This document shows, piece after piece, positions 1 through 51,847 of a stretch of 51,847 nucleotides of DNA. The DNA comes from Pseudomonadota bacterium (GTDB taxonomy: Bacteria; Pseudomonadota; Alphaproteobacteria; Acetobacterales; Acetobacteraceae), in assembly GCA_021801465.1 (NCBI GenBank), contig JAJYXY010000146.1:1-51847 (forward strand). The letters run 5' to 3'. The notes under the pieces are model-generated. The model worked only from the letters and a program-made list of their open reading frames with translations, was not told the origin of the DNA and searched no databases. The translations under genes were made by a program, and so were the position numbers. Position 1 is the first letter of the stretch. Every line of letters begins with the position of its first letter.

Positions 1-216
1 CCCCATTCCGGTATCGACCCGGCACGCGCGCAGGCGATCGGCGTCCGGATGCGGCACCGCCTCGATCACCTCTGCGATGCGGAACGGCGCCAGCGCCGCG
101 GCGCGGTCATCGACGCTTTCGACCTCGAGCCCGATCGCAGACAGGGTCTCAGTGAGGCGGGCAAGCGGCGCCTCGGTCTCGAGATGATCGCGGAGCCAGG
201 AGAGGGTGAATTTCAT
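1..216 (-). CDS. pheT: Phenylalanyl-tRNA synthetase beta subunit, N-terminal part (truncated by window edge)
   Basis: Minus-strand translation [39 protein letters not shown]...[21 protein letters not shown], typical PheT N-terminus; directly follows pheS. Confidence 0.93.
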
Positions 217-219
217 CGC

Positions 220-1293
220 TCACACCCCCTCATGCAGCATCGCCGGGGCGAACGGGCTGAAGCCGTAATGGCGGAGCCAGCGGAGATCGCTCTCGAAAAA
301 CGGGCGGAGGTCGGAAATGCCGTGTTTCAGCATGGTGATGCGCTCGATTCCCATGCCGAAAGCGAAGCCTTGCCACTCGCGCGGGTCGATCCCGGCATTG
401 GCGAGGACTTTCGCATGCACCATGCCGCTGCCCAGAATCTCTAGCCAATCCCCTCCCCGGCCGAGTTCGCCGGTGCGGCGATTCCAGCCGATATCGACCT
501 CCATCGAGGGTTCGGTGAACGGGAAATAGCTCGCGCGAAAGCGCACCGGGAGATCGGGGAGGCCGAAAAAGGCGCGAAGAAAATCGCTGAGGCAGCCCTT
601 GAGATGGCCGAGGGTGATGGCGCGGTCGATGACCAGCCCCTCGCATTGGTGAAACATCGGGCTATGGGTCGCGTCATGGTCGGCGCGGTAGGTGCGGCCC
701 ATGGCGATGATGTGGATCGGCGGCGGCGCGCTGAGCATGGTGCGCATTTGCACCGGCGAGGTATGGGTGCGGAGTACACGCGGCGCCCCCCCCTCATCTT
801 TCTCCGGCGGAAGATAGAACGTGTCGTGATCGGCGCGGGCGGGATGGTGCGGCGGGATGTTGAGGGCGCCGAAATTATGCCAATCGGTCTCGATGTCCGG
901 CCCCTCCGCAACCGTGAAGCCCATCGCCCCGAAGAGGGCGGCGATTTCGTCCATGCTGCGGCTGATCGGGTGTATCAGGCCGACTTCCGAAGGCCGCGCC
1001 GGCAGCGTGACATCGATCCGCTCGGCGGCGAGCCGCGCGGCCAGCGCCGCGCCTTCCAACGCTACCCGCCGCGTCTCGAGCGCTGCGATGAGCGCCTCCT
1101 TGACGGTGTTCAAACGCGCGCCCTCATCGCGCCGCGCCTCTGCGGGCAACCCCCCGAGCGCTTTGAGCCGCGCCGTCAACCGCCCGGTCTTGCCGAGAAG
1201 AGCGACGCGCACCGCCTCAAGGGCGCGAAGATCGGGGGCGGCGGCGATATCCTGTTCCGCGTCATGGTGCAGGGCGGCGAGGTCGTCGGTCAT
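220..1293 (-). CDS. pheS: Phenylalanyl-tRNA synthetase alpha subunit
   Basis: MTDDLAALHHDAEQDIAAAPDLRALEAVRVALLGKTGRLTARLK... with class II motifs (HPISRSMDEIAALFGAMGF, FGMGIERITMLKHGI). Start at 1293 preferred over the ORF start at 1362. Confidence 0.96.
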   Translation of the reverse strand: MTDDLAALHHDAEQDIAAAPDLRALEAVRVALLGKTGRLTARLKALGGLPAEARRDEGARLNTVKEALIAALETRRVALEGAALAARLAAERIDVTLPARPSEVGLIHPISRSMDEIAALFGAMGFTVAEGPDIETDWHNFGALNIPPHHPARADHDTFYLPPEKDEGGAPRVLRTHTSPVQMRTMLSAPPPIHIIAMGRTYRADHDATHSPMFHQCEGLVIDRAITLGHLKGCLSDFLRAFFGLPDLPVRFRASYFPFTEPSMEVDIGWNRRTGELGRGGDWLEILGSGMVHAKVLANAGIDPREWQGFAFGMGIERITMLKHGISDLRPFFESDLRWLRHYGFSPFAPAMLHEGV

Positions 1294-1400
1294 GCGGCTT
1301 TGGGTCCGTCTCGGGGGAAAGCGTGATCTGACGCTTTTGCCGCCCCCGCGCCCGGAGTTCAATCACCTCATCACGACCCGCGCGCGGCAGTGCCCCGGGG

Positions 1401-1435
1401 AAAAGTTTTTTGGTTCTTTTTTTCAAAAAAGAACC
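1401..1435 (-). repeat. Dispersed A/T hairpin element, copy 1 (downstream of the BLUF gene)
   Basis: + strand aaaagttttttggttctttttttcaaaaaagaacc; same core as copies at 19851, 28111 and 45545. Confidence 0.85.
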
Positions 1436-1501
1436 TTCTCCACACCCCTGCTTGCTTACCGCCATCTATTGCCATGCCTGGCTGTCGTTGGGGTGATTCG
1501 A

Positions 1502-1954
1502 TCATGCCAGTGCCCAGGCTTCTTCGCGGCGGACGAGGCCGTGGAGCAGGCCGAGCACGGCTGAGCCGGCTTGCTCGCGGGCGCGGGCGAAAGCGCCTTC
1601 GAACACCACGAAGGCCAGTGGGTCGTTTGCTTCGGGGCTTGGGTCGCCCGCGAAGGCCATCGACCATTTGGGAAATTCGCGTGTGGCCGTCGGGCCAAAT
1701 TCGAGCACCGTGACATCGGCATGGCGGGGGTCGTTCTGGATTCGCTCGAAGCACCGCTCGAGTGCTGCTCTGGGCCCTTCCAGCGCCTGGGCAAAGCATT
1801 GGTTGGCGAAGAGCAGGGCGCCGCTCAGATCGTCGCGCGCATTGTTGCGGCGCGAGACCTTGAGGATGGTGCGAAGCTCGTCGGCGATGCGGCGAGGTGG
1901 GCCGTGGATGCTGATGCGGCTGCAATAGACGGCGCGGTAGAGGTCCTGCTTCAT
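1502..1954 (-). CDS. Stand-alone BLUF-domain blue-light sensor
   Basis: RAVYCSRIS...ILKVSRRNNARDDLSGALLFANQCFAQALEGPRAALERCFERIQNDPRHADVTVLEF...FPKWSMAF; Tyr, Asn, Gln and Trp at expected BLUF positions. Confidence 0.88.
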   Translation of the reverse strand: MKQDLYRAVYCSRISIHGPPRRIADELRTILKVSRRNNARDDLSGALLFANQCFAQALEGPRAALERCFERIQNDPRHADVTVLEFGPTATREFPKWSMAFAGDPSPEANDPLAFVVFEGAFARAREQAGSAVLGLLHGLVRREEAWALA

Positions 1955-1971
1955 CGAAAATTTATTCTCTT

Positions 1972-3747
1972 TCAGCCGGTTGTCTGTCTTTTTGGGGTGG
2001 TGTGTGGGCGGGCGAGCAGTGCCGGAACCGCATCGGCGGGGACGGGGCGGCTGATCAGATAGCCCTGCATTTCATGCCCGCCGCTCGCGGCGACGAACGC
2101 CGCTTGCGCTTCGGTTTCCACGCCTTCGACGGTCACGGTGATACCGAGGCTGGTGCCGAGGGCGGCGACGGCGCGCACCACCGCTTGCCCATCGGTTTGC
2201 GCCTCGACCTCGTGGATGAAGGAGCGGTCGATCTTGATCTTGTCGAAGGGGAAGCTTCGTAATTGGCTGAGCGAGGAATAGCCGGTGCCGAAATCATCCA
2301 TCGCGATGCGCACGCCGCGCGCGTGGAGCGCGTGCAGTATGGCGAGCGTCTCGGCGGCATCGCGGAGCAGGACGCTTTCGGTGATTTCGAGCTCGAGCCG
2401 GGCACCGGGGAGGCCTGAGCTCGCCAGCGCTTCATCGACGGCGCGAAGCAGCCGGGCGCCATCGGTGAACTGCACGGCGGAGACGTTGACCGCGACCAAA
2501 ACCGCCTCCGACCAGCTTGCGGCAGTGCGGCAGGCCTGGCGCAGCACCCATTCGCCGATCGGCACGATGAGGCCGATTTCCTCGGCGAGCGGGATGAATT
2601 CCGCCGGCGAGACCATGCCGCGCGCCGGGTTCTGCCAACGGAGCAGCGCTTCGAACCCGATGATATTGCCCGCAGGGACTGCGACCAGCGGCTGGTAATG
2701 CAACTGGAATTGGCCCAGGGCGACGGCGCGGCGGAGGTCGGTCTCCAGCGCTTGCCGGGCTTGAGCGCGGGCATCCATCTCCGGCTGAAAAAGGGCGAAT
2801 TGCTGGCGCCCGGCGGCCTTGGCGGCGTAAAGGGCGAGATCGGCGCGACGGAGCAGCAGTCCGGCTTCCCTCGCGTCCATCGGCGCGCGCGCGATCCCGA
2901 TGCTGGCGCCTATATTGGCCAGATGCCCCTCCACCAGGTAAGGACGGCTGACGAGGTCGACCAGCCGCTCGGCCAGCGCCTCGGCGCCGTCGGCGCGCGG
3001 CAGCAGAATGGCGAATTCATCGCCGCCGAGGCGAACCAGCGTATCGGCGGCACGCAGGCTCGTGCGCAGCCGCTCCGCGACGAGGCGGAGCAGCGCGTCA
3101 CCCACCGGATGGCCGAACGAGTCGTTGACATGCTTGAACCGGTCGAGGTCGAGGAGAATAAGCGCCACCTCGCCATCGGGCCGGGCGAGCGCCGCTGTCA
3201 GCGCCGCTTGGAAGGCGCGGCGATTGCCAAGCCCGGTCAGCGGATCGCGCAGCGCCGCCTCGCCCTCGCTTGCGCCGGTGGGAAGAAAGATCGCGACGCC
3301 GAACCCGGCAAGACGGTGAAGCCTGAGGCTAAGATCACCGAGGGTGAGTTTTTCCGGCTGGGGCGCGCCTGCCGCCGTCGCCAGCAAGGCGCGGCAACGC
3401 GTTTCGATCATCGCCCGTTCGGCGGCCTCGAGCGCGCCGGCACGCGCAAGCAGGCGCGCGAGCGCGAGTCCCCGCCGTGGCGGCGCCCCGGCCCAGCCGA
3501 GCTGCCGCCGCGCGGACTGGTTGCAGAGGACCAGGCGCAGATCCGGGTCGAGAACGACCATCCCCTCCTCAAGCCCGCGTATGGCATCGCGAAGCGCGCT
3601 TTCCTCGCGCGCACCGCCGGTTACGGGTGCGGGGCTTCGCTTAGCTTTGTGGTTGGCCGCGGCTTTGTGCTTGGATTGCGCCCCCGCGCGCGTGATGGCG
3701 GCGGTCTCACCCGTGCGGGGTGGGGCGTGGGGTGAGGCCAGGGGCAT
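1972..3747 (-). CDS. PAS-like/GGDEF/EAL protein (diguanylate cyclase/phosphodiesterase)
   Basis: RAADTLVRLGGDEFAILLPRADG (I-site RxxD and GGDEF), IIGFEALLRWQNP (EAL), DDFGTGYSSLSQLRSFPFDKIKIDRSFI; N-terminal PAS-like region GLEEGMVVLDPDLRLVLCNQSARRQLGW. Confidence 0.95.
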   Translation of the reverse strand: MPLASPHAPPRTGETAAITRAGAQSKHKAAANHKAKRSPAPVTGGAREESALRDAIRGLEEGMVVLDPDLRLVLCNQSARRQLGWAGAPPRRGLALARLLARAGALEAAERAMIETRCRALLATAAGAPQPEKLTLGDLSLRLHRLAGFGVAIFLPTGASEGEAALRDPLTGLGNRRAFQAALTAALARPDGEVALILLDLDRFKHVNDSFGHPVGDALLRLVAERLRTSLRAADTLVRLGGDEFAILLPRADGAEALAERLVDLVSRPYLVEGHLANIGASIGIARAPMDAREAGLLLRRADLALYAAKAAGRQQFALFQPEMDARAQARQALETDLRRAVALGQFQLHYQPLVAVPAGNIIGFEALLRWQNPARGMVSPAEFIPLAEEIGLIVPIGEWVLRQACRTAASWSEAVLVAVNVSAVQFTDGARLLRAVDEALASSGLPGARLELEITESVLLRDAAETLAILHALHARGVRIAMDDFGTGYSSLSQLRSFPFDKIKIDRSFIHEVEAQTDGQAVVRAVAALGTSLGITVTVEGVETEAQAAFVAASGGHEMQGYLISRPVPADAVPALLARPHTTPKRQTTG

Positions 3748-3937
3748 GCGAGGCGCCTTTCCGAATCCTCTCTTGCGAGAATTTTCCCCCCCACTATCCC
3801 CGCCATTGGTGAATAATTCCCTACCTCATAGTGGCCGGTGCTTTTCGTTGCACGCGCGGCCGGCGGCCCTGCATACGAAGGGGGCATACCAAGCGGGCGT
3901 GCCAAGCGGGCGCGCACGTGGTAAGCGCTCCCCCTCC

Positions 3938-5197
3938 ATGACCCCGGATCCCGATACCAAGGCGAGGCGCACGCTCCGCCGTCACCGCGCCGCCGCCAGC
4001 TTCTTGCTTGCGCTCATGGCCGCGCTCGTGGTGGCGAGCCGCTTTCTGCCGGCGACGGCGGCGAGCCGGCTTTTGACCGCGGCGGCGAGCGCGGGCTTCG
4101 TCGGCGGGCTCGCCGACTGGTTCGCGGTGACGGCGCTGTTTCGCCGCCCGCTTGGCCTACCCATCCCGCACACGGCGATTTTACCCAGAGAGAAAGCGCG
4201 CCTCGGCCAAGCGCTCGGCAATTTCGTCGCCAACCATGTGTTTACCGAGGCCGAGGTCGCGCGCACTCTTCACCGCCTCGATCTCCCAAGCATTTTCGCC
4301 CGCTTCCTTGCCGATCCCGACACCGCGCGGCCAGCCGCACAGGGGCTTGCCGCGATGCTGCCGCGTCTGCTTGCGACGATCGAGGATGGCCGGGCGCGCC
4401 GTCTTCTCGCCCGCCTCGCGCCGCGTCTCCTTGCCGGCAGCGGGCCGGGGCTGCTCGCCCGCGTGCTGCGCGCGTTGGTCGAAGGCGGGCGGCATCAGGA
4501 AGTGTTCGGCTTCGTGCTCACACAGTTCAAGGCGACGATCAACGCCAAGGAGGAACAGCTTCGCCAAGCGATCGAGGAGCGGGTGCGCGAACAGGGCGGG
4601 CGGCTGATCGGCTGGGCGCTCGGCGCTTCGATCGCGCGCCGGGTGCTCTCGGCGATGAATGCCGAACTCGACAAAATGGGGCCCGATGGCTCCGAACTCC
4701 GCCTTGCCTTCGATGAATGGATCCGCCGCGAAATCGAGCGCCTCGAAGACGACCCGGCCCGGGCCGAGGAAATCTCCGCCGCTTTCCGCCGTGTTTTCAG
4801 CCATGCGACGGTGCGGGCCTGGCTCTGGGACATTTGGGCGCGGCTTCGCCTCGCGCTCGAAGCCGACGCCACCAACCCGCAAGGCCGCACCGTGAGCTTC
4901 CTCGCCGAACAGCTCGCCTCCCTCGGCGCGCAGCTCGCCGCCGATCCGAAAAGCCGCGCCGCCGTCAACCGCGCCGCCGAGCGCACGGTCGCGGCCCTCC
5001 TGCCATCGGCGCGCATCGAGCTTGCCCGTTTCATTGCCGCCGTCGTCGGCGGCTGGGACAGCGCGACGCTGACGGCGCGGCTCGAACTCCGCATCGGCAA
5101 GGATCTGCAATATATTCGTATCAATGGCACCCTTGTCGGGTTCCTGGCCGGCGGCGCGCTTCATCTCGTGCTCCAGTATTTATTCAAAGGTCATTGA
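3938..5197 (+). CDS. DUF445 family membrane protein
   Basis: MTPDPDTKARRTLRRHRAAASFLLALMAALVVASRFLP...GGLADWFAVTALFRRPLGLPIPHTAILPREKARLGQALGNFVANHVF; start inside the longer ORF. Confidence 0.88.
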   Translation: MTPDPDTKARRTLRRHRAAASFLLALMAALVVASRFLPATAASRLLTAAASAGFVGGLADWFAVTALFRRPLGLPIPHTAILPREKARLGQALGNFVANHVFTEAEVARTLHRLDLPSIFARFLADPDTARPAAQGLAAMLPRLLATIEDGRARRLLARLAPRLLAGSGPGLLARVLRALVEGGRHQEVFGFVLTQFKATINAKEEQLRQAIEERVREQGGRLIGWALGASIARRVLSAMNAELDKMGPDGSELRLAFDEWIRREIERLEDDPARAEEISAAFRRVFSHATVRAWLWDIWARLRLALEADATNPQGRTVSFLAEQLASLGAQLAADPKSRAAVNRAAERTVAALLPSARIELARFIAAVVGGWDSATLTARLELRIGKDLQYIRINGTLVGFLAGGALHLVLQYLFKGH

Positions 5198-5201
5198 TAT
5201 T

Positions 5202-6206
5202 ATGATAAAATTATCCGTGCTCGACCAATCGACGGTGGTTTCCGGGCGCGCGCCCGCGAGCGCAATCGCGGAGACCCTTTCGCTCGCGCGCCATTGCGAG
5301 GCGCTCGGCTATGCCCGCTATTGGCTGGCCGAGCATCACAATTCCGCGAGCCAGGCGGGTACGGCGCCGGAAATCCTGATCGCCGCCATCGCCGCGACCA
5401 CCGCGCGCATCCGCGTCGGCAGCGCCGGGGTGATGTTGCCGCACTATTCGTCGCTGAAGGTCGCCGAGCAGTTCCGTGTGCTCGAAGCGATCGCGCCCGG
5501 GCGGATCGATCTCGGGGTCGGGCGCGCGCCGGGCTCGGACGGGCGCACCGCCTTTGCCCTCAACCCGCGCGCCGACGTCGCCGCCGAGCATTTTCCGGCG
5601 CAGGTCCGTGATCTTCTCGCCTGGGTCAGGGGCGAGCCGTTGATCGAAAATCATCCTTTCCGGAGCGTTGCGGCGCAGCCCACCGGCCCCGGCGCGCCGG
5701 AGGTCTGGGTGCTCGGGAGCTCGAATTACGGCGCCGAGGTCGCGGCGTATTTTGGGCTTCCGTTTTGCTTTGCCCATTTCATTACCGACGGCCACGGCAC
5801 CGAGGAGGCGCTGGCGATCTACCGCGCCGGGTATCGCCCGAGTGCCCGCCATCCGGCGCCGCATGCGGCACTCGGCATCTGGGCGTTCGCGGCCGAGACC
5901 GCGGAGGCCGCCGAATACGGCTTCGCCTCGCGCGCGCTCTGGCGGCTTGGGCGCGATCGCGGGGTCTTCGCGCCGCTGCCAACGGCCGAGGAAGCCCTCG
6001 CCTATCCCTATAGCGAGGCTGAACGCGCCCATATCGCCGCGATCAAGGCGCGCGCGCTCTACGGCACAAAGGACGAGGCGGCATCACGCATCCGCGCGCT
6101 CGCCGAGATCCATGCGGTGGAGGAGATCGTGATCCTCTCGACCATCGCCGATCCCGCGGCGCGGCGGCTTTCCTACACCCTGCTCGCCGAGGCCTTCATC
6201 GGCTGA
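5202..6206 (+). CDS. Luciferase-like (LLM class) flavin-dependent oxidoreductase
   Basis: MIKLSVLDQSTVVSGRAPASAIAETLSLARHCEALGYARYWLAEHHNSASQAGTAPEILIAAIAATT...VGSAGVMLPHYSSLKVAEQF. Confidence 0.92.
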   Translation: MIKLSVLDQSTVVSGRAPASAIAETLSLARHCEALGYARYWLAEHHNSASQAGTAPEILIAAIAATTARIRVGSAGVMLPHYSSLKVAEQFRVLEAIAPGRIDLGVGRAPGSDGRTAFALNPRADVAAEHFPAQVRDLLAWVRGEPLIENHPFRSVAAQPTGPGAPEVWVLGSSNYGAEVAAYFGLPFCFAHFITDGHGTEEALAIYRAGYRPSARHPAPHAALGIWAFAAETAEAAEYGFASRALWRLGRDRGVFAPLPTAEEALAYPYSEAERAHIAAIKARALYGTKDEAASRIRALAEIHAVEEIVILSTIADPAARRLSYTLLAEAFIG

Positions 6207-6218
6207 GGGCGGTCGCGG

Positions 6219-6371
6219 TCAGACCAGAAAAATCGCCATCAGAATCAGGAGAATCGCGATACCGCTCGCGGCGATGACGGTGAAACGGGTGAAGCCGGTC
6301 CAGAAACGCTGCCGATCGGCGAGAAAATCCTTTTCACCGATGGTTGGCGAGGAAGGGGTGGAAGTGGCCAT
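6219..6371 (-). CDS. 50-aa single-pass membrane protein, aa3-type cytochrome c oxidase subunit IV-like
   Basis: Manual minus-strand translation MATSTPSSPTIGEKDFLADRQRFWTGFTRFTVIAASGIAILLILMAIFLV*; one TM helix; too short for the ORF track. Confidence 0.65.
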   Translation of the reverse strand: MATSTPSSPTIGEKDFLADRQRFWTGFTRFTVIAASGIAILLILMAIFLV

Positions 6372-6407
6372 GGGAGCGCCTCGTTGTGACGTGGTTTGAC
6401 ACTGTTT

Positions 6408-7055
6408 TTAATGCGCGCGCCGAGGTGCCGGCAAGGGGTTGCAGAAAACCGCCTCAGCCGCCGGCAGCTGCGGCGCCGCGGTGAGAAAGGCGCGAAGCGC
6501 GGCCGGATAGAGCCGGTGTTCGAGCGCGAGCACGCGCGCGGCAAGCAGCACTTCGTCATCATCGGGCAGCACCGGCACCGCGCCTTGCGCCAGGATCGGC
6601 CCCTCATCCATCCCGTCCGTGACCAGATGGACGCTGCAGCCATGGAGCTTGACGCCGGCGGCAAGCGCCCGTGCATGGGTGTCAAGCCCAGGAAAGGCGG
6701 GTAAAAGGCTCGGGTGGATGTTCAGCATCCGCCCCTGATAGCGGCCGACGAACCACGGCGTGAGCAAGCGGAGATAGCCGGCGAGACAGACGACCTCGAC
6801 CCCGTGGCGATCGAGTTCGGCGGCGAGCGCGGCTTCGTGCGCCGCGCGGTCGCGCCCGAACCGAGCGCTCGGCACCGCGAGCGCCGGCACCCCTTCGGCG
6901 CGGGCGAGCGCGAGGCCGGCGGCGTCTTCGCGATTGGCGAGGACGACGGTGATCTCGGCAGGGTAATCCGCGGCCCGCGACGCCATGAGCAGCGCCATCA
7001 TGTTCGAGCCGCGGCCGCTGATCAGAACCCCGACCCGGCGCCTTGCCCCGTTCAC
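6408..7055 (-). CDS. purN: Phosphoribosylglycinamide formyltransferase
   Basis: [20 protein letters not shown]...[65 protein letters not shown]. Confidence 0.96.
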
Positions 7056-8113
7056 GCGAGCCAGCCGGGCGGCGGGTCGATCGTCAGTGCCGCGGGAGCG
7101 CTCGTGTCCGCTGCCGCTTCGATCCGGCCGATCACGCGGGCGACCTCGCCGAGGGTTTTGAGCCGCGCGAGCGCCGCTGCTTCATCGGCGACGATGACCG
7201 CCATGCCGATACCGCAATTGAACACGCGCAGCATTTCCTCGGTCGATACCGAGCCCGCGGCGGCGAGCCAGCGGAATACCGGCGGCACCGACCATGCCCC
7301 GGCGTCGAGCGCGGCGATGGTGCCGGCGGGGAGAACCCGCGGCAGATTGCCGGGCAGGCCGCCGCCGGTGATATGGGCCGCGGCTTTCAAAAGCCCCGCC
7401 CGGTGCAGCGCCAGAACCGATTTCACGTAAAGCCGGGTCGGCGTGAGCAACGCCTCGCCGAGTGTTACCGCGTCGGTCGCGAACGGTGCCGGCGCCTCGA
7501 GCCGGGCGCCGCTTGCGGCGATGATCCGCCGCACCAGCGAGAAGCCGTTGGCATGGACGCCGCTTGCTGCGAGCCCGATGACGGTATCGCCAGGCGCGAC
7601 CCCGGCCGGCAGCAAATGGCCGCGCTCGGCGGCACCGACCGCAAAGCCGGCGAGATCATAATCGCCGGGCGCGTAAAGCCCCGGCATTTCCGCCGTCTCG
7701 CCGCCGACGAGGGCGCAGCTGCTCTCCGCGCAGCCTTGCGCGATGCCGGCGATGAGGCGCGCGGCGGCCTTTGTCTCAAGCCGGCTGGTTGCAAAATAAT
7801 CGAGAAAGAACAGTGGTTCCGCGCCCTGGACGACGAGATCATTGACGCACATGGCAACGAGATCGATGCCGATCCCGTCCTGTTGCCCGGTCTCGATCGC
7901 GAGTTTGAGCTTGGTGCCGACGCCATCGGTGCTGGAAACCAGGATGGGGTCGTGAAACCCAGCCGCCTTGAGATCGAACAGCGCGCCGAAACCGCCGAGA
8001 CCGCCGAGCACGCCGGCGCGCCTGGTCGCCGCCGCCGCCGGCTTGATCGCCTCCACGAGCGCCTCGCCGGCGGCGATATCGACGCCGGCGGCGCGATAGG
8101 TCAGGCTGGCCAT
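7052..8113 (-). CDS. purM: Phosphoribosylformylglycinamidine cyclo-ligase
   Basis: [23 protein letters not shown]...[22 protein letters not shown]...[23 protein letters not shown]...[16 protein letters not shown]; overlaps purN by 4 nt. Confidence 0.96.
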
Positions 8114-8213
8114 GAGGGTCTCCGCTCACTGGTGTAAGAGATGCGCTTGCGCGCGCGGAGACAACCACAGAGGCCAGTGGCGCGCAACGGCGTAATCGGC
8201 GAAACTGCGCGCG

Positions 8214-9386
8214 ATGCAGATGCCAAACCCGATCCCACCCGCGACGCCGTCCCCCGCGGCGCCCCCGTTGGCGCCCCCGTTGGCGTCGCACGGGGCGAAC
8301 CTTGAACCGACGGCGATCCGCCGCCAGCGGCTGATCCTGCTCGCCGCCATCCTGGTCATCGCGTGGCTCGCCTTGCAGCTTTTCGCGACCATCCTGCTGC
8401 CCTTCGTCGCCGCCGCCGGCGTCGCCTATTTCCTCGACCCGCTGGCGAGCCAACTCGTGCGCGCTGGTATGCCGCGGGGCTTGGCCGCGTTTGTCCTCGT
8501 GGTGCTGCTGCTCGCCGCGATCCTTCTGTTTTTGCTTCTGCTTTATCCGCTCATTTTGGCGCAGCTCGGGCTTCTGATCACGCGTCTGCCGGCCTATGCC
8601 GGGATGGTGCGCGAGGCGGCGATGGCGGCGATGGCCAATCTCCAGGCCCGCCTCGGGGCGGATTTCGTCGATGCCCGCCTGCGCGAACTGGTCGGCAGCC
8701 AGGCTGGCAACATGCTCTCTTTCCTCGCTTCCGCCGCATCGCGTCTGGTCGGCGGCGGATTCGCGATTTTCAACGCGCTTTCGCTGCTGATCGTGACGCC
8801 GGTCGTGTCCTTTTACCTGCTGCGCGACTGGCCGCGGGTGATCGCAAAGCTCGATATCTGGCTTCCACGCCGCTATGAGGCGCTGATCCGGGCGCAAGCG
8901 CGCGAGGTCAACCGTATCCTCTCGGCGTGGGTGCGCGGCCAGGCGCTCTGCTGTCTCGTGCTAGCACTTTATTATGCCGTGACGCTGACCGTCGCGGGGC
9001 TCGATCTCGGGCTGATCGTCGGGCTCGCTTCGGGGATTCTCTCATTCATTCCTTATGTCGGCTCGGTGGTCGGGCTGCTCACCGCGCTTGGGCTCGCGCT
9101 CGCGCAGTTTCCGACCTGGTTTGGCGTGGCCAAGATCGCGGTGGTGTTCGTTCTCGGCCAAATTCTCGAGGGCTACGTGATCTACCCGCGCTTTCTCGGG
9201 GATCGGGTGGAATTGCCGGCAGTGTGGGTGATCTTCGCCTTGTTTGCCGGCGGCGCCGCGTTCGGCTTTCTCGGCATCCTGCTCGCGGTCCCGGTGACGG
9301 CGACCATCGGCGTGCTCGCGCGTTTCTGGCTGCGGCGCTATCTCGCGAGCCCGCTTTATTTCGACCCGCCGCCGCGCGAGATGTGA
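8214..9386 (+). CDS. AI-2E family transporter / PerM-like permease
   Basis: Multi-TM protein with FLDPLASQLVRAGMPRGLAAFVLV...LSFIPYVGSVVGLLTALGLAL...ILEGYVIYPRFLGDRVELPAVWVIFALFAGGAAFGFLGILLAVPVTA. Confidence 0.9.
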   Translation: MQMPNPIPPATPSPAAPPLAPPLASHGANLEPTAIRRQRLILLAAILVIAWLALQLFATILLPFVAAAGVAYFLDPLASQLVRAGMPRGLAAFVLVVLLLAAILLFLLLLYPLILAQLGLLITRLPAYAGMVREAAMAAMANLQARLGADFVDARLRELVGSQAGNMLSFLASAASRLVGGGFAIFNALSLLIVTPVVSFYLLRDWPRVIAKLDIWLPRRYEALIRAQAREVNRILSAWVRGQALCCLVLALYYAVTLTVAGLDLGLIVGLASGILSFIPYVGSVVGLLTALGLALAQFPTWFGVAKIAVVFVLGQILEGYVIYPRFLGDRVELPAVWVIFALFAGGAAFGFLGILLAVPVTATIGVLARFWLRRYLASPLYFDPPPREM

Positions 9387-10072
9387 TTTTGCCGGCCGTT
9401 CATCAGCTCACCCTGCCATTTGCGCGCGCGCCGGAATATCGCGCGGATGATTTCATCGCCGCCCCATCGAACGCCGAGGCGCGCGCGTTTCTCGCCGATT
9501 CTGGCGCGTGGCCCGATGGAAGGCTCGCCCTCGTCGGCGCGCAAGGCGCGGGCAAGACGCATCTCCTGCATCTCTGGGCCGGGGCGGGCGAAGTCTGGTC
9601 TGGGCCGTTTCTCCGCAGCCTTCCGGTTTTCTCCGCCCGGCGCATCGCCCTCGATGATGCCGATGCCTGCCCCGATGAGGCCGCGCTCTTGCATCTCCTC
9701 AACCATGCCAGGGAAACCGGCACCCTCCTGCTTCTCGCCGGCCGCACGCCGCCAGCGCGCTGGCCGGTAGCACTTCCCGATCTCGCGAGCCGGCTCCGCG
9801 CCGTGGTCGCGGTTGCGATCGGCGCTGCCGAGGATGAATTGCTCGCGGCCCTTCTCGCGCGTCTGTTCGCCGAGCGGCAACTGGCCGTGAGCGCCGCGAT
9901 CCAGGATTTTTTGCTGACCCGTTTGCCGCGCAGCCCCGCCGCGCTGCGCGAGGCAGCGGCACGGCTCGACCGCCGGGCGCTGGCACTTGGCGGGCGGATC
10001 ACGCGCGCGCTCGCGGCCGAGGTGGTCGGCGAACTCACGCAAAGCGAGATCTCGCCAGACGAGCGGCCATAA
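9383..10072 (+). CDS. DnaA-related protein, Hda/HdaA-like regulator of replication initiation
   Basis: QLTLPFARAPEYRADDFIAAPSNAEARAFL..GRLALVGAQGAGKTHLLHLWA (P-loop), Walker B-like IALDDAD, C-terminal helices. GTG start in frame, overlapping the upstream stop; TTG at 9389 is an alternative. Confidence 0.82.
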   Translation: MILPAVHQLTLPFARAPEYRADDFIAAPSNAEARAFLADSGAWPDGRLALVGAQGAGKTHLLHLWAGAGEVWSGPFLRSLPVFSARRIALDDADACPDEAALLHLLNHARETGTLLLLAGRTPPARWPVALPDLASRLRAVVAVAIGAAEDELLAALLARLFAERQLAVSAAIQDFLLTRLPRSPAALREAAARLDRRALALGGRITRALAAEVVGELTQSEISPDERP

Positions 10073-10103
10073 GGTCAGGGCTTTGCCGAGGTAACGCACG
10101 GGG

Positions 10104-10141
10104 CGTGATCTAGGCCGAGACACGTGATCTAGACCGAGACA
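10104..10141. repeat. Imperfect 19-bp direct repeat (2 copies)
   Basis: CGTGATCTAGGCCGAGACA followed directly by CGTGATCTAGACCGAGACA, upstream of the enoyl-CoA hydratase gene. Confidence 0.8.
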
Positions 10142-10200
10142 GGCGCGAAATTGCGGCGTAGTCTCCTCGCCGTTCTTGCCACCAAAGATGGATGTGACCG

Positions 10201-11013
10201 ATGAGCACCCTCGTTCAAGCCGATCGCCCCGGTTCGGATGCCAAGCCGTTGCTCCGCCACGATGAGGGGGGCGTTGCTTTCCTCACACTGAACCGCCCTG
10301 CCGCCCGCAATGCGCTCTCGATCGCGTTGATGAGCGCGCTCGAGGCCGAATTCTCGGCGATTGCGCGCGATGACGCGGTGAAAGTGGTGGTGATCGGCGG
10401 CGCCGGACCGGCTTTCTGCGCCGGCCATGATCTTCGCGAAATGCGCGAAAACCCCGATCGCGCCCTCTATGAGGCGCTGTTTTCGCAATGCTCGCGGCTG
10501 ATGCTCGCGATCACCCATTTGCCCAAACCGGTGATCGCGCGTGTCCATGGCATCGCGACCGCGGCCGGCTGTCAGCTCGTCGCGACCTGCGATCTCGCCA
10601 TCGCTGCGGAAAGCACGCGCTTTGCGACCCCTGGCGTCAATATCGGTCTTTTTTGTTCAACGCCGATGGTCGCGCTGACCCGCGCCGTCTCGCGCAAGGC
10701 GGCGATGGCGATGCTGCTGACCGGCGAGATGATCGGCGCCGATGAGGCCAAGCGCATCGGGCTCGTCAACGCGGTCGTGCCAGACGCGACGCTCGATCAC
10801 GCGGTCGCTGAGCTCGCGGGCAAAATCGCTGGCAAAAGCCCGCTCACCGTCGCGATCGGCAAAGAGGCGTTCTACCGGCAGGCGGAAATGCCGCTCGAGA
10901 CCGCCTATGCCTACGCCGCCGAAACCATGACCCGGAACATGCTGGCGCGCGATGCCGAAGAAGGGATCGATGCCTTCCTGCAAAAACGCACCCCGGTCTG
11001 GCGCGGCTGCTGA
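10201..11013 (+). CDS. Enoyl-CoA hydratase/isomerase family protein
   Basis: VAFLTLNRPAARNALSIALMSALEAEF...GAGPAFCAGHDLREM...KPVIARVHGIATAAGCQLVATCDLAIAAEST. Confidence 0.93.
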   Translation: MSTLVQADRPGSDAKPLLRHDEGGVAFLTLNRPAARNALSIALMSALEAEFSAIARDDAVKVVVIGGAGPAFCAGHDLREMRENPDRALYEALFSQCSRLMLAITHLPKPVIARVHGIATAAGCQLVATCDLAIAAESTRFATPGVNIGLFCSTPMVALTRAVSRKAAMAMLLTGEMIGADEAKRIGLVNAVVPDATLDHAVAELAGKIAGKSPLTVAIGKEAFYRQAEMPLETAYAYAAETMTRNMLARDAEEGIDAFLQKRTPVWRGC

Positions 11014-11172
11014 GGCACCAGGGAAGAGGCGACGTGGCAGCGATCGCTCGTGAGGGGGGCGGGGTTACGGCTTGCCACGACTATCTGCGCGGAGGATAAC
11101 AGCAACAAATCAGCCAACGCCCGCTTGCCCGATCTGCGGGCGGGGTGGGGCCAGTCAGGGAGGAAAACGGCG

Positions 11173-12375
11173 ATGGATAAGCGGGCGATCGGCGGAGCAG
11201 GAGGCCGTGTGCGCGGCCCTCGGGCGGGCTTGAAAAAGCGCGCATGGCTCGGCGCCATCGCGGCCCTGCTCATTGCTTCGCCTGGCATCGCGCCGGCTTG
11301 GGCCGACGATGCGGCGCCGATCGAAATCGGCATGGTGACGCCGCTTACCGGTGCCGCCGCGGAGTCCGGGCGCTATGCCGAATGGGGCGCGGAGATGGCG
11401 GTCGCCGAGGTCAATGCCGCGGGCGGCGTGCTCGGCCGGCCATTGAAACTTGTCATCGAGGATGATCAGACCACCAATCCCGGCGTTGTTTCCGCCTTCA
11501 ACCGGCTCGCCAACGATTCCGCGATCGTCGCCTTTCTCGGCTCCATCCGTTCGACGCAGGTGCACGCGATGGACCCTGACGTGCGGCGCATTGCCAAGCC
11601 CGTCTTTTTTGGCGGCACCGATCCCAATCTCACCCATGCCGGCGACCCGTGGCTGTTCCGCTGTCGGCCCAATGACACCTATTCCGCCAAGGTGATCGCG
11701 TCGTTCGGGGTGCAAACGCTTAATCTCAAGAAATGGGCGCTGGTGACCTCGACCGATGCCTTCGGTTCGAGCGGCGCGCGGCTGCTCACCGCCGAATTGC
11801 AGGCACTTGGCGCGAGCGTCGTGACGGCGCAGGGCTATGCCAATCAGACGCCGGATTTCACCCCGGTCGTGCTCGCGGTCAAGGGATCGGGGGCGGAGGT
11901 GATCGGGAGCTATTTCACCTTCGAGCAGGATCTCGCGATTTTCGCGCGCCAATTGCGCCAGCTCGGGGTTCGCAGCCCCTGGGTCGGCTCGCCCTCGATC
12001 ACCGATACCGCGGCGCTGCATCTCGCCGGACCCGCGCTTTATGGCACCTATGGTGTTGCCGATTTCAACGCCGATTCCAGCCCCGAAGCGAAAGCCTATG
12101 CCGAGGCCTATCAGAAATTGCACAAGGCGCCGGCCGATCAATTCTCGGCCTGGACCTATGACGCGATCAAAATCGCAGCACTCGCCATGACCACCGCGAA
12201 ATCGACCGACCCCGCCGCTTTCCGCACCGCGATCCTCGCCATCCGCGGCTACAAAGGCACGGAGGGCACTTATGATTTCGATGCCAACGGCGACGGACTG
12301 CACGGCTATAACGTTGTTCAGAACAAAAGCGGCAAGCTGGTCTTCGTCAAGCGCGTCGATTTCCCGGCACCGTAA
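11173..12375 (+). CDS. ABC transporter substrate-binding protein, branched-chain amino acid type
   Basis: Signal peptide KKRAWLGAIAALLIASPGIAPAWADD then IEIGMVTPLTGAAAESGRYAEWGAEMAVAEVNAAGGVLGRPLKLVIEDDQT; followed by liv permease genes. Confidence 0.94.
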   Translation: MDKRAIGGAGGRVRGPRAGLKKRAWLGAIAALLIASPGIAPAWADDAAPIEIGMVTPLTGAAAESGRYAEWGAEMAVAEVNAAGGVLGRPLKLVIEDDQTTNPGVVSAFNRLANDSAIVAFLGSIRSTQVHAMDPDVRRIAKPVFFGGTDPNLTHAGDPWLFRCRPNDTYSAKVIASFGVQTLNLKKWALVTSTDAFGSSGARLLTAELQALGASVVTAQGYANQTPDFTPVVLAVKGSGAEVIGSYFTFEQDLAIFARQLRQLGVRSPWVGSPSITDTAALHLAGPALYGTYGVADFNADSSPEAKAYAEAYQKLHKAPADQFSAWTYDAIKIAALAMTTAKSTDPAAFRTAILAIRGYKGTEGTYDFDANGDGLHGYNVVQNKSGKLVFVKRVDFPAP

Positions 12376-12399
12376 CGCATATCGTCAGCGGACAACGTC

Positions 12400-13275
12400 A
12401 TGGCGATCATCCTGCAATTACTGTTTACCGGCCTTGGCATCGGCGCCGTCTACGCGCTGGTCGCGCTCGGCTTCGTGTTGATTTATCGCGCAACCAACGT
12501 CGTCAATTTCGCGCAAGGCCAGTTCGCCATGCTCGGCGGCTATTGCATGGTGATCACCACCGTCGATCTCGGCCTGCCCTATTGGCTCGGGATCATCATC
12601 AGCCTGGTGGTGATGGCGCTCTTCGGCGCGATCTTCAATCTCGGCGTTTATTATCCGCTCCGCCATCGTTCGTTCCTGCCGGTGGTGATCTCGACGATCG
12701 GCGCCTCGATCCTGATCACCAATCTCGTGCTCGCGATCTATGGCCCGGAGCCGACGACGCTTCCCGGCATGACCGACTATCCCGGGATCAGTTTCGGCGC
12801 GGTGTTTCTTGACGCGCAATATCTCGTCATCATCGCGACCACGCTGGCGCTCGTCCTCCTGCAATACGTGTTTTTCGAGCACACCATGATCGGCAAGAAG
12901 ATGCAGGCGGTGTCGCAGGACAAGGAGATGGCGAGCCTGCTCGGCATCAACGTCACCGGCATGATCATGCTCACCTTCACCTACTCGGCGGTGCTCGGCG
13001 GCATCGCCGGCATTTTGGTCGCGCCGATCCTGTTCGTCTCGGTCGGGCTCGGCGCGCAGATCGCGCTCAAGGCGTTTGCCGCCTCGATCATCGGCGGCTT
13101 CGGCGATGTTCCGGGGGCGATCGTCGGCGGGCTTTTGATCGGCGTCGCCGAGACGCTGGGGGCTTTCTATATCTCGGTCCCCTATAAGGATGCCTTCGCG
13201 TTTGTCTTGCTGTTCGCCTTCCTGCTGATTAGGCCGCAGGGGATTTTCGGCGAAAAAATCGCCCAGAAAGCGTGA
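12400..13275 (+). CDS. livH: Branched-chain amino acid ABC transporter permease (LivH type)
   Basis: GLGIGAVYALVALGFVLIYRATNVVNFAQGQFAMLGGY; multi-TM. Confidence 0.93.
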   Translation: MAIILQLLFTGLGIGAVYALVALGFVLIYRATNVVNFAQGQFAMLGGYCMVITTVDLGLPYWLGIIISLVVMALFGAIFNLGVYYPLRHRSFLPVVISTIGASILITNLVLAIYGPEPTTLPGMTDYPGISFGAVFLDAQYLVIIATTLALVLLQYVFFEHTMIGKKMQAVSQDKEMASLLGINVTGMIMLTFTYSAVLGGIAGILVAPILFVSVGLGAQIALKAFAASIIGGFGDVPGAIVGGLLIGVAETLGAFYISVPYKDAFAFVLLFAFLLIRPQGIFGEKIAQKA

Positions 13276-13285
13276 GGCGAACGGT

Positions 13286-15019
13286 ATGAAGAGCGTCACC
13301 AACATTCTGCTTTGGCTCATCGCTCTCGTCATCGCGATGGGCTGCGCGCTTCTCTTGCCGATCAACGGCTATCTGATGAATCTGCTGATGCAGGCGAGCA
13401 CCTATGCCATCGCGGTGCTCGGCATGACGGTGGTGCTCGGCTATACCGGGCAGATCAACATCGCGCAGGCGGCGTTTTTCGGCATCGGCGCCTATGCCGT
13501 CGCGATCGGCACGACGACGCTTGGGCTGGCGTTTTTCGCCGCCCTGCTGCTGGGCGCCGTGGTCGCGCTTCTCTTCGGGATCGTGCTCGGCGGCTCGACG
13601 CTGAAGCTCGGCGGCCATTACCTCGCCATGGTGACGATCAGCTTTCAGGAAATCCTCACCCTGGTTTTGACCAACTGGATCGGGGTCAGCCACGGGCCGG
13701 ACGGCATTTCGAATATCCCAAGGCCGCATCTCGGCTTTCTCGCCCTCGATCAATCGCAGCATTATCTCGCGCTTTGCCTGTTCTGCCTGTTCGTGACCGC
13801 GGGGCTGGTCGCTTGGCTGAAATCGAGCCGGCTCGGGCTTTCCATGCAGGCGGTGCGCGACAACGAACTCGCCGCCGGTGTCGCCGGGATCGATACCTAC
13901 CGGATCAAGATCATCGCATTTGCCGCCAGCGCCTGTCTCGGCGGGATCGGCGGCGGCCTCTTCGCTGGCGCGTTTCGTTATATCAGCCCCGATCAATTCG
14001 CGTTCGATGATTCGGTGGTTTTGCTCACCATGGCGCTGCTTGGCGGGGTGGACGCCGCGATCGGCGCGGTGATCGGCACAGCCCTTCTCATTCTTCTCCC
14101 CGAGTGGCTGCGCTTCCTCAAGCAATTCTACCTCGCGGTTTATGGCCTTGCCGTCATCCTGATCATGGTCTTCATGCCACAAGGGATCTTCGGCTATTTC
14201 GCGCGTCTTGTGCGCCGCGCGCCGGATTTGCCGCGCGGGGAGTTCGCGCCACTCGCGCTCGGCGCCGATACCGGCGCGGGCCTGCCGATTTTGGAAGTTT
14301 CCGATCTCTCCAAGCATTTCGGCGGCCTGCGTGCGGTTGATGCCGTCGACCTTGTGATTATCGGCGGCTCCGTTCATGCCCTGATCGGCCCCAACGGTTC
14401 GGGCAAGACGACGACGCTGAATCTGCTCTCTGGCATCTATCGCCCGACCTCGGGGAACATCCGCCTTGGCGGGCGCGATGTCACGGGGCTTGCGCCGCAT
14501 CTCCTCGCCGCTGCCGGTATCGGCCGGACATTTCAGAATATTCGGCTGTTTCACTCACTGACGTCATTCGAGAATGTATTGATCGGAAGCTTCCGGGCTG
14601 GGAGCGGGCTCGATGCCGCCGCGCGGCGCGAGCGCGCGATGGCGGCGCTCGATTTCGTCGGGATGGCGGCGCGCGCGCATGATCAGGTCGCGAGCCTTCC
14701 CTATGGCCATCAGCGTCTCGTCGAAATCGCGCGTGCGCTCGCCGCCAACCCGAGCCTGCTGTTGCTCGATGAGCCGGCGGCCGGCCTCAACCTCACGGAG
14801 AAGCAAAATCTCGTCGCGCTGCTGCGCCGTTTGCGCGGCCACGGTTTGACCATTCTCCTGATCGAACACGATATGGATCTCGTCGAACAAGTGTCCGATC
14901 GCATCAGCGTGCTCAATTTCGGCCGCCGCATCGCCGATGGCACACCTTCGGAAGTGCTGCGCCATCCTGATGTCGTCGCCGCCTATCTCGGGGAGGTGGC
15001 TGAAGATGCCGCTGCTTGA
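13286..15019 (+). CDS. Fused LivM permease - LivG ATP-binding protein
   Basis: N-terminal LivM (TYAIAVLGMTVVLGYTGQINIAQAAFFGIGAYAVAIG) continuous with ABC ATPase (LEVSDLSKHFGGLRAVDAVDL..LIGPNGSGKTTTLNLLSG...LLLLDEPAAGLN). Confidence 0.94.
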   Translation: MKSVTNILLWLIALVIAMGCALLLPINGYLMNLLMQASTYAIAVLGMTVVLGYTGQINIAQAAFFGIGAYAVAIGTTTLGLAFFAALLLGAVVALLFGIVLGGSTLKLGGHYLAMVTISFQEILTLVLTNWIGVSHGPDGISNIPRPHLGFLALDQSQHYLALCLFCLFVTAGLVAWLKSSRLGLSMQAVRDNELAAGVAGIDTYRIKIIAFAASACLGGIGGGLFAGAFRYISPDQFAFDDSVVLLTMALLGGVDAAIGAVIGTALLILLPEWLRFLKQFYLAVYGLAVILIMVFMPQGIFGYFARLVRRAPDLPRGEFAPLALGADTGAGLPILEVSDLSKHFGGLRAVDAVDLVIIGGSVHALIGPNGSGKTTTLNLLSGIYRPTSGNIRLGGRDVTGLAPHLLAAAGIGRTFQNIRLFHSLTSFENVLIGSFRAGSGLDAAARRERAMAALDFVGMAARAHDQVASLPYGHQRLVEIARALAANPSLLLLDEPAAGLNLTEKQNLVALLRRLRGHGLTILLIEHDMDLVEQVSDRISVLNFGRRIADGTPSEVLRHPDVVAAYLGEVAEDAAA

Positions 15020-15749
15020 GCTTTCTGGTCTCACCGCCGCATACGGTGCGGTCGCCGCTCTTTCCGGGCTCGATCTCGCCGTCGCGGAAGGCGAGATCGT
15101 CACCTTGCTCGGCGCCAATGGCGCCGGAAAATCGACCACGCTTCGCTGTATCTCGGGGCTTCTCTCTCCGACGGGTGGCGAAATCCGCTTTGCGGGGCAA
15201 GTGATTTCAGGACTGCACGCCGAGCGCGTGGTGCGGCTCGGCATCGCGCACGTGCCAGAGGGAAGGCGGGTTTTTCCCGGCCTCACGGTGCGCGAAAATA
15301 TCCTGCTCGGCGCCTCCAACCGCCGCAGCGCACGCGCGGCGCTCGCGCGTGACGCGGAGGAGATGTTCGCGTTGTTTCCCGATCTCGAGCGCTTTGCCGA
15401 CACGCTCGGCTGGATGCTCTCTGGCGGCCAGCAGCAGATGGTGGCCCTGGCGCGAGGCCTGATGGCGCGGCCGCGACTTCTGCTGCTCGATGAGCCCTCG
15501 CTCGGTCTCGCGCCGCTGATCGTGCAGCAGGTGTTTCGCATCATCGCCCGTATTCGCGAGAGCGGAACGACGGTTTTGCTCGTCGAGCAAAATGCCCGCA
15601 TCGCACTCGCGATCGCCGATCGCGGTTATGTGCTGGAAACCGGGCGGCTGGTCGTTGCCGGCAAACCCGATGCGTTATGGAATAACGAGGATGTGCGCGC
15701 CGCCTATCTTGGCGGCAAGCGCCTGAGCGAGGAAAGCAGAACACGATGA
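15006..15749 (+). CDS. livF: Branched-chain amino acid ABC transporter ATP-binding protein
   Basis: MPLLELSGLTAAYGAVAALSGLDLAVAEGEIVTLLGANGAGKSTTLRCISG...LSGGQQQMVALARGLMARPRLLLLDEPSLGLAPL; overlaps upstream gene by 14 nt. Confidence 0.95.
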   Translation: MPLLELSGLTAAYGAVAALSGLDLAVAEGEIVTLLGANGAGKSTTLRCISGLLSPTGGEIRFAGQVISGLHAERVVRLGIAHVPEGRRVFPGLTVRENILLGASNRRSARAALARDAEEMFALFPDLERFADTLGWMLSGGQQQMVALARGLMARPRLLLLDEPSLGLAPLIVQQVFRIIARIRESGTTVLLVEQNARIALAIADRGYVLETGRLVVAGKPDALWNNEDVRAAYLGGKRLSEESRTR

Positions 15750-16528
15750 ACGAGGTAGTGCGTGGCGATGTCGGGGCTTGGCGTGAGGGGCGGGTCGGCA
15801 TCGTCGAAATCCGCCGCCCGCCCAATAATTTCTTCGACAACACGCTGATCGCCGATATCGGCGCGAGCTTCGAGGCGTTCGACGCCGATCCCGCCTGCCG
15901 CGTCATCGTGCTCGCCGCCGCTGGTAAAAATTTCTGCGCTGGCGCCGATTTCGCCGGCCGCCCGGCAACCGGCCTCGCGGAGGAGGGCGGCGCCAAGCAT
16001 CTCTACAAAGAGGCGATTCGGCTGTTTCGCACGCGAAAGCCGATCATCGCGACGATCCAAGGCGCGGCGGTGGGCGGCGGGCTCGGTCTCGCTTTGGTCG
16101 CGGATTTTCGGATCGCCTGCCCCGAGGCACGGTTTTGCGCCAATTTCACCCGGCTCGGCTTTCATCCCGGCTTCGGCCTCACCGCGACGCTGCCGCGGCT
16201 CGTCGGCGCTCAGCGCGCGGCGCTGATGTTCTATACCGGCCGGCGCATTCCCGGCGAGGAGGCGGCCGCGATCGGGCTTGCGGATCTGCTCGTGCCGCAG
16301 GCCGAACTCCGCGCGGCGGCGCTTGCGCTCGCGGAGGAGATTGCGATTTCCGCGCCGCTTGCCGTCGCCTCCACGCGCGAGACGCTGCGCCGCGGCCTCA
16401 TCGACACGATCGAAGCGGCGACCGAGCGCGAACTCGTCGAGCAGGAATGGCAGCGCCGGACAGCGGATTTTCGCGAAGGCGTGGCCGCGATGGCGGCGCG
16501 GCGGGAGCCGAATTTCAGTGGCAGCTAA
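15746..16528 (+). CDS. Enoyl-CoA hydratase/isomerase family protein
   Basis: VGIVEIRRPPNNFFDNTLIADIGASFEAF...AAGKNFCAGADFAGR...KPIIATIQGAAVGGGLGLALVADFRIACPEARF. Confidence 0.92.
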   Translation: MNEVVRGDVGAWREGRVGIVEIRRPPNNFFDNTLIADIGASFEAFDADPACRVIVLAAAGKNFCAGADFAGRPATGLAEEGGAKHLYKEAIRLFRTRKPIIATIQGAAVGGGLGLALVADFRIACPEARFCANFTRLGFHPGFGLTATLPRLVGAQRAALMFYTGRRIPGEEAAAIGLADLLVPQAELRAAALALAEEIAISAPLAVASTRETLRRGLIDTIEAATERELVEQEWQRRTADFREGVAAMAARREPNFSGS

Positions 16529-16616
16529 AGGCCGGCTTTTTCTCTCTCTACGCTCTCCGCGAGATTTGCTGACCGGCCTTTCGCCATGATTTGCTCGTGA
16601 GACATATCCCTTCCCG

Positions 16617-18590
16617 CTATTTATTTTCCCGCCGTCCGCTGCTCGCGGCGAATTTTTCGGCAAGCCCCGCGGGTGCTTCGGCGAGATGGTCGAAATGGCG
16701 GCGATAGGTGCCGAGCCCTTGCGTTTGTGAGCGAAGTTCGATGATCAGCCCGTGCAGTTCCGCTTGTGGCAAGAGGGCTTCCACCTCGTCCCAGCCGGGC
16801 CAGCCGGGCTTTTCCGCGTAACCCAAAATCCGGCCACGCCGCGATGATAAAATTCGTTGAGCGCTCGAGGTGAAATCGTTGGGAAGTGCGATCGCGAGAT
16901 GGTCGATCGGCTCAAGCAGGACGGGATCGGCCTCAGGAAGCGCCTCTTGTATTGCCATGCGGGTTGCGGTTTTGAAGGCCATGTCGGAACTATCGACGGT
17001 GTGGAACCCGCCATCGACCAAGGTCACCGCAGTATCGACGACGGGATAGCCGAAGATGCCTTTTTGCAGTGTCGCCTCCGCGGCTTCGGCGACGGCGGGG
17101 ATGAATTGGCGCGGGATGGCGCCGCCGACGATTTTATCGATGAAGAGGAATCCCTCGCCCCGGCCGCGCGGGGCAATTTCCAAAGTCACATCGGCGAATT
17201 GGCCATGGCCGCCGGTTTGGCGCTTGAAGCGGGCATGGCGGCGGGCTTCGCGGCGGATGGTTTCTTTGAAGGCGACTTGCGGCCGATGCGTGGCAAGGCG
17301 GAGATTATAGGCTTTGGCCAGCCGATCGAGGACGGCGTTGAGATGGATTTCACCCTGGCCGTGGAGCACGGTTTCCCCGGTTTCGAGATTATGCTCGACG
17401 GTGAGCGTCGGATCCTCCTCGGCGATTTTTTGCAGGGCGCTGGAGAGTTTGACATCGTCCTTGCGGTCTTCGGTCGCGATGGCGAGGGCATGCACCGGCG
17501 GCGGCGGCATAGGCCAGGGGAGGGCGGTGGCGCCATCGGCGCTCAGCACCGCGCCGGTCAAAGCACTTTCCAAACGGCCAAGGGCGACCAGCGCGCCTGG
17601 CCCGGCCTCGGTTACTTTCTGCATCTCATCGCCGATGGCGCGTTGGATACCGCCGAGGCGCATGCCGGAGAGGGTCATGCCGTCGCGGATTTCGCCGCGG
17701 AAGAGGCGCGCGAGCGAGAGTTTGCCCGCGTGTCCGGCGTGGATGGTTTTGAAGATTTGGGCGAGAGCCTCGCCCTCCGGCTCGATGCCATGCCGGCGCG
17801 CGGTCTCGGCGGGGGATGGCGCATCGTGGCGGAGCGCTTTCCACAAGCGGCGTATTCCCTGGCGGTGCTCGGCGGCGCCGAAGAGAACCTCGGCGATGAT
17901 GCCAGCCGCCTGGTCGCGGCGCAGCTGTTCGAAAACCTCGGCCGAGCTCGGCACTACGTCTTCGAGCAGTTTTTCGAGAAAGACGTCGTCGTGATCGGCG
18001 AGTGTTTCGAGGAGGCTGGTGCGGGCCTCGTGCTTGCGCGGGGCGATTTCGCTCGGCATGGTGATCAGTTCCGAGGGCTCGCCCGGGCGGTAGTGCCAGG
18101 CGCGCTCGCTCGCGACATCGACATAGCCCGTGATGCGCTCGCCGGCGCGGATGGGCACTTCGCGCAGAACCATCGGGCGCGTGCTCTGGGCCTGGAGGGC
18201 GGCGAGGGTGTCGCGCAAGCGGCCGGTAAACCCATCGATGCGGTTGATAAAGACGAGAAACGGGATGCCGGCTTCGGCAAGCGCGCGAAAATGGGGAGCG
18301 GTCGCGAGCGCCCGGGCGGGATCGGGATCTGAGACCAGAACCGCGAAATCGGCGACGGCGAGGGCTGCCTCGGTCTCGTGAAAGAATTCGATCGAGCCCG
18401 GACAATCGAGCAACGTCCAGTTTTCCCCGAGATAGGTCGCGCCGAGAACCTGCATCCCGACCCCGCGCCCGCCCTTGGCGCGTCGCGGCGGGGCGCCGGC
18501 GAGGCTGAGCAGAGCCTCGGCCAGGGTTGTCTTGCCGACCCCGAACGGGCCGATCAACGCACAAGAGCGGGAAACCGACACGTCCGACAT
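16617..18590 (-). CDS. Elongation factor G-like translation-factor GTPase (divergent paralogue)
   Basis: P-loop GPFGVGKTTLAEALL, G3 region DCPGSIEF, G4 NRID; EF-G C-terminal domains (HRPQVAFKETIRREARRHARFKRQTGGHGQFADVTLEI; RILSSRRGRILGY). Confidence 0.9.
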   Translation of the reverse strand: MSDVSVSRSCALIGPFGVGKTTLAEALLSLAGAPPRRAKGGRGVGMQVLGATYLGENWTLLDCPGSIEFFHETEAALAVADFAVLVSDPDPARALATAPHFRALAEAGIPFLVFINRIDGFTGRLRDTLAALQAQSTRPMVLREVPIRAGERITGYVDVASERAWHYRPGEPSELITMPSEIAPRKHEARTSLLETLADHDDVFLEKLLEDVVPSSAEVFEQLRRDQAAGIIAEVLFGAAEHRQGIRRLWKALRHDAPSPAETARRHGIEPEGEALAQIFKTIHAGHAGKLSLARLFRGEIRDGMTLSGMRLGGIQRAIGDEMQKVTEAGPGALVALGRLESALTGAVLSADGATALPWPMPPPPVHALAIATEDRKDDVKLSSALQKIAEEDPTLTVEHNLETGETVLHGQGEIHLNAVLDRLAKAYNLRLATHRPQVAFKETIRREARRHARFKRQTGGHGQFADVTLEIAPRGRGEGFLFIDKIVGGAIPRQFIPAVAEAAEATLQKGIFGYPVVDTAVTLVDGGFHTVDSSDMAFKTATRMAIQEALPEADPVLLEPIDHLAIALPNDFTSSAQRILSSRRGRILGYAEKPGWPGWDEVEALLPQAELHGLIIELRSQTQGLGTYRRHFDHLAEAPAGLAEKFAASSGRRENK

Positions 18591-18738
18591 CCATCCCCCC
18601 AATCACCAAGCGTTTTCGTGATCTTCCGCCTTTTCCCCCCTCTTGCGCAAGCCTTTCTCAAACCGAGAGGCGGAAGTGCTTGCCGGGGGGCAGGATCGCG
18701 GGCAAAATCGTATGAGAACACAAGGGAGGCGTGACGAT

Positions 18739-19164
18739 ATGCCAACACATCATGGCGCGTGTTTTTGTGGCGCGGTCGAAATCGAGGTCTCTGGCGAGCC
18801 GGAGGGCATGGGCTATTGCCATTGCCGCTCCTGCCGGTCGTGGTCGGGTGGACCGGTCAATGCGTTCAGCCTGTGGAAGCCGGAAGCGGTAAAGGTGACA
18901 AAGGGCGCAGACCACATCGCGACATTCGCCAAAACGCCGATGAGCGAGCGGAAATATTGCGATCTTTGTGGCGGCCATCTGATGACCAATCATCCGCCGC
19001 TCGGCCTCGTCGATGTGTTTTCGGCGACGATCCCGACGCTCGACTATAAGCCCGGGTTGCACGTGAATTACAGCGAGACCGTGCTTCACATCCATGATGG
19101 GCTGCCAAAATTTGCGGATTTCCCGGCGGAATTCGGGGGTTCAGGCGCGCTCGTCGCAGAGTGA
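18739..19164 (+). CDS. GFA family (Gfa-like zinc-binding) protein
   Basis: HGACFCGAVEIEVSGEPEGMGYCHCRSCRSWSGGPVNAFSLW...KYCDLCGGHLMTNHPPLGLVDVFSATIP. Confidence 0.88.
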   Translation: MPTHHGACFCGAVEIEVSGEPEGMGYCHCRSCRSWSGGPVNAFSLWKPEAVKVTKGADHIATFAKTPMSERKYCDLCGGHLMTNHPPLGLVDVFSATIPTLDYKPGLHVNYSETVLHIHDGLPKFADFPAEFGGSGALVAE

Positions 19165-19215
19165 AGGGCCGAGCAAGGCGCCCGCCGGTTTCAAGGCGCC
19201 GAGCAAGGGGCTGCG

Positions 19216-19794
19216 TCAGTCGGGCAAGCGCGGCACGCTGCTGCCCGGCGGCACCGGCACGCCGGCGACGTTGAGCGTCATCGAGACGGCGACGTAGTAG
19301 CCGGCGGTGCCGATGAGATCGACGATGCCGCGCTCGCCGAAGCGGGCGCGGATTTTTTCGAAACTCGCCGTCGAGACGTTGCGCGTTGTGAGCAATTCAT
19401 GGACGAAATCATAGACCATGGCCTCGTCCGCGCTCATGGCTGCGGGGCGGCGGCGATGGGCGATGGCCTCGGCGATGGCGGGTGCGAGGCCGGCCTTCAT
19501 CGCCAGCTGATAATGCGCATACCATTCGAACGCCGCCGACCAATCGCGCGCGACGAGCAGGATCGCGAGTTCATTGAGCGCCGGCGGGATTGAGGTATGA
19601 AACCGCGCATACTCCCCCACCTTTTGGAATCTTGAGGCGAGATCAGGGCTTCTGAGCCAGGCGTTGAATGGGCCGGGCATGCCGCCGCGTGGCCCGGCGA
19701 TGATTTCCTCGGCAATTTTTTTCTGCTCGGGCGTCCAGTCCGCGGGATCGATCGGCGGCAGGCGTTCTGTTTCGCCGGCGCTCTTTGCTGTCAT
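19216..19794 (-). CDS. Carboxymuconolactone decarboxylase family protein
   Basis: PADWTPEQKKIAEEIIAGPRGGMPGPFNAWLRSPDLASRFQKVGEYARFHTSIPPALNELAILLVARDWSAAFEWYAHYQLAMKAGL. Confidence 0.87.
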   Translation of the reverse strand: MTAKSAGETERLPPIDPADWTPEQKKIAEEIIAGPRGGMPGPFNAWLRSPDLASRFQKVGEYARFHTSIPPALNELAILLVARDWSAAFEWYAHYQLAMKAGLAPAIAEAIAHRRRPAAMSADEAMVYDFVHELLTTRNVSTASFEKIRARFGERGIVDLIGTAGYYVAVSMTLNVAGVPVPPGSSVPRLPD

Positions 19795-19850
19795 AGGCGT
19801 TGCTCCCTGATGAAATGAGGCGGATGTCCCGCCGGCTGTGCGCGCTCGAG

Positions 19851-19883
19851 AAAAGTTTTTTGGTGCTTTTTTCAAAAAAGAAC
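19851..19883 (-). repeat. Dispersed A/T hairpin element, copy 2 (downstream of trpE)
   Basis: + strand aaaagttttttggtgcttttttcaaaaaagaac; one stem mismatch relative to copy 1. Confidence 0.83.
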
Positions 19884-19902
19884 AAACCCCTTCCCCTTCC
19901 CC

Positions 19903-21417
<1,515 letters not shown>

Positions 21418-21449
21418 CGCGAAGTCCTCTCGCGGAGCGGATTGGGAGC

Positions 21450-23411
21450 TTAGGGGGCGGCGATCTGGTTCAAGAGCGCTTGATTGATGTGCGGGTGCGC
21501 GTCGCTGCGCACGGTGGTGACGAAAATCTGCTCGATATCGTCGCCGAGGCGCTTTTGCATCGAGGCGCGGATTTTCTCATATTCGGCGCTATCGCTCTTG
21601 GGGTCGGGGTCATGGATCTCGGCGAGCGCGGCGACGATGAAACTGTCATTGGTTTCGACCATCGTCGGCTCGCCCTGTTTCATCGCGAAAAGCGGCGCGA
21701 GCAGCGATGCCGGCACGCCTTCGGCGCCGGCGAAACGCTTGACCGGGGGTAGGCGGCGGATGCGCACCCCGGCCTTGAGCGCGGCGTCGGCGAGGCTCTC
21801 GCCAGCGTCGACGGCGCTCAAAAGCCCGGCCGCGGTGATTTCCTGGGCGCGACGCTGGGCGGCCTCGATCCAGGCGCGGGTGACATCGGGCTTGACCGCG
21901 CTGAAAGGCTTGAGGGCGGGCGGGATCACATCCTCGACGCTCAGCGCGTAATAGGCGCGCGGTGTTGGCGGCTGGCCGGGCGCGCTTGCGGTCTCGCCCC
22001 CGGCTTCGGCGACATGCGGGGGCTCACCTTTTTTCATTTGGAAGGCCGCGGTGAGCAGCGCTTTGTTCAGCGCCTCTGGGCCGGGGAGCGGCGCTGGCTT
22101 GCCATCTGGCGTGATCCCTTGTGCATCGAGCGAGCCGGCGACGCCGACAACGCCGAGATCGGCGGGAATTTCATCGAGCCCGCCGCTGCCGGCGATCGCG
22201 TCTTCGAGCTTGGTCGCGCGCTTGTCCAATTCTTCGTTGGCTTTTTGCTGGGCGATTTCGGCGGCCAGACGGTCTTTGACTTCGGCGAAATCCTGTTTGC
22301 TCGGCGGGTTGATTTTGGTCACGCGGGCGACATACCAGGCGAGATCGGTTTTGATCGGCCCGGTGATGACGCCGGGGGTGGCCTCGAAAATGGCTTTCGC
22401 GAGTTCTGGCACGGGGATTTGCGAGGGGGTTGCGGTGTCGAGGCTGAGCGTCGATTCGCCGGCCTGGTCGGCGGCCTTGGCCATCTCCGTCCAATCGGCG
22501 CCGGCGCGCCAGGCGAGCGCGAGTTTGCTGGCCGCGGCCTCGGTGCGGGCGACGACGACCTCGATCGCGCGGGTCTCGGGTTTCGCGAACTCCGCCTTGC
22601 GCTGGTCGTAAACCTCGCGAATCTCAGACTCGGGGACGGAGATCGTCTTGGCAATGGTCTCGGCCGAGAGCACCACCGCCTTGATGCGGCGATATTCCGG
22701 CGTGCTGAAATCGGCTGGGTGATTTTCATAGTAGCGGAGAAGTTGCGCTTCGCTCGGGGCTGGCGGTGGCGAGGCTGCGTTGAACGGGAGTTCGACGGCA
22801 TCGGCGATGCGCGTTTGGTCCTGATAAATGAGAACCTGCCGTAGTAACTGCTCAGGTGGCGCAACGCCGGCGCGGAGCGCGCCGAGGATTTCCTGCTCGC
22901 GCATGTCGCCGCGCATCATGTCGAGAAAGCGGGCTTCATCGAGGCCATTTTTCTGCAGCACCATCTCGAACTGGCGGCGGTCGAAACTCCCCGCCGGGCC
23001 CTGGAAGGCGGGAATCGCGAACACCGCCTGGCGCAGCGCGGCATCGGGGACGACGATGCCGAGAGCGCGTGCCTCGGCATTCATCGCCGCCTGGGTGATG
23101 AGGATTTCAATCGTGCGGAAGGCCACTTCGCGGCGCATCTCCGGCGTTGGCGCAGCCTCGCCGCCCATTTGCCGCTCGGCGGCCTGCAACTGGCCCTGGA
23201 AGGCGTTGGCAACCGTCGGGGCGTCGAGCTTCTGCCCGGCGACGGTGGCGACCGCGGCATCGCCGCCGATGAGGCGCACGACATCGCCCACCCCCCAGAC
23301 CGCGAAAGCGATCACGAGAAGCAGGAACAAAGCCCGAACAAACCAGGAATTGAGATGGTCGCGAAATCTCGCAAGCATAAGAATAACCCTCGACGGTGCG
23401 CGGAGCACCAT
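21450..23411 (-). CDS. SurA N-terminal domain / PpiD-like peptidyl-prolyl isomerase
   Basis: MLARFRDHLNSWFVRALFLLLVIAFAVWGVGDVVRL membrane anchor; VATVAGQKLDAPTVANAFQGQLQAAERQMG; long coiled periplasmic region. Start may be the internal MLARFRDH. Confidence 0.87.
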   Translation of the reverse strand: MVLRAPSRVILMLARFRDHLNSWFVRALFLLLVIAFAVWGVGDVVRLIGGDAAVATVAGQKLDAPTVANAFQGQLQAAERQMGGEAAPTPEMRREVAFRTIEILITQAAMNAEARALGIVVPDAALRQAVFAIPAFQGPAGSFDRRQFEMVLQKNGLDEARFLDMMRGDMREQEILGALRAGVAPPEQLLRQVLIYQDQTRIADAVELPFNAASPPPAPSEAQLLRYYENHPADFSTPEYRRIKAVVLSAETIAKTISVPESEIREVYDQRKAEFAKPETRAIEVVVARTEAAASKLALAWRAGADWTEMAKAADQAGESTLSLDTATPSQIPVPELAKAIFEATPGVITGPIKTDLAWYVARVTKINPPSKQDFAEVKDRLAAEIAQQKANEELDKRATKLEDAIAGSGGLDEIPADLGVVGVAGSLDAQGITPDGKPAPLPGPEALNKALLTAAFQMKKGEPPHVAEAGGETASAPGQPPTPRAYYALSVEDVIPPALKPFSAVKPDVTRAWIEAAQRRAQEITAAGLLSAVDAGESLADAALKAGVRIRRLPPVKRFAGAEGVPASLLAPLFAMKQGEPTMVETNDSFIVAALAEIHDPDPKSDSAEYEKIRASMQKRLGDDIEQIFVTTVRSDAHPHINQALLNQIAAP

Positions 23412-23600
23412 AGAAAAGGCGAGATGTGAACGCCAGAGGGCGGCGCGTGGCGGCTCGCGCCCTTGTGTTGGCGGTGTTGATCTTCATCAAGGCGCATGGC
23501 GCAGATCCGTGTTGAAATGAGAGGTGGACGGGCTAGTCTGCCGTGCGGCCTGTCGCCCTTTGTCCAGGGCAATCCCATCAGGTGAGAAAGACGAGGCGTC

Positions 23601-25349
23601 ATGGATCAGTTCGCGAGGCCGTATCCCCCCCGTTTGCTGCCACCGCCGGCACCCGAAGATGATACGAGTGCCGCCGACCGGCTGCTTTCCGCAGGGGTCG
23701 CGCGTCTGACGGGTGGGTTTTCGCCGACCGAGATCGGCTTCGCCTTCCTCGATTGGGCGACGACGCTCGCGAGCCATCCGCATCGGCGGCTGGAACTTGC
23801 GCAAAGCGCGCGCGATTCGGTGGAAGCGTTCTGGCGCGATCTCTTGGGGATCGAGCGCTCTAGCCTGATGCCGAGCGCGACCGATCATCGTTTCGGTGAT
23901 CCGCGCTGGCAAGATCTGCCATTTTATCTTCTGCAGCAGGGATTTTTGCGCACCGAGGCGTTTTGGGACGAGGCGACCCGCCCCTTGCGCGGGATGGAAG
24001 TGCCAAGCCAGCGCATGGTTTCGTTTCTCGTCCGCCAAGCCCTCGATGTCTGGTCGCCCTCCAATTTTGCCGCGCTCAATCCGGAGGTCATCGCCGCGAC
24101 GGCGAATTCTGGCGGGCGCAATTTTCTCAGCGGCTTGCAGAATTTTCTTGAAGACATCGCTGCCGGCGCGGGCGGGCGGGCGCGCTCGCCGCTCGCCGTC
24201 GGGCACGACATCGCCGCCGCCCCGGGCAAGGTGGTGCTGCGCAACGCGTTGATGGAATTGATCCAATACAGCCCGGCGACGGCAACCACGCGGCCCGAGC
24301 CGGTTCTTATCGTGCCAGCCTGGATCATGAAATATTACATCCTCGACCTCTCGGCACATAATTCCTTGGTGCGCTATCTGGTCGGCCAGGGATTTACCGT
24401 CTTTTGTATCTCCTGGCACAACCCAGGGGAAGAATCGCGCGATGTCGGGCTCGATGATTATCGCCGGCTCGGCGTCATGGATGCGATCGCGGCAGTCACC
24501 GCGATCGCGGGCGCGCATCCGATCCATGCGTGCGGCTATTGTCTCGGCGGCACCCTGCTTGCGATCGCGGCCGCGGCGATGGGGCGCGATGGCGACCAGC
24601 GTCTGGCGAGCGTCACCCTGCTTGCCGCGCAGACCGATTTTACCGAGGCCGGCGAGTTGCAGCTTTTCATCACTGAACGCCAGCTCGCGTTTCTCGAAGA
24701 TTTGATGTGGCAGCAGGGATTTCTCGACAACCGCCAAATGGCGGGAACGTTCCAGGTTCTGCGCTCACGCGACCTCATCTGGTCGCGCATGGTGCGCGAA
24801 TATATGCTCGGCGAGCGTGAACATCCGAACGATCTCATGGTCTGGAACGCCGATACCACCCGCATGCCCTATCGCATGCACAGCGAATATCTGCGTTGGC
24901 TTTTTCTCAACAACGATCTTGCCGAGGGCAGGCTGATCGCCGGCGGCCATCCGGTCGCGGTCGAGGATATCCATGTGCCGTTTTTCGTTGTCGGCACCGA
25001 GAGCGATCATGTCGCACCCTGGCGGTCGGTCTATAAAATCCACCTCTTGAACGAGGGCGATATCACCTTCATCCTCACCTCGGGCGGCCATAATGCGGGG
25101 ATCGTGAGCGAACCCGGCCATCCTCATCGTCATTTCCGCGTGCACCAACGCCCGCCGGGGGAGGCGTATCTCGGGCCGGAGGAGTGGTTTGCCGCCGTCG
25201 CGCCGGAGGAGGGGTCGTGGTGGCCGGCTTGGGCGCGCTGGCTTGGCGAACATTCGAGCCCGCCGGCCAAACCGCCTGCGCTTGGCGCGCCGAAAGCCGG
25301 CTATCCTTGCCTCGATGACGCGCCCGGCCGCTATATTCTGGAACCGTGA
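23601..25349 (+). CDS. Poly(3-hydroxyalkanoate) synthase family protein (PhaC-like)
   Basis: SPSNFAALNPE, PVLIVPAWIMKYYILDLSAHNSLVRYLV, lipase-like box HACGYCLGGTLL (Cys), VGTESDHVAPW (Asp), SGGHNAGIVSEPGH (His). Confidence 0.9.
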   Translation: MDQFARPYPPRLLPPPAPEDDTSAADRLLSAGVARLTGGFSPTEIGFAFLDWATTLASHPHRRLELAQSARDSVEAFWRDLLGIERSSLMPSATDHRFGDPRWQDLPFYLLQQGFLRTEAFWDEATRPLRGMEVPSQRMVSFLVRQALDVWSPSNFAALNPEVIAATANSGGRNFLSGLQNFLEDIAAGAGGRARSPLAVGHDIAAAPGKVVLRNALMELIQYSPATATTRPEPVLIVPAWIMKYYILDLSAHNSLVRYLVGQGFTVFCISWHNPGEESRDVGLDDYRRLGVMDAIAAVTAIAGAHPIHACGYCLGGTLLAIAAAAMGRDGDQRLASVTLLAAQTDFTEAGELQLFITERQLAFLEDLMWQQGFLDNRQMAGTFQVLRSRDLIWSRMVREYMLGEREHPNDLMVWNADTTRMPYRMHSEYLRWLFLNNDLAEGRLIAGGHPVAVEDIHVPFFVVGTESDHVAPWRSVYKIHLLNEGDITFILTSGGHNAGIVSEPGHPHRHFRVHQRPPGEAYLGPEEWFAAVAPEEGSWWPAWARWLGEHSSPPAKPPALGAPKAGYPCLDDAPGRYILEP

Positions 25350-25361
25350 GGGACGCTGACG

Positions 25362-26774
25362 ATGGACGCCAAAACCGCTGCCCAGACGCAAGAAATGATC
25401 GAAAATCGCACGTTCGGTGAAATTGCGATCGGCGACAGCGCGAGCATCACCCGCGTGCTCAGCGCCGACGACATCGCGCTCTTCGCCGCCGTCTCAGGAG
25501 ATGTCAATCCCGCCCATCTCGATCCCAACTTCGCCGCCCATGATCTTTTTCATCGGGTGATCGCGCATGGTATGTGGAGCGGCGGGTTGATTTCGGCGGT
25601 GCTCGGCAACAAATTGCCCGGGCCGGGAACGATTTACCTAAGCCAGGATATGCGTTTTTTGCGCCCCGTCGGCATCGGTGACGCGATCACGGCGACCGTC
25701 ACCGTACGCGAAAAAGCCGGACATGACCGCGTCAAGCTCGATTGCCGATGCACCAACCAGAATGGCGAGGAAATTCTGACCGGAACCGCCGAGGTCAAGG
25801 CCCCGCTCGAGAAAATCAGCGTCCCGCGGATGGAACTTCCCGAAATTCGCTTAAGCCGCCATAGCCGATTTCATGATCTCGTGAGCAAAGCGCAAGCCGG
25901 CACGCCGTTGCGGACGGCGATCGTCTATCCGACCGACGCGCTCTCGCTCGAGGCGGCGCAGGAAGCGCAAGCGGCGGGGCTGATCGTGCCGCTCTTGATT
26001 GGACCGCAAGACAAAATCCGCGCCGCCGCGGCCGAAGCAGGCGTTGATATCACGGGGATGACGCTCATTCCCGCGATCGGCGCGCGTGAGGCCGCGCAAG
26101 CCGCCTGTGCCATGATCCGCGAGGCGAAGGCCGATCTTCTGATGAAGGGCGCGCTGCATACCGATGAGTTGATGCACGCGGTCGTCGATCCTGCGACCGG
26201 GCTACAAGGCGCGCGGCGGATCAGCCATGTCTATATGATGGATGTCCCCGGCCACGACCGCCCGCTCCTGATCACCGATGCGGCGATCAACATCGCGCCC
26301 ACGCTCGAGGAAAAGCGTGATATCGTGCAAAACGCGATCGATCTCGCGCAGGGGATGGAGATCGCGACACCGCGCGTTGCCATTCTCTCGGCGGTGGAGA
26401 CTATCAATCCGAAGATGCGCTCGACACTGGATGCCGCCGCGCTGTGTAAAATGGCCGATCGTGGGCAGATCACCGGCGCGCTCGTCGATGGGCCGCTCGC
26501 CTTCGACAACGCGGTGAGCGTGCTCGCGGCCAAGGAGAAGCATATCGTCTCCGAGGTTGCCGGGCGCGCCGACATTCTCGTCGTGCCCGATCTCGAAGCG
26601 GGAAATATGCTCGCAAAACAGCTCACCTTCCTCGCCGGGGCCGACGCCGCCGGGGTCGTGCTCGGAGCCCGCGTGCCGATCATTCTGACGAGCCGCGCCG
26701 ATAGCGCGCGCACCCGCATCGCCTCCGCCGCGGTCGCTGTGCTGCTTGCGCGAAAGCGCCTCGCGCACGCCTGA
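25362..26774 (+). CDS. Bifunctional enoyl-CoA hydratase (MaoC) / phosphate acyltransferase (Pta)
   Basis: MaoC part (DDIALFAAVSGDVNPAHLDPNFAAHDLFHRVIAHGMWSGGLISAVLG) continuous with Pta part (LIGPQDKIRAAAAEAGVDITGMTLIP...SRADSARTRIASAAVAVLLA). Confidence 0.93.
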   Translation: MDAKTAAQTQEMIENRTFGEIAIGDSASITRVLSADDIALFAAVSGDVNPAHLDPNFAAHDLFHRVIAHGMWSGGLISAVLGNKLPGPGTIYLSQDMRFLRPVGIGDAITATVTVREKAGHDRVKLDCRCTNQNGEEILTGTAEVKAPLEKISVPRMELPEIRLSRHSRFHDLVSKAQAGTPLRTAIVYPTDALSLEAAQEAQAAGLIVPLLIGPQDKIRAAAAEAGVDITGMTLIPAIGAREAAQAACAMIREAKADLLMKGALHTDELMHAVVDPATGLQGARRISHVYMMDVPGHDRPLLITDAAINIAPTLEEKRDIVQNAIDLAQGMEIATPRVAILSAVETINPKMRSTLDAAALCKMADRGQITGALVDGPLAFDNAVSVLAAKEKHIVSEVAGRADILVVPDLEAGNMLAKQLTFLAGADAAGVVLGARVPIILTSRADSARTRIASAAVAVLLARKRLAHA

Positions 26775-26853
26775 GAGAGCCCCGCTTTCACCCTTTGCGC
26801 GCTCCCGCCGCTGTGCCAGAGTGGCGAGATCAATCGTTTGGCGGGAGGGGAAG

Positions 26854-28095
26854 ATGGGAGATTATATCTCGGTAACCGGCAGCGACGGCGCGGCGTTTCA
26901 AGCCTATCGCGCCGTGCCGCGTGCGGGGTCGGGGCCGGTGGTCGTGCTGCTCCAGGAAATTTTCGGCGTCAACGCCCATATGCGTGAGGTCGCCGATTTC
27001 TACGCCGAGGAAGGCTATGTCGTGCTCGCGCCCGACCTCTTCCGCCAGTTCGCGCCGGGCATCGAGCTTGGATACGACGAGGCGGGACTGAGCCAAGCCT
27101 TCGCCTATTACGAGAAATTCGATATCGCGCGCGCGGTTGCCGATATCGAGGCGACTGTCCGCCTTGCGCGCACGCTGCCCGAGGCGCGCGGCGTGGGCGG
27201 CAAGCCGCAGGTCGCGGCCCTCGGTTTTTGCCTCGGCGGCAAGCTCGCCTATCTCGCCGCGGCAAAGGCGGGGGTTGACGCCGCGGTTTCCTATTATGGC
27301 GTCGGGATCGAAAAATCTCTGTCCGAGTCAGCGAAAATAACCTGCCCGATGGTGCTCCACTTCGCCGGCCACGACCGCTTCACCCCGCCCGCCGTGATCG
27401 AGACGATCCGCACCCATTTCGCCTCTCGGCCCGAGATCGAGATTTTTCTCTATCCCGACGCTGATCACGCGTTCAACCGCCCCGGCGCGCATTTCCACAA
27501 ACCCTCCGCCCTGATGGCGCACACGCGCACGCTCGCCTTGCTCCGCCGCGTGATGGGCCCGCGTTATGATCTCTCGGCGCTATGGGACAAGCATTGCGAG
27601 TATGAGTTCGCGACCCGCGACGTCGATGCAACCATGTCGACCATGGTCGCCGAGCCCTATGTCAACCATATCCCGACCATGACCGGCGGCTACGGCCATC
27701 GCGATCTCCATCGGTTTTATAAAAATCATTTCGTTTTCAGCAATCCCGACGACACCAGGCTGGTGCCGATCTCACGCACCATCGGCGTCGATCGCGTGGT
27801 CGACGAGATGCTGTTCTGCTTCACCCACGACCGCGAGATCGACTGGATGCTCCCTGGCATCGCGCCAACCGGGAAATATGTTGAAGTGCCGCTGATCGCG
27901 ATCGTCAATTTTCGCGGCGATCGGCTCTATAACGAGCACATCTATTGGGATCAGGCCTCGGTCTTGGTGCAGATCGGCCTTCTCGATCCGAAAACGACGC
28001 CGGCCGTCGCCGGCGCCGAAACGGGGCGGAAATTGCTCGACCCCTCGCTGCCATCAAACACGCTGATGCCGAATTGGGCGAAATCGGCGCCTTGA
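26854..28095 (+). CDS. Dienelactone hydrolase fused to C-terminal SnoaL/NTF2-like domain
   Basis: DLH: VVLLQEIFGVNAHMREVADFYAEEGYVVLAPDLF, GFCLGGKLAYLAA, HFAGHDRFTPP, YPDADHAFNRPG; C-terminal ~130 aa (GGYGHRDLHRFYKNHFVFSNPDDTRLVPISRTIGVDRVVDEMLFCFTH...) resembles NTF2/SnoaL. Confidence 0.82.
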   Translation: MGDYISVTGSDGAAFQAYRAVPRAGSGPVVVLLQEIFGVNAHMREVADFYAEEGYVVLAPDLFRQFAPGIELGYDEAGLSQAFAYYEKFDIARAVADIEATVRLARTLPEARGVGGKPQVAALGFCLGGKLAYLAAAKAGVDAAVSYYGVGIEKSLSESAKITCPMVLHFAGHDRFTPPAVIETIRTHFASRPEIEIFLYPDADHAFNRPGAHFHKPSALMAHTRTLALLRRVMGPRYDLSALWDKHCEYEFATRDVDATMSTMVAEPYVNHIPTMTGGYGHRDLHRFYKNHFVFSNPDDTRLVPISRTIGVDRVVDEMLFCFTHDREIDWMLPGIAPTGKYVEVPLIAIVNFRGDRLYNEHIYWDQASVLVQIGLLDPKTTPAVAGAETGRKLLDPSLPSNTLMPNWAKSAP

Positions 28096-28110
28096 AAAAG
28101 CCAAGGAAAT

Positions 28111-28142
28111 GGTTCTTTTTAAAAAAAGAACCAAAAACTTTA
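28111..28142 (+). repeat. Dispersed A/T hairpin element, copy 3 (downstream of the DLH fusion)
   Basis: ggttctttttaaaaaaagaaccaaaaacttta on + strand, 15 nt after the stop codon. Confidence 0.85.
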
Positions 28143-28218
28143 TCCGTCGGTCGCCCGAAAACGTTACGTGGGTGTTTTTAACGCCGATCTGTCGCTCGCG
28201 GATCTTGCGACCGCAGCG

Positions 28219-28530
28219 CTACGACCTCAGGGCGCTGATCTGCATCATCGGCGTGATGTCGGTGTAGTTCGGGACATCAGCCATGATTTCCTTCGCGTGC
28301 GGGTGAAAGGCCGCTTGGAAGGATTCCACGCTGTCGAAATAGAGGTGCGCTGCACCGACAAAAGGGGGAGGTGCGCCCGGCGCGCCGCCCGCCATACCTT
28401 CGTCGATTTCGGTTTTCTTGAGCGCCGCGCCAAGCTTGTCCCGCACCATCGGAATATGCTTGCTCGCGTAATAAGTCATGTCGAAACGCTTGTTTTCGCC
28501 ATGCGGATAAAGAACACTGACCTTGATCAT
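28219..28530 (-). CDS. EthD family protein
   Basis: MIKVSVLYPHGENKRFDMTYYASKHIPMVRDKLGAALKKTEIDEGMAGG...FVGAAHLYFDSVESFQAAFHPHAKEIMADVPNYTDITPMMQIS. Confidence 0.9.
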   Translation of the reverse strand: MIKVSVLYPHGENKRFDMTYYASKHIPMVRDKLGAALKKTEIDEGMAGGAPGAPPPFVGAAHLYFDSVESFQAAFHPHAKEIMADVPNYTDITPMMQISALRS

Positions 28531-28605
28531 CCTAGACCTCCCTTGTTTTTCGAGAAAGCCTAGCTAATCACGGCCCGGAAAACTCGGCAAGTCCCACGCG
28601 GGGCC

Positions 28606-29478
28606 TCAGCAATGATGCGGTGCCGCGAGCTTGAATTCATCGAGCTTGCCACGCATCACGAAGTCGCCAAAATCCATGCGCAGATCATCGGCGACGCCAT
28701 TCTCCCAATAATGCATGCTGACTTCGTAATCCGGCTCGGAGGCGTCGGGTGTGCGGTCGAAAAACGCGACATGCACATACCCACCCGGCAAGGCCGCGAG
28801 CGCCGCGATGCGAAATGGCGCCGGCTTGGTGTGCCAGGAGGTGATCACCACCGAGGTATCCTGCGCCCCAGTATCGCCCGTGCCGTCAAAAAGCGGCAGG
28901 CTAAGCACCTTCTTGCCCTGCTCAGCCGCGGCGATGATGGTCGCCGTGTGCCACATCGGGAACAGCGTGCCCATCGGAAGTTTTTGTACATTGGGCTTGG
29001 GCAAGGCATAGCGAACCTCACCGCTGCCACCAGGGCGATCGACGGACGCCTCACCCGAGGTCACCTCGGTGGTGGCGGTGTCGGTCGTCTGGCGCATCCG
29101 AAAACGCATCTTGAGACCGTCTTTCGACTCCCATGTGGCATAATCGGAGACCATGCGCACATCCTGGCTGTCGCGATTGGTGACGATCATGTCAAGACGC
29201 TGCTGCACCGCCCAGCCATCGCAGGCATCCATCACCTCGTAGCTCATCGTGCCGCTCGCCGCGACGACATCGCCGGCATGCGTGTCATCGAGGGAAAGCT
29301 TGTAAAATGCCCGGTGGGCGGCAAGGCCCGAGGCGATCTTGGCCGCGGTCGGGTCGCTCGCATGGAGACCTGGGCTGTCGGCGACGGGCAATAGCACCCC
29401 AGGCGGCTCGCTAAAGCCGGCCCGCGGTGGCACGGTCAGACAAAAAACGGCCAAGCCGGCCAAGAGCCAAGATTTCAT
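28606..29478 (-). CDS. DUF1849 / EipB-like periplasmic protein
   Basis: Signal peptide MKSWLLAGLAVFCLTVPPRAG; LAAHRAFYKLSLDDTHAGDVVAASGTMSYEVMDACDGWAVQQRL; two Cys outside the signal (ACDGW and C-terminal HHC) as expected for EipB. Confidence 0.83.
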   Translation of the reverse strand: MKSWLLAGLAVFCLTVPPRAGFSEPPGVLLPVADSPGLHASDPTAAKIASGLAAHRAFYKLSLDDTHAGDVVAASGTMSYEVMDACDGWAVQQRLDMIVTNRDSQDVRMVSDYATWESKDGLKMRFRMRQTTDTATTEVTSGEASVDRPGGSGEVRYALPKPNVQKLPMGTLFPMWHTATIIAAAEQGKKVLSLPLFDGTGDTGAQDTSVVITSWHTKPAPFRIAALAALPGGYVHVAFFDRTPDASEPDYEVSMHYWENGVADDLRMDFGDFVMRGKLDEFKLAAPHHC

Positions 29479-29558
29479 TCGCGTGGCACTCCAACGACGA
29501 TTGCTTGACATTAGGGGTCTCGCAGCCCGTTCGCCAGCCACCGAAGGGCGGGAATTTC

Positions 29559-31346
29559 TCACGTCGCGGGTTTTTGCGGCGGCAGATCGAGCCGGAGCGA
29601 CAATTCGCGCAGCCGCGCCGGCGCCACTTCGGCCGGCGCGCCCATCATCAGATCCTCGCCCTGCTGGTTGAGCGGGAACAGGATGACCTCGCGGATATTG
29701 GGCTCGTCGGCGAGCAGCATGACGATGCGGTCGATCCCCGGCGCCGCCCCGCCATGCGGCGGCGCGCCATAGCGGAAGGCGTTGAGCATGCCGCCGAACC
29801 GCGCCTCCACCACATCCGCGCCGTAGCCCGCGATCGCGAAGGCCTTGAGCATGATATCGGCGCGATGGTTGCGGATCGCGCCCGACGACAGCTCGATGCC
29901 GTTGCAGACGATATCGTATTGATAGGCCTTGATCGTCAGCGGATCCGCGTTCTCCAGCGCGGCAAGCCCGCCTTGCGGCATGCTGAACGGGTTGTGGCTG
30001 AAATCGATCTCGCCGGTCTCTTCATTGCGCTCATACATCGGGAAATCGGTGATCCAGCAGAAGCGAAAGGCGCTTTTCTCGCAGAGATCGAGTTCGCCGC
30101 CGAGGCGCGTGCGCACTTGGCCGGCGAATTTTTCCGTCTCCGCCCGGCTGCCTGCGGCAAAAAATACCGCATCCCCGGCGCCCGCGCCGCAGGCGAGGCG
30201 GATTGCCTCGGCGCGCTCGGGCTCGAGATTGCGTGCGATCGGCCCCTTGGCGCCATCGGCCTCGAACACGAGATAGCCGAGCCCGCCGGCGCCCTCGGCG
30301 CGCGCCCACTCGTTCAATTTATCGTAGAACGAGCGCGGCCGCGCCGCCGCCCCCGGCGCGGTAATGGCGCGCACGATGCCGCCTTGCGCCGCGATCTTGG
30401 CAAACAAGCCGAACCCGGAGCCGGCAAACGCGGCCGTGACGTCCTGGATCCGCAGCGGATTGCGCAAATCGGGCTTATCGGAGCCAAACGCGAGCAGCGC
30501 CTCGTCATAGGGGATGCGCGGAAACGGCGCCGGCGTAACTGCGCGGCCGGCGGCGAACTCTTCGAAGACGCCAGCGATCACCGGCTCGATCGCGGCGAAC
30601 ACGTCCTCTTGCGTGACAAAGCTCATCTCGAAATCGAGCTGATAGAACTCGCCCGGAGAGCGGTCGGCGCGCGAGGCTTCATCGCGGAAACAGGGCGCGA
30701 TCTGAAAATAGCGATCGAAGCCGGCAACCATGCAGAGCTGCTTGAATTGCTGCGGCGCCTGCGGCAGCGCGTAGAATTTGCCGGGATGCAGCCGCGCCGG
30801 CACCAAAAAGTCGCGCGCGCCCTCGGGCGATGAGGCGGTGAGGATCGGGGTCTGGAACTCGGTGAAGCCGCGTTCGATCATCCGCCGGCGGATCGAGGTG
30901 ATGACCTGGCTCCTGAGCAAGATGTTGCGATGGACGCGCTCGCGCCGCAGATCGAGGAACCGATATTTGAGGCGGAGGTCATCCGGATATTGCCCATCCC
31001 CGGCGACCTGGATCGGCAGCACATCGGCGGCCGATTGCACCTCGAGCGCCTCGACCCGAAGCTCGATCGCGCCGGTCGCGAGCTTCGGGTTGACCGTGCC
31101 CGGCGCGCGCGCCACCACCTCGCCGGTGACGGTGATCACGCTCTCGACCCGCAGCCGCTCGGCCTCGGCGAAGACCGGGCTATCTTGCGCGATGACGCAT
31201 TGCGTCAGGCCGAAATGGTCACGGAGATCGAGGAATAAGAGGCCGCCATGGTCGCGCTTGGCATGCACCCAGCCGGAGAGCCGTGCGACCTCGCCGATAT
31301 GGCTCGTGCTGAGTTCGGCGCAGTGATGGGTGCGGTAGGCGTGCAT
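29559..31346 (-). CDS. aspS: Aspartyl-tRNA synthetase
   Basis: [51 protein letters not shown]...[33 protein letters not shown]...[39 protein letters not shown]. Confidence 0.97.
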
Positions 31347-31497
31347 CGGTTGGTCCTCGGGCAAAGGTCGGGTGGCTCCCGGAAGGCGCGCCGGGACAGG
31401 GTCGCGGCGAAAACCGCCCCCCGCGGCAAACAACGCAGCGCCCGCGCCCTGTCAAGACTGCTTCCCGAAGGCGCGTGCCTTCTGTAGAAGCAGGTGC

Positions 31498-32691
31498 ATG
31501 TCCCGCTCCCCCCGCACGAGTTTCCCCGCCCCGGCGCTGATCACCACCACCGCGGCACTCGCCGAATTCTGCGCGCGCTTGCACGCCGAGCGCTACGTGA
31601 CGGTCGATACCGAGTTCATGCGTGAGCGCACCTATTGGCCGGAACTCTGTATCGTTCAGGTCGCCGGCGCCCAAGAGGTCGCGATCATCGATGCCGAGGC
31701 CGAGGGGATCGATCTCGCGCCGCTCGGCGCGCTCCTCGCCGATCCCGCGGTGTTGAAGGTGGTGCATGCCGGGCGCCAGGATATCGAGATTTTCGTGCTC
31801 AAATTCGGCGCCGTGCCGACCCCGTTGTTCGATACGCAAATCGCCGCCATGGTTGCCGGATTCGGCGACCAGGTCGGTTATGAGGCGCTGGTCGCGGCCC
31901 TCGGCGATGGCCAGATCGATAAGTCACACCGCTTCAGCGACTGGTCGGTGCGGCCGCTATCGCCGGCGCAGATTACCTATGCCGCCGCCGACGTCACCCA
32001 TTTGCGCACCGTCTATGAGCGCCTTGCGGCGCGGCTTGCTCGTGAGGGGCGTGAATCCTGGGTCGCTGAGGAAATGGCCGCACTCACCGATCCCGCGACC
32101 TACCGCGTCGATCCGGAAACCGCCTGGGAGCGGCTACGCTCGCGGAGTAGCAATCGCCATTTTCTGGCCATGCTGCGCGCACTCGCCGCCTGGCGTGAGC
32201 GTGAGGCGCAGCGCATCAACATCCCGCGCCCGCGCCTTTTGAAAGACGAGACGCTGATGGAAATCGCCGCGTCCGCCCCCGAAACGGCGGAGGCGCTGGC
32301 CCGCGCGCGCGGCATCTCGAAGGGTTTCGCGGAGGGGAAAACCGGCCAGAGCCTGCTCGAGGTCATCGCCGCGACCCGGGCGCTTCCCTTGTCCGCCCTG
32401 CCTGAGCCGCCGCGCGTGCGCGAAGGGCCGCGTCCGTCCCCGGGCTTGGTCGCGCTCTTGAAAGTGCTGCTTGCGGCGCGCAGCGAGGAGCACAACGTCG
32501 CCCCCCGGCTCCTTGCTTCCAGCGAAGATATCGAGCGCCTCGCCGCCGAGGAGGCGCCCGACATCCCAGCCCTCCATGGCTGGCGCCGCGAGGTGTTCGG
32601 CGAGGCGGCGCTGGCGCTCAAAGCTGGGCGCGTTGCGCTCGGCACCGCGGGCAAACGCATCACCCTCGTGCCGATCACGCCGGCCGGCTGA
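31498..32691 (+). CDS. rnd: Ribonuclease D
   Basis: RYVTVDTEFMRERTYWPELCIVQVAGAQEVAIIDAEAEGIDL...VVHAGRQDIEIF...DKSHRFSDWSVRPLSPAQITYAAADVTHL; HRDC-like C-terminus. Confidence 0.94.
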   Translation: MSRSPRTSFPAPALITTTAALAEFCARLHAERYVTVDTEFMRERTYWPELCIVQVAGAQEVAIIDAEAEGIDLAPLGALLADPAVLKVVHAGRQDIEIFVLKFGAVPTPLFDTQIAAMVAGFGDQVGYEALVAALGDGQIDKSHRFSDWSVRPLSPAQITYAAADVTHLRTVYERLAARLAREGRESWVAEEMAALTDPATYRVDPETAWERLRSRSSNRHFLAMLRALAAWREREAQRINIPRPRLLKDETLMEIAASAPETAEALARARGISKGFAEGKTGQSLLEVIAATRALPLSALPEPPRVREGPRPSPGLVALLKVLLAARSEEHNVAPRLLASSEDIERLAAEEAPDIPALHGWRREVFGEAALALKAGRVALGTAGKRITLVPITPAG

Positions 32692-32707
32692 CCCCGCTCG
32701 CCGGCGG

Positions 32708-33445
32708 TCAGTTCACCACCTGCTGGACATTGCCCATGCTGGTCGAGGCCCCGCCCATCTGCAGATCGACGGTGCCGGCGGTTTGCGAGGAGACGCCGGT
32801 GACGGTGCCCTGGACGGTGAACGGCACCGCGGTCGGTGTCGCGCCGTTCGCGCCGCCATAGATCGCAACCGTATAAGCGCCGTTGGGCTCCGTCGTGCCG
32901 CTACTCGACTGGCCGTTCCAGGTCCAGGTATTCGCCCCTTGGGTTGCCTGGACCGAGTAATTATTCACCTCCTGGCCACTGGAATTATAGATCGCGATCG
33001 ACACCGGCTCGGCGGCGGTGGTGGTGAAGGTGAGGGTTGCGCTGCCATTTTGCAGCGGCAACTGGTTGGTGTTGACGTCGACGGTTTTGCCGACGATCGA
33101 GGACGCCTGCAGCATCTCGTCGCCCTGGGTGAGCTGGATCAGCTTGGTCAGGCTGCCGTTGGTGTTGATCTGCTGCTCAACCCCGGTGAACTGCACCAGC
33201 TCGCTGGTGAACTGATCGGTATTCATCGGGCTGGTTGGATTCTGGTTTTGCAGCTGGGTCATCAGCAAATTAAGAAAGTCATTGAAATTACTTGAGAGGG
33301 AAGCGAGCGAGTTGCTTCCCCCGCTGGTGCTCGAATTGGTGGCGCTGGCACTGGAGGCGGTGGCGTTAGCGGCGACCGCTTGCGCGGCGGCGGCAGCGGC
33401 GGCGGCGCTGTTGCTATTTTGCGGGGAGGAGACGCTGGCGCTCAT
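32708..33445 (-). CDS. flgD: Flagellar hook assembly protein FlgD
   Basis: FNDFLNLLMTQLQNQNPTSPMNTDQFTSELVQFTGVEQQINTN; FlgD-type Ig-like region; downstream of fliK. Confidence 0.94.
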   Translation of the reverse strand: MSASVSSPQNSNSAAAAAAAAQAVAANATASSASATNSSTSGGSNSLASLSSNFNDFLNLLMTQLQNQNPTSPMNTDQFTSELVQFTGVEQQINTNGSLTKLIQLTQGDEMLQASSIVGKTVDVNTNQLPLQNGSATLTFTTTAAEPVSIAIYNSSGQEVNNYSVQATQGANTWTWNGQSSSGTTEPNGAYTVAIYGGANGATPTAVPFTVQGTVTGVSSQTAGTVDLQMGGASTSMGNVQQVVN

Positions 33446-33489
33446 CGGGGTGACAACTCCTATCGGCGAGGTGGCGATCGGGGGGCGGG

Positions 33490-35475
33490 TCAGGCGGTGA
33501 TATCGAGGCTGGTCTTGAGCGAGGACGATGCGGCGGGCGCGATCACGCTGGCGCCAGGGTTTGTTCCCCCAGGATTTGTTCCTCCAGGGTTTGTTCCCCC
33601 TGGGCCAGCCATGGCGCGGGGCGCGCGCTGGCCGGTGGGCTGACCTCCGCCACCGTGACCCGCCGCGCCGAAGCCAGCCCCCGCAAGAAGCGCGCCAGAG
33701 CCACTGGCGGCATTGGCTTGGGTATTGGCTTGGATATTGGCTTGGGCGTTGGCGGCGGCATTGCTCTCGGCACCGGCATGGGAGAAATCGGCCCAGGATG
33801 GCGGCGCTTTGCCACCAGAATTGCCGTCGGCACCATTGCCTGCGCTGTTGGCTTGAATGCTGGCGGTGGCTTGGCCGACGCCCGCGGTCGCGGCGCTCGC
33901 GCGATGTGCGCTGCTCGCCGATGTCGGGGCGAGATGAAAGCTCAGCACGCGGCCGGCGGTTGCGACGCCGGCGCGATCGAGGGCGGCATGCAGCTGCCCC
34001 TGGTCTTGCACCAGGGCGGCAAGTGTTGCCGGGCGCTCGGCAAGAATTTGCACTTGCGCCGGCCCGGTTTTCGGCTGGACCAAGGCAATCTGCACGCGGC
34101 CGAGGCTTTCGGGATGGAGCTGCACCGTCAGCTGTGCCGCGCCATTCGTATCTTGGGCGAAGGCAGCAAGGGCGGCCGGGGCTTGGCTCGTGATCTGGCT
34201 CGTGATCTGGCTCGTGATCTGGCTGGTGATCTCGGCGCTTGCAGTGGCGGGCCTCGCCGCGGCAGTGCCCGCCGAGGCGCCGAGAGCGGTTGCCTGCGCG
34301 AGAAGGAGCGCGCTCGCCCCGCCGGCTGCGCCATTCGCTCCCGATGGCGCCGCGCCGGCTGATGATGTCGCGGTGGCGATTTTCGTCGCCCCATGCGCCG
34401 TTGCCGTCTGGGTGCTCGCCGCCGGGCTGGCCGATGCGGGCGCCGCTCCGGCGGCGTCTGGCGCATGCGCCGTGGCCCCGGCGGGTGATCCGGACGCGGT
34501 TCTGGCTTGGCCTTGCGGTGTGGCTGAAGCACTAATTGGCGGGTTGGGTGCGTTCTCGCCGATATGGCTCGGGCTTTGCGCGTTCTCATGCGGTGGCGCG
34601 ATGTTTGGCGCGGCGGTGGTTGGTGGCGGTGCGTTAGAAGCTTGGGCATCAGATGGCGGCGCGCGCGGGGCCTCTGCCGTGGCGACGATGCGCGGCTTGC
34701 GCCCGGCGGCCACATCGCCGATGGCACCGGCCTCACTCAGGGCTTGTGAGGTCGGTTGCGTCGCTTTTGGCGGTGTGGCCGCTTGCGCGGAGGAAGGCGG
34801 TGTCGGCGTCACGACGAGCGGAATCGCCGCGGGCAGCGGTGCGGACGCTGCCGCGATCGAGGGAGTGCTCGCCGGAGTCGTTTTGGCCGTGTTGTCCGCC
34901 TGTTTTTTGGCGGTGGTATCGTTCGCCGCGGTATTTCGTTTTGCGGACGCGGCGATCGAGAGGGCATTGACCGAAGGCTCTGCACCCACTGCCTCCCCCT
35001 CTAACCTCCCCAATGGGGCTTCCAATGGGGCTCCCAATGGGGCTCCCAATGGGGCTTCCTGTGAGGCTTCCTGTGGGGCGGAAGCTTCGGGAGGGGCAGG
35101 TCGTGAGGCGTTGGCCGGAGGATTGGACGGCGCTTCCGTTATTTTCGGGGCGGCCGCTTGCGTGGTGAGCGCGGCAGTTTTTGCCGCCGGCGGGGGGAGC
35201 ATATTTTGCTCCCCGGTAAGCTTGGCATCTTGGCTCGGAACGCTCGTCTTGAGCGTGACCTGTTTTGCCAAGGGGAGGGCCGCTATTTGCGCCTGTTTTA
35301 GGTGGCTTACGAAATTCGCTGGTGCCGCGTCCGTCTCCGTCCCACGCGCAGCAGCGGTAAGCGTCGCCAGAGCGGCCGCGGCAGGCGGCGCGCTGGCGTT
35401 GCTCGCTGTGACCACCGCGCCAGAGGGCAGTGGGAGCGTTGGCAGGGAAGACAAGAGCGTGGCAGCCGGCGGCAT
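33490..35475 (-). CDS. fliK: Flagellar hook-length control protein FliK
   Basis: Ala/Pro-rich linker with C-terminal FliK core NGAAQLTVQLHPESLGRVQIALVQPKTGPAQVQILAERPATLAALVQDQGQLHAALDRAGV. Start MPPAATLLSSLP at 35475 fits the candidate sigma-54 site at 35524-35539. Confidence 0.9.
   Translation of the reverse strand: MPPAATLLSSLPTLPLPSGAVVTASNASAPPAAAALATLTAAARGTETDAAPANFVSHLKQAQIAALPLAKQVTLKTSVPSQDAKLTGEQNMLPPPAAKTAALTTQAAAPKITEAPSNPPANASRPAPPEASAPQEASQEAPLGAPLGAPLEAPLGRLEGEAVGAEPSVNALSIAASAKRNTAANDTTAKKQADNTAKTTPASTPSIAAASAPLPAAIPLVVTPTPPSSAQAATPPKATQPTSQALSEAGAIGDVAAGRKPRIVATAEAPRAPPSDAQASNAPPPTTAAPNIAPPHENAQSPSHIGENAPNPPISASATPQGQARTASGSPAGATAHAPDAAGAAPASASPAASTQTATAHGATKIATATSSAGAAPSGANGAAGGASALLLAQATALGASAGTAAARPATASAEITSQITSQITSQITSQAPAALAAFAQDTNGAAQLTVQLHPESLGRVQIALVQPKTGPAQVQILAERPATLAALVQDQGQLHAALDRAGVATAGRVLSFHLAPTSASSAHRASAATAGVGQATASIQANSAGNGADGNSGGKAPPSWADFSHAGAESNAAANAQANIQANTQANAASGSGALLAGAGFGAAGHGGGGQPTGQRAPRAMAGPGGTNPGGTNPGGTNPGASVIAPAASSSLKTSLDITA
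33554..33598 (-). repeat. 15-bp in-frame tandem repeat (3 units) in fliK
   Basis: ccagggtttgttccc / ccaggatttgttcct / ccagggtttgttccc; encodes (GGTNP)n. Confidence 0.93.
33712..33759 (-). repeat. 12-bp degenerate in-frame tandem repeat in fliK
   Basis: attggcttgggt / attggcttggat / attggcttgggc / gttggcggcggc; encodes (A-N-x-Q)-like repeats NAQANIQANTQAN. Confidence 0.88.
34185..34235 (-). repeat. 12-bp in-frame tandem repeat (about 4 units) in fliK
   Basis: ggctcgtgatct repeated; encodes ITSQITSQITSQITSQ. Confidence 0.93.
35012..35083 (-). repeat. 12-bp in-frame tandem repeat (4 good + 2 degenerate units) in fliK
   Basis: aatggggcttcc / aatggggctccc / aatggggctccc / aatggggcttcc / tgtgaggcttcc / tgtggggcggaa; encodes APLGAPLGAPLEAPLG. 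Confidence 0.93.
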
Positions 35476-35523
35476 GCGAAGACCCTTTCGCGCTGGCCGA
35501 ATGGGCGCAGCTACCAACCTCAA

Positions 35524-35539
35524 CGCAAATCCCGGGCCA
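35524..35539 (-). promoter_or_regulatory. Candidate sigma-54 (RpoN) -24/-12 promoter for fliK-flgD
   Basis: Minus strand TGGCCCGGGATTTGCG: GG-N10-GC spacing, close to TGGCACG-N4-TTGCW; about 50 nt upstream of the fliK start. Confidence 0.65.
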
Positions 35540-35742
35540 AGTGCCGCACGCGGTGAAACCATCGCAAAAAGCCGGGAAACGGGCTCCCTGCCGGGACGGT
35601 TTACCGCGCACGGCAAACCTTGCCGGGTCATCCTTGCCGGGCGGCGGGACATGCCTTGCTCGCCCGAGGGAAATTACTCACCCCGCCGGCAGCGGCATGG
35701 GCTTTTGCGCCTGCGTCTCGCGCTTTTGGTGGATCGCGCATC

Positions 35743-35758
35743 TGGCATGAATTCTGCT
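35743..35758 (+). promoter_or_regulatory. Candidate sigma-54 (RpoN) -24/-12 promoter for flgE-flgK-flgL
   Basis: TGGCATGAATTCTGCT: GG-N10-GC spacing, 59 nt upstream of the flgE ATG. Confidence 0.65.
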
Positions 35759-35817
35759 TTGAACTGCCCTAGCATTCTGACCAGAGATCCCATAACGCTC
35801 GCTAAAAGGGGAAAATC

Positions 35818-37143
35818 ATGTCTATCTTCGGCGCCTTGAATACGGCCGTCAGCGGCCTTACCGCCCAGTCCGATGCATTCGGCAATATCAGCCAGAACAT
35901 CGCCAACAGCCAGACCACCGGCTATAAGGAGGTCAATACCAATTTCGTCGATTATCTGACTTACAGCACAACGACACAGAACCAGCCGGGCTCGGTGGTG
36001 GCGCTGCCAAGCTATCAGAACGAAGTGCAGGGGACCATCGCGCAAAGCAGCGACCCCTTGGCGATGGCGATCTCGGGTCAGGGGTTCTTCTCGGTCGCCG
36101 AGTCCAACGGCACCAATAGCAGTGGCCAGACCACCTTCAACCCGTTGCAATATTACACGCGCGCGGGCGATTTCACGATGAACAACGAAGGCTATCTCGT
36201 CAACAGCGCCGGCGATTATCTCGAGGGCTGGAAGGCCAATTCCGCGACCGGCATCATCAATCAGAATCAGCTCGTGCCGATCCAGGTGAACCAGACGCAG
36301 TTCAACCCGGTCGCGACCTCAACTGCGGATTTCGCCGCCAATCTGCCGGCGACCCCGACCGCGGGCACACCGATGTCGTCCCAGGTGCAGATCTATGACG
36401 CGCTCGGGACGCAGCAAACATTGACCGTGAACTGGGCGCAGACGACAACGCCCGGGCAATGGCAGGTGACGGTTTCCTCGCCGAACAATCAGGGCACAGG
36501 AACGGCGCCGACGACGATCGCCACCGCGACGGTGGATTTTGGCCCGACGGGAGCCGACACGTCCGCGCCCCCAGGCACCATCAGTGGCATCACCCCCGGC
36601 ACCGGCGCCACCGCCTCGACCGCGACCAACGGGCAGGCGGCGACGCTCACGGTGAACGCCAATTTCGGCAATGGTACGCAGCCGATCACGCTCAATTTCG
36701 GCAATTACGGTCAGGCCAATGGGGTCACGCAATATGCCGGCTCGACCTATTCTTTGATCAATTTCAGCCAGAATGGCGTGCCCGCCGGCGCCTTCACCGG
36801 CATTGCCATTCAACCGACGGGCAACGTCGTCGCCAACTATAATAACGGCCAGTCGCTCACCATCGCGCAAGTGCCGATCACGACATTCAACAATGCCAAT
36901 GCGCTGCAAAGCCAGAATGGCCAGGCTTTCACCGCGACCGCAGGCTCAGGCAACCCGAGCAGCCAGGCGGCCAACAGCAATGGCGCGGGCGGGCTCGTCG
37001 TCGGCTCGGTCGAGCAGTCGAACGCCGATATCGCGACCCAGTTCACACAGCTGATCGTTGCCCAGCAGGCCTATAGCGCCAATGCCAAATCGATCACCAC
37101 CGCCTCGCAAATGCTGCAGACCGCGATCAACATGATCCAGTGA
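35818..37143 (+). CDS. flgE: Flagellar hook protein FlgE
   Basis: MSIFGALNTAVSGLTAQSDAFGNISQNIANSQTTGYKEVNTNFVDYL...C-terminal VEQSNADIATQFTQLIVAQQAYSANAKSITTASQMLQTAINM. Confidence 0.95.
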   Translation: MSIFGALNTAVSGLTAQSDAFGNISQNIANSQTTGYKEVNTNFVDYLTYSTTTQNQPGSVVALPSYQNEVQGTIAQSSDPLAMAISGQGFFSVAESNGTNSSGQTTFNPLQYYTRAGDFTMNNEGYLVNSAGDYLEGWKANSATGIINQNQLVPIQVNQTQFNPVATSTADFAANLPATPTAGTPMSSQVQIYDALGTQQTLTVNWAQTTTPGQWQVTVSSPNNQGTGTAPTTIATATVDFGPTGADTSAPPGTISGITPGTGATASTATNGQAATLTVNANFGNGTQPITLNFGNYGQANGVTQYAGSTYSLINFSQNGVPAGAFTGIAIQPTGNVVANYNNGQSLTIAQVPITTFNNANALQSQNGQAFTATAGSGNPSSQAANSNGAGGLVVGSVEQSNADIATQFTQLIVAQQAYSANAKSITTASQMLQTAINMIQ

Positions 37144-37168
37144 TCGAGAGATTGGAGGGGCTTGACAG

Positions 37169-38707
37169 ATGAGCGGCGTGGGAGGGCTCGAGACGTCGCT
37201 GGTGATCGCAAATAGCGGCATCGACAATATCGCGGCCAATTTCGCGGTGATGTCGCAGAATGTCGCCAATGCGGGCACCACCGGTTATGCTGCCGAAACC
37301 CAGAACCAGCAAAGTCTGACCTCGGGCGGCGTCGGCATGGGCGTCGCCAACGGTGCTGTCACCGTCTACGTCAATCAACAGCTCCAGGCCAATATCTGGA
37401 CGCAGAATGGCGATGTCAGCGCACTACAGGAAACGCAAACGGTGTTGCAGCCGGTTAATTCGGCGCTCGGCACGCCAGGGCAGGGGGGGAATCTCTCAAG
37501 CCTGCTCGGCAACCTGCAAAATGCGTTTTCGACCCTTCTCGGAACACCCGACAGCGCGACCTTGCAGCAAAGCGTGGTGAGTGACGCGCAAAGCTTCGCC
37601 TCCGGCATCAACGCGCTCAGCAACGCCTATACCAGCGCCGGGCAAACCGCGCAGAACAACATCGTCGCCTCGGTCGGGCAGCTCAACACATCGCTCACCC
37701 AGATCGGTACACTCAATACCGAAATCGTCTCCGGCCTCGCACAGGGGCACAGCGTCGCCGATCTGCAAAATCAGCGCAATGCCGCGATGCAGACGGTCTC
37801 GCAGCTCGTCGGCGCGCAGGCGATCCCGCAGGCCAATGGCAGCATTCTGGTTGCAACCAAAAACGGCCTGGTGCTCCCGACCGGGCCGGGCGCGGCGCTG
37901 ACCACATCGAATGCGACGATCGAGCCTGGATCGACCTATCCCGGCACCATTCCTGGGATTATGATGGGTGGTGTCGACGTCACCAATCAGATCACCAGTG
38001 GCAGCATCGGCGCGGATATTCAGCTTCGCGACACTACCATTCCGACCTATCAGGCGGAGCTCGATGAGTTCGCGCAAAACACCGCGAGCCGTTTTCAGGC
38101 CCAAGGGCTGACGCTGTTCACCAATGGCAGCGGCACCGTGCCGACCAGCACGGCCGCGCCGGTGCAATCCGGCTATATCGGCTTTGCGGCCCAGATCCAG
38201 GTCAATCCGGCGGTGGTTGCCAACCCGTCTCTCGTGACCAATGGGACCAATCCGATCACCCCCACCGCGACCGGCGCCAGCGCGTTCACGCCGAACCCCG
38301 CTACCGGCCCCTCGGGCTTCACGACGCTGATCAGCCGCGTGCTGAATTATACTTTTGGCGCCGAGGTCCGATCGGGGGTTGCGCAGCAGCCGAGCAATGT
38401 CACCGCGCTTGGCGCGAGCGGCATTCTGAGCGCGCCGTTTTCTGCGCCAGCAACGATCACCGATTTCGCCGCGACCCTCATCAGCGCGCAATCGAGTGAC
38501 ATCGCGACCACCAGCACCAATCTCACCGACGCCCAGGCGATGCAATCAAGCCTGCAATCGAGCTTCAAATCCGCGTCTGGCGTCAATATCGATACCGAGA
38601 TGGCAAATATGGTGCAGTTACAAAACGCCTATGAGGCGAATGCGCGGATCATGGCGACGGTGCAATCGATGTGGTCGACGTTGAATAGCGACCTCATGTA
38701 TGCGTGA
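37169..38707 (+). CDS. flgK: Flagellar hook-associated protein FlgK
   Basis: GLETSLVIANSGIDNIAANFAVMSQNVANAGTTGYAAETQNQQSL...VNIDTEMANMVQLQNAYEANARIMATVQSMWSTL. Confidence 0.93.
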   Translation: MSGVGGLETSLVIANSGIDNIAANFAVMSQNVANAGTTGYAAETQNQQSLTSGGVGMGVANGAVTVYVNQQLQANIWTQNGDVSALQETQTVLQPVNSALGTPGQGGNLSSLLGNLQNAFSTLLGTPDSATLQQSVVSDAQSFASGINALSNAYTSAGQTAQNNIVASVGQLNTSLTQIGTLNTEIVSGLAQGHSVADLQNQRNAAMQTVSQLVGAQAIPQANGSILVATKNGLVLPTGPGAALTTSNATIEPGSTYPGTIPGIMMGGVDVTNQITSGSIGADIQLRDTTIPTYQAELDEFAQNTASRFQAQGLTLFTNGSGTVPTSTAAPVQSGYIGFAAQIQVNPAVVANPSLVTNGTNPITPTATGASAFTPNPATGPSGFTTLISRVLNYTFGAEVRSGVAQQPSNVTALGASGILSAPFSAPATITDFAATLISAQSSDIATTSTNLTDAQAMQSSLQSSFKSASGVNIDTEMANMVQLQNAYEANARIMATVQSMWSTLNSDLMYA

Positions 38708-38722
38708 TCGGAGGGATGAGAG

Positions 38723-39838
38723 ATGAGCGGCGGAATTTCGAATAATTACGCGCTGCCCCCATCATCTTACGGGATGCTCGGGGAGTTGACCCAGGGCGCG
38801 AGTGCGGTTCAGACCCAGCTCGATACGCTGGCGCAGCAGGCATCCTCGGGCAATGTGTCGCAGACCTATTCCGGCCTCGGCGCCAATGCCGTGACCGATC
38901 TCAATCTCAATGCCGAGATCGCGCAGAACAATGCCTATGTCTCCAACATCACGGCCGCGAACAACAGCATCGGTATCACCCAGACGGTGATGAACCAGCT
39001 CAGCAAGATTGCCTCCGGGATTTCCGCGCAACTCGACAACATCACCGGCACGTCGATCTCGACACTGGCCGAGCAAGCGCAGAACGATCTTCAGCAAGTC
39101 GCCAATCTCCTCAATACCCAGAACGGCACGAATTATATTTTCGCCGGACAGGACGCGAGCAATCCGCCGGTGCCCGACGCCAGCACCATTGTCTCCTCGC
39201 CGTTTTTCGCCCAGATTCAGGCGGCGGTGGCCGGGCTTGCGACCAACGGCGCCGCCGCCACCATGACGACCGCGCTTACTGTCGCGAGTTCCAATGTTCC
39301 GGGCTCCGCCGGCGGCACCTCGCCGTTTTCCGCAGCACTCTCGGCGCTGTCGCTCAGCCCGTCGCCAAGCACCTCAAATTTTCAGGCGAGCGTTGAGATC
39401 GGGCCCGGCCAAAGCGTGTCCGCCGGCCTGCTCGCCAGTGTCAATACCTACGCGACGTCAAGCGGGCCGTATAGCACCGGCTCCTACACGCGCGATCTCA
39501 TGAATGCGCTGGCGATGGTCGGCTCGCTCACCCCGAACAGCGCCACCGCCGCGGGATTTACCGGCCTGATCAGCGACATCCAAACCTCGCTCACCGGCGC
39601 AATCGGCGCCATGGCCAATGAGGAGGGGGGCTTGGGCGCGACGCAGGATACGCTGACCGCGACCAGTACCACGCTCGGCAATGTCACCACCGCGCTGCAA
39701 ACCCAGCTCAGCACGGTGCAAGACGTCAACATGTCGCAGACGCTCTCCAACCTCACCATGGTGCAGACCCAGCTTCAAGCCTCCTACAAGCTCATCGCGA
39801 GCGTGCAGAGCCTTTCGCTCGCCAATTATGTCCAGTAA
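38723..39838 (+). CDS. flgL: Flagellar hook-associated protein FlgL / flagellin-like
   Basis: Helical flagellin-like N-terminus; LNTQNGTNYIFAGQDASNPPVP; C-terminal VQDVNMSQTLSNLTMVQTQLQASYKLIASVQSLSLANYVQ. Confidence 0.88.
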   Translation: MSGGISNNYALPPSSYGMLGELTQGASAVQTQLDTLAQQASSGNVSQTYSGLGANAVTDLNLNAEIAQNNAYVSNITAANNSIGITQTVMNQLSKIASGISAQLDNITGTSISTLAEQAQNDLQQVANLLNTQNGTNYIFAGQDASNPPVPDASTIVSSPFFAQIQAAVAGLATNGAAATMTTALTVASSNVPGSAGGTSPFSAALSALSLSPSPSTSNFQASVEIGPGQSVSAGLLASVNTYATSSGPYSTGSYTRDLMNALAMVGSLTPNSATAAGFTGLISDIQTSLTGAIGAMANEEGGLGATQDTLTATSTTLGNVTTALQTQLSTVQDVNMSQTLSNLTMVQTQLQASYKLIASVQSLSLANYVQ

Positions 39839-40969
39839 TCAGGTCGCAGGCTTCGTTGCCGCATCACTCCCGCCGATGATGATTTCGACGCGCCGGTTCT
39901 GCGGCTCGCGCACGCCGCTGGCGGTCGCGACCAAGGGATGGGTTTCGCCGAAGCCCCTGATCGTGATCGCCTCCTTGGCGACCCCGTCGCGCACCAGCTC
40001 GGCGGCGACGGCATTGGCGCGGCGCAGCGAAAGCGCCTGATTGGCGGCGGCGCTGCCGCTGCGATCGGTATAGCCATTGACGGTGATGCTCGTGTCAGCG
40101 ACGCGCGGCGCGTTTGCCGCCGCCTCGGCGATGATCGCGCGCGCCCGGTCGGTGAGGTCGGCGCGATCCCAATCGAAGAAGACGAGATAAGTCCGCGCTG
40201 GCGCCGGCGCCGGGGCCGCGGCCGGGGTGGTGCTGGCGGCCGCCGATGCCGCTGGCGGCGGCTTGACCGAGAAGGCATAGCGGAGCCCGACCATGAACAT
40301 TTGATTGAGGTTATCGGAGACTTCCTGGGTGCCGATGGCGTGCCCGGCGGCGCCGATCGGCCCGAGCGTCGCGCCGAAATGCTCCGGCCCGATCAGGCCG
40401 AGGAAGCGGTATTCGGTGGTGATCGAAAGCCCGGGCACGTGTGGGACGGGGAAGGAAAGGCCGACGATACCCTGCCCGGCGAGGCTCCCCGCCGTGCCGT
40501 TGCCGGTGAATTCGCTGCCGGCCGCTGGCGTCGCGACGTGGAGATTGCCGAAATTGGTCCATTGATAGCCGAGGCCGACGCCGAAATAGGGGAAAACGTA
40601 ACGCGACCCAATATCGAGATCGAACAAGGCATTGGCCATGAAGCCATAATCCTGCGTCGAGCCGGAAACCGTGCTCGGCAGCAGCGCGCCGGCCCGCGCG
40701 GAGAGCGAGTTCATCATCTCGTCGCCTTCGAGTTCGAGGCGGAAACCATTGCCGAACCCATAGCCGAGGCTGCCCTCGAAGGCGGCGCCGGCATTATATT
40801 GCAAATTGCCGCCGCCGAGGGAGCCAAGCGCGGGGGATGGCGTAATCGGCTGATTCATCAAGAGATTAGCCCCGGCGCCGCCCGACACGTAAAGACCTTC
40901 GATCGGTTGGGCCAAAGCCGCACAGGGTAACAGCGCGCCCCCGAGAAGCAGCCACGAAAATCGCCGCAT
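39839..40969 (-). CDS. Outer-membrane beta-barrel protein with C-terminal OmpA domain
   Basis: Signal peptide MRRFSWLLLGGALLPCAALAQ; barrel; OmpA domain TYLVFFDWDRADLTDRARAIIAEAAANA...TVNGYTDRSGSAAANQALSLRRANAVAAELV. Alternative upstream start at 40984. Confidence 0.93.
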   Translation of the reverse strand: MRRFSWLLLGGALLPCAALAQPIEGLYVSGGAGANLLMNQPITPSPALGSLGGGNLQYNAGAAFEGSLGYGFGNGFRLELEGDEMMNSLSARAGALLPSTVSGSTQDYGFMANALFDLDIGSRYVFPYFGVGLGYQWTNFGNLHVATPAAGSEFTGNGTAGSLAGQGIVGLSFPVPHVPGLSITTEYRFLGLIGPEHFGATLGPIGAAGHAIGTQEVSDNLNQMFMVGLRYAFSVKPPPAASAAASTTPAAAPAPAPARTYLVFFDWDRADLTDRARAIIAEAAANAPRVADTSITVNGYTDRSGSAAANQALSLRRANAVAAELVRDGVAKEAITIRGFGETHPLVATASGVREPQNRRVEIIIGGSDAATKPAT

Positions 40970-41184
40970 CACGCTTATCCTCACTTCTTCCTTGTCACCC
41001 CTGGCCTGGAAGCCACGGTCAGACCCTTCGATATGGGGTGAGGACGCTTGATTACCATAGCGTTTCGCCCCGCCGCGCGACCATCTGGCGAATAGGGCCT
41101 TGCCTTGTGCGCCGCAAGGGGCGAGAGAAACGCCTCAGCCGGGGCCGGCTAGAGGCTCGCCTGGCGCAGGGACAGAGATACGAC

Positions 41185-42129
41185 GTGATCCGCATTTTCC
41201 ATGACTGGCGTGACCTGCCGCCGGACGCCCGTGGCGCCAGTGTCGCGCTCGGCAATTTCGACGGTGTTCATCTCGGCCACGCCCAGGTCATCGCCGCTGC
41301 TCACGCCGCGCGGCCCGACGCGCCGCTCGCGGTGCTCACCTTTGAGCCGCATCCGCGCGAGGTTTTCCGCCCCGATGATCCGCCGTTCCGGCTCACCCCG
41401 AGTGCGCTCAGGGCGCGGCTGCTCGGCGAGCACGGGGTTGGCCTGCTATACGAACTCCGCTTCGATCGCGCCTTCAGCGATCTCTCGGCGGATGCTTTCA
41501 TCGACGAGGTGCTGGCGGCGGGGATCGGTGCGCGCCATCTCGCGTGCGGGCCGGATTTCGCCTTCGGGCACCGGCGCGGCGGCGATGTCGCGCTGCTCGC
41601 GGCGCGCGCCGAGGCGCTCGGCATCGGGCTTTCGATCGTCCCGCCGCTCGCGGACACGGAGGGGCGGATTTCCTCGAGCCGCATCCGCCGCCTGCTGCGC
41701 GATGGCTACCCGGAGCGGGCGCAAGCGCTTCTCGGCCGCCCCTTTGCGATCGAGGGGGTGGTCGCGCATGGCGATGCGCGCGGCCGCTTGCTCGGCTTCC
41801 CGACCGCCAATCTGCCGCTCGGGCCGGTTTTGGAGCCGGCGCGCGGGGTCTATGCCGTGCGTGTCACGCTGGCCGATGGCAGGCGTCTCGAGGGGGTTGC
41901 CAATCTTGGCCGCAGGCCGACGCTCGGCGGCGATCCGGAAACCCGGCTGGAAGCGCATCTTTTTGATTTTGCAGAGGATATCTACGGTGAGACAATCACC
42001 GTCAGCCTCATCGCCTATCTCCGCGAGGAGCGCAAATTCCCCGATCTCGCGGCGTTGCAGGCGCAGATCGCCGCCGATGCCGCCGCCGCCTGCGCCGCGC
42101 TTGACCGCGATCGCAGCGCATTCGCATAG
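41185..42129 (+). CDS. ribF: Bifunctional riboflavin kinase/FAD synthetase
   Basis: VIRIFHDWRDLPPDARGASVALGNFDGVHLGHAQVI...EPHPREVF...GRPFAIEGVVAHGDARGRLLGFPTANLPL...YGETITVSLIAYLREERKFPDL. GTG start assigned. Confidence 0.94.
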   Translation: MIRIFHDWRDLPPDARGASVALGNFDGVHLGHAQVIAAAHAARPDAPLAVLTFEPHPREVFRPDDPPFRLTPSALRARLLGEHGVGLLYELRFDRAFSDLSADAFIDEVLAAGIGARHLACGPDFAFGHRRGGDVALLAARAEALGIGLSIVPPLADTEGRISSSRIRRLLRDGYPERAQALLGRPFAIEGVVAHGDARGRLLGFPTANLPLGPVLEPARGVYAVRVTLADGRRLEGVANLGRRPTLGGDPETRLEAHLFDFAEDIYGETITVSLIAYLREERKFPDLAALQAQIAADAAAACAALDRDRSAFA

Positions 42130-42147
42130 TTTCGCGCCCCGGAGACG

Positions 42148-45060
42148 ATGATGACCGAAAATTCCCCCCCCGAAGCCGATCGCGAGATGGATTATCGCGC
42201 AACAGTGTTCCTGCCCCACACCGGCTTTCCGATGCGCGCCGATCTACCGCGGCGCGAGCCGGAAATCCTCGCCCGCTGGCAAGCGATCGGGCTCTTTGAG
42301 AAAATCCGCGCAGCCTCCTCGGGGCGGGAAAAATTCATCCTCCATGACGGGCCGCCCTATGCCAACGGCAATCTTCATATCGGGACGGCACTCAACAAGA
42401 TTCTGAAGGATGTCATCAATCGCACCCGTCAAATGGCGGGGTTTGACGCCGATTATATCCCGGGCTGGGATTGTCATGGTCTGCCGATCGAGTGGAAAAT
42501 CGAGGAGGAATACCGCAAATCCGGCCGCGACAAGGACGCCGTCCCGATCCTCGATTTTCGCGCCGAGTGCCGCGCCTATGCCGCGCATTGGATGCAGGTC
42601 CAGGGCGAGGAATTCAAGCGCCTCGGCGTCGAGGGCGATTTCGCGCATCGTTACGCAACGATGGATTATGCGGCGGAAAGTGCGATCGTTGCCGAAATCG
42701 GCAAGTTTCTCATGAACGGCGCGCTCTATCGTGGCTTGCGCCCGGTGATGTGGTCGCCGGTCGAGAAAACCGCGCTCGCCGAGGCCGAGATCGAGTATCA
42801 CGATCATAAATCGACGGCGATCTGGGTCAGGTTTCCGATTGTACGAGCAACCAGCCACTATGACGGACATTCCTCCAGGGGCTCAAATGAGGACCTGCTT
42901 CCCCGCTCGACGGAAGACAGAAAACGAACCTCCGTCGTGATCTGGACAACGACGCCATGGACGATTCCCGGGAATCGGGCGATCGCTTATGGCCCGGATA
43001 TCGATTACGTTGTCGTCCGCGTGGAGAACGTGGCTGAGACATCACAGGCGCGCGTTGGCGAGCGGCTGATGGTGGCGGAAAACCTGCTCGCGGCATTTTG
43101 CGCAGCCGTTGGCATCACGTCCCATTCCATCTTGCGGAAATTGAAAGGTGCGGCGTTGGGTATTCCTGGTAGCCTCGAACCGCACGTATTGTGTCGTCAT
43201 CCCCTGTATAACGCAGCACGCCAGGAATACTCTCACGAGATCCCGCTGCTCCCCGCCGATTTCGTCACCACCGATCAAGGCACCGGCTTCGTCCATGTCG
43301 CGCCCGGGCATGGTCCGGATGATTTCGAGCTTGGTCGTCGGCATGGGCTCGAAGTGCCCGACACCGTCGGGCCGGATGGCACGTTCAACGAATGGGTCAA
43401 GCCGTTTGCTGGCCTTCACGTCTACAAAGCCGCTGATCGCATCTGCGAGGAGTTAAAGAAGGCCGGCGCGTTGCTGGGACGCGAGGAATTCGTCCATTCC
43501 TACCCGCATTCCTGGCGCTCGAAAGCGCCGGTGATTTTCCGCGCAACGCCGCAATGGTTCATCCGCATGGATGGCGAGGAAAAAATCCGCGAAAAAGCGC
43601 TGCAAGCGATTGCCGAAACCCATTTTGTCCCGGAGCAAGGGCGCAATCGCATCGGCGCGATGGTCGCCGCACGGCCGGACTGGTGCATCTCGCGCCAGCG
43701 CGCCTGGGGGGTTCCGATCGCGGTCTTCGTCCACCGCGCGAGCGGCGAGCCGCTCCGTGATCCCGAGGTGATGGCGCGCATCGTTGCCGCGTTCGAGACC
43801 GAAGGCGCCGATGCCTGGTATGCTTCGCCGCCCGAACGGTTCTTGGGCGCAAAATACGACCCGGCCGAGTACGAGCAGGTCATGGACATCGTCGATGTCT
43901 GGTTCGAGAGCGGCTCGACCCATGCGTTCGTCTTGGAAGCGCGCCACCTCCCCTGGCCGGCCGATCTCTATCTCGAAGGCTCCGACCAGCATCGCGGCTG
44001 GTTCCATTCCTCGCTCCTCGAGTCGGTGGGGACGCGCGGGCGGGCGCCGTTCAAGGCGGTGCTGACGCATGGCTTCGTGCTCGACGAGCAGGGGCGGAAA
44101 ATGTCGAAATCGCTCGGCAATGTCGTCGCCCCGCAGGAGGTGATGAAGGACTATGGCGCCGATATTTTGCGCCTTTGGGTGATGATGTCAGACACCACCG
44201 AGGATTTGCGCATCGGCCGCGAAATCTTGAAACAGCAGGCCGAGCTTTATCGGCGGCTCCGCAACACGCTGCGTTGGCTGCTCGGCTGTCTCGATGGATT
44301 TTCCGAGGACGAGCGGGTCGCGTATGCCGAGATGCCGGAACTCGAGCGCTATATCCTCCATCGCCTGACCGAACTCGACACCCGCATCCGCCGCGCCGTT
44401 GAGACCTATGACTGGACTGGAATCTATCCCGAAATCCATACCTTCTGCGCAAACGACCTCTCGGCGTTTTATTTCGATATTCGGAAAGACTCGCTCTATT
44501 GCGACCGGCCCGATAGCCCGCGCCGCCGCGCCGCCCGCACCGTTCTTGATCATCTCCATCGCGCGCTCTGCACTTGGCTCGCACCGGTGCTCTGCTTCAC
44601 CGCGGAGGAAGCGTGGTGCGCGCGCTTTGGCGAGGAGACCAGCGTGCATCTGGAAACTTTCCCGGACATGCCGGCCGAGTGGCGCGATGAGGGTCTGGCG
44701 GCGCGATGGGAAAAAATTCGCGAGTGGCGCGGAATGACAACGCTCTCGATAGAAAGGGAGCGCAGCGAAGGAAGACTCCGGTCATCGCTCGAAGCCGAAG
44801 CCATTCTGCCCTCTGAGACAGAACGCGAGACGCTGCTCGATGCCGACACCTGGGCGGATGTGCTGATCGTCTCAAGAGTCCAATTCGCATCCTCGGCCAA
44901 CGGGCTGAGTTTCGGCGCGACCGCCGCCCCCGGCCAGAAATGCGCGCGTTGTTGGAAAGTGCTCGAAGAGGTCGGCGAAAACAAAAAACACCCGAAACTC
45001 TGCCGCCGCTGCGCCGATGCCGTGGAATCGGGGCTGGTGTGCCGCGCGGCAGCGGCATGA
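42148..45060 (+). CDS. ileS: Isoleucyl-tRNA synthetase
   Basis: [92 protein letters not shown]-terminal zinc-site region [12 protein letters not shown]...LCRRCADAV. Confidence 0.97.
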
Positions 45061-45539
45061 AGGGGCGGCGCTTCGCGCTCGGGGTTTTGGTTGCGGTGAT
45101 CGTGCTCGCGCTCGATCAGGCGAGCAAATCCTGGGTGCTGCACGGCCTCGCGCTCGCGGCGCGCGGCCCGCTGGTGCTCTTGCCGGTGTTGAATTTCGTT
45201 CTGGTGTGGAACCGTGGTGTCACCTTCGGGATGCTGAATGGGCTCGGTGCCTGGGCGAGCCCGGTGCTCGTCCTCGGTGCCCTCGTCATCGTCGCCGCGC
45301 TCGGCGTCTGGCTCAGCCGGGCCGAAAACGCGGTGGTCGCCGGCGCGCTCGGCGCCATCGCCGGTGGCGCGGTCGGCAACATCATCGACCGGCTGCGCTT
45401 CGGCGCCGTGGTCGATTTTGTCCAGGCCCATATCGGTCGCATTTCGTGGTATGTTTTCAACGTGGCGGATTCCGCTATCGTCTGTGGCGTCGCCATTCTT
45501 CTGCTTGAAGGTTTGCGTCGCCCACCGAAAGGAGCGTGA
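45057..45539 (+). CDS. lspA: Lipoprotein signal peptidase
   Basis: [31 protein letters not shown]...[18 protein letters not shown]...[47 protein letters not shown] overlap with ileS. Confidence 0.96.
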
Positions 45540-45544
45540 AAATT

Positions 45545-45577
45545 GTTCTTTTTTGGAAAAAAGAACCAAAAAACTTT
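45545..45577 (+). repeat. Dispersed A/T hairpin element, copy 4 (downstream of lspA)
   Basis: gttcttttttggaaaaaagaaccaaaaaacttt, 5 nt after the lspA stop. Confidence 0.87.
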
Positions 45578-45613
45578 CTCCCGGTCGCGGTGGCGCCACC
45601 CCAAGGAACGGGA

Positions 45614-45651
45614 CAAAAGTCTTTTTGCTTCTTTTTCTTCAGAAAAAGAAG
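45614..45651 (-). repeat. Dispersed A/T hairpin element, divergent copy 5, inverted relative to copy 4
   Basis: + strand caaaagtctttttgcttctttttcttcagaaaaagaag; same architecture (hairpin plus CAAAAAGACTTTT tail on the minus strand). Confidence 0.8.
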
Positions 45652-46217
45652 TGACTTACTTTTTGGCGAGATTTTTTCTTCCTTTTTTGGCTATCTTCGC
45701 GCTTGCCGGCTGCGATCATGGTGGTGACGATGTTGCGCAGACCTTTGGCGGTCTCGTCGATGTCCCGTTTGAGTTCGAGGTGACGACGCGCACCCCGCTT
45801 GAGATGCCGAAAGAGGATAGTCTCGTGCCGCCCAATCCCGAGGCTTCCGGCCCGCCGCAGCAAAGTTTGCGCCAGCAAGCGGAGGCGATACTGGCGCCGC
45901 AGGTGGCTTTGGGCGCCGGAGTTGCGTCGCAACCATCGCCCGGGGAGGAGGCGCTGATGAAAGCAGCCGGCCCGCCTGCGCCGCGCAATATCCGTGTTAT
46001 GGTCGACAACACCACGGATGAGCGCCGTGCTGCGAGCGGAATTGCCGATATTCTCGAATTCTGGCACCCGCGTTCGCAGCCAATCCAGGAAACACTGGAT
46101 GCGAAGGCCGAAGCCGCGCGCCTTAAAGCTGCGAAGGCCAGCGGGAAAAGCGTCGCCGAGGGCCCGATCCCGATCATCAAGCCGCAAAATCCTGGCCTGT
46201 TCCAAGGGCTTTTTTGA
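45651..46217 (+). CDS. DUF3035-like lipoprotein
   Basis: VTYFLARFFLPFLAIFALAGCDHGG lipobox; FGGLVDVPFEFEVTTRTPLEMPKEDSLVPPNPEA. GTG at 45651 preferred; the longer ORF reads through the hairpin elements. Confidence 0.78.
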   Translation: MTYFLARFFLPFLAIFALAGCDHGGDDVAQTFGGLVDVPFEFEVTTRTPLEMPKEDSLVPPNPEASGPPQQSLRQQAEAILAPQVALGAGVASQPSPGEEALMKAAGPPAPRNIRVMVDNTTDERRAASGIADILEFWHPRSQPIQETLDAKAEAARLKAAKASGKSVAEGPIPIIKPQNPGLFQGLF

Positions 46218-46239
46218 CGGCGATGGCAGTTTTGGCGCG

Positions 46240-49200
46240 GTGATCAAACTCCCGACTTTCGCGGACGTCATTCGCGCGCTCTTTGATGGAGATTGGTACC
46301 GGACGCATTACCCTGACGTTGCCAATTCCGGCACTGATCCGCTGAACCATTATCTTTCCTTCGGTTTCGCCGAAGGGCGCGATCCGAATAGGTTTTTCGA
46401 CGGCCGGTGGTATCGCCAGACCTATCCTGACGTCGCTTCCGCGGGCATTCCGCCGATTTTGCATTATCTCCAGTTTGGCGCGCAGGAGTTGCGCAACCCG
46501 CACCCGCGCTTCGATGCTCCCTATTACGTCTACCTGCATCCCGAGGCCGCGGCCAACCCGCTTTTTTACCACGTCACTCACGGCGCGGCGCAGGGCTATG
46601 CGACCGCGCGCGCGTTTGACCTCGCGGCCCACCTTCCCGCCGCGCCCGGCCCGCGCCCGGCGCCGCCGCCTGAGATCGTCGTGGACGTCGTCATTCCTGT
46701 CTATCGCGGGGTAGAAGAGACGCGGCGATGCCTTGCCTCGGTTTTTGCCGATCGCGCGCCACCGCTTGGCGATGTCATTGTCATCGATGATTGCTCCCCT
46801 GAGCCCGCGCTCTCCGCCTGGCTCGACGAAATGAACGAAAGCGGCGCCATTCGTCTGATCCGGCCGCCGCGCAATCTCGGCTTCGTCGAAGCGGCCAATC
46901 GTGGCATGCAGGCGGCGGGCGGGCGCGATGTCGTTCTTCTCAATAGCGATACCGAAGTGCCGCGCGGCTGGCTCTCGCGGCTCGCGGCGCACGCTTATGC
47001 GGGGGCGCGGATCGCCACCGTCTCGCCGTTTTCCAACAATGCGACGATCTGCTCTTACCCTGATCTTCAGGGCGGCGGGCTCGCCTTTGGTCTCGAACTC
47101 GCGGAGATCGATGCGGCGACAAAGGCGGTCAATGCGGGGAGAGCGGTCGATGTGCCGGTAGGCGTCGGTTCGTGCATGTATATTCGCCGCGCGGCGCTCG
47201 AGGACATTGGGCAGTTCGATAAAGAGGCGTTTGGCCGTGGTTATGGCGAGGAAGTGGATTTTTGTCTCCGTGCCAGTGCGCGCGGCTGGCGCCATCTGCT
47301 TGCCTGCGATGTGTTCATCTACCACGCGGGCGAGGTGAGTTTCGGCAAGGGAACCCGCGCGCGTGAACAAGGGATGCGGCGCGTTGCCGAACGCTATCCG
47401 CATTTTTCGCGCCTGATCGAGCTTTCCGTGCGCTTTGGCGCGGGCGATCCGGCGCGGTTCGCCTTGAGCGCGGAATTGTTCCGCCGCTCGGGGCTGCCGA
47501 CGATAGTGATGGTGAGCCACGATCTCGACGGCGGTGTCGTCCGGCATATCGCGGATTTGATGCGTCGGCTCGAGGGCGATGCCAATATTTTGCTGCTACG
47601 CCCGGAATCGGGTGGTTTCGTGCTGGAGATTCCCGGGCTCGCTGGGCATCCAAAATTGTCGGTGACGGCCGAGTGTGCCGCGGATCTGGCTATTTTGCTC
47701 AAAAATTTTGCCTTGCGCCGGGTGCATGTCCATCACGTCATGCGATTTTATGATGCCGATCTCGCCACGTTTCTGCGCCGGCTCGAGGTCCCCTTCGATG
47801 TGACCGTTCATGATTATTATGCGATCTGCCCGCAGGTGAATTTGCTGCCATGGCCGGATGCGCAATATTGCGGCGAGCCTGGTCCCGCTTCCTGCAATGC
47901 CTGTATCGCGCAGCGCCCGGCGCATGGGGCGCGGGATATCATCGAATGGCGGGCACGGCATCGGTTTTTATTCGCGGAGGCCGAACGTGTGCTCTGTCCG
48001 ACGGAGGATGTGCGCGCGCGCCTCGCCCGCTATGGCCTCGCTGCGCGCGCAATCGTGGCGCCGCACGAAAAAGAGCCGGCGTCGTGGCCGCTCAAGATCA
48101 ACCCACTCGCGCCAGGGCGCCCATCGCACGGCAAGCGCGTGACGCGGCGCCCGTTGCGGGTGGCCTTGCTCGGTGTTCTGGCCAACCAGAAAGGATTGCC
48201 CACCGTTGCCGCGCTCGCAGCGGCGGTGCCGGCGTCCGAGATCGAGCTTCGCTTGATCGGCTACCCCGAGATGCCGCTTTTGCCCCCGCTCGCGGCACGG
48301 ATTCCCGTTACGGGAAAATACGCGGAGGCGGATCTGCCGCGCCTGATCAGCCGGCTTCGCCCGCACGTGCTCTGGTTTCCCGCGCAATGGCCGGAAACTT
48401 GGAGCTATACGCTGAGTGCCGCGATCGCAAGCGGTCTCCCGATCGTCGCCTCGGCGATGGGCGCGTTCGCCGAGCGGCTCAAAGACCGGCCAATGACTTG
48501 GCTGGTCCCGCCCGATGCGCCGCCTGAGCTTTGGCGCAGAGCCTTCGTCGAGGCGCGCAAGGCCGTGGAAATAGGGCGCTTGCCGCCACCGATGCCACGC
48601 GAGAAACATGCGGATTTCTATCAGTCCGATTACGGCGCGCCGCTTTTGCGCATGGCAGATACCGCGCCGCGATGCCGCAAGGCCGGGCCGCGGGATTTGC
48701 GCCGCCCTGGCCGCCTCTCGGTGATCCTGGTGCCAGAGCGGCTCGCCGGCGGGGTGCTTAGCCCGTGCGCGTATATCCGCCTGGCACTTCCCCTCGATCA
48801 CCCCGCAATCGCCGGCGAGATCGAGGTGACGCAGGCGACTCCCGAGGAGGCGGTCCGTCTCCGTGCCGACGTGATCGCGACCCAGCGCTACGCCATCACC
48901 GATGTCGGGATGGCTGCGGCACTCGGCGCGCATTGCCGGCGCGCGCGCATGCGGCTCCTCTATGATCTCGACGATGATTTGCTCGCGATCCCGCCAGAGC
49001 ATCCGGAGGCGGCATTGCTCGCGCCCCGCGCCGGCGTGATCGAGGCGATGCTGCGCGCGGCCGACATCGTCACGGTATCGACGCCGTCCTTGCAAGCCGC
49101 CCTCAAGACCAGGGACATCCGCGCCACCGTCGTTGCCAACGGGCTTGATGAGCGGCTTTGGCCGGAGAGACCATCTCGGCCGGCGCCGCTCAGCGGGGTT

Positions 49201-49860
49201 TTTCGTATTTTGGTGATGGGAACGCTGACGCATCGGGCAGATTTTCGCCTGATCGCTGGGGCGCTCGCGCGGGTCAAAGACTGTTTCGGCGAGCGGGTGG
49301 AGATCGAGGTGTGCGGCATGACCGAGGGGGAATTGCCGCAAGGTCTTCAGCGCATCGCGCCGCCACCAGGGCAGGGCGAGAGCTATCCGGGATTTGTCGC
49401 CTGGCTGACCAGCCGCCCGGGCTGGCATCTCGGCCTCGCGCCGCTCTCTCGGGGGGCGTTCAATGAGAGCAAATCGGCGATCAAGGCGCTCGATTACGCG
49501 GCGCTCGGTCTTGCCGTGCTCGCCTCCGACACAAAAGCCTATCGCGGCTCGCTTGCCGATGGGCCTGGCGGATGGCTGGTCGGGGAGGCGGAGGAGGCGT
49601 GGTTTCAGGCGATCGCGCGGCTGGTGCGCGATCCGGGCCAGGCCGCGCGTCTCGCGGCGGGTGCGAGGGCTGCGTTTCTTGCGACCGGAACACTCAGCGC
49701 TCAGGCGATCGCGCGCCGCGCCCTATGGCGGGGTTCGGCGGCAGCGCCGCCCCGCCGGGCAGGGCGCGAAAAGCTCATCATGCCCATTGACCGGCCGGGT
49801 AAGCCGCGCTTGGCTATGCTTTCGGGAGCGAAATCGGATGGGAAGGCGCGAACGCCATGA
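46240..49860 (+). CDS. Large multi-domain glycosyltransferase (repeat module, GT2, two GT4-like regions)
   Basis: ALFDGDWYRTHYPDVANSGTDPLNHYLSFGFAEGRDPN repeats; GT2 VDVVIPVYRGVEETRRCLASVFADR..VIVIDDCSPE..LLNSDTEVPRGWLSRL; two downstream regions with GT-B-like patterns. GTG start inferred. Confidence 0.86.
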   Translation: MIKLPTFADVIRALFDGDWYRTHYPDVANSGTDPLNHYLSFGFAEGRDPNRFFDGRWYRQTYPDVASAGIPPILHYLQFGAQELRNPHPRFDAPYYVYLHPEAAANPLFYHVTHGAAQGYATARAFDLAAHLPAAPGPRPAPPPEIVVDVVIPVYRGVEETRRCLASVFADRAPPLGDVIVIDDCSPEPALSAWLDEMNESGAIRLIRPPRNLGFVEAANRGMQAAGGRDVVLLNSDTEVPRGWLSRLAAHAYAGARIATVSPFSNNATICSYPDLQGGGLAFGLELAEIDAATKAVNAGRAVDVPVGVGSCMYIRRAALEDIGQFDKEAFGRGYGEEVDFCLRASARGWRHLLACDVFIYHAGEVSFGKGTRAREQGMRRVAERYPHFSRLIELSVRFGAGDPARFALSAELFRRSGLPTIVMVSHDLDGGVVRHIADLMRRLEGDANILLLRPESGGFVLEIPGLAGHPKLSVTAECAADLAILLKNFALRRVHVHHVMRFYDADLATFLRRLEVPFDVTVHDYYAICPQVNLLPWPDAQYCGEPGPASCNACIAQRPAHGARDIIEWRARHRFLFAEAERVLCPTEDVRARLARYGLAARAIVAPHEKEPASWPLKINPLAPGRPSHGKRVTRRPLRVALLGVLANQKGLPTVAALAAAVPASEIELRLIGYPEMPLLPPLAARIPVTGKYAEADLPRLISRLRPHVLWFPAQWPETWSYTLSAAIASGLPIVASAMGAFAERLKDRPMTWLVPPDAPPELWRRAFVEARKAVEIGRLPPPMPREKHADFYQSDYGAPLLRMADTAPRCRKAGPRDLRRPGRLSVILVPERLAGGVLSPCAYIRLALPLDHPAIAGEIEVTQATPEEAVRLRADVIATQRYAITDVGMAAALGAHCRRARMRLLYDLDDDLLAIPPEHPEAALLAPRAGVIEAMLRAADIVTVSTPSLQAALKTRDIRATVVANGLDERLWPERPSRPAPLSGVFRILVMGTLTHRADFRLIAGALARVKDCFGERVEIEVCGMTEGELPQGLQRIAPPPGQGESYPGFVAWLTSRPGWHLGLAPLSRGAFNESKSAIKALDYAALGLAVLASDTKAYRGSLADGPGGWLVGEAEEAWFQAIARLVRDPGQAARLAAGARAAFLATGTLSAQAIARRALWRGSAAAPPRRAGREKLIMPIDRPGKPRLAMLSGAKSDGKARTP

Positions 49861-50726
49861 TTTATGACCGCACGGCGGAGAGTCTCGGCAACATCGTCCA
49901 TCTCGAACACGTCAATACCAGGGTCCCCGATCAACGCTTGGCAACGCTGTTTTATGTCTCTGGCCTTGGCCTCACGCGTGATCCCTATCTGATGACCGGC
50001 ATCGACAATATGTGGATCAATGTCGGGCGCAGCCAGTTCCATTTGCCGACTGGCGCGCCGCAGCGCGTGCGCGGGGTGACCGGGCTCGTCATTCCCGATC
50101 GCGCGGCGCTTTTGGCGCGGCTGTCGCGGGTCGCCGACGCGCTCGCCGGGACGGCGTTCGCGGTGCATGAGAGCGCCACCTATATCGAGGCGGTCTCGCC
50201 CTGGGGCAATCGCATCCGCTGCCATGAACCGGGCCCGGCCTTTGGCCCCGTGCAGCTGGCGATGGCCTATGTGCTGTTTTTCGTCCCACGGGGGGCGGCG
50301 GCGGGGATCGTGCGATTTTACCGCGAGATCATCGGCGCGGCGGCGGAAACCGGCCACGATGCGGAGGGTGATTTCGCCGAAATCCGCGCCGGTGCCGATC
50401 AGACGCTGCGTTTTCATGAGACTGATCGGCCTCTCGAGCCCTTCGATGGGCATCATATCCAAATTTACATCAATGATTTTGGAACGCCGCACCGCGTGCT
50501 GCGCGAGCGCGGGCTGATCACCGAAGAAAGTGATCAACATCAATATCGTTTCGAGACCCTGATCGATCCGCAGTCGGCGGCGCCGCTATTCGTCATTGAG
50601 CACGAGGTGCGGAGCCTGCGCCACCCGCTTTATGCGCGCGCTCTCGTCAATCGTAATCCGGCGCAAACCAATCTGCGCTACGCACCAGGGCGCGACGCCT
50701 TGCCGTGGTCGCTGCCGCTGGCGTGA
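49857..50726 (+). CDS. VOC (glyoxalase/dioxygenase superfamily) protein
   Basis: NIVHLEHVNTRVPDQRLATLFYVSGLGLTRDPYLMTGIDNMWINVGRSQFHLPTGAPQRVRGVTGLVIPD; ATGA overlap with the glycosyltransferase. Confidence 0.83.
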   Translation: MIYDRTAESLGNIVHLEHVNTRVPDQRLATLFYVSGLGLTRDPYLMTGIDNMWINVGRSQFHLPTGAPQRVRGVTGLVIPDRAALLARLSRVADALAGTAFAVHESATYIEAVSPWGNRIRCHEPGPAFGPVQLAMAYVLFFVPRGAAAGIVRFYREIIGAAAETGHDAEGDFAEIRAGADQTLRFHETDRPLEPFDGHHIQIYINDFGTPHRVLRERGLITEESDQHQYRFETLIDPQSAAPLFVIEHEVRSLRHPLYARALVNRNPAQTNLRYAPGRDALPWSLPLA

Positions 50727-51016
50727 CGATTGGCGGCGCAGGTTTCGCGAGGAGGGGATGATTATCGCCACGTCCGATAATTCACCTTTGATGATTTCCG
50801 ACACTGCCGGCACTTGCGCGAGAAAACGGAATTTTAAGGAATTTTGGCGACCGGAGGGGGATCAGTCGGGGTGTGGTATTTTTGTCACTCAAGCCGACAA
50901 TTCTGCAATATGGACTTTCGGGGTGGAAATCATTCGTCTATAAATCGACCGGTTCAATAGCCGAGAGATTCGGCATTTTCTGGTTGTGAAAGACCGCTAA
51001 AGGTCAGGAGAAATTG

Positions 51017-51847
51017 ATGAAGCTCCGTATCGCGCTTCTGGCTGCCTCTGTTTTGGCGGTGCCATTGGCGGCACGCGCCCAGCCCGTCAATGGGCTCTAT
51101 GTTGGCGCAGGCATCGGTCTTAACCTGCTCCAGGATGAAACGATCAACCATTCGACGGGCCTAGGGACCGACAATTCCATGGCCGCCTTCAACCCGGGCT
51201 ATCTCGGAGAGGTGAGCGTCGGTTACGGCCTTGGAGCATTGAATAGCGCGCTCAGAGGCTTCCGCGTCGAGTTGGAGGGCGACTATGCGTCGAACTCGCT
51301 CCAGAACATAGGCACGGGCTATGGCAATCCCGCCACCATCAAAGGTGGGCAGGATGAATATGGCATGATGGCCAATGTCCTTTACGATATCGACCCGAGC
51401 ATGTTCGGGATCAACGAACATTTCGTCTATCCCTACCTCGGTGTCGGCGCCGGGTATGGCGGGATGAATTTGACCGGCACCAGTGTGAGCTTCCTTCACA
51501 CGCCCGAAGTGATCTCCGGCGGGAGCAATACCGTTGGTGGGTTTGCTTATCAGGGCATTCTCGGTCTTTCTTTCCCCGTCTCGGCCGTGCCTGGCCTTTC
51601 GATCACTACCGAATATCGCATGCTTGCCGTGATGGACCCGCAGGGTGCCTACCATGGCTCGGTGACCAGCGGCGGGACGACGGTGGCGCGTGGCAATCTT
51701 GATTTTGGCAATGAATTCAATCATGAATTCATTCTCGGCGTGCGCTATGCCTTCGGTGCCGCGCCGCCGCCGCCGCCGCCCGCGCCGGCTCCGGTTGCGG
51801 CCCCCGCACCGGCGCCCGCGCCGGCCCGCACCTATCTCGTCTTCTTC
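51017..51847 (+). CDS. Outer-membrane beta-barrel/OmpA-like protein, truncated by window edge
   Basis: MKLRIALLAASVLAVPLAARAQPVNGLYVGAGIGLNLLQDE...FGAAPPPPPPAPAPVAAPAPAPAPARTYLVFF; paralogue of 39839-40969. Confidence 0.92.
   Translation, partial: MKLRIALLAASVLAVPLAARAQPVNGLYVGAGIGLNLLQDETINHSTGLGTDNSMAAFNPGYLGEVSVGYGLGALNSALRGFRVELEGDYASNSLQNIGTGYGNPATIKGGQDEYGMMANVLYDIDPSMFGINEHFVYPYLGVGAGYGGMNLTGTSVSFLHTPEVISGGSNTVGGFAYQGILGLSFPVSAVPGLSITTEYRMLAVMDPQGAYHGSVTSGGTTVARGNLDFGNEFNHEFILGVRYAFGAAPPPPPPAPAPVAAPAPAPAPARTYLVFF

Follow-up and report, generated by a model that had tools for sequence, protein, structure and literature searches.

Are the short A/T hairpins that follow several genes of this Acetobacteraceae contig signals that end transcription, stabilisers of the 3' ends of messengers, or copies of a mobile repeat? 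We have analyzed this question in the window, that is, the whole stretch of 51,847 nucleotides, and then in the complete set of contigs of the same genome and in other genomes and phages. The original prediction, made from the letters of the window alone, described four copies of one compact element and left all three roles on the table.

Copies in the window

The sequences of the four copies were checked, and their coordinates and strands are as originally described. The upstream genes were identified by Pfam and their stops taken from codon-model gene calls, and they agree with the genes named before (BLUF-domain, TrpE, DLH-domain and LspA). The unit at 1401-1435 (-) is a lone copy of what we call class I, with the hairpin GGTTCTTTTTTGAAAAAAAGAACC at 1412-1435 and the tail AAAAAACTTTT at 1401-1411, and is found 66 nt past the stop of the BLUF-domain gene. 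The one at 19851-19883 (-), 19 nt past the trpE stop, is also lone and of class I but degenerate, with a mismatch in the lower stem (GTTC/GCAC) and without the leading G. At 28111-28142 (+) another lone class I unit occupies the convergent gap between the DLH-domain gene (26854-28095, +), whose stop is 15 nt away, and an EthD gene (28219-28530, -). The copy at 45545-45577 (+), 5 nt past the lspA stop, consists of a class I hairpin and the tail CAAAAAACTTT, and is the left half of a larger structure. A fifth unit, overlooked by the earlier reader, faces it at 45616-45651 (-) and belongs to a second sequence class, with the hairpin CTTCTTTTTCTGAAGAAAAAGAAG at 45628-45651 and the tail CAAAAAGACTTT at 45616-45627. 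Between the two inward tails there is a GC-rich core (45578-45615), the whole forming a doublet at 45545-45651. Rfam gave no match within the window. Apart from the elements, a long gene at 33490-35652 (-) had a codon-usage score of 32.7 over ca. 660 codons, far below its neighbours, and was perhaps recently acquired.

Architecture of the unit

The genome to which the window belongs (G000, 2.81 Mb in 311 contigs) contained 82 exact matches of the pattern GTTCTTTTTN{0,8}AAAAAGAACCAAAAA and none of the reversed pattern used as control, so that the existence of a family beyond chance, as first proposed, is confirmed. Alignment of all 82 copies gave a hairpin with a T6/A6-7 upper stem, the tail CAAAAAACTTTT and a purine-rich box on the 5' side. 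A unit therefore has three parts, namely a purine box (approximately AAGGAAGR), an A/T hairpin whose lower stem is interchangeable, and the conserved tail CA6CT4, which is unpaired. The composition of the purine box was equal with or without an upstream stop codon, indicating that the box is part of the element. All lower-stem positions were paired in 96% of 532 units versus 50% after shuffling the 3' arms, a signal that derives mostly from two main classes, and compensated variants included GTTC/GAAC, CTTC/GAAG, TTTC/GAAA, CTGC/GCAG, GCTC/GAGC and CTCC/GGAG among others. Two clostridial carriers, G390 (e.g. L182 7647-7681 and L435 1501-1535) and G559, had the additional lower-stem variants GTAGCGC, GTTGCGC and GGGGGC over an unchanged upper stem and tail, which suggests lineage-specific subfamilies.

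The predicted folding energy of the lone hairpin was -9.1 kcal/mol. The tail is almost invariant even though the model leaves it unpaired. In the sense direction it reads A6C followed by T4, so the remark that it is not the U-tract of a textbook terminator was correct. The alternative stem TTTTTTG/CAAAAAA that had been drawn for some copies is possible on paper, but the predicted fold is the main hairpin. We also dropped an outer stem between the purine box and CTTTT, predicted by RNAfold for the copy at 1401-1435, since it gave 4.62 contiguous pairs against 4.69 with shuffled partners.

Facing doublets

Beyond many copies lies a GC-rich stretch and then a second A/T hairpin, CTTCTTTTTCTGAAGAAAAAGAAGCAAAAAGACTTT, on the opposite strand. 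These doublets are two mirror-image units with the CAAAAAACTTTT tails directed inward over the GC-rich core and the hairpins some 66-90 nt apart. When neighbouring pairs within 150 nt were collected from six sequence sets (n=163), 152 were facing inward, 11 were back-to-back and none had the same direction. The spacing of the hairpins was modal in each genome, 65-68 in G368 and 69-72 in G124; in G000 and its congener G001 the main mode was 88-91 and a second one 71-75. Cores resembled each other within a genome, with identities of 0.60-0.74 versus 0.52-0.58 when shuffled. Within a genome no covariation was detected between the inner arms of individual doublets. The facing arrangement, the modal spacing and the within-genome similarity of the cores indicate that the doublets behave as a replicated composite unit and not as terminators of independent origin.

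Orientation and gene context

The fixed polarity relative to upstream genes that was claimed at first holds in the window, where the four copies then listed are all co-directional with the upstream gene, but not genome-wide. Nearly all copies are intergenic. In G000, by codon-model gene calls, a co-directional stop was found upstream of 61 of 80 copies at a median distance of 16 nt, and in the complete genome of G001 a same-strand stop preceded 64 of 88 copies at similar distances, many of the opposite-strand cases being the second halves of doublets. In tandem gaps, lone units numbered 60 in sense and 38 in antisense over all sets (ca. 39% antisense; binomial p 0.033), lone units and doublets having been sorted by a simple pattern, so that decayed doublets may count as lone. 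By set the ratios were 19:6 in G000, 12:9 in G001 and 1:8 in the viral contigs. Hence the orientation of lone units is biased, not fixed. It had been proposed that random orientation together with no compensatory changes in the stem would speak against the idea; what we found was a bias in the former and compensation in the latter.

Occupation of gaps of at least 40 nt was very different by type in G001, where the element was present in 37% of the convergent gaps, 11% of the tandem gaps and 1.7% of the divergent ones (Fisher p 6.6e-8 for the convergent enrichment and 1.2e-5 for the divergent depletion). The values for convergent, tandem and divergent gaps were 48, 34 and 26% in G368 and 23, 14 and 11% in G124. 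Divergent gaps being filled in both, these high-copy genomes also tolerate the element in promoter regions.

The 3' ends of stable RNAs (RNase P RNA, 6S RNA and nearly all tRNAs) showed no association with the unit. Specifically, there was none within 120 nt of the 3' end of RNase P RNA in 9 genomes or of 6S RNA in 10 genomes, and a single tRNA in the G001 sample had a unit 3' of it, in antisense. This is a tRNA-Gly (L253 6948-7000), where ATTTTTT comes directly after the hairpin as in a textbook terminator. The antisense side of the unit is pyrimidine-rich in many copies. Outside the elements, hairpin-plus-U-tract sites of the G001 sample (L247-L306) were found at 78 per 100 kb past stops versus 66 per 100 kb in sense coding sequence, a hint that textbook intrinsic terminators are of little importance to this genus.

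Filled and empty junctions

For nine tandem junctions that hold the element and measure 109-258 nt, we found adjacent orthologous genes in other genera that are separated by -4 to 30 nt without it. The comparison is across genera and places the insertion within the junction, short of its exact boundaries. The clearest case is the junction in L203, 140 nt long with a doublet, compared with 7 nt in L039 of G000, the coding flanks matching. Two other apparent empty sites, one in G001 and one in the window, were gene-call artefacts and were removed. In tandem doublets the median distance was 11 nt from the stop to the hairpin and 32.5 nt from the hairpin to the next start, which means that the doublet occupies almost the whole gap. 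Since long filled junctions match tight empty orthologues, the element seems to insert where the genes of an operon are closely spaced.

Once in place it persists. Between G000 and G001, with a median protein identity of 93%, mapped sites still had the element in 20 of 20 and 18 of 21 cases (38 of 41 together); of the other three sites, one held a decayed copy, one had an internal deletion between T-runs and one was a divergent gap that could not be aligned. Neither a target-site duplication nor a recent insertion was caught at these 41 sites, and the cross-genus empty sites were too diverged to show a duplication. The hairpin and tail were 91% identical in place, compared with 74-82% for the adjacent non-coding flanks. 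This suggests selection on the element itself, and may reflect some function, gene conversion among copies, or both.

Distribution

With the generic pattern the unit was found in 54 of 200 Acetobacteraceae genomes, at 1 to 1036 copies each, including Acidiphilium sp. PA, Roseomonas sp. GC11, Gluconacetobacter liquefaciens and Rhodovarius crocodyli. When the class I pattern alone was applied to a 190-genome sample of the class, the genome of the window was the sole match. Outside the phylum, and taking the bin labels as given in the records, there were 165 copies in a termite-gut Oscillospiraceae bin, 11 in another bin that carries spoIIGA and 6 in a rumen Bacteroidales bin. In the class of the Oscillospiraceae bin, carriers were 5 of 291 genomes, one of them by a single irregular match. 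In phage contigs doublets adjoin terminase, portal and tail-sheath genes, and a Microviridae record from cattle blood (MG945182.1 5908-5941; L432 669-702) has an exact match of 34 nt to the unit where no gene is annotated. The ends are identical in Acetobacteraceae, Clostridia, the Bacteroidales bin, the phage contigs and the microvirus. In partial coverage of the published work we found nothing on this repeat sequence.

Search for a mobilising enzyme

Strong matches to RAYT proteins (NF047646) were present in 9 of 23 carriers versus 1 of 21 non-carriers. The Pfam Y1_Tnp model had given few matches and is insensitive; the search with a RAYT protein altered the count and not the conclusion. Four carriers with 184-469 copies each (G147, G319, G361 and G084) had no RAYT match. 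In G124 (which has several RAYT copies and fragments), G343 and G368 the RAYT genes are flanked by ordinary GTAG-tagged palindromes (such as GTAGGGTGGGGTGC...GCACCCCACC), and not regularly by the A/T unit. These GTAG palindromes (also e.g. GTAGGGTGGGGTGCTCTTCCGCACCCCACC), seen near the RAYT genes at loci L404, L406, L416, L418 and L422, are an ordinary REP family separate from the A/T unit. Beside the A/T hairpin itself neither a GTAG nor a CGTC tag is found, one side being the tail CAAAAAACTTTT and the other the purine box. The element is not a RAYT/GTAG REP. In the sequence sampled, ten proteins encoded between facing ends were ordinary enzymes or members of uncharacterised families, none of them a transposase, and we found neither a recurrent protein adjoining the elements nor a parent insertion sequence sharing their ends.

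Discussion

The architecture, the copy numbers, the filled versus empty junctions, the vertical retention, the compensation in the stem and the sharing across phyla are direct observations. In our view the element is probably the end unit of a REPIN- or MITE-type mobile repeat, miniature and interspersed, with a sequence family of its own. Among the roles put forward in the original prediction, the REP-like mobile repeat is the best supported because of the inverted doublets at fixed spacing, the patchy copy number (0-1036), the insertion into tight junctions and the identical ends in different phyla; a terminator or 3'-end stabiliser would be possible only as a secondary effect. The element looks like mobile DNA and not like a purpose-built stop signal. 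The full form would be the facing doublet, lone units being remnants or one-ended copies. Dispersal would be due to a putative enzyme recognising the hairpin and the tail, and copies would build up in gene junctions, typically some 5-25 nt past the stop codon, to be kept afterwards by vertical inheritance. As part of the 3'-UTR of a single transcript or of two, the element could affect termination or messenger stability weakly in either orientation. A weak, bidirectional and secondary transcriptional effect may exist, and this is the upper limit of what can be said. Several findings count against a mobile repeat: no transposase was found between the facing pairs sampled, several high-copy genomes are without RAYT, no duplication or recent insertion was caught, and conservation in place is above that of the flanks. 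In addition, the 3'-end bias in G001 exceeds what plain insertion tolerance might give.

That bias is one of the points in favour of a lineage-specific bidirectional intrinsic terminator. An A-rich tract, the hairpin and a displaced U-tract (A6C and then U4) would stop sense transcripts, the pyrimidine-rich complement of the purine box would stop antisense ones, and the element would have spread because it is functional. The short distance to stop codons in G000 and G001, the conservation in place, the presence of the purine box in any context without covariation with the T-tract, the lack of enrichment of ordinary hairpin-plus-U-tract sites at gene ends in G001 and the maintenance in phage genomes all fit this explanation. 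Against it, nearly all the stable RNAs inspected do without the unit, lone units have mixed orientation and high-copy genomes fill divergent gaps almost as often. An identical sequence across phyla would be unexpected, the sequence of a terminator being free to drift. Moreover, where genes abut or overlap in other genera, doublets take up the gap between their counterparts and leave scant room for a new promoter; in these operon-like junctions an efficient terminator would usually deprive the next gene of transcription. On balance we regard the terminator as unlikely to be the primary nature of the element. Much less likely is membership of the RAYT-mobilised REP/REPIN family proper, which the extragenic inverted doublets with fixed spacing, as in REPINs (PMC3116915), and the greater frequency of RAYT among carriers would favour; the missing tag, the attachment of the RAYT genes to other palindromes and the high-copy genomes without RAYT tell against it. 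The least credible reading of all is a DNA-uptake signal, of the kind that Neisseria and Haemophilus have in terminators in the form of inverted pairs, in spite of the resemblance of short repeated 3'-end palindromes to uptake-signal terminators (PMC1852404). Compensated variation such as that of the lower stem is not a trait of an uptake word, and arm 9-mers outside elements in G001 numbered 42/210 compared with 71 for reversed control words; with this lack of excess of single arms outside hairpins we rejected the uptake signal.

A bolder version of the mobile repeat is possible, though we hold it as rather doubtful. Mobile palindromic doublets crossing phyla (Acetobacteraceae, Clostridia, Bacteroidales, phages and a microvirus) would be moved by a putative non-RAYT enzyme that recognises the A/T hairpin and the unpaired CAAAAAACTTT tail, and would insert at or beside stop codons, parting overlapping operon genes without killing either. 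If the element is mobile, its 80 to more than 1000 copies per genome and its ends common to at least three phyla and phages would imply a copying or transposition enzyme that has yet to be tied to a repeat and that strikingly prefers the space directly 3' of stop codons. Mobility would also account for one class of recurrent short spurious ORFs, and would advise caution in annotating such hairpins as terminators. Some high-copy carriers have culturable relatives (Acidiphilium, Roseomonas and Gluconacetobacter), which makes both mobility and transcriptional effect testable.

Several known systems can be compared with this element. Intrinsic (Rho-independent) terminators, including bidirectional ones, share with it a hairpin soon past stops, A-rich and T-rich sides and a high frequency in convergent gaps, but here the first 6-7 nt past the hairpin are A6C and not U, the sequence is conserved across phyla and ca. 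39% of lone tandem copies are antisense. The uptake-signal terminators of Neisseria and Pasteurellaceae (PMC1852404) are also repeated inverted pairs at 3' ends, and differ in that no single-word excess is found here outside hairpins in the congener. REPINs, or BIMEs, are inverted doublets of REP (Bertels and Rainey, 2011; PMC3116915), and REPs associated with RAYT have an unpaired GTAG or CGTC tag at one end (PMC3733652). Like them, the element is a many-copy extragenic palindrome (82 copies in its own genome and up to 1036 elsewhere) in which inverted doublets are over-represented, with conserved spacing, a less conserved spacer and singlets that can be read as remnants. Unlike them, its A/T hairpin bears the unpaired tail CA6CT4 in place of the tag, no cognate RAYT gene flanked by the repeat was found, and it crosses phyla; the layout is that of a REPIN, yet the tests of REP/RAYT membership run here were negative. 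As to bacterial MITEs (reviewed in PMC10969869), the element departs from them in that each end is itself a hairpin and no same-ended parent insertion sequence was found in the sequence sampled. It resembles them in its length of ca. 110-150 bp (MITEs being below about 400 bp), in being non-coding, located between genes and patchy in copy number, in its terminal inverted repeats, the purine box, hairpin and tail of one end mirroring those of the other, and in its empty sites, represented by the nine filled and empty pairs.
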